Position numbers and translations under genes: made by a program. 64,000 nucleotides of DNA from Leeuwenhoekiella polynyae (GTDB taxonomy: Bacteria > Bacteroidota > Bacteroidia > Flavobacteriales > Flavobacteriaceae). The DNA lies in contig NZ_QOVK01000003.1 of the NCBI RefSeq assembly GCF_004104075.1, positions 248,001 through 312,000 on the forward strand, read 5' to 3'. The notes beneath the pieces are model-generated. The model saw nothing but the letters and a program-made list of their open reading frames with translations. It was not told the origin of the DNA and did not search any database. Shown here one piece after another: positions 1 to 64,000 of the stretch (position 1 is its first letter; every line of letters begins with the position of its first letter).

Positions 1-150
1 AGTATTGAAGACGATAAAATAGAATCTTTAAGTCAGGGAAAGACCTATACTATATCTACTTTAAAAGGAAAATTTTCAAAGCCTGTAGCTGATGAAGTAT
101 TTAGAATCTATCCCGAGGATAACAGTATAAAGCTGAATTTTAAACAGTAA
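1..150 (+). CDS. 3' end of an unidentified gene (last 49 codons)
   Basis: Frame 1 is open from the first base of the window to a TAA at 148-150 and encodes a C-terminal tail ending in KLNFKQ. It has the look of the last beta-strands of a secreted carbohydrate-active enzyme (alternating hydrophobic residues, no charged helix), and it sits directly upstream of two glycoside hydrolases on the same strand. The piece is too short for a family call. A 92-bp gap without a clear terminator separates it from the rhamnosidase gene, so co-transcription is possible. Confidence 0.55.
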   Translation, partial: SIEDDKIESLSQGKTYTISTLKGKFSKPVADEVFRIYPEDNSIKLNFKQ

Positions 151-242
151 GTATACGCATCGTCGTTTAGCTGTTAAATAGAACTAAACAGTTTATCATT
201 TTTAGGAGTTGCAACTTCTAAACCTAATTTTAATATAAAATA

Positions 243-2879
243 ATGCCGAAAATAGATAAGTTATTCGTTGCTTTATTAATTGCCTTTCTACCCTTAACTT
301 CTTTTTGTAAGAAGCAACCTTTAGTTTCATTACAGTGCGAATACCTGTCTAATCCTTTAGGAATAGACCTGGAAAAGCCAAGGCTTATGTGGCAAATTAA
401 TTCAAAAAAGCCGCAGCAACAACAAGCCTATAGAATCGTAGTAGCTGGTTCACTTGAAAAATTAAATACAGATTCTGCACTGGTTTGGGATTCCGGGAAG
501 ATAAAAGCTGATGATCAAATCGTATACTATGATGGTGCAGCATTAATGGCTCATAAGCGCTATTATTGGAAAGTACAAATCTGGACAACCCAGGGAAAAA
601 TAGTTTCACAACCTACCTGGTTTGAAACTGCAAAAATGACTTCCTCAGACTGGAAGGCTTCCTGGATAACAGATACTCATGAGAAAGAATTTGAGCCTTC
701 CCCTCGTTTTAGAAAAGTATTTAATACCCAAAAACCCATTGCAGAAGCACGTTGTTACATAAGTGGTCTGGGGTATTACCAACTGTATCTGAATGGTGAA
801 ATTATAGGTAAAAGCTCATTAAATCCCGGGTTTACCGATTACAGTAAAAGAATTTTATACAATACCTATGATGTGACGGAAGCACTTCAAAAGGGAGCTA
901 ATTGTATAGCAGTACAACTAGGTAATGGTTGGTTTAATGAGCAAACGCCAACTGTTTGGAATTTTCATTTAGCCCCCTGGCGAGCACGCCCACAGTTACT
1001 CTGCGAAGTATTGATAACCTATTCAGATGGTGAACAGGAAGTAATAAAAAGTGATGTTTCCTGGAAAACCAATATAGGACCGGTACGCTTTGATAACATC
1101 CATGTGGGAACAACCTATGATGCCCTCTTAGAACAGCAAGGGTGGAATACTGTAAATTTTAAGGAGTCATGGAAAGAATCAACCCTGGCAAACGCTCCTG
1201 CTAGTTTAATAGAGAGTCAAAAAATGCCGCTTATTGCTGAAACAGACAGATATGCTCCAGTTTCGGTAATCAAAATTAATGATACGTGTTACGTATATGA
1301 TATGGGAATCAATACTGCTGGTATTACAGAAGTTAGGATTAAAGGTCAAAAAGGAACCCGCGTGATGGTACGCCACGCAGAGATGCTGGACTCTAGTGGA
1401 AATATCGACCAACGAAATATCAATATGCATTTAAGACCCCGAAATGAACGTGAAATTATACAGTCTGACGTTTATATCCTAAAAGGAGAAGGAGAAGAAG
1501 TCTTTAAGCCTGATTTTACCTATCACGGTTTTCAATATGTGGAAATTACAAGCGATCATCCTATTCCACAGGAAAATATTCATCTGCAAGGAATAAAAAT
1601 GCATAGCGATGTAGATGAAATAGGCAGCTTTACATCATCTAGTGAATTGCTGAACAAAATACTCGCTATTTGTAAAAATTCGTATTTAAGTAACCTCTAT
1701 AGCCTGCCTACAGATTGTCCTACCCGTGAAAAAAATGGTTGGATGGCCGATGGCTTTATGGTTCAGGAAGCTGGTATGCTTAATTATGATTCCAATACTA
1801 TTTATGCGAAATGGGTCAAGGATATGGTAGATGCTCAACAGGATACGGGTAATATGCCAGGTATCGTTCCTACTTCACATGAATGGAATTCCGATTGGGC
1901 AGGACCTATTTGGGATGCCGCCATTTTTATAGTTCCCATGAACCTCTATGACTACTATGAAGATAAAGAGAGTGTCAGGAATATATATGCAACTGCACAG
2001 AAGTATCTAAATTATTTGGAAACTGAAGAAAATGAGAAAGGATTGCTAAGCTCCGGACTGGGAGACTGGCTGTATTATAAAGCTGAAACTTCTACCGATT
2101 TCATGGTTACTGCATACTACTATTGGGATAATATACTAATGGCAAGAATGGCTCATATTTTAGAAAAGAATGCCGATGAAGCTAAATATCTAAAAAAAGC
2201 AGAAGACTTAAAACAAATCATCAATAATGAGTTTTTTGATGAAGGAAAAATGGCATACGCTAATGAAACCCAATTGTCTTATGCGCTGCCGCTTTATATG
2301 AATATAGTACCCAGAAAATATGAAAGTCAGTTAGCCGAGAATCTAAACAAGAAGATAACAGATAATGATTACTATCTTGATTATGGGTTTATAGGCAGTC
2401 TCATAGTTCCGGAAGTGTTATCAAATTATGGTTATGCCGAGACAGTATTTAAAATGGTGACACAGGAAAATATGCCGTCATGGGGAAATTGGGTTCTTAA
2501 AGAAGATGCGACCAGTTTATATGAAACCTGGGATATCAATCGCAATATAGGTGATGCATCACGCAATCACCCATCAATGGGAGCAATAGCAGCCTGGATG
2601 TATAAAACCTTAGCCGGAATTACCAAAGCTGAAAAGACTCCTGCTTTTAAAGAGATTCATATTCAACCCGCATTCATTCCTCAATTGGAGTTTGTTAAAG
2701 CCAGTTACAAATCGCAATATGGCCTTATTATTTCTGAGTGGAAACGCACAGGTAAAAAAATTAAGTTTAAAGTTACCATTCCGGCGAGTTGTAGTGCTAA
2801 AATTGTATTACCTAAGGAGACAAAAACAGTAAATGGAGGATCGTATACGTTTACATTAAATACAGTTGATTTGGAATGA
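243..2879 (+). CDS. Secreted GH78 alpha-L-rhamnosidase
   Basis: This 878-residue protein should cleave terminal alpha-L-rhamnose from plant or algal polysaccharides or glycosides in the periplasm or at the cell surface. A hydrophobic signal peptide covers about residues 8-21; a Cys at 22 follows Phe, so it is a poor lipobox. The domain order matches family GH78: an N-terminal fibronectin-like sandwich (about 28-130), the rhamnosidase N-domain with the stretch YLNGEIIGKSSLNPGFTDYS (about 180-200), a concanavalin-like region, the (alpha/alpha)6 barrel with PTDCPTREKNGW near residue 490 (catalytic-site acidic residues of the family) and YETWD near 758, and a C-terminal beta domain. The length is normal for the family. 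It precedes a GH2 enzyme on the same strand, as in polysaccharide-utilisation loci that act on rhamnose-containing glycans. The substrate is inference. Confidence 0.93.
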   Translation: MPKIDKLFVALLIAFLPLTSFCKKQPLVSLQCEYLSNPLGIDLEKPRLMWQINSKKPQQQQAYRIVVAGSLEKLNTDSALVWDSGKIKADDQIVYYDGAALMAHKRYYWKVQIWTTQGKIVSQPTWFETAKMTSSDWKASWITDTHEKEFEPSPRFRKVFNTQKPIAEARCYISGLGYYQLYLNGEIIGKSSLNPGFTDYSKRILYNTYDVTEALQKGANCIAVQLGNGWFNEQTPTVWNFHLAPWRARPQLLCEVLITYSDGEQEVIKSDVSWKTNIGPVRFDNIHVGTTYDALLEQQGWNTVNFKESWKESTLANAPASLIESQKMPLIAETDRYAPVSVIKINDTCYVYDMGINTAGITEVRIKGQKGTRVMVRHAEMLDSSGNIDQRNINMHLRPRNEREIIQSDVYILKGEGEEVFKPDFTYHGFQYVEITSDHPIPQENIHLQGIKMHSDVDEIGSFTSSSELLNKILAICKNSYLSNLYSLPTDCPTREKNGWMADGFMVQEAGMLNYDSNTIYAKWVKDMVDAQQDTGNMPGIVPTSHEWNSDWAGPIWDAAIFIVPMNLYDYYEDKESVRNIYATAQKYLNYLETEENEKGLLSSGLGDWLYYKAETSTDFMVTAYYYWDNILMARMAHILEKNADEAKYLKKAEDLKQIINNEFFDEGKMAYANETQLSYALPLYMNIVPRKYESQLAENLNKKITDNDYYLDYGFIGSLIVPEVLSNYGYAETVFKMVTQENMPSWGNWVLKEDATSLYETWDINRNIGDASRNHPSMGAIAAWMYKTLAGITKAEKTPAFKEIHIQPAFIPQLEFVKASYKSQYGLIISEWKRTGKKIKFKVTIPASCSAKIVLPKETKTVNGGSYTFTLNTVDLE

Positions 2880-3155
2880 TGTGGAAGTATAGTATATAAG
2901 GCATTAAGACCTGAAACAAAATCTAAAGGTTTAGTTGTAATCCTATAGTCTTATTGGCGAAAATGACCTATTTCAACTACTTTAACGCTAACATTTCCCT
3001 TACGATTTTTTAAAAGTTTAGATGAAATTCGGTTAGTCATTAGAATGGAGTATTATGAAATCTTAAATTCACTGGTGCTCCAAGATTAGCTCGTAAATTG
3101 CAAATTGGATACTCTTTACCTTTTAACCTAATATCTAAGAAAGTTACACCACTAA

Positions 3156-6749
<3,594 letters not shown>

Positions 6750-7308
6750 ATCCTAACATTATTATTACTTGGTGACAGACAGTATAAATCCCTGAAAAAT
6801 GCCTTTAGGACTTATAAATGTAGCAGCTCTCCGCCATTGCTTACAACCTCAAAAAACACCTCAAATTCACTCAAAAAAGTGTGAAAAGTGGAGCAGGGAT
6901 GCTCGGCTTGTTTATGAAACTTCAGAAAGCATTCAAGAAAGCCTATAGATAGGTTTTAACGAGCTTATTTATTGCTGATTTAGCAGCTAGTCTCAAAATA
7001 AAAAAACCTTTAGAAGCGGTTTAACGGAATGTAATTTCTATTAAATTACAGGCTTGCAGCGGTTACCGGCTTGTATCAATACTAAATATATAAATATCCC
7101 TAACACTAATGGGATATCAATACTTTTTGTTACGGATATATATTGAGGTTTAGTAAGACTCGATTCAATAGAATACCATTTGATCAAAATTGACACGCAT
7201 TACTTTAGGGCTTAGATCAGAACCTAGTAAGATTACAGATCTATTCACCTACTGATTGAGCACTGCCTTCCTCAACTTCTGGAAATTTACGAGCACGCAA
7301 AAGTGTAG

Positions 7309-7352
7309 TGCTACTACACTGCTACCACAGTGCAACCACACTTTACCACGCT
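7309..7352 (+). repeat. Four imperfect 11-bp tandem repeats, consensus TGCTACCACAC
   Basis: Units start at 7309, 7320, 7331 and 7342: TGCTACTACAC, TGCTACCACAG, TGCAACCACAC and the weaker TTTACCACGCT. The first unit also forms half of a small inverted repeat, AGTGTAGT-GCT-ACTACACT (7302-7320). The same TGCTACC core with 11-bp spacing occurs beside the broken integrase (17040-17061) and once at the left end of that island (12072-12078). This suggests recombinase arm-type binding sites from a lost element. Confidence 0.55.
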
Positions 7353-7603
7353 TTTAGCGGTTCAATATGGTATAAAGGTAGTTTTATCTCGGTATAGTCC
7401 AGAAGCATCTTAGAACGAGGCAACCCTAAAGCAGGTATCTGAAATGTATGTATTACCTGCTAACCTCTTTCGTTATTAATTGAGATTAAAAGCTAGCGGA
7501 AGAACTGATAACATAAGAGTTTTAATTCGTGTTTCTATTCGTTTTCCTTGATACAGCAAAAGAATAGAAGGCTTATTGTATGCTATAGACTTTAATTGAG
7601 GTA

Positions 7604-7633
7604 GTAACCTTCTTTTTTTAAAAAGAAGGTTAC
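7604..7633 (+). terminator. Perfect palindrome, terminator-like
   Basis: The arms are GTAACCTTCTTTTT (7604-7617) and AAAAAGAAGGTTAC (7620-7633) with a 2-nt loop, or a slightly larger loop in RNA. The stem is symmetrical, so it could act on either strand, but there is no adjacent gene whose end it would mark. It may be a remnant of a lost gene's terminator or an element end. Confidence 0.35.
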
Positions 7634-8011
7634 GAATGGATCGGAAAAATAGAATATGAAGCTAAAAAGCAGGAATAAAACTGCTAATAGAGTAATAATA
7701 CCTTTTAAAACCAGAGGAGGCGTACACCCCTAAGGCGAGGCTAAGATCACTTACTAAATGCTACGGAGCCTTTAACGACACGGCATCGACTTTTGATAAA
7801 AACATCAGCTAAAAACCGAGAAAAAACCTACAAAGCAGTTAAGTAGAATTTCTGTTCAGTAAGTAGAGATAGATAATTTATCTTCGTCAATAATTATTGA
7901 GACTAGGCTAAAAATGTATACTTATATGTATTCTTAGCAATAGCCTAAAGCTATAAATCAAGACAATAGCGCAATTGGCTTAAGAACCTAAAAATGAGGA
8001 CTCCAAATAAA

Positions 8012-9301
8012 TTAATCTTTTTGAACTGCCCTTTTGAGTCTGTATTGAAAAATATACCAACTCAAGAAGATGAAAATTAACCACCCTAAGGTGATATAAA
8101 TAATAGCCGAAAGAGCTACGTGATACTTCTCAATAAGAGCTACATACATATACCCCAAGAGCATACCATATATAGCCCAATTTATAAACCTCCATGTTCC
8201 CATAATGGGTTGATTGCTTTTTTTCTTTTTAAGGCTCTTGCGTTTGTAGGTAATCCATATTCCGCTGAGAATTAGAGATGATATTCCACATCCAAAAATA
8301 AACCAGATACACTTGGTTAACAGCCCTCCCCAATACCCAAAATGTAACGGGTCTACACTATCATTAATCCACATTGCAGTACTGATTTCTGATGCTTTCT
8401 GAGCAGAAATAACAGCCTGCGTTTGAGGGTCTATATAAACCCGGTTTGCACGTTGACGTACAAGAGGTACTGTACTGTTGCCTACTATACCCAACACATC
8501 ACCAGACTTTTGAGGTACATACAAATTGCCAGCAACCAATCCTGGTATTGTTTCCTCAGCCATTGCTACCGCGTTATCATAATCTATAGCATAGGTAAGA
8601 TTAACAGGAGCCTCTGGCTCGTCAGTGCTGGTTATTTGAGGGGGCTTGGGATTAACCTGTTCTCCAATCCCGGCTATATTGGCACGTTCAATAAAGTACC
8701 AAATTCCGGTAATGGAAAATAAAAGGCTAAATGGGATAGACCATAAACCTACCAGTCTATGCATACTTCTAAAAAATACCAATGCTCCTTTCCCTGTTTG
8801 CAGCTCAAAGAGTTTATGCCACCATTTTTTATAAAAGCAAAGCGCGGTAATTAGTGATATAATCAACATAAACCCAAAAAACAAGACTACGAAATTTCCT
8901 ATTTGAAATGGAATAAACAGGTAATAATGCAGATCCCTAAAAAAGCGCTGAATAGTCAACGCCGACTCTCCCTGAATTTCACCTGTGTATCTGTTTGCAA
9001 AGACGTAGCTCAAATTATCATCTTCAATCTTATAGATAATATCACATAAGTACCTTTCAGGGGGGCGCATCCACAATTGAATTTTGGCATCGGGATATAG
9101 TTCTCTAAAGTTGGAAACAATTAAATTTCTGGAGGCTAATTCCTTTTGTGGTGTCGCCCGCATCGTAGGGTTGAACAGCCAGTCCATCTCATGGCTTAGC
9201 GTAGCGAGCGTTCCCGAAAAGCAAACAATAAAAAAGAGAATACTTAAGCGGATACCAATCCAGCTATGAATATTAAAAAAAAGCTTTTTAGTTAATTTCA
9301 T
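8012..9301 (-). CDS. PepSY-associated membrane protein (ferrisiderophore-reductase type)
   Basis: This 429-residue inner-membrane protein has one N-terminal transmembrane helix (about 16-38), a periplasmic PepSY-type segment (about 60-115, including LWMRPPERYL and FANRYTGEIQGE), two helices near 135-160 and 185-215, a second periplasmic segment and two C-terminal helices near 340-365 and 380-405. HSWIG near residue 12 and the histidines at HLHYY-like and MHRLVG positions at the helix edges resemble haem- or metal-binding residues of the PepSY_TM family. Members paired with TonB siderophore receptors are thought to reduce the imported ferric siderophore. It starts 3 bp after the stop of the receptor gene, so the two are one transcript. 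The reductase role is family-based inference. Confidence 0.85.
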   Translation of the reverse strand: MKLTKKLFFNIHSWIGIRLSILFFIVCFSGTLATLSHEMDWLFNPTMRATPQKELASRNLIVSNFRELYPDAKIQLWMRPPERYLCDIIYKIEDDNLSYVFANRYTGEIQGESALTIQRFFRDLHYYLFIPFQIGNFVVLFFGFMLIISLITALCFYKKWWHKLFELQTGKGALVFFRSMHRLVGLWSIPFSLLFSITGIWYFIERANIAGIGEQVNPKPPQITSTDEPEAPVNLTYAIDYDNAVAMAEETIPGLVAGNLYVPQKSGDVLGIVGNSTVPLVRQRANRVYIDPQTQAVISAQKASEISTAMWINDSVDPLHFGYWGGLLTKCIWFIFGCGISSLILSGIWITYKRKSLKKKKSNQPIMGTWRFINWAIYGMLLGYMYVALIEKYHVALSAIIYITLGWLIFIFLSWYIFQYRLKRAVQKD

Positions 9302-9304
9302 ATA

Positions 9305-11734
9305 TTAGAACGTATAGCCCACACTGAGTAAATAATTCCGGGGCGTTCCGGGATATAAACGCGTATAACTATAGCCACCTACCCAATGGGTTTTATCAAA
9401 AATATTATTGACTAAAAAGCGGATATTGAATTTATCTACTTTATACGAAACACCTGCATCTGCTACCACGTATGAAGGAAGCTGTAAAGTAGCCTCCCTT
9501 GTGTTTCGCTTACCAACAAAATTGCTACCTAAGGTAATACCGATACCTTTTAAGTTTTTTCCGGTAAAGGTGTATTTCCCAAAAATACCCCCCTGGTGTA
9601 GCGGTGCATTTTCTTTACGCATCCCTATCTCTTCCGGGTTATCACTTTCAGTTATCCTTGCATCGTTATAGGCATAGTTTGCAGTAAGGCTCAGGTTAGG
9701 TAAAATACGACCGTTAATATCCAGTTCGATTCCTTTTGATTGTTCCTGACCCCTCTGTATTAGTAAATCGGGGTTGATCGCGTCATTAGCATTCACAAGG
9801 ATATTGTTATTTTCTATAAAATAGACCGCAAGATTTGCTGCTAAGCGCTTATTAAAAAACTCCCCTTTTGCTCCGGTTTCAACCATATAGGCGGTAACTG
9901 GATCAAAGGGACCTCCCGCTTGTGGATTATTTAATGCAGCTACACCCTGAGGCTGAAAGCTCTCGGTATAGGTTCCATACAGATTAATAGCAGGAGTTGC
10001 TTCATAGACCAGACCAACACGGGGCAGGAATTTATGCTGGGTGGTAGTTTCTTCATCAGGCTGATCAAAATTGGATATATCATTATAGTATTCCTGTCTT
10101 CCCCCTAACAAAAGCTGAAATTTATTCCACTTAATCTGGTCCTGAATATAGATCCCATAAGAATAATATTTAGTAGGGTCTGAAGGGGAATTAATAAATA
10201 TATAATCACTTAATCGAGCTACATTGTAGGTCGGGTTTTGCAAATCAAAATGCGGAACATTAGGCACAGGGTTCCCATTTTCATCTCTTAAAAAGTTAGC
10301 AAAATCAGCTGCGCTCGAAGATGCACCGCCACCTTGTAATAAATAGCCTCTAGCAAAAGACTGCGCATTTCCTACGGGCTGTTTTTGTTCGTTATAATCA
10401 AATCCGGCAACCAGTTTGTGTTCTAAGGCTCCGGTAGCTGCTTTATAAACAAAGTAGGAAGATAAGTTGTCAGCTATAGTCTGTCCCTTTCGGGTTATCA
10501 CTTGCATTCCCATCAAAGTTGGAATCGGATCTCCATTGGCATCTAAAGCGAATTGATTAGAGGTACGATGTTCCTCCAAATCTTCTTGAGCGACGTATTT
10601 TATATACGAAGCATTAAAAGAAAGATTATCTGTAAACTGATGGTTTAAAGAAAGTGTAGAATAGACTACATCTGTTTTATGAAAATCACTGGTTTGACCA
10701 ATTGCAAAAGAAACCGGTGTTGAATAGATATCACTTCCTGAAGTAGCTCCAAAAATAGGTTGTCCCCGATCTAACTTACCGTCAAATTTTGTAATGACCA
10801 GATCAAAGTTGATACGGGTTTTTTCCGTAGGTAAGAAGGAAATAGAAGGTGCAATTACATAAGACTTTTTCTCTTGAAGATTTCTAAAGGAGTCTGAGTT
10901 TTCATAAGCTAGATTGAGTCGATAAAGCAATGTTTTCTTCTCATTGATAGGCCCTGTAAAATCTGCTGTAGTACGCAGAGTATTATAACTACCCAGCGTG
11001 AAGTTTATCGCTTTGCGATCTTGTGCAAGTGGTTTTTTAGTAACCCGGTTCATCACACCTCCGGGAATAGAGTTTCCGAACATAGCAGAAGCAGGTCCTT
11101 TAATCACTTCAACCCGTTCAATATTGGCTAAAAGAGGCTCCGGACCAAATAAACCAACAACGCGCAATCCGTTAATATAGGTTTCACCAGAACGAAATCC
11201 TCTAAAGGTAAAATCGTCGTAATACGAATACATATTGACCCCACTGACGTTTTTGATGATATCATTAACGCGGTATGCCTGCTGATCAGCAAAAACTTCC
11301 TTGGTGACATAACTTACTGCCTGTGGAATATCTTTTATGGCTGTAGCCGTTTTGGTAGCAGCAAAAGTCAGGTTGTTTTTATAAGATTTCTCGCTTCTTC
11401 CGGTTATTTCAACTTCCTGTAACTGCTCGCTTGAAGGAGTCAAGGTGAAATTAATTTTTAATTCTTGTTGCTCATTTATGGATACTTTCTTTTGCTGAGG
11501 TTCAAAACCTAAAAAACTCACTTTAAGAATGTATTCCCCAGGGGAAACCTTTGAAAAACTGTAATTACCATCGTAATCCACAGTAGTTCCTAAATTTTCA
11601 GATAGCATAACATTTGCTCCGAAAAGAGGAACTCCGTCCGGATCAACTACTTTACCGCGCAGCATAGTAGCTTGAGCTGACACTAAGGTTATGTTGAATA
11701 GTACTAATAGATATAAAAATGTATAAGTCTTCAT
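9305..11734 (-). CDS. TonB-dependent siderophore receptor with CarboxypepD_reg-like domain
   Basis: This 809-residue outer-membrane receptor should import a ferric siderophore with energy from TonB. A signal peptide (about 1-20) is followed by a carboxypeptidase-regulatory-like beta-sandwich (about 24-105; GKVVDPDGVPLFGANV), a plug domain (about 130-235; DIPQAVSYVTKE and VEVIKGPASAMFGNSIPGG) and a 22-stranded barrel. It ends in YLLSVGYTF with the terminal Phe typical of barrel proteins. The plug wording and the partner PepSY protein favour the FhuA/FoxA/FpvA siderophore class over the SusC class. It is first in a two-gene operon; a TAnnTTTG promoter box lies 20 bp upstream. Iron control is likely, but I could not pick out a Fur box. 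The ligand is unknown. Confidence 0.92.
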   Translation of the reverse strand: MKTYTFLYLLVLFNITLVSAQATMLRGKVVDPDGVPLFGANVMLSENLGTTVDYDGNYSFSKVSPGEYILKVSFLGFEPQQKKVSINEQQELKINFTLTPSSEQLQEVEITGRSEKSYKNNLTFAATKTATAIKDIPQAVSYVTKEVFADQQAYRVNDIIKNVSGVNMYSYYDDFTFRGFRSGETYINGLRVVGLFGPEPLLANIERVEVIKGPASAMFGNSIPGGVMNRVTKKPLAQDRKAINFTLGSYNTLRTTADFTGPINEKKTLLYRLNLAYENSDSFRNLQEKKSYVIAPSISFLPTEKTRINFDLVITKFDGKLDRGQPIFGATSGSDIYSTPVSFAIGQTSDFHKTDVVYSTLSLNHQFTDNLSFNASYIKYVAQEDLEEHRTSNQFALDANGDPIPTLMGMQVITRKGQTIADNLSSYFVYKAATGALEHKLVAGFDYNEQKQPVGNAQSFARGYLLQGGGASSSAADFANFLRDENGNPVPNVPHFDLQNPTYNVARLSDYIFINSPSDPTKYYSYGIYIQDQIKWNKFQLLLGGRQEYYNDISNFDQPDEETTTQHKFLPRVGLVYEATPAINLYGTYTESFQPQGVAALNNPQAGGPFDPVTAYMVETGAKGEFFNKRLAANLAVYFIENNNILVNANDAINPDLLIQRGQEQSKGIELDINGRILPNLSLTANYAYNDARITESDNPEEIGMRKENAPLHQGGIFGKYTFTGKNLKGIGITLGSNFVGKRNTREATLQLPSYVVADAGVSYKVDKFNIRFLVNNIFDKTHWVGGYSYTRLYPGTPRNYLLSVGYTF

Positions 11735-11754
11735 TAGTTGTTAATTTGAAGCTG

Positions 11755-11789
11755 CAAACATAAATACTTTTATTTAGACTTAATACAAA
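11755..11789 (-). promoter_or_regulatory. Promoter of the siderophore receptor operon
   Basis: On the minus strand TATGTTTG (11762-11755) matches the Bacteroidota -7 consensus TAnnTTTG. An upstream TTTG (11789-11786) sits 23 nt away, slightly longer than the usual spacing to the -33 element. The receptor start codon follows about 20 nt after the -7 box. Confidence 0.5.
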
Positions 11790-11831
11790 TAACGTGTTTA
11801 ATTATTGAATAAATTTTTAAAATTGCCTGTA

Positions 11832-11920
11832 TCTAAGTCAGCGTAATCCCTTTATAATAGGATAGAGTTCAAAATATTTGAATGTCTCACTTTTACTATA
11901 TTGGAGTGTTTTGGTGAAAT
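11832..11920 (+). repeat. Diverged repeat, copy A (outside the island)
   Basis: The segment beginning GCGTAATCCCTTT aligns by eye to 14998-15078 with shared blocks CGTAATCCCTTT, GGAT, GTTCAA, TTTGAATG and TGGAG in the same order and similar spacing, roughly two thirds identical. Neither copy is an intact gene. It may be the fossil of a mobile element end or of a gene 3' end. Confidence 0.4.
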
Positions 11921-11940
11921 TATTGTAATAAGAAAAGTAT

Positions 11941-11976
11941 AAAAACAGTGAAACCCCCTGTAAAACAGGAGGTTTC
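11941..11976 (-). terminator. Probable ancestral terminator of tRNA-Arg
   Basis: On the minus strand a 12-bp stem (11976-11965 with 11961-11950, one G-U pair, AAA-type loop) is followed by CACTG and five T. It lies just left of the 15-bp tRNA 3'-end copy at 11988. Before the island inserted, this hairpin would have directly followed the tRNA gene, which supports the insertion model. Confidence 0.55.
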
Positions 11977-11987
11977 TTTCTAAAGTA

Positions 11988-12002
11988 GTGACCCCGGAGG
12001 GA
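11988..12002 (+). repeat. Left direct repeat (att site), copy of tRNA-Arg 3' end
   Basis: GTGACCCCGGAGGGA is identical over 15 bp to 17161-17175, which includes the 3' end of the intact tRNA-Arg gene. The flanks differ on both sides. It marks the left boundary of the integrated island. Confidence 0.75.
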
Positions 12003-12263
12003 AGCTGTATCTTTATTAAAAGCCTAGAACATTAAGTCTCTAAGCGGTTTTCAATTCTCGCGCTCGTAGAATTGCTACCCTATATTTTGATGCTATTTGA
12101 CTGACATTCATTACAAATATAAAACTCTTGACAATTCTTTTAAAGGATACAGGTAATATTTTTAAAACTAATAAATTTTAACACCGATTATTATTTATTC
12201 TGTAGACTGCTTTTTAGTTTTAAAAAGAATAAATTATTTTAAATAAAAAAACATTATTTAAAA

Positions 12264-13736
12264 TTGTTATTAAGTGTTCTTATTTTCACACAATGTGAAA
12301 ATAATGATGAAATTCAGGGTTTTTCTAATTATGAAAATGTTACTGATGAACTTAATACAGAATTCAATTTAGAGAATTTCAATAATGATTATATCAAAAA
12401 AAATTTAGAAGTTAATTGGTCCGAGTCGATTATCCTTAAAGAAGACAGTATAAATATAAACTACCTTTATCAGACAAATATATTTTCTAATTTACATGCT
12501 CCAAAAACTGATTTCAGAATTTTTTACACATATAACATTCTAGAAATTAAAGATAAGAAAGACTTAACTTCTACTTTTAAAATTGTAAAGCTTTTGACAG
12601 ATGGATACTCCACTACAACTAGAAAAGACCTTAATTTAAAAAAATTAAATAACTTCTCAGGTACCGTCATATCATATAATCTAAAAGGGGAAACCCTTAG
12701 TCTTAAAGGATACAAAAATGGCATACTCAAATCTGAATTAAAGGATTCTCCATATTCCAATACCCAAACTAAAAACGTGCCCCCTCTGGCCGAAGGATGT
12801 TATCTGACTCAGCGAATTGAATTATACAAAGATTATTACAGACCTCTTTTAGGAGGGACAATTGCAGGTAGACCAAGTGAATGGCAGTACACCCATACCA
12901 CTTACGAAGGGTCCAATTATCAACAATTCTGGGTAAGTGATTGTTACTCATCTGGCAATTATCCTTCTCTCCATGAACATAGAAACACTAGTTCCGGTGG
13001 CCACGGTGGCTCAAATCCTGGTAATTTAAATAATAATGCAAATTGTAGTGATGAAATAATATTTGACCCAGAAAGAACTTCTACATTCCTTAATAACGAT
13101 AAAGTTAATTGCACATATGAACGTTTATTAGATACTAATACTCTAGGAACAATACTTACAGATTTTTTTGGAGATGATGCTCAATATAACTTGACTTTTG
13201 ATATTGTTTCTGATCTACCTTGTTCTAACACAGATGCAGTTGGTTGTACTTATGGAAACTCTAACTCTCCAAACATTAATATTGATATTGATTTAGAATA
13301 TATAAATAACAATAAAACAGCAACAATTTTGATAGCACAAACCTTAATTCATGAGGCAATACATGCAAATCTCTATGCAGCTGTTAAAAAGTACAATAAC
13401 GGCCAAGAACCTTTAGACTCTAGTTTTGAGGCTCTATATGAAAGTTACCGTACTATGAATAATTGGCAACACGAATATATGGCAGACCATTATACGTCAA
13501 TTATAGCTCAAGCTTTACGTGAGGTTCATGGTTCTTTAAATGACCAACAATTATTTGACTGGTATAATGATAACTCAGAATGGAGTTGGGATAATTTTTA
13601 TGAAACCTTATCTTATATTGGATTGCAGAACACAATTAATGGATCAATATATTATGCAGCTAATGAGTCAGAAATCAGCTTTTATCAAAATGGAGCCGAA
13701 ACATTTTCAACTAAAAGCCCTAATTGTGATGAATAA
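12264..13736 (+). CDS. Putative secreted lipoprotein with HEXXH metalloprotease-like motif
   Basis: This protein of about 490 residues has a lipoprotein-type signal (LLSVLIFTQC) and, near residues 370-375, HEAIH (HEXXH), followed by EYMADHY about 50 residues later, a plausible third zinc ligand as in SprT/gluzincin-like proteins. The middle contains a Gly/Asn linker (SSGGHGGSNPGN). It is probably an exported zinc-dependent hydrolase; the substrate is unknown. Start: the first accepted codon in frame is TTG at 12264, but the frame is open back to 12243 and the upstream codons encode KKHYLK, the expected basic n-region of the signal peptide. The upstream codon is ATA, so either ATA is used or an ATG was mutated. 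AT-rich island cargo. The next gene overlaps its end by 8 bp. Confidence 0.7.
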   Translation: MLLSVLIFTQCENNDEIQGFSNYENVTDELNTEFNLENFNNDYIKKNLEVNWSESIILKEDSININYLYQTNIFSNLHAPKTDFRIFYTYNILEIKDKKDLTSTFKIVKLLTDGYSTTTRKDLNLKKLNNFSGTVISYNLKGETLSLKGYKNGILKSELKDSPYSNTQTKNVPPLAEGCYLTQRIELYKDYYRPLLGGTIAGRPSEWQYTHTTYEGSNYQQFWVSDCYSSGNYPSLHEHRNTSSGGHGGSNPGNLNNNANCSDEIIFDPERTSTFLNNDKVNCTYERLLDTNTLGTILTDFFGDDAQYNLTFDIVSDLPCSNTDAVGCTYGNSNSPNINIDIDLEYINNNKTATILIAQTLIHEAIHANLYAAVKKYNNGQEPLDSSFEALYESYRTMNNWQHEYMADHYTSIIAQALREVHGSLNDQQLFDWYNDNSEWSWDNFYETLSYIGLQNTINGSIYYAANESEISFYQNGAETFSTKSPNCDE

Positions 13737-14226
13737 ATTCATATCAGCTTTTATAATATTTTATGCTGCCACTACTTTTGCTCAAACAAAAGATACTATT
13801 TATATAAAAATAAATAAAAAATTTGAAGAAGTAGATATTATAGATTTTACCGATAAAGTACAAGCTGGATCACCCAAGGAGAAATTAAATAAATCTGTAA
13901 CCTATAGCATTGAGCAAATGGAAAAAGATAGTTGGTCTGACACTAAGTTTAATTTTACCCACGCAAATTATTCATCAAAAGCATATGAAAATTTCGGAGG
14001 TAAAGCTCCTCTCATACTTAAAAAGCCAAAATCTTATTTATGTGACAAGAAAGAACTTGACATCAATTTTTTTAGAACCACTCCCTATCTGCAAATTTGT
14101 AAAACATTTGAGGCAGAAAATAGTCACCAGCAAGATGTTATTATTTTTATGATAGATGAAGATGAGATTAAAAATGATTCAATCATATTGCGTGAAGTGA
14201 CTTTTTCTAGACCTACTAAACAATAA
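13729..14226 (+). CDS. Small secreted protein, unknown function
   Basis: The 165-residue frame begins at the ATG at 13729, inside the last codons of the HEXXH gene. The N-terminus MNKFISAFIIFYAATTFAQ is a textbook signal peptide ending at Ala-Gln, which decides this start over longer in-frame options. The mature part is Lys- and Asp-rich, has three cysteines and no recognisable domain. The overlap means translational coupling with the upstream metalloprotease-like protein. It could be a chaperone, inhibitor or partner of that protein; nothing in the sequence chooses between these. Confidence 0.7.
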   Translation: MNKFISAFIIFYAATTFAQTKDTIYIKINKKFEEVDIIDFTDKVQAGSPKEKLNKSVTYSIEQMEKDSWSDTKFNFTHANYSSKAYENFGGKAPLILKKPKSYLCDKKELDINFFRTTPYLQICKTFEAENSHQQDVIIFMIDEDEIKNDSIILREVTFSRPTKQ

Positions 14227-14273
14227 ATTCAAAAAAACTTTTTAGAGACTACGGCAATGTGAGCCTTCTATTT

Positions 14274-14481
14274 TTAATTGGATTTTATCAAACGGTATTC
14301 TAAAAACGTAGATGAGGTTAAGTACACTTTAAGCATTCCATCAGATTCTCTATGTCCAACCTGAAGGCTTAATGACATTCCCCCGGCCAATCTAAACGAT
14401 TCCAATTCTTGAAGTTGAATAAGCGTATTATGAGCATCCCAAAGCAAAGCAGAAACTGTATTTATGTAAAGTTTTATACAT
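14274..14481 (-). pseudogene. N-terminal fragment of an AbiEii-type nucleotidyltransferase toxin
   Basis: The remnant starts at an ATG that overlaps the stop of the upstream antitoxin-like gene (TAATG), giving MYKTLH before a frameshift. The next frame reads NTVSALLWDAHNTLIQ and then FRLAGGMSLSLQVGHRES, the N-terminal hallmark of AbiEii/AbiGii-family toxins (GG-S/T nucleotidyltransferase motif followed by GHRxS). The frame then runs into unrelated sequence and stops before the catalytic DxD region. The toxin is therefore dead through both a frameshift and a 3' deletion. In intact systems this gene follows a short antitoxin gene, as here. Confidence 0.65.
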
Positions 14482-14819
14482 TATATTATCAGGTTATATC
14501 TTTTTATATTTTCTTCAAAAGAAGGTAAATGACTCGTTTTGATGGATTGAACAATCTTTGAAATAGTCTGTTTACCATAGAATTTGATAAGCTCCTCAAT
14601 TTCCAGCTGATTACCCCGTTCCAAAACCCGCTTAATAACAGCGCGTTTATTTCTATACCAATCAATTTTATCCAATTTGGTATCCCAAAAAAGAACCTTT
14701 CTGAAATGCTTTAAATTCGGAGTTTGCATAGGTTTTAATTCTAAAGCCTGCTGCACATCATAACTGGACTGTAATACCACTTTGGTCTTGAACTTGGATG
14801 TGAATTTTTTTCGTGTCAT
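14481..14819 (-). CDS. DUF6922-like antitoxin-type protein with an IS3 OrfA-derived start
   Basis: This is a 112-residue protein. Residues 1-17 (MTRKKFTSKFKTKVVLQ) look like the start of an IS3-family OrfA transposase. From about residue 31 (MQTPNLKHF) onward the sequence resembles the DUF6922 family as I remember it (FWDTKLDKIDWYRNKRAVI, RVLERGN, IKFYGKQTI), small proteins encoded just before AbiEii toxins. The original gene probably began at the internal Met, and an IS3 end now supplies the upstream region and first codons. Its stop overlaps the start of the ruined toxin gene. A free antitoxin without toxin would be neutral, which fits decay in place. Confidence 0.6.
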   Translation of the reverse strand: MTRKKFTSKFKTKVVLQSSYDVQQALELKPMQTPNLKHFRKVLFWDTKLDKIDWYRNKRAVIKRVLERGNQLEIEELIKFYGKQTISKIVQSIKTSHLPSFEENIKRYNLII

Positions 14820-14883
14820 AATACAGTAAATTTAAAGTTATTTTGGAACTTAACTTACTGTCATGTTTTTTGGGGGATGCTCA
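14769..14883 (-). mobile_element. IS3-family end fragment
   Basis: Minus-strand sequence from 14883 begins TGAGCATCCCCC, a plausible terminal inverted repeat, followed by a short untranslated stretch and, at 14819, an ATG opening an OrfA-like N-terminus of 17 codons. The rest of the transposon is absent. A 10-bp match to the tip (TGAGCATCCC) occurs in the opposite orientation at 14431-14440, inside the toxin remnant. Confidence 0.5.
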
Positions 14884-15205
14884 TTTATTGTTTTTATGTT
14901 TTTCGACTTTTTTAAATATTCACGATAATCATATTTATGAACCCTTCAATAATGCTGCATTCGGAAAATGAAATATTAAGTCAGCAGAATCAAGCGAACG
15001 TAATCCCTTTTTCTGGGATCGGGTTCAAGACTTTTGAATGAACCGCTTTTTCCGTAATGGAGCCTTTCGCGGAATTCAGGGGAATGGGGTGAATGAGACC
15101 ACTTAAAATAAATATAACTAATTGATTTTCTAAACATAAGAATCCTTAATTTTAAGATTAAGACTAAGTTTATTTAAAATTTTTATCAATCCTTAAAAAT
15201 AAAAG
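14820..15205. other. Stretch between antitoxin remnant and DUF1508 gene
   Basis: This 386-bp gap contains the IS3 end (to 14883) and the second copy of the diverged repeat (14998-15078). From about 15090 to 15205 it is AT-rich and should carry the promoter of the DUF1508 gene, but no convincing TAnnTTTG box is visible. Confidence 0.5.
14998..15078 (+). repeat. Diverged repeat, copy B (inside the island)
   Basis: This is the partner of 11832-11920. It begins ACGTAATCCCTTTTT and shares ordered blocks with copy A. In one frame it encodes SERNPFFWDRVQDF before a stop, and in the next frame AFSVMEPFAEFRGMG, which suggests it was once coding or an element terminus. Copy A does not preserve these frames. 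Confidence 0.4.
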
Positions 15206-15535
15206 ATGGGAAAATTTGAAATTAAAAAAAGATCAAATGATGAATTTCAATTCAATTTGAAAGCTACAAATGGTCAAGTAATTTTAACTAGTGAAGGGTA
15301 TTCTTCCAAATCTGGATGCTTAAATGGTGTTGATTCTGTAAAAACTAATGCGCCTTATGATAGCAGATACGAAAGGAAAATATCTGCTAATGGAAAGCAC
15401 TTCTTTAATTTAAAATCTACTAATGGTCAAGTAATTGGGACTAGTGAGATGTACGAGAATAATTCAGGTAGAGAAAATGGCATTGAATCTGTAAAGAGTA
15501 ATGCTCCAAATGCTTCGATTGAAGATCAAACTTAA
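15206..15535 (+). CDS. DUF1508 (YegP-like) protein with two tandem repeats
   Basis: This 109-residue protein consists of two copies of a unit of about 50 residues. Each copy holds F-[QF]-FNLK-[AS]-TNGQVI-[LG]-TSE-x-Y followed by NG-[VI]-[DE]-SVK-[TS]-NAP, which is the DUF1508/YegP fold (units at about 10-50 and 61-101). Proteins of this family are small and cytosolic, often encoded on mobile DNA or next to stress genes; their function is not established. It has no signal peptide. A strong hairpin follows 6 bp after the stop. It is a single-gene unit and the only undamaged housekeeping-like cargo of the island. Confidence 0.85.
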   Translation: MGKFEIKKRSNDEFQFNLKATNGQVILTSEGYSSKSGCLNGVDSVKTNAPYDSRYERKISANGKHFFNLKSTNGQVIGTSEMYENNSGRENGIESVKSNAPNASIEDQT

Positions 15536-15541
15536 ATGATT

Positions 15542-15567
15542 AGCCCAACTTCAAATGAAGTTGGGCT
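15542..15567 (+). terminator. Terminator of the DUF1508 gene
   Basis: AGCCCAACTTC (15542-15552) pairs perfectly with GAAGTTGGGCT (15557-15567) across a 4-nt loop, 6 bp after the stop codon. The U-tract is weak (CTAATATATAT). Confidence 0.7.
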
Positions 15568-15656
15568 CTAATATATATCAACCTTGAACTTATGCCTTTT
15601 TTTTCAATTAAACAAAGATCATTTAAATATGATCGATAGCACTAAATTGAGAATCA

Positions 15657-16926
15657 TCACCTAATAATCTTCCAATTATTATTTCCCTTCTTAAGATTTT
15701 CCTTTTTTGAATTCAAAACCTCCTGTAATTTACTCATATCTTCCTCAACCTTTTTATCCAATACACGCGCATAAATCTGCGTGGTTGCAATTTTTGTATG
15801 TCCCAGAAGTTTAGATACCGTCTCTATAGGCATCCCATTACTTAGCGTAACCGTAGTGGCAAAGGTATGACGTGCCATATGAAAGGTCAGGTTCTTGGTA
15901 AGTCCACAGGCTTCAGCAATTTCTTTTAGATACAGATTAGCACGCTCATTGGTTATAGGTGGAAATAAAGTACCTGAAACTTCAGTCAACGGATGATCTT
16001 CATACTTTTTAATAAGATCTAAAGCAGGAGGCATTAAAGGTACCTTTACACGGGTGTTTGTTTTTTGGCGGTTGGTTACTATCCACTTTTTAGAATCGTC
16101 ACCCTGCCAAATATTCTTAGACGTTAAGTTTATAAGGTCGGTATAACTAATTCCGGTATAGCAACTAAACAGGAAGAGATCCCGAACGCGTTCTAGACGC
16201 TCAATGGCAAATTCGTAGTTCGCCACATTGGCTAATTCATTCTCCGAAAGAAATTCCCGGTCTGTTTTTTCGAAGGTTGTTTTCCAGCGTCTAAATGGAT
16301 CCTTATCCAGCCACTCTAAATGATAAGCGAGTCGTATCATTTTGCGCAGCCGTTGAATGTGTTTCATCACCGTATTATGGCTCATCGCTCTGGGATGTCC
16401 TTCCCGGGTAGTACTGAAATAAAAAGCTCTCAAAATCGCATATAAACTTATAATTCAATCGGGAAAGATAAATATCCTTAAGCTTGATTGTTTTAAGGAA
16501 TTTCAGAACGTAGCCCTCCGTAATTTGAAAATTTTGAATGGTGCCTTTGGCAAGTGTCCCATTAATTTTTTGGCTGTGATACTTCATTAAATGAATAAGC
16601 GTTTTGGTGCTTTTTTCATCACCCATAAAATAATCTTTGACCATCTAAGCCGTCAGCTGTTTATCTGCTGCTTTCAGCTCCATATAACTCTGATATAATT
16701 GGGATTTGGCCAGATCAAAATATTGATTCAATTGCTTAGCCATTAATGAATTCCCAAGAACCCGTTTAGTTTCGGTATCCCAAAGTTCCCGGGGTACTTT
16801 TCGCTTCAGACATATACTGAGTCGTTTTTGATCCATTGTGATTCGCGCGTAGATAAGCGTTTCATCATCTTTTGTTTTACGGGTATCAGCCCAAAACTGA
16901 ATAGAGAATGTTTTTGTGGTTCGCAT
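15657..16926 (-). pseudogene. Broken tyrosine recombinase (Bacteroidota integrase type)
   Basis: Three pieces in order make one integrase of about 420 residues. They are an arm-binding N-domain (16926-16645; SIQFWADTRKTKDDETLIYARI), an in-frame TAG at 16647-16645, a core-binding domain (16644 to about 16400), a frameshift between about 16433 and 16375, and the catalytic domain (to 15657). The catalytic part keeps HMARHTFATT (His and Arg), LLGHTK (His) and the nucleophile in TTQIYARV. The first Arg of the usual TGLR motif is Ser (CYTGISYTDL), as in IntDOT-type Bacteroidota integrases. Its 5' end faces tRNA-Arg, its presumed target. If the TAG and frameshift are real, excision is no longer possible unless rescued in trans. 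Confidence 0.85.
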
Positions 16927-17020
16927 AACCTTTGATTTAAATTAAACTTGATTGTTACGAAAGTCAAATCCAATCTTATCAAAATACAAGAGAATCCCCG
17001 TTTTACAGGCGATAAACAAC

Positions 17021-17061
17021 TGTTACCGTTTATGTTTTACGCTACCAGATTGCTACCATTT
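17021..17061 (+). repeat. Arm-type-like sites beside the integrase
   Basis: TGTTACCGTTT (17021-17031), CGCTACCAGAT (17040-17050) and TGCTACCATTT (17051-17061) share the core TG[TC]TACC, the last two in exact 11-bp tandem. They lie between the integrase start and the att repeat, where arm-binding sites of tyrosine recombinases are normally placed. Confidence 0.5.
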
Positions 17062-17103
17062 AAGCTGAAATCACTTCAAATTAAATGATATCCTAAAAAC
17101 TTG

Positions 17104-17136
17104 AAAACCACGTATTTAATAAAAATACGTGGTTTT
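17104..17136 (-). terminator. Hairpin between integrase and tRNA-Arg
   Basis: The arms AAAACCACGTATTT (17104-17117) and AAATACGTGGTTTT (17123-17136) pair perfectly across a 5-nt loop. On the minus strand it lies 26 nt beyond the tRNA 3' end and can end the tRNA transcript before the integrase. It belongs to the island, so it would have replaced the ancestral terminator now found at 11941-11976. Confidence 0.55.
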
Positions 17137-17160
17137 TATGTCCGTTTATTTGGACGTGCT

Positions 17161-17175
17161 GTGACCCCGGAGGGA
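17161..17175 (+). repeat. Right direct repeat (att site) overlapping tRNA-Arg 3' end
   Basis: GTGACCCCGGAGGGA is identical to 11988-12002. All but its first base is the 3' acceptor and T-arm part of the tRNA gene, so the tRNA stays intact after integration. Confidence 0.75.
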
Positions 17176-17235
17176 TTCAAACCCCCAACCCTCAGAGCCG
17201 AAATCTGATGCGCTATTCAGTTGCGCCACGGAGCC
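17162..17235 (-). tRNA. tRNA-Arg (anticodon UCG)
   Basis: The gene is 74 nt long without an encoded CCA. Acceptor GGCTCCG pairs with CGGGGTC (one G-U and one U-G) and the discriminator is A. The D stem is GCGC/GCGC with loop AACTGAATA, the anticodon stem TCAGA/TCTGA has loop TTTCGGC giving anticodon TCG, and the T stem GGGGG/CCCTC has loop TTTGAAT. The near-universal G19-C56 contact is replaced by A19 and T56, a compensated pair. The gene serves as the insertion target of the adjoining island. It lies 48 bp downstream of yqeY on the same strand. Confidence 0.93.
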
Positions 17236-17283
17236 CTTTTCAGTTTTACAACAGGACTGAAAACCTGTCTATTTTGCTTAAAA

Positions 17284-17733
17284 CTAAGCTAATTTCTTTT
17301 TAACTATTGTAGAAATGGTTTTACCATCTGCTTTACCTGCTAGTTCGCCAGAGGCCATTCCCATCACTTTCCCCATATCTTGCATTCCGCTTGCACCGGT
17401 CTTTTCGATAATGGCAACTACAACTTTTTCTATCTCTTCTTCACTGAGTTGCTCTGGTAAAAATTGCTCTATTACAGACGCCTGAGCCAACTCTTCCTCA
17501 GCCATTTCTTCACGACCTTGTTCTTGATAAATTACAGCGCTATCTTTGCGTTGCTTTACCAATTTCTGAAGCAATTTTATCTCATCATCTTCAGACAACT
17601 CTGCTGCAGCTCCACTTTCGGTTTGAGCAGTCAAAATAGCAGATTTTACTGCTCGTAAAGATGCTAAGGCATTTTGATCTTTTGCCTTCATTGCAGCTTT
17701 CATAGCCGTCATAACCTCTGTCTGTAAACTCAT
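17284..17733 (-). CDS. GatB/YqeY domain protein
   Basis: This 149-residue cytosolic protein is made of the YqeY domain alone, which is homologous to the C-terminal tail of the amidotransferase subunit GatB. The N-terminal helical half (LRAVKSAILTAQTE) and the C-terminal half ending GKADGKTISTIVKKKL, with the conserved VMGMASGELAGKADGK block, are complete. The family is linked to tRNA-dependent amidation but its function alone is not settled. It follows ftsZ on the same strand with a strong terminator in between, so it is probably separately transcribed. Confidence 0.92.
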   Translation of the reverse strand: MSLQTEVMTAMKAAMKAKDQNALASLRAVKSAILTAQTESGAAAELSEDDEIKLLQKLVKQRKDSAVIYQEQGREEMAEEELAQASVIEQFLPEQLSEEEIEKVVVAIIEKTGASGMQDMGKVMGMASGELAGKADGKTISTIVKKKLA

Positions 17734-17842
17734 GACCTTATTGATTTTTTCGGAGAGCGAATATAGCCAAAATAAGCTTTTAACGCCACATATTTAATCA
17801 AAATAAAAGCTCAGAATTTTTTATAACAAATCTAAATCTATC

Positions 17843-17880
17843 CAAAAAAAAAGAAAGGCCGATAGTTCTCACCACCGGCC
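17843..17880 (-). terminator. Terminator after ftsZ, end of the dcw cluster
   Basis: On the minus strand a 9-bp stem (17880-17872 with 17865-17857, two G-U pairs, 6-nt loop) is followed by TTTC and nine T. It lies 23 bp after the ftsZ stop codon and is a strong intrinsic terminator. Confidence 0.8.
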
Positions 17881-17903
17881 TATCTACGTCTGATTTTTAC
17901 TAA

Positions 17904-19973
17904 CTAATCGACATTATCGTGTAAGAATGAATTGTTTCTACGCAATTGTATCTCATCATTTTCATCTGTACTCAATGAAGTGCGAGAGATATTACCCTTC
18001 GCATTTGGATTTTCATCTAGATTTACTCCCATACGTTTATAAGCAGGCTGCTTTTCTATCTCGTCTATACGCGACTGATTGTTATGAAATTTGTAGTTAA
18101 ACTCCTTCATCATACGTCTGCGCTCTGCAGCACGTTCTGTAAGCAATTGAGAAATTGGCGTATTCATAGGATTCTCATCCTCTTCACTCACACCTGTTTC
18201 TTCCTTTTTAACGGGTCCTACAACCTTATGCTCAAAAGCAATTTCTTCTTCTTTCACTTTAGGTTGAGGTTGTGCTTTCTGTACCGGTTTAGCAGTATTT
18301 AAATGATCTTCCATTTCCATGTAATCATCCAGACTGTAGCGCTTTTCTCCTTTTTCATTCACTTCGGTAACCGAAACAATTTCAACAGGATTATTCACCT
18401 CTATCTCGTTGATATCATCATCTAAACTGTAAACGACTTCTTCCTCTTCAGATTTTTCAATTGGTTTCTTTTGCTGAAACTCTTTCTTTTCTGACTTTTC
18501 TGGGGTTGAATCATTTAAGGGAAGATCAAAAGACAATGTAAATTGTTCTTCTTCCTCCTGATCAAAAAGATTTATTTGTGGCTCATCTGCAGGATCTTCT
18601 ACACTTACAATTTTGAAGTCATCTTCCTCTACATAAGTGTCTTCTACGTCTTCATAGCTGGTATAATCAAGAACTTCCTCATAAACCACCTGAAGATTCC
18701 TAATAAGATCTGTAGTAGGTATAAGATTCATCTGATTTTTTTTCACTTCAGCTTGCTGCTTTTTTGCTTCGGGCTTCGGTTTATTTACCATCAGATCCAT
18801 GGGATCATCACTATCGTCTAGTGTATGTACAATAGGCTTAACTTCAGGTTCAGATTCTTCCTTTTTTGGAGCAGTGTCAAAGTTCAATTTTCCACCAGTA
18901 CTTTTGGGAGAAAGATCGTGCTGCGCACGTTGCTCGTCTTCAAGTGTATGGATAATCTTTTTTGTTTCGGTATTAACGATCTCATTTTGCTGCTCTACAT
19001 TAAAACCCGTAGCAATAATGGTTACCGAGATCGCATCGCCTAAGCTTTCTTCTTCACCTACACCCATAATGATGTTAGCACTATGACCGGCTTCATCCTG
19101 GATGTGATCGTTGATCTCTCCTATTTCATCAATTGTAATTTCTTCGGTTCCCGAAACGATAAGCAACAATACGTTCTTGGCTCCTGTAATTTTATTATCA
19201 TTTAATAATGGAGAGTCTAGTGCTTTTCTAATGGCATCCTGAGCACGACTGCCACCGCTTGCATTAGCACTACCCATAATTGCAGTACCGCTATTACTTA
19301 AAACTGTTTTCGCATCTCTAAGGTCAATGTTTTGCGTGTAGTGATGCGTTATAACTTCTGCAATACCTCTAGATGCAGTTGCAAGTACCTCGTCTGCTTT
19401 GCTAAAACCTGCTTTAAAACCAAGATTACCATATACCTCACGTAGTTTATTGTTGTTGATTACAATAAGCGAATCTACATGAGAACGCAATCTTTCTACA
19501 CCAAGCTGAGCCTGCTCGTTACGCATTTTACCTTCAAACTGAAACGGGATTGTCACAATACCTACGGTAAGCACATCCATTTCTTTTGACATTTTAGCAA
19601 TCACAGGTGCAGCTCCCGTACCGGTACCTCCACCCATCCCGGCAGTGATAAAAACCATTTTAGTGTTGGTGCCCAACATCTGTTTGATGTCTTCTGAGCT
19701 TTCTATAGCGGCCTTCTCTCCCACTTCTGGATTTGCTCCTGCTCCAAGTCCTTCTGTCAAGCTCACACCCAACTGAATACGTATAGGTACAGGACTGTTT
19801 TCTAATGCTTGTGAATCTGTATTGCAGACCACAAAGTCCACACCTTTAATTCCTTGGCTAAACATATGATTGATGGCATTGCTACCACCACCGCCTACGC
19901 CAATTACCTTAATTACGTTGCTCTGATTTTTTGGTAAATCAAACGAGATGTTTTCAAAATCTGTGTTGCTCAT
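17904..19973 (-). CDS. ftsZ: Cell division GTPase FtsZ with long C-terminal extension
   Basis: FtsZ is the tubulin-like GTPase that forms the division ring. The core (about 20-335) has IGVGGGGSNAINHM, the tubulin signature GMGGGTGTG at 112-120 and TDSQAL. At 689 residues it is far longer than the roughly 380 of E. coli. The extra 350 residues form an acidic, Glu/Asp/Lys/Gln-rich, probably disordered linker, then a conserved-looking tail (RSRIDEIEKQPAYKRMG-type segment) and the end NNSFLHDNVD, the likely partner-binding peptide. Long tails are common in Flavobacteriia. It is the last gene of the division cluster, 95 bp after ftsA. Confidence 0.98.
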   Translation of the reverse strand: MSNTDFENISFDLPKNQSNVIKVIGVGGGGSNAINHMFSQGIKGVDFVVCNTDSQALENSPVPIRIQLGVSLTEGLGAGANPEVGEKAAIESSEDIKQMLGTNTKMVFITAGMGGGTGTGAAPVIAKMSKEMDVLTVGIVTIPFQFEGKMRNEQAQLGVERLRSHVDSLIVINNNKLREVYGNLGFKAGFSKADEVLATASRGIAEVITHHYTQNIDLRDAKTVLSNSGTAIMGSANASGGSRAQDAIRKALDSPLLNDNKITGAKNVLLLIVSGTEEITIDEIGEINDHIQDEAGHSANIIMGVGEEESLGDAISVTIIATGFNVEQQNEIVNTETKKIIHTLEDEQRAQHDLSPKSTGGKLNFDTAPKKEESEPEVKPIVHTLDDSDDPMDLMVNKPKPEAKKQQAEVKKNQMNLIPTTDLIRNLQVVYEEVLDYTSYEDVEDTYVEEDDFKIVSVEDPADEPQINLFDQEEEEQFTLSFDLPLNDSTPEKSEKKEFQQKKPIEKSEEEEVVYSLDDDINEIEVNNPVEIVSVTEVNEKGEKRYSLDDYMEMEDHLNTAKPVQKAQPQPKVKEEEIAFEHKVVGPVKKEETGVSEEDENPMNTPISQLLTERAAERRRMMKEFNYKFHNNQSRIDEIEKQPAYKRMGVNLDENPNAKGNISRTSLSTDENDEIQLRRNNSFLHDNVD

Positions 19974-20068
19974 AATATTTCGTTTTACCGGTTTTTGCTA
20001 TTGGTTTTCTTTTTCAATTTCAGAGATAAAAATCAGATCTTCATCTCGTCGGTTCTTCTTTTTTTAAT

Positions 20069-21409
20069 CTATTCTGCGTTGTCTAAAAAGTCTTTGAACT
20101 TTTCTGCCCAAGTATCAAAAATGCTTTTACGCACTTTTTTCTCTTTAGGCCGATCGGTTTCCTGCTCCTCATCAGAAGTTATCTCTGGTTCTGGTGCAGG
20201 TTCTTCTTCTACAATTGCCGTGTCTTGCTGCGCTTCTGGTTCGTCAGGACGGTGCTCCAGACTATTCATCACGAGACCTACCGCAGTCGCGTACAGCGGA
20301 CTTGTAGTTTCTGAATCACTGTCTCCTGCTAAATGCTCATTAGGATATCCTATACGCGTATCCATCCCGGTGATGTATTCTACCAGTTGCTTAAGATGTT
20401 TCAATTGTGACCCACCTCCCGTTAGCACAATACCGGCAATTAATTTCTTTTTCTGCTCCTCATGACCATAATTTTTGATCTCGAGATAAACCTGTTCAAC
20501 GATCTCAACGACCCGTGCGTGAATGATCTTTGAAAGGTTTTTTAAGGTTATTTCTTTAGGCTCTCTACCCCGTAATCCCGGTATCGAAACTATTTCATTA
20601 TCCTTGTTTTCTCCAGGCCAGGCAGAACCGAATTTTATTTTAAGGAGTTCTGCTTGTTTCTCAATAATGCTACACCCTTCTTTGATATCTTCAGTAATCA
20701 CATTACCTCCAAAAGGAATCACAGCTGTATGTCTAATGATTCCATCTTTAAAAATAGCGAGATCTGTAGTCCCCCCTCCAATATCAATCAAAGCGACACC
20801 CGCCTCTTTTTCCTCCTGACTTAAAACGGCATTAGCAGAAGCTAAAGGTTCTAAGGTTATCTTATCAAGATTAAGACCTGCGCTTTTTACACAACGACCT
20901 ATATTTCTAATACTGCTCACCTGCCCTACCACTACGTGGAAATTCGCTTCAAGACGGCCACCATACATTCCTATAGGCTGTGTGATTTCGGCTTGACCAT
21001 CTACTTTATACTCCTGTGGAAGTACGTGTATAATCTCTTCACCCGGAAGCATCACCAGTTTATGAACCTGATTACAAAGCATGTCTATGTCTTTAGGACC
21101 TATAACCTGATCTGCATCTGCCCGTGTGATGTAATCGCTATGTTGCAAACTGCGTATGTGCTGACCAGCAATACCTACAACAACATCTTCAATCTTCATT
21201 CCCGAAACACTTTCTGCTTCTTGTACCGCCTGCTGTATAGATTGTATGGTCTGGGTAATATTATTTACCACCCCCCTGTGCACTCCAAGACTTTTAGATT
21301 TTCCGATACCCAGAATCTCTAATTTATGGTACTCGTTGTAGCGCCCTATCATGGCAACAATTTTGGTTGTACCAATGTCAAGTCCTACTGCTATGTCTTT
21401 CTGCTCCAT
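20069..21409 (-). CDS. ftsA: Cell division actin-like ATPase FtsA
   Basis: This 446-residue member of the actin/HSP70 fold tethers FtsZ to the membrane. It shows the phosphate-1 motif VGLDIGTTKIVAMIG (about 8-22), the 1C/SHS2 domain, the phosphate-2 motif VALIDIGGGTTDLAIF (about 205-220) and the adenosine motif GIVLTGGGSQLKHL (about 325-338). After an acidic linker the last 20 residues (SIFDTWAEKFKDFLD) form the amphipathic membrane-targeting helix. It starts 3 bp after ftsQ, so the two are translated from one transcript. Confidence 0.97.
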   Translation of the reverse strand: MEQKDIAVGLDIGTTKIVAMIGRYNEYHKLEILGIGKSKSLGVHRGVVNNITQTIQSIQQAVQEAESVSGMKIEDVVVGIAGQHIRSLQHSDYITRADADQVIGPKDIDMLCNQVHKLVMLPGEEIIHVLPQEYKVDGQAEITQPIGMYGGRLEANFHVVVGQVSSIRNIGRCVKSAGLNLDKITLEPLASANAVLSQEEKEAGVALIDIGGGTTDLAIFKDGIIRHTAVIPFGGNVITEDIKEGCSIIEKQAELLKIKFGSAWPGENKDNEIVSIPGLRGREPKEITLKNLSKIIHARVVEIVEQVYLEIKNYGHEEQKKKLIAGIVLTGGGSQLKHLKQLVEYITGMDTRIGYPNEHLAGDSDSETTSPLYATAVGLVMNSLEHRPDEPEAQQDTAIVEEEPAPEPEITSDEEQETDRPKEKKVRKSIFDTWAEKFKDFLDNAE

Positions 21410-21412
21410 AAC

Positions 21413-22129
21413 TTAAATTTTTGTCCCTACAACCTGACCATCAAATCGTAAATCAACGATTTTGTATGCCGAGAGACTATTGTCTTTAATCGCTTTCTGG
21501 TAGAAGGCTTTGTAGTTTGCAAACTTGCTTTGCAGATCTTTAACCTTACCTAATCTGATTTTATAGTTTAAAACCCGTGGAGTTAAACTGTAATCACCAG
21601 TTTTATTTCTTGAAATCCCCACCACTTGTTTTGCAAGCAACGGGTCTTGTTGTATATAATTTAAAAGTGGGTATACCTCATCAATCTGGTCGTTCTGCAA
21701 ACCATCTATAATAGGCACCCGTGCTGAATAATTAGAAGACAAAGGCATTGCAGCTCCCTGCTCATCTATATAAAAAGGTTTTTGAGCCTGTACCCGCGCA
21801 AGAGGTTTTCTTTGTTTTACTGTTGCTCCTACGACTCCATCTAGCGTGAGGTAAACATCTGCATCAGCGATCATCGCATGAGAATCTAACAGCTCTTCAA
21901 GCTTATTCAAATCTAGAATTTCTTTAACCTGTCCCTCGAGGGCTTTCTCATTTTGTATCAACAATTTATCAACCGTTTCAGCGGTTATAAAAAGGTTTGC
22001 ACCCGCCTCAAAATGCACGGATACATCTTTTACAGTTCGTTGTGCATTACGCCGATGCGAAAAAGCAACTAAAAGCAAAGTCACCAAGACTAAACCAATC
22101 ATTCTTATGTAAAACCAATTGATCTTCAT
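21413..22129 (-). CDS. ftsQ: Cell division protein FtsQ/DivIB
   Basis: This 238-residue bitopic protein has one N-terminal transmembrane helix (about 6-24) followed by a POTRA-like region (about 36-105) and a beta domain. Identity rests on position between murC and ftsA, size, topology and the weak FtsQ signature. It links the early and late divisome in the periplasm. Its start overlaps the end of murC by 4 bp (ATGA type). Confidence 0.9.
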   Translation of the reverse strand: MKINWFYIRMIGLVLVTLLLVAFSHRRNAQRTVKDVSVHFEAGANLFITAETVDKLLIQNEKALEGQVKEILDLNKLEELLDSHAMIADADVYLTLDGVVGATVKQRKPLARVQAQKPFYIDEQGAAMPLSSNYSARVPIIDGLQNDQIDEVYPLLNYIQQDPLLAKQVVGISRNKTGDYSLTPRVLNYKIRLGKVKDLQSKFANYKAFYQKAIKDNSLSAYKIVDLRFDGQVVGTKI

Positions 22130-23475
22130 CGCTTCAGATTTTTGGTTATTTTTAAAATCTCTTCTCCAATATCTCCTGCACCCATCATCACTTTTATGCT
22201 CGCCTTTGAAGCCTCCATTTTTTCTTGCAATGCTGCTTTTGTCACGACTTCTTTTCGCGTAAGCGGAATCAAGCCCAACAACTTTTGAGACGTTATCCCA
22301 TCAATAGGTTCTTCTCTAGCCGGATAAATATCGAGTAACAACAACTCATCAAACTGCGCTAAACTCGCTGCAAAATCCTGCATAAAATCTCGTGTCCTAC
22401 TATACAAATGGGGCTGAAAGACAGCTAACACTCGCTTGTTAGGATACATCTCACGCACCGCACTATGCACCGCATCAATCTCTGTGGGATGGTGCGCATA
22501 ATCATCAATTAAAACCTCGTCGTCTGTCTTAATTCTATAGGTAAATCTGCGATTAACCCCCTTAAATGCGAATAGTGCTTTGGCAAGCTTATCGGCAGGG
22601 CAGCCGTAATGTAAAGCCATTGCCAAAGCGGTAATCGCATTAGACAAATTATGTCTACCCGGCAGGTTAAGCACTAAATCTTTAAGCAGCCCATCAGGAT
22701 GTTTTAAATCAAAATGATAAGCGCCATTTTCTATTTTTATAGTTAAAGCTGCATACACAGCGTCATCTTCTAAGCCTATTGTTATTCCATCTAGCGGTAA
22801 ACCGTTTTTTACAAACAGCACTCCGTCTTCTTGCACTTGAGCAGCAAAATCCCGAAAACTTTGTTGTAAAGCTTCGGCATCTCCATAAATATCCAGGTGA
22901 TCAGCATCCATAGAAGTGATCGCTGCTATATTAGGAAACAGCTGCATAAAGGAGCGATCAAACTCATCTGCCTCAACCACTACAATCTCTTCTCCTTGCT
23001 GAATCAAATTACTCTGGTAATTCTCTGCAATACCGCCTAAAAATGCAGTAACCGGTAAATCACACGAAGCCATAAGGTGTCCCAGCATGGCACTCGTTGT
23101 GGTCTTACCGTGAGTCCCGGCAACAGCCAAACAGTATTTCTGCTGCGTTAACCAACCCAAAACTTCTGCGCGCTTTTTAACCAAAAAACCTTCGGCTAAA
23201 TAATACTGATATGCACTGTGATTTTTAGGCACTGCAGGCGTATAAACCACCAGTGTATTTTCTTTATTTTTATAGGTTGAAGGAACATCTTCAATTGAAT
23301 CCCGGAACGAAATATCAATTCCTAAATCAGTTAAACCTTCAGTAATCGTTGAGGCTGTTTTATCATAACCCGAAACCTGCTTGCCTGCCGCGTAAAAATA
23401 CCGCGCCAGTGCACTCATCCCAATACCGCCAATGCCGATAAAGTAAATATGTGATATGTTGTTTAGGTTATTCAA
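22126..23475 (-). CDS. murC: UDP-N-acetylmuramate-L-alanine ligase MurC
   Basis: MurC adds L-Ala to UDP-MurNAc in the cytosol with ATP. Residues about 9-27 carry the Rossmann-like FIGIGGIGMSALARYFY, about 114-121 the ATP loop GTHGKTTT, about 168 EADEFDRSF, and FQPHLYSRT about residue 352. The 449-residue length and three-domain Mur ligase layout are normal. It lies 4 bp after murG within the cell-wall operon. Confidence 0.98.
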   Translation of the reverse strand: MNNLNNISHIYFIGIGGIGMSALARYFYAAGKQVSGYDKTASTITEGLTDLGIDISFRDSIEDVPSTYKNKENTLVVYTPAVPKNHSAYQYYLAEGFLVKKRAEVLGWLTQQKYCLAVAGTHGKTTTSAMLGHLMASCDLPVTAFLGGIAENYQSNLIQQGEEIVVVEADEFDRSFMQLFPNIAAITSMDADHLDIYGDAEALQQSFRDFAAQVQEDGVLFVKNGLPLDGITIGLEDDAVYAALTIKIENGAYHFDLKHPDGLLKDLVLNLPGRHNLSNAITALAMALHYGCPADKLAKALFAFKGVNRRFTYRIKTDDEVLIDDYAHHPTEIDAVHSAVREMYPNKRVLAVFQPHLYSRTRDFMQDFAASLAQFDELLLLDIYPAREEPIDGITSQKLLGLIPLTRKEVVTKAALQEKMEASKASIKVMMGAGDIGEEILKITKNLKR

Positions 23476-23479
23476 GGTA

Positions 23480-24571
23480 TTACTTCAATAATTTTTCTAC
23501 TTCGTTCACAATTTGTTGCGTTGCCTGAGGTAATGCTATTTTTTTAAAATTGGTTCCTAAAATTGCTTGCCGCTCTTCATCTTCAACCAACTCTTTAAAG
23601 ATCTCCTCAAATCGATTTTCTAATTCCTTCTCCTTTAAAAGTATCGCCGCATCTTTTTCTACGATAGCTTCTGCATTTTTGGTCTGATGATCTTCTGCTA
23701 CATTAGGAGACGGAATAAAAATCACCGGCTTTCCTACTAATGCTAACTCAGATACAGAACCTGCACCTGCTCTACTGATGATAATATCTGCAGCAGCATA
23801 GGCTAAACTCATCGTATCTATATACGGTAAAACCTGTACGTCTTCGGTTTTACTGTGCGTTTTGTATTCCTCAAAATACAATTGACCACTTTGCCAGATA
23901 ACCTGTACGTTTTGATCTAAGATAAATTGTAATTCGCGGTCTATTAATTTATTTATCGCTCGTGCCCCAAGACTTCCGCCCAGAATCAAAAGTGTTTTCT
24001 TTTGAGGCTTTAAACCATATTTAGTCAAGCCTTCTTCCCGGTTCTGATCAATAAAAATCAAATCCTGTCGCACGGGATTTCCGGTTTTTATAATTTTTTC
24101 CTGCGGAAAGAATTGTTGCATCCCATCGTAAGCCACACAAATCTTTTGCACTTTTTTAGCCAACAGTTTATTGGTTATTCCTGCAAAACTATTCTGCTCC
24201 TGAATCAATGCCGGTACGTTATAACGGGTCGCCATTTCCAATAAAGGTCCGCTTGCAAAACCACCAGTTCCTATAACAACGTCAGGTTTAAAACGACGAA
24301 TGATCGTAGCTGATTTAAACAGGCTGCTGATCAACTTAAACGGAAACATCAAATTAGACCAGGTCAACTTCCGTTGAATCCCGGCTATCCAAAGTCCTTC
24401 AATTTTATAGCCCGCTTTAGGAACTTTCTCCATCTCCATACGATCTTGCGAACCCACAAAAAGAAATTCCGCTTGCGGATATTTTTCTTTGAGTGCATCT
24501 GCAATCGCAATCGCCGGGTAAATATGTCCCCCGGTTCCGCCGCCTGATAGTATGAATTTGTAATTCTTCAA
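23480..24571 (-). CDS. murG: UDP-GlcNAc:lipid I N-acetylglucosaminyltransferase MurG
   Basis: This 363-residue GT28 enzyme converts lipid I to lipid II at the cytosolic face of the membrane. It shows the N-terminal glycine-rich loop [13 protein letters not shown] (about 8-20), [10 protein letters not shown] (about 99-108), the second glycine loop [13 protein letters not shown] (about 195-207) and the donor-binding [17 protein letters not shown] (about 265-281). It sits between ftsW and murC. Confidence 0.98.
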
Positions 24572-24591
24572 ATTGCTTTATATAAATTCTA

Positions 24592-25794
24592 TTAAATCGC
24601 TTCGCTTAAAATATCAAGCGGGTTCATCTCTTCTTCCTCCTTCGCTTTTACTTCTTCTCGTTTGACACTTACGCTCAACACAATTCCTATCGCCAAACAT
24701 GTCATCCAGATTGAAGTTCCCCCACTACTTACCAATGGTAAGGTTTGTCCTGTCACCGGAAATAGCTCTACAGCAACAGCCATATTGATCAATGCCTGAA
24801 AAATGATGGGCAACCCAACACCGATGGCTGCCAACTTTCCGAAAACAGTAGTTGCTTTATTAGCGACAACGAGTATTCTAAACAATAAAAGCAAGTACAT
24901 CAGTAATAGCATCAGCCCGCCTATCAATCCCCATTCTTCCACAATGATTGCATAAATAAAATCTGAAGAGGATTGTGGCAAGAAGTTTTTCTGAACACTC
25001 TTACCGGGACCCAATCCTGTTAAACCCCCTGTAGCAATTGCTATTTTTGCTTTTTCGATCTGATAATCACCTTCACTGTCCTCGTCATCCGCAAAACTAT
25101 CTATACGACTCATCCAGGTATCCACACGGTTTGGAAACACTCCCGGAAATGCTTTTGCTGCGAGCACAAACAGTGTGAGCGCCAGTAGACCGGTCGCAAC
25201 GATAATCCCTATATATTTTAATGGATACCCCCCCATAAAAACCAGTGTCAAAACCATTACAAAAATGATCGCAGTGGTTGAAAAGTTGGCAGGAAGTATC
25301 AAGCCCAGAATCAAAGCTACAGGCACCCAAAGCGGAAGAATACTTTCTTTAAAGGTTATCGTTTTATCTTTAATTTTTGTCAGATAGCGCGCGATATAAA
25401 TCATCAACACTACAGAAGCTAACGTAGAGGTCTGAAACGTGATTCCCACAAACGGAACTTTGATCCATCTACTCGCGTTAGCGCCATCAATAGTCGTCCC
25501 TTGCGCCATTGTGATTAAAAGCAAAATGAACACAATAGGGATTCCTATTATAGACAAGCCTTTAAAATAATGTGCAGGTACTTTATGCACCCCATAAATG
25601 ATTGCAAAACCTAATACCAAATGCATAAAATGGCGCACCAAAAAAGGAAGCGTATCCCCATTACCGTATAAGTAGGCAAGATTACTACTCGCACTAAAAA
25701 CCGGCAAAAACGAGAACAAAGCTAAAAAGGCAGTAATCGCCCAGATCGCCCGATCTCCTTTTAATGTGGTAAATATGTTTTTGGTCTTACTCAA
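24592..25794 (-). CDS. ftsW: Peptidoglycan glycosyltransferase FtsW
   Basis: This 400-residue SEDS-family polymerase of septal peptidoglycan has about ten transmembrane helices. The signature loop FLPQSSSDFIYAIIVEEWG (about 274-292) and the C-terminal QTLPLVSSGGTS motif (about 350) are present. It functions with the class B penicillin-binding protein encoded upstream in the same cluster. It ends in an acidic cytosolic tail. Confidence 0.96.
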   Translation of the reverse strand: MSKTKNIFTTLKGDRAIWAITAFLALFSFLPVFSASSNLAYLYGNGDTLPFLVRHFMHLVLGFAIIYGVHKVPAHYFKGLSIIGIPIVFILLLITMAQGTTIDGANASRWIKVPFVGITFQTSTLASVVLMIYIARYLTKIKDKTITFKESILPLWVPVALILGLILPANFSTTAIIFVMVLTLVFMGGYPLKYIGIIVATGLLALTLFVLAAKAFPGVFPNRVDTWMSRIDSFADDEDSEGDYQIEKAKIAIATGGLTGLGPGKSVQKNFLPQSSSDFIYAIIVEEWGLIGGLMLLLMYLLLLFRILVVANKATTVFGKLAAIGVGLPIIFQALINMAVAVELFPVTGQTLPLVSSGGTSIWMTCLAIGIVLSVSVKREEVKAKEEEEMNPLDILSEAI

Positions 25795-25805
25795 CTAATT
25801 GATCT

Positions 25806-27140
25806 TTATAAATTGCGAACTGCTTCTTTAAACTGACGGCCACGATCTTCATAATTTTCAAAAAGATCAAAACTCGCACAGGCTGGTGACAACAAAACAT
25901 TATCTCCCTTTCCCGTAAGTTTGTAGGCGATTTTAACCGCTTCAGACATAGATTGTGTTTCAACTATGGTCTCTACCATTCCTGAAAAATGATGCATCAA
26001 CTTTGCGTTATCTACACCCAGACAAATGATCGCTTTTACTTTTTCATTTACTAAGGGAAATAAGTCTTTATAGTCATTTCCTTTATCAACACCCCCTACA
26101 ATCCAAACTGTAGGAGCGTTCATACTATCTAGCGCATAAAAAGTTGCGTTTACATTTGTGGCCTTAGAATCGTTGATATAAGACACGTTATTGATCTTCA
26201 AGACCTGCTCTAAGCGGTGTTCAACACCCTGGAAGCCTTCTAAAGATTCTCTAATCGTCGCCTTACGAATACTAAGCAACTTAGAAGCTGTTGAGGCTGC
26301 CATCGCATTCTTAGTGTTGTGAGCTCCTTTAATCGCCAAATTTTTTGTTGACATCGTCATCGTTGTATCGTCAGTTATTATATTAATTTCTTCTTGAGCG
26401 TAATACGCTCCTTTGTTTAGTTTTTGTGAAATTGAAAAAGGCATCAATTGTGACCGTACCGGATGCTGCTCTAACCACTCTGTAATCACAGCATCGTCTG
26501 CATCATAAATGAGGTAATCATCTTCGGTTTGATTTTCCGCTATGCGGAATTTAGACCGAATGTAATTCTCAAATTTGTACTCATAGCGATCTAAGTGATC
26601 TGGCGTAATATTGGTTAAAATCGCGATATGCGGCGCAAAACGCTCTATACCATCCAATTGAAAACTACTGATCTCTAACACGTAGTAATCCTGATCATCT
26701 ACCGCTACCCACTTTGCAAAACTGTCACCTATATTTCCTGCAGCTACGCTTTTTAAACCCGCTTGCTTCAGCATATGCGCAACCAGCATCGTCGTCGTTG
26801 TTTTACCATTACTACCGGTAATCCCAACGAGTATAGCTTTTGTATATCGCGCTGCAAATTCAATCTCAGAAATCACAGAAACTCCTGCTTCTACCAACTT
26901 TTTTATGAGCGGTGCTTTATCAGGAATCCCCGGACTTTTCATCACAAGATCTGCATTGAGAATTTTAGCTTCGGTATGACCGCCATCTTCCCATTCAATT
27001 TCATAATCCTTAAGAACGTCGAGGTATTTTGATTTTATCTTCCCGAAATCAGAAACAAAAACTTCAAATCCCTTCTTTTTACCTAATATCGCGGTTCCTA
27101 TTCCGCTCTCTCCACCGCCCAAAATCACCAGTCGCTTCAT
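25806..27140 (-). CDS. murD: UDP-MurNAc-L-Ala:D-glutamate ligase MurD
   Basis: MurD adds D-Glu to the nucleotide precursor. The 444-residue protein begins LVILGGGESGIGTAILGKK, has the ATP loop GITGSNGKTTT (about 106-116), EISSFQLDG (about 158-166) and INDSKATNVNAT (about 323-334). Its ATG directly follows the stop of mraY, so the two are in tight coupling. Confidence 0.97.
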   Translation of the reverse strand: MKRLVILGGGESGIGTAILGKKKGFEVFVSDFGKIKSKYLDVLKDYEIEWEDGGHTEAKILNADLVMKSPGIPDKAPLIKKLVEAGVSVISEIEFAARYTKAILVGITGSNGKTTTTMLVAHMLKQAGLKSVAAGNIGDSFAKWVAVDDQDYYVLEISSFQLDGIERFAPHIAILTNITPDHLDRYEYKFENYIRSKFRIAENQTEDDYLIYDADDAVITEWLEQHPVRSQLMPFSISQKLNKGAYYAQEEINIITDDTTMTMSTKNLAIKGAHNTKNAMAASTASKLLSIRKATIRESLEGFQGVEHRLEQVLKINNVSYINDSKATNVNATFYALDSMNAPTVWIVGGVDKGNDYKDLFPLVNEKVKAIICLGVDNAKLMHHFSGMVETIVETQSMSEAVKIAYKLTGKGDNVLLSPACASFDLFENYEDRGRQFKEAVRNL

Positions 27141-28373
27141 CTATCTTACCTTAAGCGTTACAATTGTGATAATGGCTAATAAGATTCCTATAATCCAAAA
27201 TCGGGTTACGATCTTACTTTCGTGAATCCCCTTTTTCTGATAGTGGTGATGCAACGGCGACATTAGAAAAATACGTCTACCTTCACCGCTTTTTGCTTTT
27301 GTATACTTAAACCAACTCACCTGCAGCATTACTGAAAGGGTTTCCATAAAGAAAATTCCGCAGAGAATTGGGATTAATAATTCTTTGCGAATCGCAATTG
27401 CGATTACCGCGATAATTCCCCCAATAGTCAAACTCCCCGTATCACCCATAAATATTTGCGCCGGATAGGTGTTGTACCACAAGAAACCTACAAGCGCTCC
27501 AACAAATGCAGTAATAAATATTACCATCTCACCAGATCTTGGGATGTACATAACATCGAGGTAATCACTAAAAATGATGTTACCCGATACCCAGGCAAAA
27601 ATCCCAAGTGTCAACACGATTATTGCTGAAGAACCCGCCGCGAGACCATCTATACCATCAGTCAGGTTTGCTCCGTTTGATACTGCTGTTACAATAAAAA
27701 TCACAATAGGTATAAACAGCAACCAGGCATATTTCACATAATCATCTCCTAACCAACTTACTAAAATGGTGTAATCTATCTCGTTATTCTTTACAAAAGG
27801 AATGGTTGTGGTCAATGCCTTCTCTTCTTTGGAAAATTCTTTAACATTACTATCTAACAGCTGTTCTTGCTGCGGTGCTTTATTTGCCAACTCTTCTTTT
27901 ACTGTCACTCCCGGGTGAAAAAAAATAGTCGCTCCCACAATGATCCCAAGCCCTACCTGACCAAATATTTTAAACTTGCCTTGCAAGCCTTCTTTGTTCT
28001 TCTTTCTGATTTTTAAAAAATCATCCATAAAGCCTATCGCACCCATCCAAAGTGTGGTTACAATGAGTAGGATCACATAAATATTCTCGAGCCTGGCGAG
28101 TAAAAAAACCGGTATTAAAGTCGCCAGAATAATGATCAAACCACCCATTGTAGGCGTTCCTGCTTTTTCTACCTGACCTTCAAGACCCAAGTCGCGTATC
28201 GATTCGCCCAACTGTTTCTTTTGTAGATATAGAATGATGCGTTTTCCCCAAATCGTAGAAATCGCTAAAGACATCAAGATCGCAATCGCCGCCCTAAAGG
28301 TGATAAAGCCAAATAAGCTAGCACCGGGGAAGTTGTAGGTACGTTCTAAATATTCAAAAAGGTAGTACAGCAT
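27141..28373 (-). CDS. mraY: Phospho-MurNAc-pentapeptide translocase MraY
   Basis: MraY transfers phospho-MurNAc-pentapeptide to undecaprenyl phosphate to make lipid I. The 410-residue membrane protein has the family marks GTPTMGG near 73, GFMDDFLK near 115, [12 protein letters not shown] near 236 and SPLHHHY near 374. It is about 50 residues longer than E. coli MraY; the extra length is a hydrophilic periplasmic loop (about 160-205) between helices, common in Bacteroidota. Confidence 0.97.
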
Positions 28374-28406
28374 CTAAATTTTTATTTTACGCCTCTGCGT
28401 TTTGCC

Positions 28407-29870
28407 TTATTTATTTAGCTCAATTAATAGTTCTTTTACGATCTTAAAATCATCAAAATCGGTACGTTCTCCTTTAACTTCCTGATAAGTCTCATGACCT
28501 TTACCGGCTATTAAGATGATGTCATTTTCTGATGCCATTTGGCAAGCGGTTTTTATCGCCTGCTTGCGCGAGGTAACAGAAAGGGTCTTTTTATAATCTA
28601 AAGGTTCAACACCTTTCTCTATTTCTTCTATAATCAATTCCGGATCTTCACTACGCGGATTATCACTCGTAAAAATCACTTTGGTACTCAAGGCCGCGGC
28701 GATCTTTCCCATTTTTGGACGTTTTGTACGATCCCGATCTCCTCCACACCCCACAACAGTAATGAGTTCTTCATTTTTTGTACGGATATCATTTATCGTC
28801 TCCAACACATTTTTTAAAGCGTCAGGAGTATGTGCATAGTCAACAATCGCGGTTATCTTTTTTGAAGAAATCAAATACTGAAAGCGGCCGCTCACACTTG
28901 TTAATTCTGACAAATACTGAAGCGCTTCAAGCTGTGTTAACCCCAGAAGTTCTGCTGCTGCATAAATAGCCAAAGCATTATAGGCGTTAAATGAACCTAT
29001 AAGTTTCACCCAAACTTCCTGATCATTCACCTTCAGCAATAAACCAGTAAGTTGGTTTTCTAAAATTTGAGCACGGTAATCTGCAAAAGACTTTAAAGCA
29101 TATGTGTACTTTTTAGCTTGTGTATTTTGCAACATTACCTGACCGTTACGGTCGTCACCATTAGTGAGCGCAAAAGCTGTTTTAGGCAGCTTATCAAAAA
29201 ATGATTTTTTAACGTCTCTATATTCCACAAAAGTCTCGTGGTAATCCAGATGATCGTGACTCAGATTGGTAAAAATTCCACCTTCAAAATGCAAACCCTC
29301 TGTACGCTTCTGGTGAATACCGTGAGAACTCACTTCCATAAAACAATACTCCACTCCGGCTTCGTTCATTTTTGCCAGATACTTATTTATCGTTAACGAA
29401 TCTGGCGTGGTATGCGTTGCCGGAAACTCTTCATCACCCACTAAGATTTTAACCGTAGAAAGCAACCCCGCTTTAAAACCTGCTTTTGTAAAAAGCTGGT
29501 GTAAAAGCGACGCAATGGTAGTCTTGCCATTAGTCCCAGTGATTCCTACTAACTTCAAATTCTCTGAAGGGTTCTCATAAAAATTAGAAGCCATCAAAGC
29601 CAGAGCTTGAGCTGTATCTGAAGTTTGTACATAAGTAATTCCGTTTACAAACTCTTTTGGCATTTGCTCACAAATGATAGCAATTGCACCTTGTGCTTCA
29701 GCCTTTTTTATATAATCATGACCATCACTTTGCGTACCGCGAATCGCTACAAAAACGTCGTTCAAACCCACTTTGCGCGAATCAAAATGTATCGCATTTA
29801 CCGGCACACCGGGATTACCGGTCACCGACTCGAGCGTTACTTTGTACACTATGTCTTTTAATAAAATCAC
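28407..29870 (-). CDS. murE: UDP-MurNAc-tripeptide synthetase MurE (meso-diaminopimelate type)
   Basis: MurE adds the third stem residue. The 487-residue protein has the ATP loop VGITGTNGKTTIA (about 108-120), a conserved lysine region, and the DNPRSEDP motif (about 404-411) that specifies meso-diaminopimelate rather than lysine. It overlaps the upstream PBP gene by 4 bp. Confidence 0.97.
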   Translation of the reverse strand: MILLKDIVYKVTLESVTGNPGVPVNAIHFDSRKVGLNDVFVAIRGTQSDGHDYIKKAEAQGAIAIICEQMPKEFVNGITYVQTSDTAQALALMASNFYENPSENLKLVGITGTNGKTTIASLLHQLFTKAGFKAGLLSTVKILVGDEEFPATHTTPDSLTINKYLAKMNEAGVEYCFMEVSSHGIHQKRTEGLHFEGGIFTNLSHDHLDYHETFVEYRDVKKSFFDKLPKTAFALTNGDDRNGQVMLQNTQAKKYTYALKSFADYRAQILENQLTGLLLKVNDQEVWVKLIGSFNAYNALAIYAAAELLGLTQLEALQYLSELTSVSGRFQYLISSKKITAIVDYAHTPDALKNVLETINDIRTKNEELITVVGCGGDRDRTKRPKMGKIAAALSTKVIFTSDNPRSEDPELIIEEIEKGVEPLDYKKTLSVTSRKQAIKTACQMASENDIILIAGKGHETYQEVKGERTDFDDFKIVKELLIELNK

Positions 29871-31858
29871 GACAGCTGTAAAATGATTTTTTGATTCTTA
29901 CTTATCTTTTGCCCGGCCTGTAAGGATTGAGATTTCACTTTCCCATTTCCTTTAAATTCAACCTGAAGTCCTAAATTTTCTAATAAAGAAATCGCATCCA
30001 TCCCAGACATTCCTCTAACATTAGGAATGGTTTTCTCGGAATTTTGAGCCTTTTCAAAATAGGTTTCAAAATCTTGTTCCACTGTTTCCGGGTTGGCTTC
30101 TGCAAGTTTTACTTCATCAATTACAGGAGTATCGCTATATATTTTCTGGGCTATTTTTCTAAATACCGGGCCTGCTACAGTTCCACCGTAATACCCAATT
30201 TTCTTATTCGGCTTATGAATTACCACAATGCAGGAATACTCTGGATTTTCGGCAGGAAAATAGCCTGCAAAAGATGCGATATATTTACCTTCCTCTTTCC
30301 AGTATTCTGTTTGACAGGTTCCTGTTTTGCCTGCCATTGAAAAATTCTTTGAGTAAATATTATTACCGGTACCACGTTCCACAACGTGTTTCATCATATC
30401 CTGAACTTTATCAATCGTCGTCTGCGAGCAAATCGCCGGATTGATCACCTCTTTCTCAAATTTTTCTATAGAGACATCCCATTTCTTGATCTCTTTTATA
30501 AAACGCGGCTTCACCATCTCTCCATCATTAGCAATAGCATTATAAAAGGTCAAGGTCTGTAAAGGCGTCAATGAAACACCGTACCCAAAAGCCATCCACG
30601 GCAAGGTTGTACCGTACCAGTTTGCATCACCGGGATATGGAAATCTGGGACTTCCTTCTCCTTTGATCTCTAAGCCCAGCTTATCATTGAGCCCCATATT
30701 ATACAGCCGCTTCAAAAAACGCTTCGGATCATCTTTATACCCCTCATTTATCATTTTCGCGAAAGCGGTATTTGAAGAAAGCTCAAAAGCACGAGCCGCT
30801 GAGATCTTACCGTAACCTCCCCAGTGCGAATCATAAACCGTACGGTTGTAGAATCGCACGCGACCATTTTCGGTATCAATTATATCTGTCGTATCAACCA
30901 CACGGTCTTCAAGCGCAGCAACCATCGCCATCAACTTAAAAGTGGAGCCCGGCTCAGCCGACTCGTAAACCGCATAATTTCTATCTTCATAATAACCGCC
31001 ATCTTCAGTTCTACCGAGATTTGAAATCGCTTTAACTTCTCCAGACTTCGTATCCATCACCACCACACACCCATGATCTGCTTCAAATTTCTCCAAAGAT
31101 TCTAATAAAGCGTGGTGCGCTATATCCTGAATATTTACATCTATAGTAGAAATAACATCATAACCATCTTGTGGCTCCACAATGTTATCGTCTCCGATAG
31201 GTTTCCACTGACCTTTAGCAATACGTTGCTTTAAACGATGCCCTTCTTTACCTCTTAAATAAGGCCCAAAAGCCCCTTCTAAACCAGCTTCGCTATATCT
31301 TCCGTATTCCGTTAATCTATCATAACCTATAGTACGCTCTGCGATTTTATCTAACGGATGTTCGCGTACGGTACGCTGTTCTGTTATAATCCCTCCTCTG
31401 TAAGGCCCCTTATTAAAGAGCGGTAACCTTTTAATTGCTAAATATTTTGAATATCCCAGATTACGCGCCAGAAGCAAGTAGCGATTCTTATTTACTCGGG
31501 CCTTACGTAAAACTTCAGTATAATGAGCTACCGGTTTTCCTAATTGCTCAGACAAGCCTTTTGCAAGCCCCTGAATATTCTCTTCAAAATCTGCTTGTTT
31601 TGGAGCTAAAGCATCAAAACGAACATCGTACTTAGGAACTGATGTTGCCAGTAAGCTGCCATCACCCGCATAAAGATTACCTCTGTTTGCCGGTATGGTA
31701 AACATGCGCTCTGTACGTGCCTCTGCAAGCTCTTTATACTTATCACCTTCTGCCAACTGAATGTTGCACAATTTAAACGCAACAAACAGGGCGAAGAGGA
31801 ACATACCTCCTGCCACTAAATACATCCGGTTCAATATGTTCTTTTCGCTGGTAGCCAT
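29867..31858 (-). CDS. ftsI: Class B penicillin-binding protein FtsI with C-terminal PASTA domain
   Basis: This 663-residue septal transpeptidase has one transmembrane helix (about 10-30), a dimerisation domain (about 50-200) and a transpeptidase domain with SxxK as STFK near 304, SSN near 361 and KTGT near 510. A single PASTA domain closes the protein (about 600-663; IPNVRGMSGMDAISLLENLG), a feature usual in Bacteroidota and Gram-positives but absent from E. coli FtsI. It pairs with FtsW. Confidence 0.96.
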   Translation of the reverse strand: MATSEKNILNRMYLVAGGMFLFALFVAFKLCNIQLAEGDKYKELAEARTERMFTIPANRGNLYAGDGSLLATSVPKYDVRFDALAPKQADFEENIQGLAKGLSEQLGKPVAHYTEVLRKARVNKNRYLLLARNLGYSKYLAIKRLPLFNKGPYRGGIITEQRTVREHPLDKIAERTIGYDRLTEYGRYSEAGLEGAFGPYLRGKEGHRLKQRIAKGQWKPIGDDNIVEPQDGYDVISTIDVNIQDIAHHALLESLEKFEADHGCVVVMDTKSGEVKAISNLGRTEDGGYYEDRNYAVYESAEPGSTFKLMAMVAALEDRVVDTTDIIDTENGRVRFYNRTVYDSHWGGYGKISAARAFELSSNTAFAKMINEGYKDDPKRFLKRLYNMGLNDKLGLEIKGEGSPRFPYPGDANWYGTTLPWMAFGYGVSLTPLQTLTFYNAIANDGEMVKPRFIKEIKKWDVSIEKFEKEVINPAICSQTTIDKVQDMMKHVVERGTGNNIYSKNFSMAGKTGTCQTEYWKEEGKYIASFAGYFPAENPEYSCIVVIHKPNKKIGYYGGTVAGPVFRKIAQKIYSDTPVIDEVKLAEANPETVEQDFETYFEKAQNSEKTIPNVRGMSGMDAISLLENLGLQVEFKGNGKVKSQSLQAGQKISKNQKIILQLS

Positions 31859-31865
31859 TTTGAAC

Positions 31866-32183
31866 TTAAGGTGTTTTTGTTACTTTAATCTTCTTGGGCG
31901 GAGTAAGAGAAGGCCCCAACCCTTGTTGTGCAACCTGCTTAGTTACGACCGTTTCCATTTTGAGACGTCGCGCCTCCAGACGCGTATCTACAAATTCACT
32001 ATGCAGCTCTTTAACCTCTGCATTCAATTGAGAGATTAAATGCACTTTTTTATCTGCACTGTGTGAACTCCCAATCATTATTATCGCCAAAAAAGACAGA
32101 AACAGAATCATACGCCAGTTCTTCATAGCGTCATCGCTAAAAAGAAACCTTCCTTTAAGTATGTTATAAATTCCTTCTTTCAA
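31866..32183 (-). CDS. ftsL: FtsL-like cell division protein
   Basis: This 105-residue bitopic protein has a transmembrane helix at about 24-42 and a following coiled-coil (about 45-85), between rsmH and ftsI where ftsL always lies. Sequence similarity within this family is weak, so the call rests on topology, size and position. It should form the FtsQ-FtsL-FtsB type subcomplex in the periplasm. Confidence 0.85.
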   Translation of the reverse strand: MKEGIYNILKGRFLFSDDAMKNWRMILFLSFLAIIMIGSSHSADKKVHLISQLNAEVKELHSEFVDTRLEARRLKMETVVTKQVAQQGLGPSLTPPKKIKVTKTP

Positions 32184-32189
32184 AGCCTG

Positions 32190-33086
32190 TTATAATTTCT
32201 TTGCGACACGCAGCTTCGCACTGCGCGCTCTGTTATTCATTTTTATTTCTTCTTTACCAGGAACTATAAGTCCGCCTACTTTCTTAAACGGCACACTAAA
32301 GTTTCCAAAAATGTCTTTCTCCGGCTCCCCTTCAAAAAGACCGTTGCGCATATAGCGCTTAACCAACCTATCTTCTAAAGAGTGATACGAGATCAAACTC
32401 AATCTTCCTCCAGGCTTGAGCATCTCTTCGGTTTGCTGTAAAAACTCTTTTAAAACCTCAAGCTCCTGATTCACTTCAATACGAATTGCCTGATAGATCT
32501 GAGCCAACAACTTGTGCTCTCGATTAGCCGGCAAAAAGGGCTTTAAAGCCACTTTTAAATCTTCTGTAGTCTCAATAGGATTTTCTTTACGAAGCGAAAC
32601 CAAGGTTCTGGCTATTTTAGGCGCGCTCCTCAATTCCCCATATTGCAACAAGACCCTACTCAGATCTTCTTCGGCATACTCATTTACCACATTATACGCA
32701 GAAAGCTTATTCCCCTGATTCATACGCATGTCTAGCTTCGCCTCAAACCGGGTTGAAAAACCACGTTCTGCAACATCAAATTGATGCGACGAAACTCCAA
32801 AATCTCCTAATATTCCATCCACTTGCGCAGCGCCATAAAAACGCAAAAAGCGTTTCGCAAAGCGAAAATTTTCATTGATCAATGTAAATCGAGGATCATC
32901 AATCGCATTTTCTAGCGCATCCTTATCCTGATCAAAAGCAAACAACTTTCCGTTTTCACCAAGACGTCTTAAAATCTCTCTCGAGTGACCGCCACCACCA
33001 AAAGTGACATCCACATAAACACCATCTGACTTAATCGCCAGACCATCTACTGTTTCTTTTAACAATACCGGGCTATGATAATCCAT
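32190..33086 (-). CDS. rsmH: 16S rRNA (cytosine-1402-N4)-methyltransferase RsmH
   Basis: RsmH methylates C1402 in the ribosomal P site using S-adenosylmethionine. The N-terminal MDYHSPVLLKETVDGL, the SAM motif DVTFGGGGHS and the C-terminal NNRARSAKLR are all diagnostic. I place the start at the Met of MDYHSPV (33086), which fits family N-termini; the frame stays open to an ATG at 33107, which would add seven residues and overlap mraZ by 35 instead of 14 bp. Confidence 0.95.
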   Translation of the reverse strand: MDYHSPVLLKETVDGLAIKSDGVYVDVTFGGGGHSREILRRLGENGKLFAFDQDKDALENAIDDPRFTLINENFRFAKRFLRFYGAAQVDGILGDFGVSSHQFDVAERGFSTRFEAKLDMRMNQGNKLSAYNVVNEYAEEDLSRVLLQYGELRSAPKIARTLVSLRKENPIETTEDLKVALKPFLPANREHKLLAQIYQAIRIEVNQELEVLKEFLQQTEEMLKPGGRLSLISYHSLEDRLVKRYMRNGLFEGEPEKDIFGNFSVPFKKVGGLIVPGKEEIKMNNRARSAKLRVAKKL

Positions 33087-33546
33087 CTGGCACGTCATTT
33101 TGATCACCCATCACCTCCTCTGCAAGCGCTGCAAAGTCTCCGTCGTTATCACTCACCGCTACTTCATAAGCTACGAGATCCCAGATCTCAATTATATTTC
33201 CTCCGGAAGTCAAAACGATATCTTTTACTATCGAAGCAAAAGCAAGCAAATCTTTTGGAATTAACAATCTTCCAGAAGCATCTGCTTCAATTAGCTTTAC
33301 ACCTGCAGTAAACCTGCGTATGAAATCCACATTTTTTTTATTGAAGCGATTGAGTCCATTAATTTTTTTCATCATCACATCCCACTCAGACATCGGCCAC
33401 AATTCTAAACAAGAATTAAAGACCGATCGCTTTACAACAAACCCTTCCTGCAACTCTTTTGCAAGCTGTTTTTTTAACGCAGACGGCATCATGAGCCTGC
33501 CTTTGGCGTCAACTTTACACTCGTATGTCCCTATTAGGCTGAGCAC
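33073..33546 (-). CDS. mraZ: Transcriptional regulator MraZ
   Basis: This 157-residue protein has two AbrB-like swapped-hairpin domains (IGTYECKVDAKGRLMMPSAL near the start; VKLIEADASGRLLIPKDLL near 85). It starts with GTG at 33546, the position where family members begin (xLIGTYE). MraZ is the first gene of the division cluster and in other bacteria represses its own operon by binding repeated GTGG-type boxes; such boxes lie directly upstream here. Confidence 0.97.
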   Translation of the reverse strand: MLSLIGTYECKVDAKGRLMMPSALKKQLAKELQEGFVVKRSVFNSCLELWPMSEWDVMMKKINGLNRFNKKNVDFIRRFTAGVKLIEADASGRLLIPKDLLAFASIVKDIVLTSGGNIIEIWDLVAYEVAVSDNDGDFAALAEEVMGDQNDVPDGLS

Positions 33547-33576
33547 GAATACAGTAGGTTTTAGATATTATAACTT

Positions 33577-33641
33577 CAAATATATAGAATTTATTACCAC
33601 ATTCTCCCACTTTATACCACTTTGTTGATAAGTCTTACCAC
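33577..33641 (-). promoter_or_regulatory. mraZ promoter with MraZ-box-like GTGG repeats
   Basis: On the minus strand the -7 box TATATTTG occupies 33584-33577. Upstream, GTGG occurs at 33600-33597, 33610-33607 and 33620-33617, exactly 10 bp apart, with a fourth at 33641-33638. Ten-bp spacing of (G)TGG(G) repeats is the known MraZ operator layout. The boxes cover the -33 region, so MraZ bound there would block the polymerase. Confidence 0.7.
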
Positions 33642-33766
33642 TTGTTAATTATTGAGAAAACCTTAACATTGAGTTAGTAGCCTGTCTCAAAACCTCTTGT
33701 TAGCTTAGGCTGAATAAAGCTTGACAGACTAAAGCATTTTTAGATTTTCAATTTGCTCTAAATGTC

Positions 33767-33774
33767 TATATTTG
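33767..33774 (+). promoter_or_regulatory. -7 promoter box of the alpha/beta hydrolase gene
   Basis: TATATTTG matches TAnnTTTG and ends 28 bp before the ATG at 33803. No clear TTTG -33 element is present at the normal spacing. Confidence 0.45.
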
Positions 33775-33802
33775 TGGCAAAGCCTCTTGCCCACCAATAA
33801 TT

Positions 33803-34567
33803 ATGAAGCACCAATTAAAAACCGAGGGAAAGTTCACCTACTTAGAAGTTGGTGAGGGAACCCCTATAGTTATTCTTCACGGATTGATGGGTGGCCTGAG
33901 CAACTTTGATGAAGTCACAGACCATTTTTCGCAAAGGGGATATAAAATTGTAATTCCTGAGCTCCCTCTTTACTCAATGCCGCTTATTAAAACCGGCGTT
34001 AAAACATTTGCTAAATACCTTAACGACTTTATCAAGCTGAAAGGCTTTAAAGAAGTAATACTTTTAGGAAACTCGCTAGGCGGTCATATTGCCTTGTATC
34101 ACACAAAACTTTATCCCGAAGTGATGAAAGCTTTAGTTATCACAGGAAGTTCTGGTTTATACGAGAGTGCAATGGGTGAGAGTTACCCTAAACGCGGTGA
34201 TTATGAGTATATCAAAAAGAAAGCCGAAGACGTTTTTTACGATCCAGCTGTTGCAACTAAAGAAATTGTAGATGAAGTTTATGAAACGGTAAACGATCGC
34301 AATAAACTCATTAAAACACTTGCCATTGCCAAGAGCGCTATACGTCACAATATGGCACAAGACCTCCCCACGATGAAAACTTCAACGTGTATCATTTGGG
34401 GTCGAAACGACAATGTAACCCCTCCTGAAGTAGCCGAAGATTTCAACAAACTTTTACCCGATTCTGATTTGTTTTGGATTGACAAATGTGGTCACGCTGC
34501 GATGATGGAGCGCCCGCAAGAGTTTAATGAAATTCTTTCTGACTGGCTCAAATCACGTAACATATAA
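33803..34567 (+). CDS. Alpha/beta hydrolase
   Basis: This 254-residue cytosolic alpha/beta-hydrolase-fold protein has the oxyanion region VILHGLMGGLSNF (about 24-36), the nucleophile elbow LLGNSLGGHIAL (about 88-99, Ser in GNSLGG), an acid in IIWGRNDNVTPPE (about 199-211) and the catalytic His in DKCGHAAMMERP (about 227-238). The triad is complete. The substrate is unknown; esterases and lactonases share this pattern. It lies 11 bp upstream of engB on the same strand and is likely co-transcribed. Confidence 0.93.
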   Translation: MKHQLKTEGKFTYLEVGEGTPIVILHGLMGGLSNFDEVTDHFSQRGYKIVIPELPLYSMPLIKTGVKTFAKYLNDFIKLKGFKEVILLGNSLGGHIALYHTKLYPEVMKALVITGSSGLYESAMGESYPKRGDYEYIKKKAEDVFYDPAVATKEIVDEVYETVNDRNKLIKTLAIAKSAIRHNMAQDLPTMKTSTCIIWGRNDNVTPPEVAEDFNKLLPDSDLFWIDKCGHAAMMERPQEFNEILSDWLKSRNI

Positions 34568-34578
34568 CACCGTTTGTT

Positions 34579-35193
34579 ATGCATATTAAATCTGCAGAAT
34601 TTCTAGTTAGTAATTCTAATGTGGCCAAGTGCCCAAAAAATAAAATGCCCGAGTATGCTTTTATTGGGCGTTCTAACGTAGGGAAGTCTAGCTTAATCAA
34701 TATGCTTACCGATCGTAAAAACCTTGCTAAAACTTCAGGGAGACCAGGAAAGACACAACTTATCAATCACTTTGTGATCAATCAAAATTGGTACTTGGTC
34801 GATTTACCAGGATACGGTTATGCACGCGTTTCTAAAAAGGTTAAAAAAGAATTTCAAAAATTTATCACGCAGTATTTTGAAGAACGCGAACAATTAGTTT
34901 CTGCATTTGTTCTTATAGATTGTCGGCATGAACCGCAGCCTATTGATAAAGAGTTTATGGAGTATTTAGGTGAGAAGCAAATTCCGTTTTCTATTATTTT
35001 TACCAAAACAGATAAACTGAAACCAAAAGCTCTGGAGCGCAATATTGAAAACTACAAGCAAGAATTGCTGGCAGGAGCATGGTTAGAAATGCCAAACTAT
35101 TTTATAAGCAGTGCCTCTAACAGCACCGGAAAAGACGAGATTTTAAACTACATCAACCGGATCAATGAGCAACTTAAAGAACAGGAATCCTAG
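34579..35193 (+). CDS. engB: Ribosome-assembly GTPase EngB (YihA/YsxC)
   Basis: This 204-residue Ras-like GTPase is needed for large-subunit assembly. It has G1 GRSNVGKSS (about 31-39), the TSGRPGKTQ switch region (about 55-63), G3 DLPGYG (about 76-81), G4 TKTDKL (about 142-147) and G5 SSAS. The length is standard. Its 3' end overlaps the convergent gene at 35174 by 20 bp. Confidence 0.97.
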   Translation: MHIKSAEFLVSNSNVAKCPKNKMPEYAFIGRSNVGKSSLINMLTDRKNLAKTSGRPGKTQLINHFVINQNWYLVDLPGYGYARVSKKVKKEFQKFITQYFEEREQLVSAFVLIDCRHEPQPIDKEFMEYLGEKQIPFSIIFTKTDKLKPKALERNIENYKQELLAGAWLEMPNYFISSASNSTGKDEILNYINRINEQLKEQES

Positions 35194-35542
35194 TTCTGAT
35201 AATGCCTATTAGTTCCTGATCTGTTTTTAGCGTATCGAGCGCATCTACTGACAAGAACATTTCTAATTTTTTATTCTCTTCTTTCAATATAAATGGAAAC
35301 TCATTAAAATTTTTAGAGTCTTCCGCGTAAGCTTTTCTAAACTCGTCAATATGATAGAATTTCATCTCGATGTGATTTTCTTCTCTAAATTTTTTCCAAA
35401 CCTCACGTTCACGAAAAACTCCATAAGTTAAGTCACAAAGTTTACATGCATATGTTGACGGACTAACAATTTTATGCAGACTATCTAAGTACGCATTTAA
35501 GTTACCAGAATGCGCACTGTAAACAAAAATTAGCTTCTGCAT
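35174..35542 (-). CDS. Conserved-looking small protein with CxxC motif, unknown function
   Basis: This 122-residue soluble protein begins MQKLIFVYSAHSGNLNAYLD and has a CKLC motif at about 33-36 followed by DLTYGVFRER. It has no signal peptide or membrane segment. The opening strand plus SAHSGNLN loop hints at a nucleotide-like or thioredoxin-like fold, but I recognise no family. It is convergent with engB (20-bp overlap) and 16 bp downstream of gldC on the same strand, so it may belong to the gldB-gldC transcript. Confidence 0.75.
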   Translation of the reverse strand: MQKLIFVYSAHSGNLNAYLDSLHKIVSPSTYACKLCDLTYGVFREREVWKKFREENHIEMKFYHIDEFRKAYAEDSKNFNEFPFILKEENKKLEMFLSVDALDTLKTDQELIGIIRTRIPVL

Positions 35543-35558
35543 ATTTGCTTTAAATAGT

Positions 35559-35885
35559 TTACTTTTTTAATTCTAATTTTTCAGCAAAATAATCGCAGAA
35601 ATCCATCATCGTTGCAGTCATCTTATCATCATCTGTAGCACGCTTAAATGTGTTTGCCATGCTTACCAAAGTCTGGTGAAAGAATACTTTCATCTCATCA
35701 ACCGGCATATCTTTTGTCCACAGATCAATGCGAGCTGCTTCTTGTTTGTTGTGATCCCAAAGCGAAAGCATTAATGCTTTTGCAGGCTCGTGAGAAACAC
35801 CACCATCTGGAGCGTTCCACGAGATTTTTTCAGGAACACGGTTCTCATCTAATTCTATACTTAATTCAATTTCAGTTTTCATCAA
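35559..35885 (-). CDS. gldC: Gliding motility protein GldC
   Basis: This 108-residue soluble protein has the GldC pattern EIELSIELDENRVPEKISW, then DGGVSHEPAKALMLSLWDHN and a C-terminal ATMMDFCDYFAEKL. In Flavobacterium, gldC sits directly after gldB, as here (8 bp apart), and supports gliding and the associated type IX secretion machinery; its molecular role is not known. Confidence 0.93.
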   Translation of the reverse strand: MMKTEIELSIELDENRVPEKISWNAPDGGVSHEPAKALMLSLWDHNKQEAARIDLWTKDMPVDEMKVFFHQTLVSMANTFKRATDDDKMTATMMDFCDYFAEKLELKK

Positions 35886-35893
35886 CTGTATTT

Positions 35894-36910
35894 TTATTTA
35901 CGGGGTTTATAATTGGCTTGCTTAAAAATCTCATCACTGGTTTTATCAGGCAGCATTTGCAAAGGTATGTTATTGCGTTGCATATAACTTTTTACAATTT
36001 GCCAGCCTATGTAACGGCCCAATTGCGGCGGACTATCATTATCAAAAGACAAATAGAATTTTGAAAAAGGTGCCGGATTGATAAATCTGCTTAACAACTT
36101 ACTATCTGAATCAAAAAGCAATTCATTTTCTATAAAATATTTCCAGACATCAACTTCATTAGCAATTGCCCAGTCGTATTGTTCCGGAGTGTATCCTATT
36201 ATTTCATTCTTATCTTTTAGCGTCAATAACCGCTCTATCATATAGAGTCGTTTTCCGTGGTAAATCATTTCATCAAGAAATCTGCGATTCCCTTTTCTTC
36301 TAACCCATTTAGACACAAAAACATCTGCTACATCAACATCAAGCTGTTCTTTTCTGAAATTTTGCGTGTAAAACCGTTGTATTCCATCATAAAAATGATG
36401 CTCAGGACCTAGATAATTATCCAACCCAATAATCAACAGACTATCTTTAAGAATCACCGGAGTACGGTAAGCGACATCAGAAGTAATCGTGATAACCTCT
36501 GGAATAGACGTTTTGGGATAATAATACTTGATATGTTTAAACAGGGTTTCCAGATCAGTTTGTTCTTCGGTAAAATCCGGGAAAGCTAGAGCAACCTCTT
36601 TATTCAATTCAAGTTGAATCGTATCTTTTATTTTTTCAGTCCAAAATTCACGCGTATATGTTTCCGGAAAAAGAAAAGGATAAGCACGAATCAAATCATC
36701 TAAACCTGAAGAATCTACCGCAGCGAATTTCTGATCAAATCGCGCTACTTTTAGATCTATAGGAATCTGAGAAATTTCTTCAGGTAATTTTGCATCCTCG
36801 TTACAGCCAGACATTAAAAATGCAAGAAGCCCTAAAAAAAAGCCAAATACACGAACTAACCCCACTCTACTCACGATTAACTTTTTAAATTTTAGTAAAT
36901 TCACGATCAT
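35894..36910 (-). CDS. gldB: Gliding motility lipoprotein GldB
   Basis: This lipoprotein of about 338 residues is required for gliding in Flavobacterium. The signal peptide (FGFFLGLLAFLMSGC) ends in a good lipobox with Cys at about 36, followed by the family pattern IPIDLKVARFDQKF and, later, YLGPEHHFYDGI. I choose the ATG at 36910 because a TAnnTTTG promoter box at 36923-36930 overlaps the more upstream TTG at 36925, which would be untranscribed. It is first in the gldB-gldC operon and divergent from nadE with only about 50 bp between them. Confidence 0.93.
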   Translation of the reverse strand: MIVNLLKFKKLIVSRVGLVRVFGFFLGLLAFLMSGCNEDAKLPEEISQIPIDLKVARFDQKFAAVDSSGLDDLIRAYPFLFPETYTREFWTEKIKDTIQLELNKEVALAFPDFTEEQTDLETLFKHIKYYYPKTSIPEVITITSDVAYRTPVILKDSLLIIGLDNYLGPEHHFYDGIQRFYTQNFRKEQLDVDVADVFVSKWVRRKGNRRFLDEMIYHGKRLYMIERLLTLKDKNEIIGYTPEQYDWAIANEVDVWKYFIENELLFDSDSKLLSRFINPAPFSKFYLSFDNDSPPQLGRYIGWQIVKSYMQRNNIPLQMLPDKTSDEIFKQANYKPRK

Positions 36911-36922
36911 AAAATTGCGCCG

Positions 36923-36930
36923 CAAAGGTA
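36923..36930 (-). promoter_or_regulatory. -7 promoter box of gldB
   Basis: Minus-strand TACCTTTG fits TAnnTTTG and lies 12 bp upstream of the chosen gldB ATG. No good -33 TTTG at normal spacing is visible. Confidence 0.45.
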
Positions 36931-36959
36931 GTATTTACAAACTATAAATTCTGTTTCTT

Positions 36960-37748
36960 ATGCAAACCGAAAAAGTAATCGATCACATTGTAACCTGGTT
37001 AAAATCTTATGCTACAAACGCAAACATTAAAGGTTTTGTTGTAGGTGTTAGCGGCGGAATAGATAGCGCCACAACGTCTAGCCTTTGTGCTAAAACCGGT
37101 TTACGCGTCCTGTGCGTAGAAATGCCTATTCATCAACCGCAGAGTCACGTTACTCGTGCTCAGGACCATATCGCTCAATTAAAAAAGCGTTTTGCTAATG
37201 TTTCAGATGTACGCGTAGATCTTACGGAAACTTTTGAGACCTTTAAAGGAACTTTACCTGTTGCAGATGCAAATCCTACCTTAGAATTGAGTCTTGCCAA
37301 TACACGTGCTAGACTACGCATGAGTACACTGTATTACTTTGCTGGCTTACACGGTTATCTTGTTGCTGGTACAGGTAATAAAGTAGAAGATTTTGGCGTA
37401 GGTTTTTATACAAAATATGGTGATGGCGGTGTAGATCTAAGCCCTATTGCAGATTTAATGAAAAGTGAAGTTTATGCTATCGCTAAAGAACTTGGCATTC
37501 CTGAAAGCATACAAGTTGCTAAACCCACAGATGGTCTTTGGGGTGATGACCGCAGCGATGAAGATCAAATTGGAGCAACCTACGATGAACTAGAATGGGC
37601 AATGCTTGAAGATGAGAAAGGTAAAACCGCAGCAGCCTTTGAAGGTCGCCAGCAGCAGGTATTTACAATTTACAAAAACTATAATAATGCCAACAAACAC
37701 AAAATGGAGCCAATTCCTGTTTGCGAAATACCGGCAGAATTAAAATAA
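36960..37748 (+). CDS. nadE: Ammonia-dependent NAD+ synthetase NadE
   Basis: NadE converts deamido-NAD and ammonia to NAD+ with ATP. The 262-residue protein has the PP-loop GVSGGIDSATTSSL (about 28-41), GTGNKVEDFGVGFYTKYGDGG (about 139-159, split by conserved Lys and Asp) and KPTDGLWGDDRSDE (about 196-209). There is no glutaminase domain, so it uses free ammonia. The gldC-gldB-nadE neighbourhood is conserved in Flavobacteriia. Confidence 0.96.
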   Translation: MQTEKVIDHIVTWLKSYATNANIKGFVVGVSGGIDSATTSSLCAKTGLRVLCVEMPIHQPQSHVTRAQDHIAQLKKRFANVSDVRVDLTETFETFKGTLPVADANPTLELSLANTRARLRMSTLYYFAGLHGYLVAGTGNKVEDFGVGFYTKYGDGGVDLSPIADLMKSEVYAIAKELGIPESIQVAKPTDGLWGDDRSDEDQIGATYDELEWAMLEDEKGKTAAAFEGRQQQVFTIYKNYNNANKHKMEPIPVCEIPAELK

Positions 37749-37845
37749 AATGTTCGTTTAACCTTTAAATTTATTGTTACAGCGAAAACCATTTGCAATT
37801 AGCATAAATCATATTAATTTAGAAAGCTAAAGACATTTAATCTCT

Positions 37846-38484
37846 ATGATTACGATTACAATAGCAGATCACCATCCCATCGTTATAGATGGGTTAGCTC
37901 ACCTCTTAAAAGACATTCAACACGAGATTATAGATGTTGTTACAGACGGAGATGGGCTCATCCCTTCTTTAGAACAGCAGGTGCCCGATCTTGTAGTCAT
38001 GGAGATTGACATGCCTAATTTGCAAGGCCTTTCTGCCATCAAAGAATTACGCAGATTATTTGCCGGAATTAAAATCATGGTTTTCAGTACGCACCCTGAA
38101 GGGATGTATGCACTAAGTGCCATCAAAGCCGGAGCAATGGGTTATGTGGGGAAAACCGCAGATACTGATGTTGTTCTTAAAGCGATGCTACAGGTTGCCC
38201 GAGGCGGAATTTACCTCAACAACGACCTTGTTGAAATGCTTTCTAATTCTGATCCTTCTAAGAACAATTCTCTTGCTTATAAATACAAGAAACTTTCTAC
38301 ACGCGAGACCGAAGTACTCAACTTGCTTTCTTCTGGCAAGCGTAATAAGGATATTGCAGAGACATTAGACATTAATGAAAAGACGGTAAGTACTTACAAA
38401 ACACGCTTACTTAAAAAACCAGATGCGAGTAGTCTTGCAGAATTGATTCAACAAGCGAGACTTTTACAGACTTCAGATCTTTAA
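37846..38484 (+). CDS. Atypical NarL/LuxR-type response regulator (phosphoacceptor Asp replaced by Glu)
   Basis: This 212-residue protein has a receiver domain (1-120) and a LuxR-type helix-turn-helix (about 150-205; LSTRETEVLNLLSSGKRNKDIAE). In the receiver, the acidic pocket reads ADHH instead of ADD (Asp8, His9) and the phosphoacceptor position is Glu53 in VVMEIDMPN. Ser81 and Lys103 remain. It probably acts without phosphorylation or in a constitutively active state. No histidine kinase is adjacent. Its stop codon overlaps the convergent dnaG stop, so there is no room for a terminator. Confidence 0.9.
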   Translation: MITITIADHHPIVIDGLAHLLKDIQHEIIDVVTDGDGLIPSLEQQVPDLVVMEIDMPNLQGLSAIKELRRLFAGIKIMVFSTHPEGMYALSAIKAGAMGYVGKTADTDVVLKAMLQVARGGIYLNNDLVEMLSNSDPSKNNSLAYKYKKLSTRETEVLNLLSSGKRNKDIAETLDINEKTVSTYKTRLLKKPDASSLAELIQQARLLQTSDL

Positions 38485-40466
38485 CGCATAAATGGCATAA
38501 TCACCAGATTGCGCTTTTTTGCAATAAGAACCTCAAGCGTCTTATAATCTTTATACTCTTCCATAAATTCTTTAGCATTTTCAGGAAGCTCACCAGATTT
38601 TAGCTGCTCTCCAAATTCTGACATTTTACTTTGTATTAAAAAATGACGCAAGTTCAAAAGCGTTTGCACAGTTTCTAAGCCTGAATTGTCTTTTAAAGAT
38701 TTTACATAAATCTCGTGCGTATCCCATTTGTGCAGGGTGTGTCTTTCGGGCTCAAAAGCTATAGAAGATATTTTACCCATTATCTCAGGCTCTAAACTCT
38801 GCCCCAGCTGATCTAATTTAATCTCGCCTTCTTCACGAGTTAAATGCTCAATTAAAACGGGGTAAATATTCTGAAAATCTTCATTAGCAAACTCCACTTC
38901 ATCCTCCTGGAGATCTAAGTAGATTTTCTCATAGATGATAAGCTCCCGCTTGACTTCTTTTTCTACAAGGTTTCCATCTTCATCCTCTTCAATAATTAAA
39001 TCTAAGAATTCTACAGGCTCCTTGCCAAAAGTAATCAACAGCTTAATGATGTTTTGCTCCAGTTCATATTGTCTGCGAAACTTAACTTTCTCCTCATTTT
39101 TTAGCGCAACCATTTCCCCGTTACCGCCAGCTTTCGGCTTCTCTTCTTTTACAACATCTTTTTTTCCTTTATTTCGTATTTGCGCCAGCGTATTAAAAAG
39201 AACATTTTCAGTGATGTCCATAATACGCGCACATTCTTGCACATAGATTTCCCGCTTAATAACATCAGGAATTTTAGCGATACTTTCTACCATATCACGC
39301 ACAAGCCCTGCCTTTTTAACCGGATCACCTTGCGCTTCCTTTACCAATAGGGAAGCTTTATACTGAATAAAATCTTTAGCATTTTCTTTTAAGAAATCTT
39401 CAACTTCGGTTAAAGTATGCTTTCGCGAAAAGCTGTCAGGGTCTTCCCCTTCGGGAAAACTACATACCTTTACGTTCATTCCCTGTTCAAGAATCAAATC
39501 AATCCCGCGTATCGAAGCGCGTTGCCCGGCTGCATCCCCATCAAATAAAACAGTGATATTCGGCGTAAGACGGTTTATCAACCGTATCTGCTCTGGTGTA
39601 AGCGCAGTACCTGAAGAAGAAACCACATTCTCAATACCCAATTGATGCATCTGTATTACATCGGTATAACCTTCTACTAAAAAACAATTATCCTCCTTTG
39701 CAATAGCTTGTTTGGCATGATAAATCCCGTAAAGCACTTTAGATTTATGATAGATATCACTCTCCGGACTGTTTAAGTATTTTGCGGCCTTTTTCTCGTT
39801 AGTTAGGATTCGGCCTCCAAACCCCAAAACCCTTCCACTCATAGACTGAATGGGAAACATCACACGCCCTTTAAACCGGTCAAACTGCTTCTCTTCTTTT
39901 ACGATAGAAAGTCCGGTTTTTTCCAAATACTCTAGCTTGTAACCTTTACGAATTGCCTCTGAAGTAAAGGCATCCCATGTGTCAGGAGAATACCCTAACT
40001 GAAATTTCTCTATGGTATCTTCAGAAAAATCACGCTCTTTAAAATAAGAAAGCCCAATGGCTTTTCCCTGTTCAGTATTTAGCAGCGTTTTATGAAAATA
40101 GTCTTTAGCAAACTCAGAAACCACATACATACTCTCCCGCTCATTCGCCTGCTCTTTCTGCTCGTCTGTCTGCTCGGTTTCTTCAACTTCTATATTGTAC
40201 TTTTTTGCCAAATATTTTATGGCTTCAGGATACGTGAAATGCTCGTGCTCCATCAAAAAAGCAACCGCATTGCCTCCTTTTCCGCTTGAGAAATCTTTCC
40301 AAATCTGTTTTACCGGGGAAACCATAAAGCTGGGCGAGCGCTCATCTGTAAACGGACTCAAGCCTTTAAAGTTAGAGCCTGATTTTTTTAACTGCACAAA
40401 ATCTCCAATAACCTCCTCTACCCGAGCGGTTTCAAAAACATTATCTATAGTGGTTTTAGAGATCAA
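38481..40466 (-). CDS. dnaG: DNA primase DnaG lacking the zinc ligands
   Basis: DnaG makes RNA primers for replication. The 661-residue protein has the N-terminal CHC2 fold, the catalytic core with RFKGRVMFPI, VLGFGGR, the TOPRIM EGYTDVIQMHQ (about 265-275) and DGDAAGQRA (about 310-318), and a C-terminal helicase-binding region. In the N-terminal domain the four zinc positions are Ser37, Thr40, Asp58 and Ser61 (GLSPFTDERSPSF, KDFSSGKGG), so zinc cannot bind in the usual way although the fold pattern is kept. The length is normal and the gene intact. Confidence 0.96.
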   Translation of the reverse strand: MISKTTIDNVFETARVEEVIGDFVQLKKSGSNFKGLSPFTDERSPSFMVSPVKQIWKDFSSGKGGNAVAFLMEHEHFTYPEAIKYLAKKYNIEVEETEQTDEQKEQANERESMYVVSEFAKDYFHKTLLNTEQGKAIGLSYFKERDFSEDTIEKFQLGYSPDTWDAFTSEAIRKGYKLEYLEKTGLSIVKEEKQFDRFKGRVMFPIQSMSGRVLGFGGRILTNEKKAAKYLNSPESDIYHKSKVLYGIYHAKQAIAKEDNCFLVEGYTDVIQMHQLGIENVVSSSGTALTPEQIRLINRLTPNITVLFDGDAAGQRASIRGIDLILEQGMNVKVCSFPEGEDPDSFSRKHTLTEVEDFLKENAKDFIQYKASLLVKEAQGDPVKKAGLVRDMVESIAKIPDVIKREIYVQECARIMDITENVLFNTLAQIRNKGKKDVVKEEKPKAGGNGEMVALKNEEKVKFRRQYELEQNIIKLLITFGKEPVEFLDLIIEEDEDGNLVEKEVKRELIIYEKIYLDLQEDEVEFANEDFQNIYPVLIEHLTREEGEIKLDQLGQSLEPEIMGKISSIAFEPERHTLHKWDTHEIYVKSLKDNSGLETVQTLLNLRHFLIQSKMSEFGEQLKSGELPENAKEFMEEYKDYKTLEVLIAKKRNLVIMPFMR

Positions 40467-40525
40467 ATTAGTGCTGTTTGCTAAATATTAAAAAAGAATG
40501 CTTGCAAATTTACTACAATAAAAAA

Positions 40526-40551
40526 ACCTGCACGAGATTAAGCGTGCAGGT
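40526..40551 (-). terminator. Terminator after the outer-membrane protein gene
   Basis: ACCTGCACG (40526-40534) pairs with CGTGCAGGT (40543-40551). On the minus strand the stem is followed by a run of T (complement of 40520-40525). It lies 33 bp after the stop of the gene ending at 40584. Confidence 0.75.
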
Positions 40552-40583
40552 CTTACATTTATGGTTAGCATATGCTACCCGCA

Positions 40584-41615
40584 TTAATCCATATCAAAAC
40601 GCAAGCCTACAGAAATGTTGCGTTGCTCTACGGGATTGTTTTTAAAGATGGTATTCAAATCATATTTCACATAAAGTGCAGTATCGCCAAAAGCTACATA
40701 ACCACTCACACCATAAATGAAATTATTAGTATTAAAATTCTGTTTGAATTTATCCTTACGATCATCGCCATTTTCTTCATATTTCAGTTTTTGAATAGTC
40801 AATAAATTGAAGCCGGCATAACCACCCAATCCTATTTTAAACTGATTTCTTGTTGAGTATCTAAAATAGTTGTCACCGGTATGTTTTGTTGAAGGACCAA
40901 ATTCAAAATGAACAGGAAAAACCAAATGGTCCATTCTAAATTTTGATTTATCCAAATTCAACGGAAACGTTTCTAGAACCGTCTGATCGCCCTGCTCAAC
41001 CAAGTATTGGTTATCATCTAATTTTAACCCATTAAATTGAAAACTGAATCCATACTTCAATCGAAGAAAGTTAGAGTTTGTAAACACGCGGGTTTTCCAG
41101 GCCAGACCCAATTCAAAAAAGCGGCTGCCTCCTATTTTATAAGGTGAATCGTTAAGAGACTGTCCCTCAATTAAAGCATTATTAAAACCTATAGCCAACA
41201 CGATATCTGAAGTTGTGCGGCGATCGTAAACCACTTCTCTTTTATCACTTCCCAAACTCAGCTTTTCATCACCTATAAAAATTCCAAAAAAAGAATCATC
41301 TTCAAAATCTTCATTACGCTCCAGAAGATCTATTTTGCTTTCTAAAATAGCCAATTTATCTTCTATATTTCTGGCGTGCTTTTTTGCAGCTTCTTTCTTT
41401 AAAACCGAAGCCTCTTCTGCAGTTAACTCCCCATTTTCTTGGCGCTTATTAATCGCTATAACCTCAATTTTTAATGCTTCTTTCTCGTCAAGAATTACCT
41501 GTTCTTTCTGGGCTTGTAATTCTAAAACAGTCTCTTGTTTTTTAGTGGTTTGAGCACTGATTTTTGCAGGTAATAAACTGATACCTGCAATTAATAATAG
41601 TAGTAACGTTCTCAT
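40584..41615 (-). CDS. Outer-membrane beta-barrel protein with coiled-coil N-terminus
   Basis: This 343-residue protein has a signal peptide (about 1-21) and a long charged coiled-coil (about 25-100, rich in Lys/Glu with LESKIDLLERNEDFED). The rest is a predicted barrel of about 230 residues with alternating strands ending in ISVGLRFDMD. It resembles PorT/OmpA-like barrels of Bacteroidota. It is third in a minus-strand group with an ECF sigma factor and a membrane protein, so it is likely a target or sensor partner of that system. Function unknown. Confidence 0.75.
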   Translation of the reverse strand: MRTLLLLLIAGISLLPAKISAQTTKKQETVLELQAQKEQVILDEKEALKIEVIAINKRQENGELTAEEASVLKKEAAKKHARNIEDKLAILESKIDLLERNEDFEDDSFFGIFIGDEKLSLGSDKREVVYDRRTTSDIVLAIGFNNALIEGQSLNDSPYKIGGSRFFELGLAWKTRVFTNSNFLRLKYGFSFQFNGLKLDDNQYLVEQGDQTVLETFPLNLDKSKFRMDHLVFPVHFEFGPSTKHTGDNYFRYSTRNQFKIGLGGYAGFNLLTIQKLKYEENGDDRKDKFKQNFNTNNFIYGVSGYVAFGDTALYVKYDLNTIFKNNPVEQRNISVGLRFDMD

Positions 41616-41698
41616 AATTTTTGATTTAGTTTCAGGATATCGCTCTCCCCCCTGATGGCAGAGAGCAGTTTCCCAAAGATTGATGAATGAATGTTTAT

Positions 41699-42439
41699 TT
41701 AATTATTGCGTGAAGCAACAGCTTCTCTAGCTTTTAGAAAGCCTTCTTTAAGCGCTTCAAAAACGCGGTCTCTAAAAGAGGGGTCCAGCTCTTCTTCAAC
41801 CTCATACAGCAATGCTTCTGCACTTACTGCATTGCGCTCTTTATCAAATACTTTTTCTGAAATTATATCGCGCTGTGCATCACGCAACAGCTTATCTATT
41901 TCTGCGTCAGAATAGGCGGCACCAGCATTTTGTTGCTCTTGTACTTTTGCGATGATCGCATCTACTTCTGCATCTATTTTTTGTTGTACAGGAGCCTCTA
42001 AAGCTTCTTTTTCCGGTGAAGTTTCCGTGATAACAAGCGCTTCTTTTTGCTTAGCAGAAAGTTCAACTTTTGGATTGCTTTCGTTTTCGGCTGGTTTTTC
42101 TTGAACACGTACTACTTCTTCTCTAACCAACTCCTTATCAATAAGCTTATTTTGTTTCTGCTCTACCGGAAGATCTGTTTCAATTTTAATCTCTTCAACC
42201 GGTACTTCAACAACCTGAGGGTTCTGGTTTTGATCGACGCCGAAAAAGAATTTTCCGCTTAAAATCAGTAACCCTATAAAACTCGCTGCAAGCAATAACC
42301 AGCCGTAGTTCTTTTTACTTTTCCGCTTTGCGGAAGTATCCAGATCTTGCTCTATGCGTTCCCAGGCACCAGCCGATGGTTTGATCTCCCGCTGCTCCAG
42401 CCGTTCGCGCATATTCTCTTCAAATTTTATCGGCGCCAT
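41699..42439 (-). CDS. Single-pass membrane protein, possible anti-sigma-like partner
   Basis: This 246-residue protein has a cytosolic N-terminus of about 45 residues (RERLEQREIKPSAGAWERIE), one transmembrane helix (about 46-67; WLLLAASFIGLLILSG) and a Glu/Lys/Gln-rich, probably extended periplasmic region. It overlaps the sigma-factor gene by 20 bp. Topology and coupling suit an anti-sigma factor, and its N-terminal pattern (one turn with W at the end) is common in Bacteroidota proteins encoded after ECF sigma factors. No zinc-binding HxxxCxxC motif is present. Confidence 0.7.
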   Translation of the reverse strand: MAPIKFEENMRERLEQREIKPSAGAWERIEQDLDTSAKRKSKKNYGWLLLAASFIGLLILSGKFFFGVDQNQNPQVVEVPVEEIKIETDLPVEQKQNKLIDKELVREEVVRVQEKPAENESNPKVELSAKQKEALVITETSPEKEALEAPVQQKIDAEVDAIIAKVQEQQNAGAAYSDAEIDKLLRDAQRDIISEKVFDKERNAVSAEALLYEVEEELDPSFRDRVFEALKEGFLKAREAVASRNN

Positions 42440-42989
42440 ACTTATACGTATTTAATTCACTTAATTTCTGTTGAAGTAACTTTCTGGCTTTAAACAGTTG
42501 GCTTTTTGATGTACTCTCTGCGATTTCTAGCATTTTAGCAATTTCCTGATGTTTGTATCCTTCTATCGCATACATCACAAAGACTGCTCTATATCCTTCT
42601 GGCAATTGATCTATTAAAAGTTGAATGTGCTCAACTTCCAGATTGCTATCCTGCGGATTGTAAGCAGGATCATCACCCTGATTATCATAATCTGTGAAAA
42701 TCATTTTTTGCTCTTTACGCAAATAGGAGATAGATTCATTAACCATTATGCGGCGTACCCAACCTTCAAAACTACCTTCGTCTCTAAAGCGATCCAGATT
42801 TTTAAATACTTTTAAAAACCCATTGCACATCGCTTCTTCGGCTTGCATGATATCTTTTAAATATCTTCTGCAAACACTTAACATTTTAGGTGAATGTAAT
42901 TCATACAATCTTCGCTGCGCTTCCCGGTCTCCCTTTGCCGCCTTTTTAATAAGCTGTTTTTCGTTATTGAAGAATGTAATGACTTTCAC
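42420..42989 (-). CDS. ECF-type RNA polymerase sigma factor
   Basis: This 189-residue sigma-70 family protein has region 2 at about 25-90 (MLSVCRRYLKD, AEEAMCNGFLKVFKNLDRFR, GSFEGWVRRIMVNESISYLR) and region 4 at about 120-175 (LPEGYRAVFVMYAIEGYKHQEIAKML). Regions 1 and 3 are missing, as in ECF factors. It heads an operon with a membrane protein and, after a gap, an outer-membrane protein, which suggests an envelope-stress or surface-sensing role. Confidence 0.92.
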   Translation of the reverse strand: MKVITFFNNEKQLIKKAAKGDREAQRRLYELHSPKMLSVCRRYLKDIMQAEEAMCNGFLKVFKNLDRFRDEGSFEGWVRRIMVNESISYLRKEQKMIFTDYDNQGDDPAYNPQDSNLEVEHIQLLIDQLPEGYRAVFVMYAIEGYKHQEIAKMLEIAESTSKSQLFKARKLLQQKLSELNTYKYGADKI

Positions 42990-43196
42990 AAAACCTGTTT
43001 TACAAAGTTGCTTTAATCTGATTTATTGTTTCCTGTTTTCAATCAAATTGAATTCGCTTTAAAACAAAAAATTAAATCAAACTGTTTTAAAAACTCACTT
43101 CATATATAAAGACGCAGCATTTTTTAAAATGGTTGCCTGGAAGAAAAATATTTTTTGAACTAAATTTTAGTTTGCTGTATTTCAGAATCTTAAAAT

Positions 43197-44174
43197 TTAT
43201 TTTTTTCGCTCAATCACATAATTCACCATCAAGACTAAAGCATCTTTATACTTAGATTCTGGGTATTTTTTGAGTAATTGAAGTGCTTCTTGCTGAAGTG
43301 CTTTCATTTTAGACACGGCATAATCCAACCCACCCGATTGCTTTACGTAATCGATTACTTCGTTTACACGCTTTTTGTCTTTATTGTGATTCTTAACCGA
43401 ATTGATGAGCCACTTTCTCTGTTTGTCATTGCTGTTATTCACCGCGTAGATAAGCGGTAAAGTCATTTTTTGCTCTTTAATATCAATCCCGGTAGGCTTG
43501 CCAATTTTTTGAGAGCCGTAGTCAAAAAGATCGTCTTTAATTTGAAAAGCAAGACCTATAAGTTCACCAAATTTACGCATCGTCTCGATATCTTTCTTAC
43601 CGGCATGCACCGCACAAGCACCCATAGCACAGCAAGCCGCAATAAGGGTTGCTGTTTTCTGCCGAATGATTTCAAAGTAAATTTCTTCGGTGATGTCAAG
43701 GTTTCTAGCTTTTTCAATTTGCAATAATTCCCCCTCACTCATTTCTCGCACAGCTACAGAAATTATCTGAAGCAAATCAAAATCTTCATTATCTATAGAA
43801 AGTAAAAGACCTTTAGACAATAAAAAATCACCTACGAGAACGGCGATTTTATTTTTCCAAAGTGCATTAAGACTAAAGAATCCACGCCTGCGGTAACTGT
43901 CGTCTACCACATCATCATGAACCAAAGTAGCGGTATGTATCAACTCAATTACAGATGCTCCTCTATAGGTACGGTCATTGAGGCGCTCATCTCCAAGCAT
44001 TTTTGCAACGAGAAAGACAAACATCGGCCGCATCTGTTTCCCCTTGCGGTTCACAATATAATGCGTGATACGATTGAGAAGCGGAACTTTAGATTTCATT
44101 GAAAGCGAAAACTTCTGCTCAAAGAGTTCCATCTCGTGAGCAATAGGCTGCTTAATTTGTTCGGCTACTTTCAA
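43197..44174 (-). CDS. Polyprenyl synthetase (trans-isoprenyl diphosphate synthase)
   Basis: This 325-residue enzyme builds the long isoprenoid chain for menaquinone or the cell-wall carrier. It has the first aspartate-rich motif DDVVDD (about 92-97), the lipid-binding KGKQMRPMF (about 49-57) and the second motif KDDLFDYG (about 217-224). The chain length is not predictable by eye; an octaprenyl-type IspB-like product is likely in this group. Single gene. Confidence 0.93.
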   Translation of the reverse strand: MKVAEQIKQPIAHEMELFEQKFSLSMKSKVPLLNRITHYIVNRKGKQMRPMFVFLVAKMLGDERLNDRTYRGASVIELIHTATLVHDDVVDDSYRRRGFFSLNALWKNKIAVLVGDFLLSKGLLLSIDNEDFDLLQIISVAVREMSEGELLQIEKARNLDITEEIYFEIIRQKTATLIAACCAMGACAVHAGKKDIETMRKFGELIGLAFQIKDDLFDYGSQKIGKPTGIDIKEQKMTLPLIYAVNNSNDKQRKWLINSVKNHNKDKKRVNEVIDYVKQSGGLDYAVSKMKALQQEALQLLKKYPESKYKDALVLMVNYVIERKK

Positions 44175-44276
44175 TTATTTATTGTTATTGCTATTATTAT
44201 TTTTATTACAATTACCAGGTGCCGTATTTCTATATATTCTAGTTTAGAATCAAAATTCCTTTAAAAAAAAACTTAC

Positions 44277-45320
44277 TTAAGCTTCCTTATTAGCTAACTG
44301 GCCGCAGGCGGCATCAATATCTTTTCCGCGAGAGCGACGCACGGTAACAGTAATACCACGATCTTCAAGCTTGGCTACATATCTGTTTATTGCCTCAGGG
44401 TCTGCCTGCTGAAACTGACCATCATCAATAGGATTGTATTCGATCAAATTCACCTTACTGGGTACCGCCAGACAAAAATCTATTAAGGCTTCGATATCTT
44501 TATCCTGATCATTTATACCTCGCCACACCACATATTCGTAGGTTATGCGCTTTTTAGTTTTGACATACCAATACTGCAATGCATCTTTCAATTCTTGAAG
44601 CGGCATCTGCTCATTAAACGGCATAATATCGGTACGCACATCATCTAGAGCTGAGTGTAAAGAAACCGCCAGATTGAATTTAACCTCATCATCTGCCATT
44701 TTCTTTATGATCTTGGGAACACCAGAAGTTGAAACCGTAATGCGCTTAGGAGACATCCCTAAACCATCAGGAGCGGTGATTTTTTCAATAGATTTAACTA
44801 CATTATTGTAATTCATCAACGGCTCTCCCATTCCCATAAAAACGATATTAGAAAGCGGTCTGTTGTGATACAATCGACTTTGCTGATCTATCGCCACAAC
44901 CTGATCAAAAATCTCATCAGGATTGAGATTACGCATGCGCTTTAAACGAGCAGTAGCACAAAATTTACAATTTAGACTACACCCTACCTGTGAAGAAACA
45001 CAAGCTGTAGTTCTTGAAGAAGTCGGGATCAGAACAGATTCTACGGTAAGACCATCATGCAATTTCACTGCATTTTTAATTGTACCGTCATTACTACGCT
45101 GCATCTGATCAACCTTAATGTGATTGATCACAAAATGCTCATCCAGAAAGCTTCGGGTTTCTTTAGAGAGATTAGTCATGTCTTCAAAAGCGTGTGCGCC
45201 TTTACTCCATAACCACTCATAAACCTGGTTTCCTCGAAAAGCTTTTTCACCTTGAGCGACAAAGTAATCCCGTAACTCATCACGCGTAAGTGCCCGTATG
45301 TCTTTTTTAGTTTTTATCAC
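44277..45320 (-). CDS. rlmN: 23S rRNA/tRNA adenine-C2 methyltransferase RlmN
   Basis: This 347-residue radical SAM enzyme methylates A2503 of 23S rRNA and A37 of some tRNAs. The cluster motif is GCSLNCKFC (about 113-121); the mechanistic Cys near the C-terminus is in the segment DIDAACGQL (about 335-343). It starts with GTG at 45320; the -7 promoter box TATCTTTG ends only 4 nt upstream, which suggests a leaderless mRNA. Confidence 0.95.
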   Translation of the reverse strand: MIKTKKDIRALTRDELRDYFVAQGEKAFRGNQVYEWLWSKGAHAFEDMTNLSKETRSFLDEHFVINHIKVDQMQRSNDGTIKNAVKLHDGLTVESVLIPTSSRTTACVSSQVGCSLNCKFCATARLKRMRNLNPDEIFDQVVAIDQQSRLYHNRPLSNIVFMGMGEPLMNYNNVVKSIEKITAPDGLGMSPKRITVSTSGVPKIIKKMADDEVKFNLAVSLHSALDDVRTDIMPFNEQMPLQELKDALQYWYVKTKKRITYEYVVWRGINDQDKDIEALIDFCLAVPSKVNLIEYNPIDDGQFQQADPEAINRYVAKLEDRGITVTVRRSRGKDIDAACGQLANKEA

Positions 45321-45324
45321 GGTG

Positions 45325-45332
45325 CAAAGATA
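45325..45332 (-). promoter_or_regulatory. -7 promoter box of rlmN
   Basis: Minus-strand TATCTTTG fits TAnnTTTG exactly. It ends 4 nt before the GTG start codon, so transcription would begin at or just before the start codon. A matching -33 TTTG is not obvious. Confidence 0.45.
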
Positions 45333-45380
45333 CCAATTAGCAGCGTGTTAGCTATAACAGGTTTCCTAACTTTTAAGCAT

Positions 45381-45414
45381 AAAAAATCCCCGGTAAAATT
45401 ACCGAGGATTTTTT
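45381..45414 (-). terminator. Terminator after queA
   Basis: AAAAAATCCCCGGTAA (45381-45396) pairs with TTACCGAGGATTTTTT (45399-45414) with one mismatch, 20 bp after the queA stop. The A/T flanks make it usable on both strands. Confidence 0.75.
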
Positions 45415-45434
45415 ATAAGAATAGCTCTTTTAGA

Positions 45435-46490
45435 TTAGATAATCAACATCGCATCACCGTAGCTGTAGAATTTATATTTCTCTTTCACTGCTTCTTCATA
45501 TGCTTCTTTCATAAAATCGTGACCCGCAAAAGCAGACACCATCATCATCAAGGTTGACTTAGGCGTATGAAAGTTTGTTATCATACAATTTGCAATACTA
45601 AAATCATAAGGAGGGAAAATAAACTTATTAGTCCATCCACTGAATTCATTAAGTGTATGATTAGAACTTACCGAGCTTTCCAGTGCACGCATTACCGTAG
45701 TACCTACTGCACAAATTCTTCGGTTTTCTTTAATCGCATTGTTTATAGTAGCAGTTGCAGGAGCGTGAATATACGCCTCTTCACTGTCCATTTTATGCTT
45801 AGATAGGTCTTCTACCTCAACCGGGCTAAAAGTTCCCAAACCAACGTGAAGCGTTACTTCAGCAAAATTAAGACCTTTAATTTCCAGACGTTTTAGCAAA
45901 TGCTTACTAAAGTGTAAACCTGCAGTAGGAGCAGCAACTGCACCTTCTTCTTTTGCAAAAATCGTTTGGTAACGCTCTGCATCTTCTGGTTCAACTTCTC
46001 TTTTGATGTATTTAGGAAGTGGTGTCTCACCTAGTTCTGTTAATTTATTTCTAAACTCCTGATACGAACCGTCGTAAAGAAAACGTAAGGTTCTACCACG
46101 AGATGTTGTGTTATCTATAACCTCAGCTACCAGACTCTCATCGTCACCAAAATACAACTTGTTACCAATACGTATTTTACGGGCCGGGTCTACAAGAACA
46201 TCCCAAAGACGCGTTTCTGAATTTAATTCTCTTAATAAGAAAACTTCAATACGTGCTCCGGTTTTTTCTTTATTACCATAAAGACGCGCCGGAAAAACCT
46301 TAGTGTTATTCAACACCATCACATCATCTGCATCAAAATAATCAATAAGATCTTTAAATAGCTTGTGCTCGATGGTTTGGGTTTTGCGGTTAAGAACCAT
46401 CAATCTGGCTTCATCCCGATTTTCTGCAGGGTATTCAGCAAGAAGCTCTTTTGGCAAATCAAAGTTAAATTGTGAAAGTTTCATTCCCAT
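45435..46490 (-). CDS. queA: S-adenosylmethionine:tRNA ribosyltransferase-isomerase QueA
   Basis: QueA transfers and isomerises ribose from SAM to preQ1-modified tRNA in queuosine synthesis. The 351-residue protein shows [17 protein letters not shown] at the start, [12 protein letters not shown] (about 60-71), [10 protein letters not shown] (about 188-197), LHVGLGTF and [19 protein letters not shown] near the end. A second ATG two codons in (46484) is an equally good start. Confidence 0.97.
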
Positions 46491-46524
46491 GGGACGTCTG
46501 TTTTTAGGTATTTAAAATAGCGTG

Positions 46525-46556
46525 CAAATATACAACCTCAGGGTAGGGGTTGTCAA
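46525..46556 (-). promoter_or_regulatory. queA promoter with palindromic spacer
   Basis: Minus-strand TATATTTG (46532-46525) is the -7 box and TTG at 46556-46554 is a -33 element, 21 nt apart. The spacer holds an imperfect inverted repeat (ACAACCCC/GAGGTTGT, 7 of 8 matching) that could be an operator. Confidence 0.55.
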
Positions 46557-46749
46557 GTAAAACAGCGTTTAATTTATAAAGCCGCTTCCACACTAAGAAA
46601 CGGAAGGTTTAATAGGCCAATAACCGAACATTTTAGCTCAATCCCACCTATTGCAAATTGATTAAAGAACCGAATAGCAAGCACAAAAGATTTTTTTACC
46701 TTTCAGCACAAGTAGAGGAAAAATTGAACCCTTGGCTATCGCCCTGCGA

Positions 46750-47973
46750 TTAAACCTCTTTGATCTTAAATCCCAGGGCTTTAAAATCACTCCAGAAATC
46801 AGGATATGATTTGTTTACCACTTCTGCATCTTCAAAAAGAATAGGTGCTCGCAAAGCGAAAGGTGCAAAAGCCATTGCCATGCGGTGGTCTTGATACGTT
46901 TTTATGGTGACTTCAGACTGAAAATTAGTCACTCCTTCCAAATGAAGACTTTTATCGGTTACTGAAATATTTGCTCCAAGTTTAGACAACTCTGCTTTTA
47001 AAGCTTCTAAACGATCTGTCTCTTTAATTTTTAAGGTATGTAAGCCGGTCAAATCACAAGCAATCCCCATCCCGTAACACGTAACCGCAATAGTCTGTGC
47101 AATATCCGGACTGTTTGCTAGATCAAACGCTACGCGTTGTGGTTTTGGTTTATTTTCTTTCTCAAGTAAAACTGCATTTTCTAAGAACGTGGTTTTAACT
47201 CCAAGCTTGGTGTATAATTCTGCCAATACGGAATCACCTTGCAAGCTGTTTTCTTTATAGCTTGATATCTTCAGCTTTGCAGTATCACATAGCGCAGCAA
47301 GACTGTAAAAATAAGAAGCACTACTCCAGTCTGACTCTACCGTCATTTCTGAAACTGTACTCTTTCCGGCAGGAGCAATTTTTATCAATTGACCTTCAAA
47401 GCTACTTTCGATCTCCAATTGCGTTAATAACGAACGTGTCATTTCGATATAAGGCACGGAAGTAATCTGACCCAAAAGTTTAATTTCTAAACCATTAGGC
47501 ATAGAGGCTCCCACCATCATCAACGCAGAAATATATTGACTACTCACATTAGCGGCCAGCGATACTTTATTTTTCTCTAGTTTTTTTCCTTTAATGTGAA
47601 GCGGAGCATAACCTTCGTTTTTTAGATACGTGATGTCAGCTCCCAGATCGCGTAAGGCGTCAACCAGTAATTTTATAGGACGTTCCTGCATGCGCGAGCT
47701 TCCTGTGAGTATGGTTTCACGACCTTCAAAAGCTGCAAAATACGCAGTTAAAAAGCGCATTGCTGTACCGGCGTGATGTATATCTACTGTTTTCTCTTTT
47801 GAGGCTAGTGCTTTTTGCATCACCTCGCTATCATGACTGTTAGATAGGTTTTTTATTTTAAAATTTCCAAAAAGTGCCTGAAGCAATAATAATCTATTGC
47901 TTTCACTTTTTGAACCGGTAATCTTTATATCACCAGAAAGTTTGGGTTCTTTTTGTTCTAATCGTAGTATCAA
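46750..47973 (-). CDS. aroA: 5-enolpyruvylshikimate-3-phosphate synthase AroA
   Basis: This 407-residue enzyme performs the sixth step of the shikimate pathway. It has the substrate loop GSKSESNRLLLLQAL (about 20-34), GTAMRFLTAYFA (about 69-80) and near the end DHRMAMAFAPFALR (about 362-375). The spacing and length fit a slightly short class II-like EPSP synthase as seen in Bacteroidota. It is apart from the aromatic operon at 56420-60519. Confidence 0.95.
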   Translation of the reverse strand: MILRLEQKEPKLSGDIKITGSKSESNRLLLLQALFGNFKIKNLSNSHDSEVMQKALASKEKTVDIHHAGTAMRFLTAYFAAFEGRETILTGSSRMQERPIKLLVDALRDLGADITYLKNEGYAPLHIKGKKLEKNKVSLAANVSSQYISALMMVGASMPNGLEIKLLGQITSVPYIEMTRSLLTQLEIESSFEGQLIKIAPAGKSTVSEMTVESDWSSASYFYSLAALCDTAKLKISSYKENSLQGDSVLAELYTKLGVKTTFLENAVLLEKENKPKPQRVAFDLANSPDIAQTIAVTCYGMGIACDLTGLHTLKIKETDRLEALKAELSKLGANISVTDKSLHLEGVTNFQSEVTIKTYQDHRMAMAFAPFALRAPILFEDAEVVNKSYPDFWSDFKALGFKIKEV

Positions 47974-47998
47974 AATAGTAGCTTATAGGTAGAAACCG

Positions 47999-48325
47999 TT
48001 ATTGAAGTTTTTTGTTATTGTGGTGCCGATCGTGATCACGCTTAGTCTTTAAATCTAGCTTTTTATCAAAAGCCTCCTGAAGGTCGATTCCGGTTTGGTT
48101 GGCAAGGCATAAAACTACAAACAGTACATCTGCCAATTCCTCGCCAAGATCTTTGTTTTTATCGCTTTCTTTTTCGCTTTGCTCTCCATATCGGCGCGCA
48201 ATAATACGGGCAACTTCACCTACTTCTTCGGTGAGTTGTGCCATATTGGTTAGTTCGTTAAAATAGCGAACGCCGTGTTCTTTTATCCAATGATCCACAG
48301 CTTGCTGCGCATTATCAATTTTCAT
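47999..48325 (-). CDS. MazG-like nucleotide pyrophosphohydrolase
   Basis: This 108-residue all-helical protein has the MazG-type metal motif EEVGEVARIIARR (about 32-44, ExxE) and DLGEELADVLF (about 62-72, ExxD). It probably hydrolyses non-canonical or excess nucleoside triphosphates. It lies 25 bp upstream of aroA on the same strand. Confidence 0.88.
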   Translation of the reverse strand: MKIDNAQQAVDHWIKEHGVRYFNELTNMAQLTEEVGEVARIIARRYGEQSEKESDKNKDLGEELADVLFVVLCLANQTGIDLQEAFDKKLDLKTKRDHDRHHNNKKLQ

Positions 48326-48414
48326 AAACCTTAATCTTTGCTAAAGTGCTAAATTAAGGTAAAGCAGAAAATCTAAGTCGTGATTATGCTAAAAAAGGAA
48401 AGCTGTCTTTAAAA

Positions 48415-50403
48415 TTAAATACTTTTTTTAAGAATCACTTTTTCGTTCTCTTTGTCTATACGTATTTTAAAGAATTCTTTTAACGTCTGATAATACTCGG
48501 CCGGCATAAAAGTACTATTCAGATTGAAGCGCGTCATAACCTGCAATATATTATTCTGTTCATGTATCGTATATAGAAAAATACCCATATCATCGGGCAA
48601 CGCTATTTTTGTAGATTCAGGAAGGGAAGCTACTGCATACCCTGCAGGTAGCTCTATTGTAATAGTAGTATTATGCGTGAACGGATAATCAAAATCTATA
48701 GGTGAGATGCGCTCGTCCGACTTAAAAGGCGACTCTCTTTCCCTGAAGAACAATAACGGATTTAAGAAAATCTGTCCCGGAACCTGATCTACAGCCTGAT
48801 CAATTTTAAACTGAAAAGATTCAACAATAGGTTTTTCGAGTTTGTTTAAATCTTTTAACTGATGCGCTGTAAGCTCATCAACACCAAAATAATCCAACCG
48901 TTTTTCACCCCAATCTTTCACATCATGAGTGCCTACGCTGTGTCGTATTTTAAGAGCTTCTAAACTAGAAAAACGTTGCTTGAGTTCACCTTCAAGACTA
49001 CCATCTTCATTTAAAACAGCTTTTACGTACCTATCTATCTGGGGTTTTATAGTCTCAAATAGATCAATCTCCTGAGAAACTCCCTTTTTATTTACCATTC
49101 TTCCTTTCCAGTTGTAAACGCGTGTTGGTAAAATATTTGGAGCGCTCCACTTGTCTGTGGCATCAAGTAGAATCGTCTGCATTTCAGATCGAATACCTAC
49201 GACTACATAATTGTAACCTTCTAAAGTAGGAAAAAGTGGTATTCCAAAACGTTTTGTACCCAATAATACAGGATTAGCCGAAACTCCACACTCCCTCAAA
49301 AGGGCAGTAAGCAACAGATTTATTTCTGAAACATTACCGCTTCCATTTTTGTAAGCTTTATCTATGCCTTCATCTGTATATTTTCCATAATCACCGTTCC
49401 AGGAAATTTTAGATTTAACAAAGCGCAGCGCTGCTTTAATTTGAGCATCCTGCGTTTTATTTGCTGCTAAAATCTCGGCCGCTGCTTCTTCAAGAAAACG
49501 AGTACTCTTGAGCTCACCACCAAAATCATCGTGTTTAAAAATTGTTCGTGCTACCTCTTCCCAAGTTGTAGAATATTCCCTTTTGTTATCATTAAAATTG
49601 GTGGAGATCAATTCATAAATTATGCTACGCCGGTAGTTGTCAGGGTTTATTATATAAACCTCTTCCTTGAGCGCGGGAACATCTTTTTGCTCATATTCTG
49701 CAACGAGTTCTTGATAATTGAAGTAATTACTTTGATTAAAATCACCATTAACTGTTATCCCTCCTCGTTGTACAGATTCTTTGGGCATTATATCAAAATA
49801 ACCTTTTTTTACTCTGCGAAACTGAAACATTCCGGGAGTTCTGATTTTTGCATAATAATCAATTACCGGAATATCTTCCTGAAGGATAAGATCATCTATC
49901 TTATAGAATGGGGAAACCATTTTATAGCTCCATTCTACAACACTTCCCACTTGAGCAGCTGGCATTGTAAAGGCAGTCTCGTCCCATCTTTCTGATCTTT
50001 CGGTTTTAAAAATCGCATCCTTATCCAGTTTGCTCTTTTCTATTTGACCTGAATTGAAATTATAGGTAACTCCTTTAATATCATCTACTAATTCTTTGCC
50101 TGAATCACCTTTGTATAATCCTATTTTTTTAGTAGCATACTTTAAGCCTTCCTTATTGAGAATTTTTATGCGTTCTGTAACCTCTGTAACGATGATCCAC
50201 CCGTCATCATTAGAATCATAATCAAAATATGTTTCTCTTACTTTGTTAAGATAAGCTGCCGGTGCTGTAGAATCCTTCGCATAAACATCTAAGGTAAGTT
50301 CTGCTTCTGATACATCTTCTAATTCATAATCCTGAGCGCTTAAAACAGTACAACTAAAAATGAAGTATACTATGCTAAAAAAGGTTACACGTAATGATTT
50401 CAA
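48415..50403 (-). CDS. DUF3857/transglutaminase-like protein, third of trio; predicted inactive
   Basis: This 662-residue secreted protein has a signal peptide (about 1-23; SCTVLSAQD), an N-terminal DUF3857 beta-sandwich (about 60-230) and a transglutaminase-like fold (about 290-420). At the site of the catalytic Cys it reads KNGSGNVSEINLLLTALLR (Val/Ser, no Cys), and the usual His region is NYVVVGI, so catalysis should be lost. The C-terminal part is beta-rich. It is last in a tight operon of three paralogues (7 bp after the second). Role unknown; probably periplasmic peptide or polysaccharide binding. Confidence 0.82.
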   Translation of the reverse strand: MKSLRVTFFSIVYFIFSCTVLSAQDYELEDVSEAELTLDVYAKDSTAPAAYLNKVRETYFDYDSNDDGWIIVTEVTERIKILNKEGLKYATKKIGLYKGDSGKELVDDIKGVTYNFNSGQIEKSKLDKDAIFKTERSERWDETAFTMPAAQVGSVVEWSYKMVSPFYKIDDLILQEDIPVIDYYAKIRTPGMFQFRRVKKGYFDIMPKESVQRGGITVNGDFNQSNYFNYQELVAEYEQKDVPALKEEVYIINPDNYRRSIIYELISTNFNDNKREYSTTWEEVARTIFKHDDFGGELKSTRFLEEAAAEILAANKTQDAQIKAALRFVKSKISWNGDYGKYTDEGIDKAYKNGSGNVSEINLLLTALLRECGVSANPVLLGTKRFGIPLFPTLEGYNYVVVGIRSEMQTILLDATDKWSAPNILPTRVYNWKGRMVNKKGVSQEIDLFETIKPQIDRYVKAVLNEDGSLEGELKQRFSSLEALKIRHSVGTHDVKDWGEKRLDYFGVDELTAHQLKDLNKLEKPIVESFQFKIDQAVDQVPGQIFLNPLLFFRERESPFKSDERISPIDFDYPFTHNTTITIELPAGYAVASLPESTKIALPDDMGIFLYTIHEQNNILQVMTRFNLNSTFMPAEYYQTLKEFFKIRIDKENEKVILKKSI

Positions 50404-50410
50404 AATACTC

Positions 50411-52450
50411 TTAAATTTTAGATAGCACTATTTTCTCGCTCTGTTTAGAGACAATCATCTCATAGAATTTTTTTAAATCGAGATACAATTCTGCCGGAAT
50501 TATAGAACTGTTTAATGAAAACTCCGTTGAAATATTAATACCCGTATTGCTTTGAGAAATCAAATATTTGAAAGAACCTAAATTATCTACCAGGCTCATC
50601 ACGCCACTTTTTGGCAAACTTTCTACTGCATAACCTTCAGGAACTTTAATTTTAAGAATATATCGGTCTTTCCAAGGATACCTGAAATCTATAGGATGGT
50701 TACGCTCTTCAGATTTGAATGGATTTTCTGCTTGTGTGAGATAAAATAGCGGCGAAACGTAAAGTTTACCTGCCACCTCTTCTACTCCTCCATTGAGCAT
50801 TTCAAAATCATAAGAAACTTCTACTGGCTCATAAACATTGTCTAAATTTTTCAATTCAAAATCATTTATTTCAACCCCTGTATGAATTTCCTCTAGATTT
50901 TCTAAATGTTCCTGCTCGGTTTTTCCTTTAAATTTTCTTCTATAGGACAATCCATAATGCCCGGTATATCTACTTTTCGCTGTACCAGTGGTCATCAAAT
51001 CATCGCTAATTTCAAAATTAACCATGGTACTTTCAACAGCATGAGTGGTAGGGTATAAATCTACCCAGTCTGAAATCCCGTCTTTACGAATCACCCTTCC
51101 CTGCCAGTTGAGTAAGCCTTCTTCTAAAAGGTTTACAGCTCCCAGCTTATTAGTGGCATCCATCAATATGGTATTACCATCTATAGTAACTCCTGCAATA
51201 ACATCGTTAAACCCATCACGGGTAGGGAAAATCGGTATGCCATTATCTCTGGTGCTTAAAATGACCGGGTTTGCGTCAAAACCGGCATACTGCAGCATAC
51301 TCACCAGCAATAGATTTATATCCGCACTGTTTCCGGCTCCTGTTTTATACGCTTCTTTTACGCCTTGGTCTGCATAAATACCCAAAAAGTTATTCCAGGT
51401 CATACGCTGCTTCACAAATTCAAAAATGCGAACCACTTTATCTTCCGAAGAAACAGCTCCTTCTAACACAGCATCCACATCATCATCAAAAAAGCGTTGA
51501 TTTTTTAATTGACCTCCAAAATTTTCTGAATCATAAATGGTTTTAGAAACGGCTTCCCAATTACTTGTGATTGTTTCAAAAGGCTCACCGGGATATTGTG
51601 TATACGAAAGCTCAAAGCTAACTGCCGAACGGAAATTATCTATATTAGAAGAAAACACTTCTTCTTTTAGGCTAGGTACATCACTCGCTTCAATTATATA
51701 TTTTTTACGCTGAAAATCTATTGTCCTGTTTTGAACTGCTGCTCTTGTACCTCCTCTTAGCGAACCACCACTTGAAATTCCCGGCCTAACGGTATAATTA
51801 ACCTTATCAGCAGTTGTAGTCTCATTAACATCAAGAGGTAAAAGTCCCTTTCTATGCATTTGATAGATTAACCACTCCGGGCTTGTAAACGTGATTGTGG
51901 CTTTATTTAAAGGAATCTCTTCTTGAAGTTTTACCTCATCAATAGTTGTAATAAATGGAGACATCACTTCATATTTAAATTCTATCACACAACCTTTTTG
52001 AAGGTTGGGTAACGTGAATTTTTCTATATCATAATACTTATTACGCTCTTCAGAAAAAATACCATCCTTGCGTAATTTAGTTTCTTCAATATCAGAACCT
52101 TCCAGTGTGTAGGTTACACCTCTTAAACCACTTATACTTTCTTCACTTGAAGAGCCTTGATAAAGTGCAACTTGTTGTGTCGCCCATTTAAATCCTTCTG
52201 GATTGTAAATTTTAATACGCTCATAAACTTCAGTTTTAAGAATGAACCCACTATTCTGTAAATAATCAAGATGGGAATATTGCTCCCGGTATAAAATTGC
52301 AGCGTCTGCTTCTGGATCAAGAGGATGTGCCTCTTCTTGCAATTCTTCTAAAGAAACTTTACCGAACCTAAAATCCTGAGCAAAGCAAATTGAACTCACT
52401 AACAAAAAAATGATACACGTACTTTTATGCATAAGCTTATATTTTTTCAA
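50411..52450 (-). CDS. DUF3857/transglutaminase-like protein, second of trio; predicted inactive
   Basis: This 679-residue secreted paralogue has the same layout (signal peptide to about 24, ending CFAQD). The position of the catalytic Cys reads GNSADINLLLVSML, with Ser or Ala in place of Cys, and the His region reads FNDVIAGV. The DUF3857 part includes RIKIYNPEGFKWATQQV. Its start overlaps the first gene of the trio by 14 bp. It is closely similar in build to the third gene, so the two arose by tandem duplication. Confidence 0.82.
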   Translation of the reverse strand: MKKYKLMHKSTCIIFLLVSSICFAQDFRFGKVSLEELQEEAHPLDPEADAAILYREQYSHLDYLQNSGFILKTEVYERIKIYNPEGFKWATQQVALYQGSSSEESISGLRGVTYTLEGSDIEETKLRKDGIFSEERNKYYDIEKFTLPNLQKGCVIEFKYEVMSPFITTIDEVKLQEEIPLNKATITFTSPEWLIYQMHRKGLLPLDVNETTTADKVNYTVRPGISSGGSLRGGTRAAVQNRTIDFQRKKYIIEASDVPSLKEEVFSSNIDNFRSAVSFELSYTQYPGEPFETITSNWEAVSKTIYDSENFGGQLKNQRFFDDDVDAVLEGAVSSEDKVVRIFEFVKQRMTWNNFLGIYADQGVKEAYKTGAGNSADINLLLVSMLQYAGFDANPVILSTRDNGIPIFPTRDGFNDVIAGVTIDGNTILMDATNKLGAVNLLEEGLLNWQGRVIRKDGISDWVDLYPTTHAVESTMVNFEISDDLMTTGTAKSRYTGHYGLSYRRKFKGKTEQEHLENLEEIHTGVEINDFELKNLDNVYEPVEVSYDFEMLNGGVEEVAGKLYVSPLFYLTQAENPFKSEERNHPIDFRYPWKDRYILKIKVPEGYAVESLPKSGVMSLVDNLGSFKYLISQSNTGINISTEFSLNSSIIPAELYLDLKKFYEMIVSKQSEKIVLSKI

Positions 52451-54338
52451 TTAATAGTTTTTGATTGTCGTGCTTCACAATCGTTTTATACAAATCCCGG
52501 TATTTCTCGTAAGCTTCTACATCAAAATCCCCTTCATTAAATTTCAACATCCGCTTACAGATCAACTTGTTACCCTCAAGTTTATAAGACACTTGATACG
52601 TACCAAATTCTTCAGTATACTCAACAGTCTCAGGCAATGCATTTACTGCATAGCCTTCAGGGATTGTGATTTCGATATTTTGTTGTTCTATGGTTCCGCG
52701 AAGATTTACAAACCCGGTTTTTCTGTCTCTATATCGCGGTGGAATTGCATCGCGCGAAAGCGCAAAGGGATTTGCTCTAACGAGCATATTATCACTTACC
52801 GAAGTTGCATAGCCAGTTATATTACAGTTCAGTTTTTCATCATAAACCACATCAAGTCTGTTGTTATTCAGTTCAATATCTGAAACGGAAAGACTGTTAA
52901 TACCACTCCATGTCTCGTAATAATAATCACTCAAATCTTTATCATCTTTGCGATCAAGATTCATTCGGTCTGCATAAAATATACCTTTAGCCTCTCGGGC
53001 TATTTCACCCGAAAGATTACCAGTCTCATCTAAAACCAGATTAGCATTAAGGATATCTGTATTATCTTCCTGATCGTATTTTGTAGTTTTTACGATCCTA
53101 CCGCCATCTTCAGTAAGCAAAAGCACTTCTCTATCATCTGTAAACCTACCCATATAACCAAAAGGGGTTTCCTGACTGGTACATTCTAAAAACTTAATCT
53201 CATCGCCCAGCTGCACGCCAAGAATCGCGTGATTACCCTGCATAGCAACCACATCGGTCTCCAGAGATTCTTTACCCCGATCTCCATACAAAACTGTGTA
53301 ATAGGATTTGACTCCAACTGCATTTAAAAGACTTTGTGTATAATTACTAAGCGCTTTACAATCGCCATAACTCAGGCGTTGTACATCAGAAGCCAGCATA
53401 GGTTTCCACCCACCGATCTCTACCTGCACACTTATATACCGCACTTTATCCTGAACAAATTGATATACCGCTCTGGCTTTTGTTTCATCATTAGGCAAGT
53501 CTTTAGTTAGCTCTTGAATCTCAGCAATAGCAGCAGCGTCTAGATCCTGAGTATCTTCAACCAACTTTTCATTCATCCATTTTCCAAAATCTTTCCAGTT
53601 ACCCGCAATACCGGGGACTCCTGCCAGATAAAATCTATCAAAAAAGCACTTTACCCGTGGTACACGTTCATCAAGCCCTTTTGATCGGTATTCAAACGTA
53701 ACCGGTTCAATATTTTTGGCTATCCAGGTTGTTTTACCGGGTGTTTCCTCTTTAGTAATACCAAATTTTTCTAGATTGGTTTCTTTAACATGCAGGGTAT
53801 CTTCTGGATCATGAATGATGGTAAATTTAGAGTATTCGGTTCCGCTCGCATATCGTGAAACAGGCATCCAAGGCCATAAAAAAGCAGTGGTTTCACTAAG
53901 CGTTTCTGAATTAAACTGAATGGTAAATGGATACGATGTAGGTGTATAATCCAGGTAAAGAACTCTGCTATCTGCATATAAAGTTCCACCGGAAACGGCG
54001 CTAACATCTTTGAAGTCTCGTTTTTTGATTTTGTCCTTTTCTACGCCTGTACCCGTGTAAATAACCGCTTCGATATCTGAAACTTTAGAGTTGTTATCAT
54101 AACCAGCGTAAGCTTTTACGTCAGACAAACCGGCTTTATTGTAAACCGTAACCAATCTCGAGATCGTAGTTCTCAATTTGCCTTTATCAGAAAGATCAAA
54201 GGTGATTTCTTCGTGACGCAAAACGCTGTCTGCGCCATCGGAAAGCTCAGGATCTACAGTAAGTGCAGAGAGCTCTAGTTGCTGACTATGAGTTAGTAAG
54301 GGAATAACAAATAGCAGGAATATTAATTTTCTTGCCAT
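52437..54338 (-). CDS. DUF3857/transglutaminase-like protein, first of trio; catalytic Cys kept
   Basis: This 633-residue secreted protein (signal peptide about 1-18) has DUF3857 (about 45-220) and a transglutaminase core with RLSYGDCKALSNYTQSLL (Cys about 331), NHAILGVQL (His about 369) and LECTSQETPFG (acid-region, Glu for the usual Asp). The Cys-His pair is intact, so it could be a papain-like periplasmic protease, transglutaminase or amidase. It heads the trio, with which it shares one transcript. Confidence 0.85.
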   Translation of the reverse strand: MARKLIFLLFVIPLLTHSQQLELSALTVDPELSDGADSVLRHEEITFDLSDKGKLRTTISRLVTVYNKAGLSDVKAYAGYDNNSKVSDIEAVIYTGTGVEKDKIKKRDFKDVSAVSGGTLYADSRVLYLDYTPTSYPFTIQFNSETLSETTAFLWPWMPVSRYASGTEYSKFTIIHDPEDTLHVKETNLEKFGITKEETPGKTTWIAKNIEPVTFEYRSKGLDERVPRVKCFFDRFYLAGVPGIAGNWKDFGKWMNEKLVEDTQDLDAAAIAEIQELTKDLPNDETKARAVYQFVQDKVRYISVQVEIGGWKPMLASDVQRLSYGDCKALSNYTQSLLNAVGVKSYYTVLYGDRGKESLETDVVAMQGNHAILGVQLGDEIKFLECTSQETPFGYMGRFTDDREVLLLTEDGGRIVKTTKYDQEDNTDILNANLVLDETGNLSGEIAREAKGIFYADRMNLDRKDDKDLSDYYYETWSGINSLSVSDIELNNNRLDVVYDEKLNCNITGYATSVSDNMLVRANPFALSRDAIPPRYRDRKTGFVNLRGTIEQQNIEITIPEGYAVNALPETVEYTEEFGTYQVSYKLEGNKLICKRMLKFNEGDFDVEAYEKYRDLYKTIVKHDNQKLLIEKI

Positions 54339-54385
54339 ATATTTTAAAAAATGGCAAGATACTAAAATCTTAATATAATCTTAAA

Positions 54386-54838
54386 TTATTCTCTGTTTTT
54401 GGAATCCATCATGATGGTAACAGGGCCATCATTCACTAAAGAAACCTTCATGTCAGCGCCAAAAACTCCCGTTTTGACTTGTTTTTTAAGTTTTTGAGAA
54501 AGTGTGCCTATAAATTTTTCATAGAGTGGAATTGCCACATTTGGTTTGGCTGCTTTTAAAAAAGAAGGGCGGTTTCCTTTTTTTGTAGAGGCATGTAGTG
54601 TGAACTGACTAATCAAAAGAATTTCTCCATCCTGATCTAAAATACTTTCGTTCATCAGCCCTTCTGAATCGCTAAAAACACGTAAACCACAAACTTTTGA
54701 AGTAAGCCATTCGATATCTTCCTGTGTATCTTCAGTTTCTATACCTAGGAGAATCATAAAGCCACGCCCTATCTTCCCTTTTATGACATTTTCTATCGTA
54801 ACTGAAGCTTCACTTACTCGCTGAATAACTAGTCTCAT
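54386..54838 (-). CDS. dtd: D-aminoacyl-tRNA deacylase Dtd
   Basis: This 150-residue homodimeric enzyme frees tRNA from wrongly attached D-amino acids and glycine. It has the active-site SQFTLHASTKKGNRPSF (about 77-93) and NDGPVTIMMDS (about 136-146, GP cis-proline motif). It lies 9 bp after rsgA in one transcript. Confidence 0.96.
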   Translation of the reverse strand: MRLVIQRVSEASVTIENVIKGKIGRGFMILLGIETEDTQEDIEWLTSKVCGLRVFSDSEGLMNESILDQDGEILLISQFTLHASTKKGNRPSFLKAAKPNVAIPLYEKFIGTLSQKLKKQVKTGVFGADMKVSLVNDGPVTIMMDSKNRE

Positions 54839-54847
54839 AATAATTAA

Positions 54848-55801
54848 TTAAGGCTGTTGATCATAAACATTTCTTCTATAATTTTCCTCGTCACCTTCAA
54901 TAATCTGTTTGTAACTCTGATATCTGGACCAGTGCAATTCGTCATGTTCCAAGGCTTCTTTAACTGCACATTTAGGCTCCTCCAGATGTAAACAATTATT
55001 GAATTTACATTGATCTTTCAGCGCAAAAAATTCAGGGAAATAATTACCTAGTTCTTCTCGCTCGATGTCTACAACTCCAAAACCTTTTATTCCCGGTGTA
55101 TCTATAATACGCGCATCAAAACTGAGGTCAAACATTTCTGCAAAAGTAGTCGTATGCTGCCCTTGCATATGCTGATCGCTAATCGCTTTTGTTTTTAGAT
55201 CCAGAGTAGCCTCTATTGCATTTACGAGGGTAGATTTACCAACACCACTATGTCCCGAAAACATACTGGTTTTACCCAACATCAAGTCTTTTACCTGATC
55301 AACGTTTTTACCGGTTTTTGCCGAAACACCGATACACGTATAACCAATCTCGCGGTACATTTCTGCGAGATACTTCACTTCACCAAACTCTTCATCACTC
55401 AAGGTATCTACTTTATTAAAAAGTAAAATTGCCTCGATGTGATAGGCTTCACAAGTCACTAAAAAGCGATCTATAAAAGCAGTAAAAGTAGGGGGATTAT
55501 TTAACGTGATAACCAGGAAACAGCGGTCTATATTAGCAGCAATAATATGTGTCTGTTTAGATAAGTTAACAGATTTACGAATGATGTAATTGTCACGCGG
55601 TTCAATATCTTTTATCACCCCGGTAACCGCATCGCCTGTTTGCTCCAGTTCAAAAATAACACGGTCACCTACGGCAACAGGATTTGTACTCTTAATACCC
55701 TGTATTCTAAAGCGTCCTTTAATTCGGCAGTCGTAAAATTCTCCTGATTCACTTTTAACGCTGTACCAGCTTCCGGTTGATTTGTAAACAGTTCCTTTCA
55801 A
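54848..55801 (-). CDS. rsgA: Ribosome small-subunit GTPase RsgA
   Basis: RsgA is a circularly permuted GTPase that checks maturation of the small ribosomal subunit. The 317-residue protein starts with an OB fold (about 1-70), then has the motif order G4 FNKVD (about 129-133), G5 SAKTG, G1 GHSGVGKST (about 183-191) and G3 DTPGIKGFG (about 229-237), with a C-terminal zinc-binding CKFNNCLH region. Complete. Confidence 0.96.
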   Translation of the reverse strand: MKGTVYKSTGSWYSVKSESGEFYDCRIKGRFRIQGIKSTNPVAVGDRVIFELEQTGDAVTGVIKDIEPRDNYIIRKSVNLSKQTHIIAANIDRCFLVITLNNPPTFTAFIDRFLVTCEAYHIEAILLFNKVDTLSDEEFGEVKYLAEMYREIGYTCIGVSAKTGKNVDQVKDLMLGKTSMFSGHSGVGKSTLVNAIEATLDLKTKAISDQHMQGQHTTTFAEMFDLSFDARIIDTPGIKGFGVVDIEREELGNYFPEFFALKDQCKFNNCLHLEEPKCAVKEALEHDELHWSRYQSYKQIIEGDEENYRRNVYDQQP

Positions 55802-55880
55802 AAAATATTTTTACTAATTTAGATTGTAAAACTACTTTATTTTAGAGTAACCTTAATCTTTATCCTACAAAATCAGTCTT

Positions 55881-56342
55881 ATGAAAAATTCTTTTTATTT
55901 ATTTTTATTCTTAGTATCAGGAAGCGCTTCTCTTTTTTCGCAGGTTATGGAATATCAAACCGTAACTGTTATTGAATCTATTGTACCTAATGGCTTAGGT
56001 AGGTCAAGAATGATTTCTACTTTGGAAAGCAGAGATTATAAAGATTTTACTTCAACGCGCTCTGAAGAAGACGACTCCCGTAACACTTCAGACCGAAGCT
56101 CCATTAGGCTCAAGAATTTTGAAGAAACCAAATTGCTTAATTTTTTCAATATTGGAGGAATTCGTTTTCAGAACATTGCGGCTAATGATGCGGTAGTAAC
56201 CTCTAAAATTAATGAAATGGCCGAGGAAGGTTGGGAACTTGCTTTTGTAAATAGTGGTGTTGAAAGCTATGGAGGCGATGGTGACGACAATGGCATTTAT
56301 GTTACCCGATATATCTTCAGAAGACTAAAACAGCAAGAGTAA
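55881..56342 (+). CDS. Small secreted protein with DUF4177-like end
   Basis: This 153-residue protein has a clear signal peptide (about 1-20; FLVSGSASLFSQ). A polar, Ser/Arg/Glu-rich middle follows. The last 50 residues (INEMAEEGWELAFVNSGVES, then VTRYIFRR) follow the DUF4177 pattern of a helix with GWEL followed by a strand pair. Function unknown. It is divergent from rsgA and stands alone between a short upstream gap and a strong bidirectional terminator. Confidence 0.8.
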   Translation: MKNSFYLFLFLVSGSASLFSQVMEYQTVTVIESIVPNGLGRSRMISTLESRDYKDFTSTRSEEDDSRNTSDRSSIRLKNFEETKLLNFFNIGGIRFQNIAANDAVVTSKINEMAEEGWELAFVNSGVESYGGDGDDNGIYVTRYIFRRLKQQE

Positions 56343-56371
56343 CGTATTTAAAAACCAGTAGTATTGGATAT

Positions 56372-56400
56372 AAAAAAGGCGCTCATTGAGCGCCTTTTTT
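56372..56400. terminator. Bidirectional terminator
   Basis: AAAAAAGGCGCTC (56372-56384) pairs perfectly with GAGCGCCTTTTTT (56388-56400) across a 3-nt loop, with a U-run on each strand. It serves the plus-strand gene ending at 56342 and the minus-strand aromatic operon ending at 56420. Confidence 0.85.
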
Positions 56401-56419
56401 ATATCTCTAAAACTTATTT

Positions 56420-57520
56420 CTAAGCTTCTTCCATTCTAGAAATTTTCTTCTGATGGTTGATTGACTCCTGGTGGATTGCTTTAAACACACGCAAGATAAA
56501 TTCTTCACTTAAGCTATGCTTTTCACCTTCAAGAATCATTGCTCCTAAAATTTCATTCCATCGCTTAGACTGAAGAATTGCAACGTTATTTTCAGTTTTA
56601 AGTTCACCTATAGTGTCGGCTATTTTCATACGCTTCCCTAAACTTTCAATAAGTTGATGATCTACCACATCGATCTGTGTACGCAGTGTATTCAATTTAT
56701 TGTTGAATTCAGCCGCTGTACCTTCTTCTTTACGAATCTTAAGATCCTTCATAATCTGAACAAGTTGCGAAGGTGTAATTTGCTGCTTCGCATCACTCCA
56801 GGCATTGTCTGGATCGTAATGTGTTTCAACCATAATACCGTCGTAATTTAAATCAAGACCGGTCTGACATAGATCAAAAATGATATCACGACGTCCCGCA
56901 ATATGTGATGGATCTAAAATTAATGGAAGATCTGGAAACTCGTTCTGAAGATCTACAGCAACTTGCCACTCTGGATTATTACGGTAACGAGTCTTCTCAT
57001 ACGTTGAGAATCCTCTGTGAATAACACCTAGATTTTTAACATCCTGAGTATAAAAACGCTCTACAGCTCCTAACCATAATGCTAAATCAGGGTTTACCGG
57101 ATTTTTAATAAGAACTGTTTTATCTGTTCCTTTAAGAGCTTCTGCAATTTCCTGAATATTGAAAGGAGAAACTGTTGTACGGGCACCAATCCAAAGGATA
57201 TCTACATCATGTTTTAAAGCAAGCTCTACGTGATTAGGGTTTGCAACCTCAGTAGTCGTAAGCATCCCAGTCTCTTCTTTAGCCTTCTGAAGCCACTTAA
57301 GACCTAATGCTCCTACACCTTCAAACATTCCCGGACGGGTACGTGGTTTCCAGATACCTGCTCTAAAAACAGTAGCATCTGTGTCTTTTAGCTCGTGAGC
57401 AATTTTCAATACTTGCTCTTCAGTTTCTGCGCTACAAGGACCTGCGATTACAAGCGGGTGATCTAAATTGAAAGCGTCTAACCAGTTTCTAAGTTCTTTC
57501 TTATTTTCCATATTCAACAA
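56420..57520 (-). CDS. Bifunctional DAHP synthase/chorismate mutase
   Basis: This 366-residue fusion joins the first shikimate-pathway step to the first step after chorismate. The N-terminal DAHP synthase (about 5-265) shows VIAGPCSAETEEQ, FRAGIWKPRTRPG, IGARTTVSPF, LIKNPVNPD and LDPSHIAGRR of the KDPG-aldolase-like type. The C-terminal AroQ chorismate mutase (about 275-355) has LRTQIDVVDHQLIESLGKR and an intact helical pattern. The start is probably the second Met (57511). It is last in the aromatic operon, 19 bp after tyrA. Confidence 0.96.
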   Translation of the reverse strand: MLNMENKKELRNWLDAFNLDHPLVIAGPCSAETEEQVLKIAHELKDTDATVFRAGIWKPRTRPGMFEGVGALGLKWLQKAKEETGMLTTTEVANPNHVELALKHDVDILWIGARTTVSPFNIQEIAEALKGTDKTVLIKNPVNPDLALWLGAVERFYTQDVKNLGVIHRGFSTYEKTRYRNNPEWQVAVDLQNEFPDLPLILDPSHIAGRRDIIFDLCQTGLDLNYDGIMVETHYDPDNAWSDAKQQITPSQLVQIMKDLKIRKEEGTAAEFNNKLNTLRTQIDVVDHQLIESLGKRMKIADTIGELKTENNVAILQSKRWNEILGAMILEGEKHSLSEEFILRVFKAIHQESINHQKKISRMEEA

Positions 57521-57539
57521 ATTTACGGCAATTAACCGA

Positions 57540-58400
57540 TTACGATAATCCTTTAAGTATTGATTTTATGTGATTTGTATTGTGCATCTCGTTAAAAACC
57601 TCCTCATAATCTTCTGCTTCAAGAACGTTTTTAAAATGCGTTAAATTATTTATGTACTCTGTTAAGCTCTCTAATACGTTAGCTTTATTCTCTTTAAATA
57701 TTGGTGTCCACGTTGCAGGATTACTTTTTGCAAGACGCACTGTAGAGGCAAAACCACTACCCGCCATATCAAAAATATCTTTCTCGTTTTTCTCTTTCTC
57801 AATTACCGTTTTCCCCAGCATAAAGCTACTAATATGCGACAAATGAGATACATAAGCGATGTGTTTATCGTGAGAATGCGGATTCATATATCTAATCTGC
57901 ATGGGTAATGCTTTAAATATCTGCATTGCTTTGTCTAATAAATCTTCTCGGGTTTGTTCTACCTCACATAGAATCATCGTTTTATCTTTAAACAAATTTT
58001 CAATCGCAGCAGATGGCCCGGAAAATTCAGTACCTGCAATGGGATGTGCTGCTAAAAACTGATTGCGTTTAGGGTGATTTCTTACTGCATCACAAACACT
58101 TCCCTTTGTTGAACCTACATCTACTACCAATGCATTTTCTGCAACTGCATCTAAAACTGCAGGTAAAAACAAATTTGCCTGATCTACAGGAATTGACAAA
58201 ATCACAAGATCTGCCTGACTCAAGGCTTCAAAACGAGATGAGTGATCTATCACACCCAAACCTATCGCTTCATCAAGATGGTCTGCATTGCTATCAACAC
58301 CATAGACTGTACTTCCTGGCAAAATGCGTTTTAAATCTCGTGAAAGCGAACCACCTATTAGCCCTATTCCTAAAATGAATATATTTTTAAAATCTTCCAA
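57540..58400 (-). CDS. tyrA: Prephenate dehydrogenase TyrA
   Basis: This 286-residue NAD-dependent enzyme makes 4-hydroxyphenylpyruvate for tyrosine. The Rossmann motif is ILGIGLIGGSLSRDL (about 9-23), then DVGSTKGSV (about 93-101), the substrate-binding HPIAGTEFSG (about 119-128) and SHLSHISSFML (about 188-198). There is no ACT domain. Its start overlaps the aminotransferase gene by 14 bp. Confidence 0.95.
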   Translation of the reverse strand: MEDFKNIFILGIGLIGGSLSRDLKRILPGSTVYGVDSNADHLDEAIGLGVIDHSSRFEALSQADLVILSIPVDQANLFLPAVLDAVAENALVVDVGSTKGSVCDAVRNHPKRNQFLAAHPIAGTEFSGPSAAIENLFKDKTMILCEVEQTREDLLDKAMQIFKALPMQIRYMNPHSHDKHIAYVSHLSHISSFMLGKTVIEKEKNEKDIFDMAGSGFASTVRLAKSNPATWTPIFKENKANVLESLTEYINNLTHFKNVLEAEDYEEVFNEMHNTNHIKSILKGLS

Positions 58401-59535
58401 TGGCTTCTTTGATTTTATCTTCGGTTACACACAGTGAAAAACGAATATATCCTGCTCCCTGAGAGCCAAAAATACTTCCCGGGGTTAAAAACACGCTTTT
58501 ATTTAATAAAATATCATCTATAAATGCTTCTGCATCACCGGCGCCTTCGGGTAATTTTGCCCAGATAAACATTCCGGCTGCATTTTTATCATATGTACAA
58601 CCCAGCAAATCAGCCAGCTTCCACATGTGTTCTCTTCTGTTTTTATAAACCTGATTGAGTTCATTAAACCATTCTTCGCCTTCTTTTAAAACAGCGGCAG
58701 CTCCTTTTTGAATTCCATAGAACATACCACTATCCATATTACTTTTTACAGTTAAAACGGTGTTTATGTATTCTGAAGAACCCACCAACATCCCCACTCT
58801 CCAGCCACTCATATTGAATGATTTGCTCAGAGAATTTAATTCTATAGCTACTTCTTTTGCTCCCGGAATACTTAAAATACTCTGCGGATTTTCATTTAAA
58901 ATGAAACTATATGGGTTATCATTTACTAATAGTATTGAGTTTGCTTTCGCAAAAGCCACAAGGTCTTCAAAATCTTTTGTAGTAGCTTTTGCTCCCGTTG
59001 GCATGTGTGGGTAATTAACCCACATCAACTTCACCTTACTCAGGTCTTTTTTAGACAAAGCTTCATAATCTGGCATCCAGTTATTGGAAGCATCCAGATT
59101 GTAATAAACCGGCTCTGCTTCAACCAGACGTGTTACCGAAGTATATGTTGGGTAACCCGGATTAGGAATCAATACCTCATCATCAGGATTTAAAAAAGCC
59201 ATACTGATATGCATGATTCCTTCTTTTGATCCCATTAAAGGCAGAATTTCGCTCTCAGCATCTAGACGCACACCATAACGCGCTTCATAAAAATCAGCCA
59301 TTGCGTTAGTCAATTCTGGCAAACCTTTGTAACTCTGATACTGATGCGCAGGACCATCTACCAGAGACTTGGTCAATGCATCGATAACATGAGGTGGCGG
59401 CGGTAAATCTGGACTACCTATACCCATGTTGATTATAGGCTTACCTGCTGCTGCAAGTGCTCGCACTTCTTTTAGCTTTCGCGAAAAGTAGTACTCTGAG
59501 GTCTGGTTTAACCGCTTAGCCGATTCTATAATCAT
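58387..59535 (-). CDS. PLP-dependent aminotransferase of the aromatic operon
   Basis: This 382-residue fold-type I aminotransferase has NPGYPTYT, VNYPHMPTGA, the pyridoxal-phosphate lysine in SLSKSFNMSGWRVG (about 235-248) and RFSLCV near the end. By operon context it should make phenylalanine and tyrosine from the keto acids (or prephenate to arogenate). By sequence alone it could be an aspartate- or LL-DAP-type enzyme. It overlaps pheA by 4 bp. Confidence 0.9.
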   Translation of the reverse strand: MIIESAKRLNQTSEYYFSRKLKEVRALAAAGKPIINMGIGSPDLPPPPHVIDALTKSLVDGPAHQYQSYKGLPELTNAMADFYEARYGVRLDAESEILPLMGSKEGIMHISMAFLNPDDEVLIPNPGYPTYTSVTRLVEAEPVYYNLDASNNWMPDYEALSKKDLSKVKLMWVNYPHMPTGAKATTKDFEDLVAFAKANSILLVNDNPYSFILNENPQSILSIPGAKEVAIELNSLSKSFNMSGWRVGMLVGSSEYINTVLTVKSNMDSGMFYGIQKGAAAVLKEGEEWFNELNQVYKNRREHMWKLADLLGCTYDKNAAGMFIWAKLPEGAGDAEAFIDDILLNKSVFLTPGSIFGSQGAGYIRFSLCVTEDKIKEAIGRF

Positions 59536-60356
59536 CCTTTTCTATTTTTATATTCACCCAAAACTTTAAATTCAAGCGCCATTATATTCAACAATTTTTT
59601 TGCTTTCTCGAAGTCTGTATAATTATCAAAAGTAACATCTACAAAAAACGAGTACTTCCACGGTGTCTCAATAACCGGTAAAGACTGAATCTTAGTAAGA
59701 TTTAATCTACAATCACTCATTACATTGAGTACTGCTGCAAGACTTCCCCGTTTGTGGTCTGCCAGAAATTTAACCGAAGCTTTGTCTGGCACCTCTGCCT
59801 CTGTCCTTCCGTTTGTATTCAAAATAAAGAAACGTGTTGAATTCTCTTTAATAGTCTGAATATCTTCAGCGATAACATCTAAACCATAAATCTGTGCGGC
59901 TGTTATTCCGGCAATCGCACCTATCCCTTTAAGATTTCCATCGGCAATACGTTTTGCAGCCCCGGCAGTATCATCATCTTCAACCAGCCTGATATGCTCT
60001 TTATCTTTAAAAAATTCCTTACACTGTAACAAAGCCATAGGGTGAGACCATACTTCTTCAATATCTTCTAAGTGCTGCCCCGGTAAAACCATCAAATTTT
60101 GACTTATACCCAGATAGCGTTCCCCTTCAATATTAAGCTTGTGATTATCAATCAATGCATAGTTAGGGATTATGCTTCCTGCTATAGAATTTTCGATAGC
60201 CATTACTGCATCTGTCGCCTCGCCTTTTATCAGGCAGTTTACTAACTCTTGAAAACTACGGCACGCTATCACCTCCACGTCTTCAGCAAAAAAATCCTGA
60301 GCGACTTTATGGTGAAAAGAACCTTTAATTCCCTGTATGGCTACTTTATGTTTCAA
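59532..60356 (-). CDS. pheA: Prephenate dehydratase PheA with ACT domain
   Basis: This 274-residue enzyme converts prephenate to phenylpyruvate. The catalytic domain (about 1-180) begins KVAIQGIKGSFHHKVAQDFF, has IENSIAGS (about 55-62) and the TRF motif in NSTRFFIL (about 168-175). The ACT domain (about 190-270) has GSLAAVLNVMSDCRLNLTKI and SLPVIETPWKYSFF, the likely phenylalanine feedback site. It is the first structural gene of the operon; a leader peptide and attenuator lie upstream. Confidence 0.95.
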   Translation of the reverse strand: MKHKVAIQGIKGSFHHKVAQDFFAEDVEVIACRSFQELVNCLIKGEATDAVMAIENSIAGSIIPNYALIDNHKLNIEGERYLGISQNLMVLPGQHLEDIEEVWSHPMALLQCKEFFKDKEHIRLVEDDDTAGAAKRIADGNLKGIGAIAGITAAQIYGLDVIAEDIQTIKENSTRFFILNTNGRTEAEVPDKASVKFLADHKRGSLAAVLNVMSDCRLNLTKIQSLPVIETPWKYSFFVDVTFDNYTDFEKAKKLLNIMALEFKVLGEYKNRKG

Positions 60357-60378
60357 TTATCTTTAGTTCAGTTTATAA

Positions 60379-60408
60379 CAAAAAAAATCCCGATTTTTTA
60401 AATCGGGA
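60379..60408 (-). terminator. Attenuator terminator in front of pheA
   Basis: Minus-strand TCCCGATTT (60408-60400) pairs perfectly with AAATCGGGA (60396-60388) across a 3-nt loop, followed by eight T-type bases. The pheA start codon is 23 nt downstream. The 5' arm shares four bases with the antiterminator helix. Confidence 0.9.
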
Positions 60409-60451
60409 CCCTATGATATTGTATTACTACACGATACTCTATAGCGGTCCC
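60388..60451 (-). promoter_or_regulatory. Antiterminator/terminator switch of the aromatic operon
   Basis: RNA segment 60451-60441 (GGGACCGCUAU) can pair with 60414-60405 (AUAGGGUCCC) over 10 bp with one bulged G. This pairing uses UCCC (60408-60405), which the terminator also needs, so the two structures exclude each other. The first segment begins 12 nt after the last Phe codon of the leader peptide, the distance a stalled ribosome would leave free, and is covered when the ribosome reaches the stop codon. This is the classical pheA/trp attenuation logic. Confidence 0.8.
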
Positions 60452-60519
60452 ATCTCTCTCCAGAAGAAAAAGAAATAATAACGGTTAAAAAAGTAAGGTA
60501 CGTAAGACATGTGATTCAT
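60439..60519 (-). CDS. Phe/Tyr-rich leader peptide of the aromatic operon
   Basis: A 26-codon frame (ATG at 60519-60517, TAG at 60441-60439) begins MNHMSYVPYFF and runs through YYFFFFW before a short tail. It holds 6 Phe, 4 Tyr and 1 Trp, 11 aromatic residues in 26. It ends inside the antiterminator segment and stands 81 nt before the pheA start codon. Low charged aromatic tRNA would stall the ribosome and let the operon be read. It is too short to be functional as a protein in any other evident way. Confidence 0.85.
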   Translation of the reverse strand: MNHMSYVPYFFNRYYFFFFWREMGPL

Positions 60520-60783
60520 TAATTATGCTGCTAAAGTACTTAAATAAATAAGAAGAATTTTAAAAGGGGTTGATTTTTACACATTTCAAAAAAAAAGGAT
60601 GGATTATTTGAAGAAAACAAAATAGAACCTCGTATTTAAACTGCTTTGTTAGAAGATATTTTTCAAATAGCTTAATCTGGTGAGTTTATTTTTATATTGA
60701 CCTAATTTTAAGGTTTTGAAAACAGCCGTCTCACTGCTATTTGTTTACTTTTAACTTTTAAAGTTTCCTTATTTTAAGCCAGT
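60520..60783 (-). other. Divergent promoter region between aromatic operon and gldA
   Basis: No gene is visible here. On the minus strand TACTTTAG (60538-60531) is one base off TAnnTTTG and ends 11 nt before the leader peptide ATG, so the leader would be nearly leaderless; the -33 element is unclear. The plus-strand promoter of gldA is not evident. Confidence 0.4.
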
Positions 60784-61677
60784 ATGTCTATAACTGTAGA
60801 GGCCATAACCAAAATCTACGGTGCTCAGAAAGCACTTGACGATTTATCATTTTCGGTCAAAAAAGGTGAAATCACCGGTTTTTTAGGTCCTAATGGAGCT
60901 GGTAAAACCACGATGATGAAAATCTTAACCACCTATCTGAAACAATCATCAGGATCTGCTTTTATAGCTGGTTTTTCTACAGAAAATGAAGCTTTAGAGG
61001 TTCAAAAACGAGTGGGATATCTTGCAGAGAACAATCCGTTATACCCGGAAATGTACATTAAAGAATATCTTAAACTTCACGCTGATCTCAATCACACGTC
61101 AAAAGATCGCATAGCTGAAGTTATCTCTCTTACCGGCTTGCAACCCGAAGTAACTAAAAAGATCAAACAATTAAGCAAAGGCTACAAGCAACGTGTAGGC
61201 CTGGCTGCTGCGCTGATACACGATCCTGAAGTTCTAATTCTTGACGAACCCACAACGGGTCTTGACCCCAATCAACTGAAAGAAATACGCGGGCTCATTA
61301 AGACTATAGGCAAAACCAAAACCGTTTTGCTCTCTACACACATTATGCAAGAGGTTGAAGCTATTTGTGATCGAGTTATCATCATTAATAAAGGGAAGAT
61401 TGTTGCAGACCGGCAACTAAAAGACCTTAAAGCCGGTAGTGAGCAAATCATAAAAGTAGAATTTGATTATCGTGTAGAGGAAGTAGCACTTAAAAATTTA
61501 ACTCACGTTAATTACGTGAATAACACAGAAGGTTTTAGTTATGAAATCAGTTTTGATACGCAAAAAGATATGCGGCCCGCCCTGTTTGATTTTGCACATG
61601 ATAACGGACTAAAAACACTCCAGCTTTCTCGTATAAATACTTCTTTAGAAGAACTTTTTCACCAACTCACCCGCTAA
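60784..61677 (+). CDS. gldA: Gliding motility ABC transporter ATPase GldA
   Basis: This 297-residue ATPase of the GldA-GldF-GldG transporter has Walker A GPNGAGKTT (about 39-47), the Q loop in YLAENNPLYPEMY, the ABC signature QLSKGYKQRVGLAAALIHDPE (about 132-152), Walker B VLILDEPTTGLDP (about 153-165) and the switch His in STHIMQEVE. The C-terminal part (about 220-297) has the GldA-type extension. GldF and GldG are not in the window. Classical gldA mutants of Flavobacterium do not glide. Confidence 0.9.
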   Translation: MSITVEAITKIYGAQKALDDLSFSVKKGEITGFLGPNGAGKTTMMKILTTYLKQSSGSAFIAGFSTENEALEVQKRVGYLAENNPLYPEMYIKEYLKLHADLNHTSKDRIAEVISLTGLQPEVTKKIKQLSKGYKQRVGLAAALIHDPEVLILDEPTTGLDPNQLKEIRGLIKTIGKTKTVLLSTHIMQEVEAICDRVIIINKGKIVADRQLKDLKAGSEQIIKVEFDYRVEEVALKNLTHVNYVNNTEGFSYEISFDTQKDMRPALFDFAHDNGLKTLQLSRINTSLEELFHQLTR

Positions 61678-61687
61678 ACTCACCCTA

Positions 61688-62743
61688 ATGGTTTTATACG
61701 GATTCGCCTTATTTTTAATACTAATTGCGCTTTTACCACTTACTCAAGGAACTCACTGGATTATTAGAGGCTGGGATTTTATAAGAGTTCAAAGCTGTTT
61801 TCTTCAAGCCCTAGTTATTGCACTGTTGGCTATTTTTGAATTTCCGGTAAGTGAATGGCAGTACATTGTAGCTATTAGCCTGCTTGCAGCTTTTGCGTTT
61901 CAGCTTTATGTCATTTTTCCATATACTCATTTTTATCCCCTGCGCGATTCAAAACCAGACAATCCTGATTCTTTAAGACAAATAAGCCTATTAAGTTCTA
62001 ATGTTTTACAAACCAATGAAGAATACGGTAAACTTATAGAGCAAGTCAACATACATACTCCAGATATTTTACTTGTTATGGAAACTGACAAGAACTGGGA
62101 AAACGGTTTAAAAGAATTAGAAAAAGAGTATCCTAATATCGTACGAGTTCCTTTAGATAATTTCTACGGAATGCATCTGTATAGCAAATATGAGTTGGCG
62201 GAAACTCAGGTTAATTATCTGGTAGAGAAAGATGTACCTTCCATTTTCACTAAAGTTTACTTCGGAAGCGATAAACCTCTGGAGCTAATTTGTGTTCATC
62301 CGGCACCTCCCAGCCCTACTGAAAATGAAACCTCAGAAGAACGCGATGCAGAACTTCTAATTGTAGGTAAAGCAGTACGTGAGTTAGACGCTGACCACCC
62401 TATTCTGGTGTGTGGCGACCTCAACGATGTGGTTTGGTCTCGGGTAAGTAGATTGTTTGCAAAAATCACCGGACTCATAGACCCCAGAATTGGCAGAGGT
62501 TTATTCCCCACCTTTCATGCAGACTACTGGTATTTACGTTTCCCTATAGATCATTTATTTCATTCAAAAAATATTGTGGTAGATCGTATGCTGCGACTTC
62601 CTAATATAGGCTCTGATCACTATCCTATGTTTTTCACGTTTTGGTTAGAAAACGGGGAAAAAGTTGAAAAACCAGAAATTGATTCTGAAATCGATGAGGA
62701 GGTTGAAGAGCGCATAGATGAAGGTCTGGAGCGCGCTGAGTAA
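61688..62743 (+). CDS. Membrane-anchored endonuclease/exonuclease/phosphatase-family protein
   Basis: This 351-residue protein has two or three N-terminal transmembrane helices (about 5-20, 35-52, 58-78) and a periplasmic or extracytosolic EEP domain (about 95-330). The catalytic pattern is LSSNVLQTNEEY, LVMETDKNW (Glu), HPAPPSP, VCGDLNDVVWS (Asp-Asn) and GSDHYPMFF (Asp-His), all present. Possible substrates are nucleic acids, sphingomyelin-like or inositol-phosphate compounds. The tail is strongly acidic. It starts 10 bp after gldA, but a functional link is not obvious. Confidence 0.88.
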   Translation: MVLYGFALFLILIALLPLTQGTHWIIRGWDFIRVQSCFLQALVIALLAIFEFPVSEWQYIVAISLLAAFAFQLYVIFPYTHFYPLRDSKPDNPDSLRQISLLSSNVLQTNEEYGKLIEQVNIHTPDILLVMETDKNWENGLKELEKEYPNIVRVPLDNFYGMHLYSKYELAETQVNYLVEKDVPSIFTKVYFGSDKPLELICVHPAPPSPTENETSEERDAELLIVGKAVRELDADHPILVCGDLNDVVWSRVSRLFAKITGLIDPRIGRGLFPTFHADYWYLRFPIDHLFHSKNIVVDRMLRLPNIGSDHYPMFFTFWLENGEKVEKPEIDSEIDEEVEERIDEGLERAE

Positions 62744-62780
62744 TGTTAAGATGAAATAACCCAGTAAGCCTCCAGTAAAC

Positions 62781-62850
62781 TACCTCGGGGCAAGCCCATG
62801 AGGCATTCGTTAGAAACAAATTTTCAATTTCGAGGCAAGCCTCGGGGTAT
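62781..62850. repeat. REP-like GC-rich intergenic repeat
   Basis: CCTCGGGGCAAGCC (62783-62796) and CGAGGCAAGCCTCGGGG (62831-62847) share GGCAAGCC and CTCGGGG blocks, and the second contains the palindrome CGAGGC-AA-GCCTCG. The composition is much richer in G+C than its surroundings. It resembles short palindromic repeats scattered between genes in flavobacterial genomes. Confidence 0.45.
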
Positions 62851-62870
62851 TAAACCCTTTGGCGGCGCCA

Positions 62871-62896
62871 ATAAAAAAGCCTCCTTTCGGAGGCTT
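62871..62896 (-). terminator. Terminator hairpin, minus strand
   Basis: AAGCCTCC (62877-62884) and GGAGGCTT (62889-62896) form an 8-bp stem with loop TTTC. On the minus strand it is followed by six T. It lies beyond the antiporter gene and its own terminator, so it may be a second terminator for it, or serve the short repeat region. Confidence 0.7.
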
Positions 62897-63043
62897 CAAC
62901 TAGTCAGGTCTAATGTTCATAATAAACGAGTCCCTAAACCCAACCTGACATACTTTTAGCTTCATCAATGCTAAAATTTATACTTGTTCAAAAATAAACA
63001 TATTTATTATTTTAAATAATGAATATTGAAAAAATAATTACTT

Positions 63044-63091
63044 AAAAGCATAAAAAAACCGTTAGTTTCCTAACGGTTTTTTTATGCTTTT
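63044..63091. terminator. Bidirectional terminator with 22-bp perfect stem
   Basis: The arms 63044-63065 and 63070-63091 are perfectly complementary over 22 bp with loop TTTC; the core is AACCGTTAG/CTAACGGTT flanked by A/T runs. It ends the antiporter transcript on the minus strand, 36 bp after its stop. Confidence 0.85.
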
Positions 63092-63127
63092 ACTTTTATC
63101 TAATCAAATTAGGTCATATAATTCTTA

Positions 63128-64000
63128 CTATTTAGCCTTATTGACTCCAAGTTTTTTAATCACAGAACCTACTGTAAGCCCCTGCACAAGAATTGAAAAG
63201 ATCACAATAATATAAGTAATTACTAAGAATAGTTCACGATGCATATCTTGAGTGAGACTAAGCGCTAACGCGATTGAAATTCCTCCTCGAAGGCCACCCC
63301 ACGTCATGATAACATCAGTACGCGGTACAAAATTGAGATGTTTTTCAAAAAAGTTGATAGGGATTAATAATGAAATATATCTACAAATCAGCACGACTGG
63401 GATCGCAATTAAACCTGCAATAATCGCCGTCACTTCAAAGCTTATGATTAGCATTTCCATACCTATCAATACAAACAGGATCGTATTTAATAAGATATCT
63501 ATGAGCTCCCAGAATTTATCTACATAAGTTTCGGTAAGTTCAGACATCGTGTGTTTACGTGCTGTATCGTTTCCTACTACAAGTCCTGCAGTTACCATTG
63601 CTAGCGGCGCAGACATATGAAGCTTTTGCGCTGCTACTGTGCCGCACATAACTGCCGCAAGTGTGATGATCACTTCAATATCATAATCATCTATAGACTT
63701 TAGCAATTTGTAAGTTAAATACCCTATTCCTAAACCCAATCCAATACCCCCTAAAACTTCAAGACCAAATAACTCTAAAATATCACCAGGAGTAACCGGA
63801 TCTGACGATCCGGCTATTTTAAAAATGGTAAGAAATACCACGACACCGACTCCATCATTAAATAGAGATTCTCCTACTATTTTGGTTTCTAAATTTTTAG
63901 GTGCGCCTGCTTTTTTGAGAATTCCCAATACTGCTATTGGGTCTGTAGGTGAGATCAACGCTCCAAATAACAAACAATAAATAAAGTCAACCCCCAGTCC
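63128..64000 (-). CDS. Na+/H+ antiporter, CPA1/NhaP type (5' part beyond window)
   Basis: The frame is open to the right edge of the window, so only the C-terminal 290 residues are seen. It contains GALISPTDPIAVLGILKKAG and GESLFNDGVGVVVFLTIF, the ion-binding signatures of the CPA1 family, and WGGLRGGISIALALSL near 230, with about eight transmembrane helices. It exchanges Na+ (or K+) for H+ across the inner membrane. No cytosolic TrkA-C tail is present after the last helix (VQGLTVGSVIKKLGVNKAK). Confidence 0.93.
   Translation of the reverse strand, partial: GLGVDFIYCLLFGALISPTDPIAVLGILKKAGAPKNLETKIVGESLFNDGVGVVVFLTIFKIAGSSDPVTPGDILELFGLEVLGGIGLGLGIGYLTYKLLKSIDDYDIEVIITLAAVMCGTVAAQKLHMSAPLAMVTAGLVVGNDTARKHTMSELTETYVDKFWELIDILLNTILFVLIGMEMLIISFEVTAIIAGLIAIPVVLICRYISLLIPINFFEKHLNFVPRTDVIMTWGGLRGGISIALALSLTQDMHRELFLVITYIIVIFSILVQGLTVGSVIKKLGVNKAK

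Follow-up and report, generated by a model that had tools for sequence, protein, structure and literature searches.

A putative leader-peptide attenuator with Phe and Tyr control codons upstream of pheA in Leeuwenhoekiella polynyae, shared by relatives and doubled in some of them

We analysed a 64,000-nt stretch of the Leeuwenhoekiella polynyae genome (hereafter the window), which carries on its minus strand an operon composed of pheA, an aminotransferase gene, tyrA and a gene for a DAHP synthase fused to chorismate mutase (DAHPS/CM; Table 1). By its gene content, the operon yields both end products, Phe and Tyr; among the four genes, tyrA alone passes a curated model cut-off. The start of pheA is called at TTG 60356, which is 22 bases past 60379; an earlier note made from the DNA letters gave 23 nt. 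The order pheA, aminotransferase, tyrA is the same in 29 of 30 relatives retrieved by protein search, whose loci stop short of the fourth gene; the exception (L029) has a sequence that breaks off within pheA, and L027 matches tyrA only weakly (39% over 97 residues). Ten more distant loci with longer DNA (L114-L123) display all four genes in order in seven cases, while L118 has no tyrA match and L122 and L123 match pheA and DAHPS/CM only. Two others (L112 and L113) extend to the aminotransferase only.

Table 1. Features of the pheA operon and its putative leader in the window, with related loci discussed in the text.
Feature	Position	Strand	Basis
pheA, prephenate dehydratase, first gene of the operon	59532..60356	-	best model E 4e-55, 186.9 bits, under curated cut-off of 219
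PLP-dependent aminotransferase	58387..59535	-	gene call and model search
tyrA, prephenate dehydrogenase	57540..58400	-	NF006307, 370 bits vs cut-off of 295
DAHP synthase fused to chorismate mutase	56420..57520	-	models under curated cut-offs
Predicted -7 promoter element TACTTTAG, resembling the sigma-A box of flavobacteria (TAnnTTTG)	60531..60538	-	sequence and relatives
Leader peptide ORF as first proposed, 26 codons, stop TAG 60441-60439	60439..60519	-	sequence
Leader peptide ORF beginning at the conserved ATG (23 codons), MSYVPYFFNRYYFFFFWREMGPL	60439..60510	-	comparison with relatives
Seven control codons in a row, Tyr-Tyr-Phe-Phe-Phe-Phe-Trp	60460..60480	-	sequence; Phe/Tyr class and synonymous variation in relatives
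Possible protector hairpin 1:2, codons 60477-60467 with purines 60461-60451, many G-U pairs	60451..60477	-	MFE of the leader
Segment 2, antiterminator 5' arm GGGACC-g-CTAT, spanning the last codons and the first stop base	60441..60451	-	sequence
Segment 3, antiterminator 3' arm ATAGGGTCCC, overlapping the terminator 5' arm	60405..60414	-	sequence and arm swap test
Intrinsic terminator, 9-pair stem TCCCGATTT/AAATCGGGA (60408-60388) and T-tract 60387-60380	60380..60408	-	sequence, covariation
Doubled loci, family f9	L124, L125, L135-L138, L152
Doubled loci, family f5	L155-L160, L164, L165, L166, L168, L170, L174
Likely classic leader (trpE)	L181:1319-1366
Likely classic leader (hisG)	L183:1187-1243
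Likely classic leader (ilvD)	L184:1107-1160

On the minus strand, a -7-type promoter element, an aromatic-rich frame, segment 2, segment 3 and a hairpin followed by eight T precede pheA in that order. The frame from 60519 to 60439 translates as MNHMSYVPYFFNRYYFFFFWREMGPL*, namely 26 codons with 6 Phe, 4 Tyr and 1 Trp. Relatives L002-L005 keep the ATG at 60510, and L004 and L005 are devoid of the one at 60519; because these two keep the second ATG without the first, the shorter frame is preferred and the leader peptide of the window probably comprises 23 codons starting at 60510. This length is found in 27 of the 84 leaders of the compared set.

The antiterminator comprises 10 pairs, six between GGGACC (60451-60446) and GGTCCC (60410-60405) and four between CTAT (60444-60441) and ATAG (60414-60411), with a one-base bulge (G60445) inside its 5' arm; segment 3 lies 26 bases past the 11-base segment 2. 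The terminator stem is formed by 60408-60400 and 60396-60388 around a loop at 60399-60397, followed by the eight T, and it is the sole terminator-like site across 60300-60800 (0.2 in shuffles, sd 0.5). Both structures use the terminator 5' arm and are thus mutually exclusive. As a single sequence, the window leader folds only slightly more stably than expected by chance (z -2.18; matched by 3 of 200 shuffles).

Most of the architecture proposed in the earlier note is recovered here, with coordinates that hold nearly base for base. Its 26-codon frame with 11 aromatic codons and a YYFFFFW run can be read directly off the minus strand, as can its 10-pair antiterminator, while its 9-bp terminator with a U-tract is confirmed by the sequence and the terminator scan. 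The departures concern the start codon, probably, and the distance from the last Phe codon (60465-60463) to the antiterminator arm (60451), which is 11 nt in the window and not 12. An overlap between the stop codon and the antiterminator is present as claimed, the arm ending on the first base of the stop.

Setting the promoter box at -12 to -5, after the main text of a study of Flavobacterium psychrophilum (PMC9723704), places the predicted transcription start near 60526 and leaves a predicted 5' UTR of about 16 nt up to the conserved ATG. The description of this leader as near-leaderless was hence overstated. Initiation without a Shine-Dalgarno sequence, which had been singled out as notable, is the usual mode in the flavobacterial group according to the same main text (PMC9723704). 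Of 57 family-f1 loci, 44 have a TAnnTT[TA]G element no more than 60 nt ahead of the leader (13 are without it), against 9.6% of mononucleotide shuffles, and the predicted UTR measures 13-16 nt in 31 of these 44 loci.

To describe the distribution of the element, a unit was defined as an aromatic frame, a terminator and an antiterminator, all three required together. It was searched before pheA in the window and the 30 relatives, of which four are Leeuwenhoekiella and close to the window, and in a phylum sample where 215 of 247 genomes have a pheA match; from the latter we took the best 60 after the window, plus 20 lower-ranked ones picked for family spread. The complete unit is found in 31/31, 53/60 and 0/20 loci, respectively, and in two further families at 29/29 (f9) and 24/27 (f5) loci. 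Shuffled sequences never yielded it (0/3,340, of which 0/2,220 for the relatives and phylum sets and 0/1,120 for families f9 and f5). At least seven aromatic residues in 10 are reached in 31/31, 50/60 and 0/20 loci, as compared with 0.58%, 0.58% and 0% of dinucleotide shuffles of the same upstream regions. Among the seven of the best 60 phylum loci that have no unit, three (L057-L059) have pheA directly behind another gene. An even sample of the class has a pheA match at E ≤1e-10 in 52 of 198 genomes, and the unit is found in 31 of the 52, corresponding to 20 of 22 previously examined and 11 of 30 further genomes; one of the latter (L204) has the leader with no terminator passing the threshold. 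The putative attenuator unit is widespread yet not universal. Although their sequences have drifted, relatives retain the frame, its aromatic codons, both helices and the distance between these parts. The refuting condition set by the earlier note, a lack of conservation of the frame or of the competing helices among relatives, is therefore not borne out.

Several loci deserve a separate mention. Five of six family-f54 loci (L187, L189, L195, L197 and L198; the sixth being L193) have no aromatic leader; inspection by eye showed a promoter-like TAnnTTTG box only a few bases upstream of where pheA starts, so that the gene may be transcribed nearly leaderless instead. Terminator-like hairpins with T-tracts, also found by eye, lie just upstream of pheA in L162, L199 and L201 with no frame that is aromatic-rich by our criterion, and may correspond either to another sensor or to a leader missed by this criterion. 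In L061, L068, L069 and L079, which are labelled as belonging to the same phylum and a different class, a pheA 43-47% identical to that of the window is preceded by a complete Phe/Tyr unit; L100, L102 and L105, one each from three of the same families, have a more distant pheA and no unit. A lateral transfer of the operon with its attenuator, or misplaced contigs, are possible origins of the former four.

The codons of the leader vary in a restricted manner. In the 27 leaders of 23 codons, out of 84, codons 11-16 specify Phe or Tyr in 161 of 162 cells and codon 10 is looser (21/27), with both TTT/TTC and TAT/TAC in use and Phe and Tyr exchanged between clades. As judged from these sequences, the pattern is one of selection on the codon class, rather than on the RNA alone or on a fixed peptide.

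The terminator was assessed on a MAFFT alignment of 41 of the 57 family-f1 leaders, less than 95% identical to each other, in which the row of the window ends at 60389 so that its last terminator pairs count as gaps. In this alignment, 94.3% of the cells are paired, dropping to 50-53% upon a one-column slide, and 6 of 10 pairs have changes on both sides. This count of six is reached by 70 of 500 shuffles; the number of cells with both-side changes is 36, against 10.5 in shuffles. RNAalifold independently recovers the terminator. For the antiterminator, the best single register of the alignment has 72.5% of the cells paired and seven both-side pairs, a number matched by 21 of 500 shuffles; the other register has 59.9% of the cells paired. 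We read the two registers as the result of one clade ('GAGAC') being displaced by one column, and for this reason adopted an alignment-free test in which arms are swapped between leaders. Over 58 nonredundant leaders of the 84, kinship being ignored here as in the shuffle and sign counts, cognate arms pair at -14.4 kcal/mol and foreign arms at -9.6 kcal/mol, while the best of 5,000 permutations reaches -10.9 and mononucleotide-shuffled arms -6.4 kcal/mol. The own partner has a median rank of 4 to 5.5 among 58 and not the first, because segment 3 varies little. Segments 2 and 4 are each complementary to segment 3, so the three must change together, as illustrated by GGGAC/GTCCC becoming GAGAC/GTCTC in one clade and GGATT/AATCC in another.

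The distance from the last aromatic codon to the antiterminator arm has a median of 10 nt (IQR 9-12, range 2-18) in 105 nonredundant leaders drawn from 152 units. The position of the arm start relative to the stop codon is loose (IQR -20 to 0), the arm beginning before the end of the stop codon in 76 of the 105. The narrow codon-to-arm spacing is what a release of the arm dependent on stalling would require. Of 33 family-f1 leaders, 31 fold onto themselves more strongly owing to their codon order (mean z -1.54; relatedness inflates the count), which suggests a protector hairpin in this family; the window is among the two exceptions, with a fold no stronger than that of synonymous shuffles (z +0.45).

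Families f9 and f5 display a further arrangement. A pheA match was obtained in 29 of 41 and 27 of 41 genomes, respectively, with one locus examined per genome, and 19 of these 56 loci (7/29 and 12/27; Table 1) harbour two complete Phe/Tyr units in series before pheA. Single units are present at 22 (f9) and 12 (f5) loci and none at 0 and 3; the count excludes L153, which is the second part of a split match, and three of the 19 doubled genomes also belong to the best 60 of the phylum. An additional aromatic frame with a terminator under threshold occurs in L131 and L154. From the end of the first stem to the start codon of the second unit there are 10-50 nt (median 26), a distance short for an intervening promoter, and we discarded the idea that each unit has its own promoter; a promoter may overlap the first unit. 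Paired units are 57-69% identical. A division of labour, with one unit for Phe and the other for Tyr, is not supported, as all units of the 19 loci carry both residues. We lean towards the reading that the Phe/Tyr attenuator is an ancient regulatory module in Bacteroidota, with losses and duplications in several lineages, and that in the doubled loci polymerase would have to pass two gates of the same specificity, whose read-through probabilities would multiply into a steeper response than that of one attenuator; this serial gating is what we infer from the arrangement.

Two observations on these families stand apart. The single units of L139, L140 and L142 (f9) are similar to the upstream unit of doubled loci in both peptide and terminator (AGCGCCACTCG...), which would fit a loss of the downstream one. 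In genome G265, the pheA match is split into two neighbouring pieces on one contig (L152 and L153), as a frameshift or a sequencing error would produce, and the doubled attenuator lies upstream of it.

Sequence comparison supports the frame, the codon class, the exclusive helices and the spacing, and we infer the transcription start, translation, stalling, termination and amino-acid response of the following scheme. RNA polymerase would start about 16 nt before the leader ATG and be followed by a ribosome. When Phe- or Tyr-tRNA is scarce, the ribosome would stall in the aromatic run, which ends about 10 nt before segment 2; the latter, left free, would pair with segment 3, block the terminator and allow the operon to be transcribed. 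With both tRNAs charged, the ribosome would reach the stop at the end of segment 2 and cover this segment, upon which segment 3 would pair with segment 4 and transcription would end at the T-tract before pheA. An untranslated leader would also favour termination, via the 1:2 hairpin between the aromatic codons and the purine stretch. We regard it as highly probable that the element controls the pheA-aminotransferase-tyrA-DAHPS/CM operon by ribosome-mediated attenuation, with charged tRNA-Phe and charged tRNA-Tyr as joint signals.

Regarding specificity, Phe is the more abundant residue (505 against 380 Tyr in the 105 leaders) and the commoner in 108 of the 152 units against 24 for Tyr, and the window codons closest to the arm are FFFFW, which would fit a sensor of Phe alone where Tyr codons are tolerated substitutes. 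All 152 units, however, contain Phe together with at least two Tyr, having been chosen for aromatic richness (Phe, Tyr or Trp) and not for having both, and tyrA is part of the operon; this supports the proposal, already made in the earlier note, that both end products are sensed. A sensor of all aromatic residues could be seen in the presence of Trp in 54 of 152 units, but Trp represents 1.6% of leader residues, and we do not claim it as a third sensed amino acid. Either of these other specificities appears unlikely.

It is far less probable that the nascent peptide itself, short and strongly aromatic, arrests the ribosome in the manner of TnaC upon binding free Phe or Tyr inside the exit tunnel, with no sensing of charged tRNA: outside the Phe/Tyr class the peptide is poorly kept, Phe and Tyr interchange, and a stall caused by plentiful amino acid would turn a biosynthetic operon on, which is presumably the wrong sign. 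The least credible reading, that of a constitutive partial terminator which merely lowers operon expression behind a chance or non-regulatory aromatic frame, draws on the frequency of Phe/Tyr-rich frames in AT-rich DNA (3.6-4% of shuffles at 6 of 10) and on the mildly unusual single-sequence fold, but runs against the absence of complete units from all shuffles, the fit of the second helix to the terminator arm species by species, and the narrow codon-to-arm spacing.

Rfam families offer no match to the putative Phe/Tyr attenuator at their cut-offs. An Rfam scan of the window returned a tRNA as the only match and no leader family at gathering score. The 17 matches listed at E ≤10 for 60330-60560 do not include Phe_leader, a family which we take to be part of Rfam, and Trp_leader reaches 12.5 bits for a cut-off of 41. 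A riboswitch or other described RNA was rejected since the matches are far below the cut-offs (the best being RsaF, 22.8 bits for a cut-off of 60).

Other amino-acid operons of the same genome seem to be preceded by similar leaders. Upstream of trpE, hisG and ilvD, inspection by eye and with no control revealed short frames, MKNKTVNTWWWISQQ, MKRTALHHHHFYSRTQAR and MRKQLISVRSIIVIKLF, which are WWW-, HHHH- and Ile/Val-rich, respectively, and behind each of them lies a sequence resembling a hairpin with a T-tract. The pheA attenuator thus appears to have counterparts elsewhere in the genome, consistent with the main text of the F. psychrophilum study (PMC9723704).

That work, an RNA-seq analysis from 2021, lists in its main text 64 transcribed 5' regions with structure, reports strong indications that leader peptides attenuate operons of amino-acid biosynthesis, and names a structured element 5' of pheA as conserved in other Flavobacteriaceae genera (PMC9723704). 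This element and the window leader very probably belong to the same family. For pheA, no peptide, codons, helices or amino-acid specificity are stated in that main text, where the words 'phenylalanine', 'tyrosine' and 'aromatic' do not occur (PMC9723704). Our literature search found no Phe/Tyr leader stated for Bacteroidota; one may be described in Lopatovskaya et al. 2010, or in Table S7 or the appendix of PMC9723704. The kind of regulation is already known and the pheA element family was glimpsed in 2021. The complete Phe/Tyr unit that the earlier note found notable in a flavobacterium is borne out, but it is neither species-specific, being shared by relatives, nor unprecedented. New here are the Phe and Tyr sensor codons, the covarying competing helices, the breadth and limits of the unit and, as the more novel part, its doubling in relatives. 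The window provides a complete-looking attenuator that would read both end products of a merged Phe/Tyr operon, in a group where initiation is not of the Shine-Dalgarno type (PMC9723704).

A 5' element noted with no stated sensor becomes a testable switch, and drift across genera reveals the parts that matter, i.e. codon class, arm complementarity and codon-to-arm spacing. Attenuation by a leader peptide is textbook knowledge for enterobacteria, where pheL-pheA combines a Phe-rich leader peptide, an antiterminator competing with a terminator, and pheA downstream. All three traits recur here. The pheL leader contains Phe and is not known to contain Tyr or to control genes other than pheA, whereas the window leader mixes both residues ahead of an operon that also includes tyrA and DAHPS/CM. 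Leaders with codons for several amino acids are known from the ilvGMEDA and thrABC attenuators, which resemble the present one in this respect and differ in the amino acids concerned and in their enterobacterial initiation. For the doubled relatives, rather than for the window, the comparison is with the tandem attenuators of Salmonella mgtCBR, where two short ORFs in one leader are each part of an attenuator and sense different signals, ATP and proline, with stems unlike intrinsic terminators (PMC3641672). In the doubled loci, by contrast, both units are of the Phe/Tyr kind and each has an intrinsic terminator; such loci offer a natural experiment on how two similar gates act one after the other.
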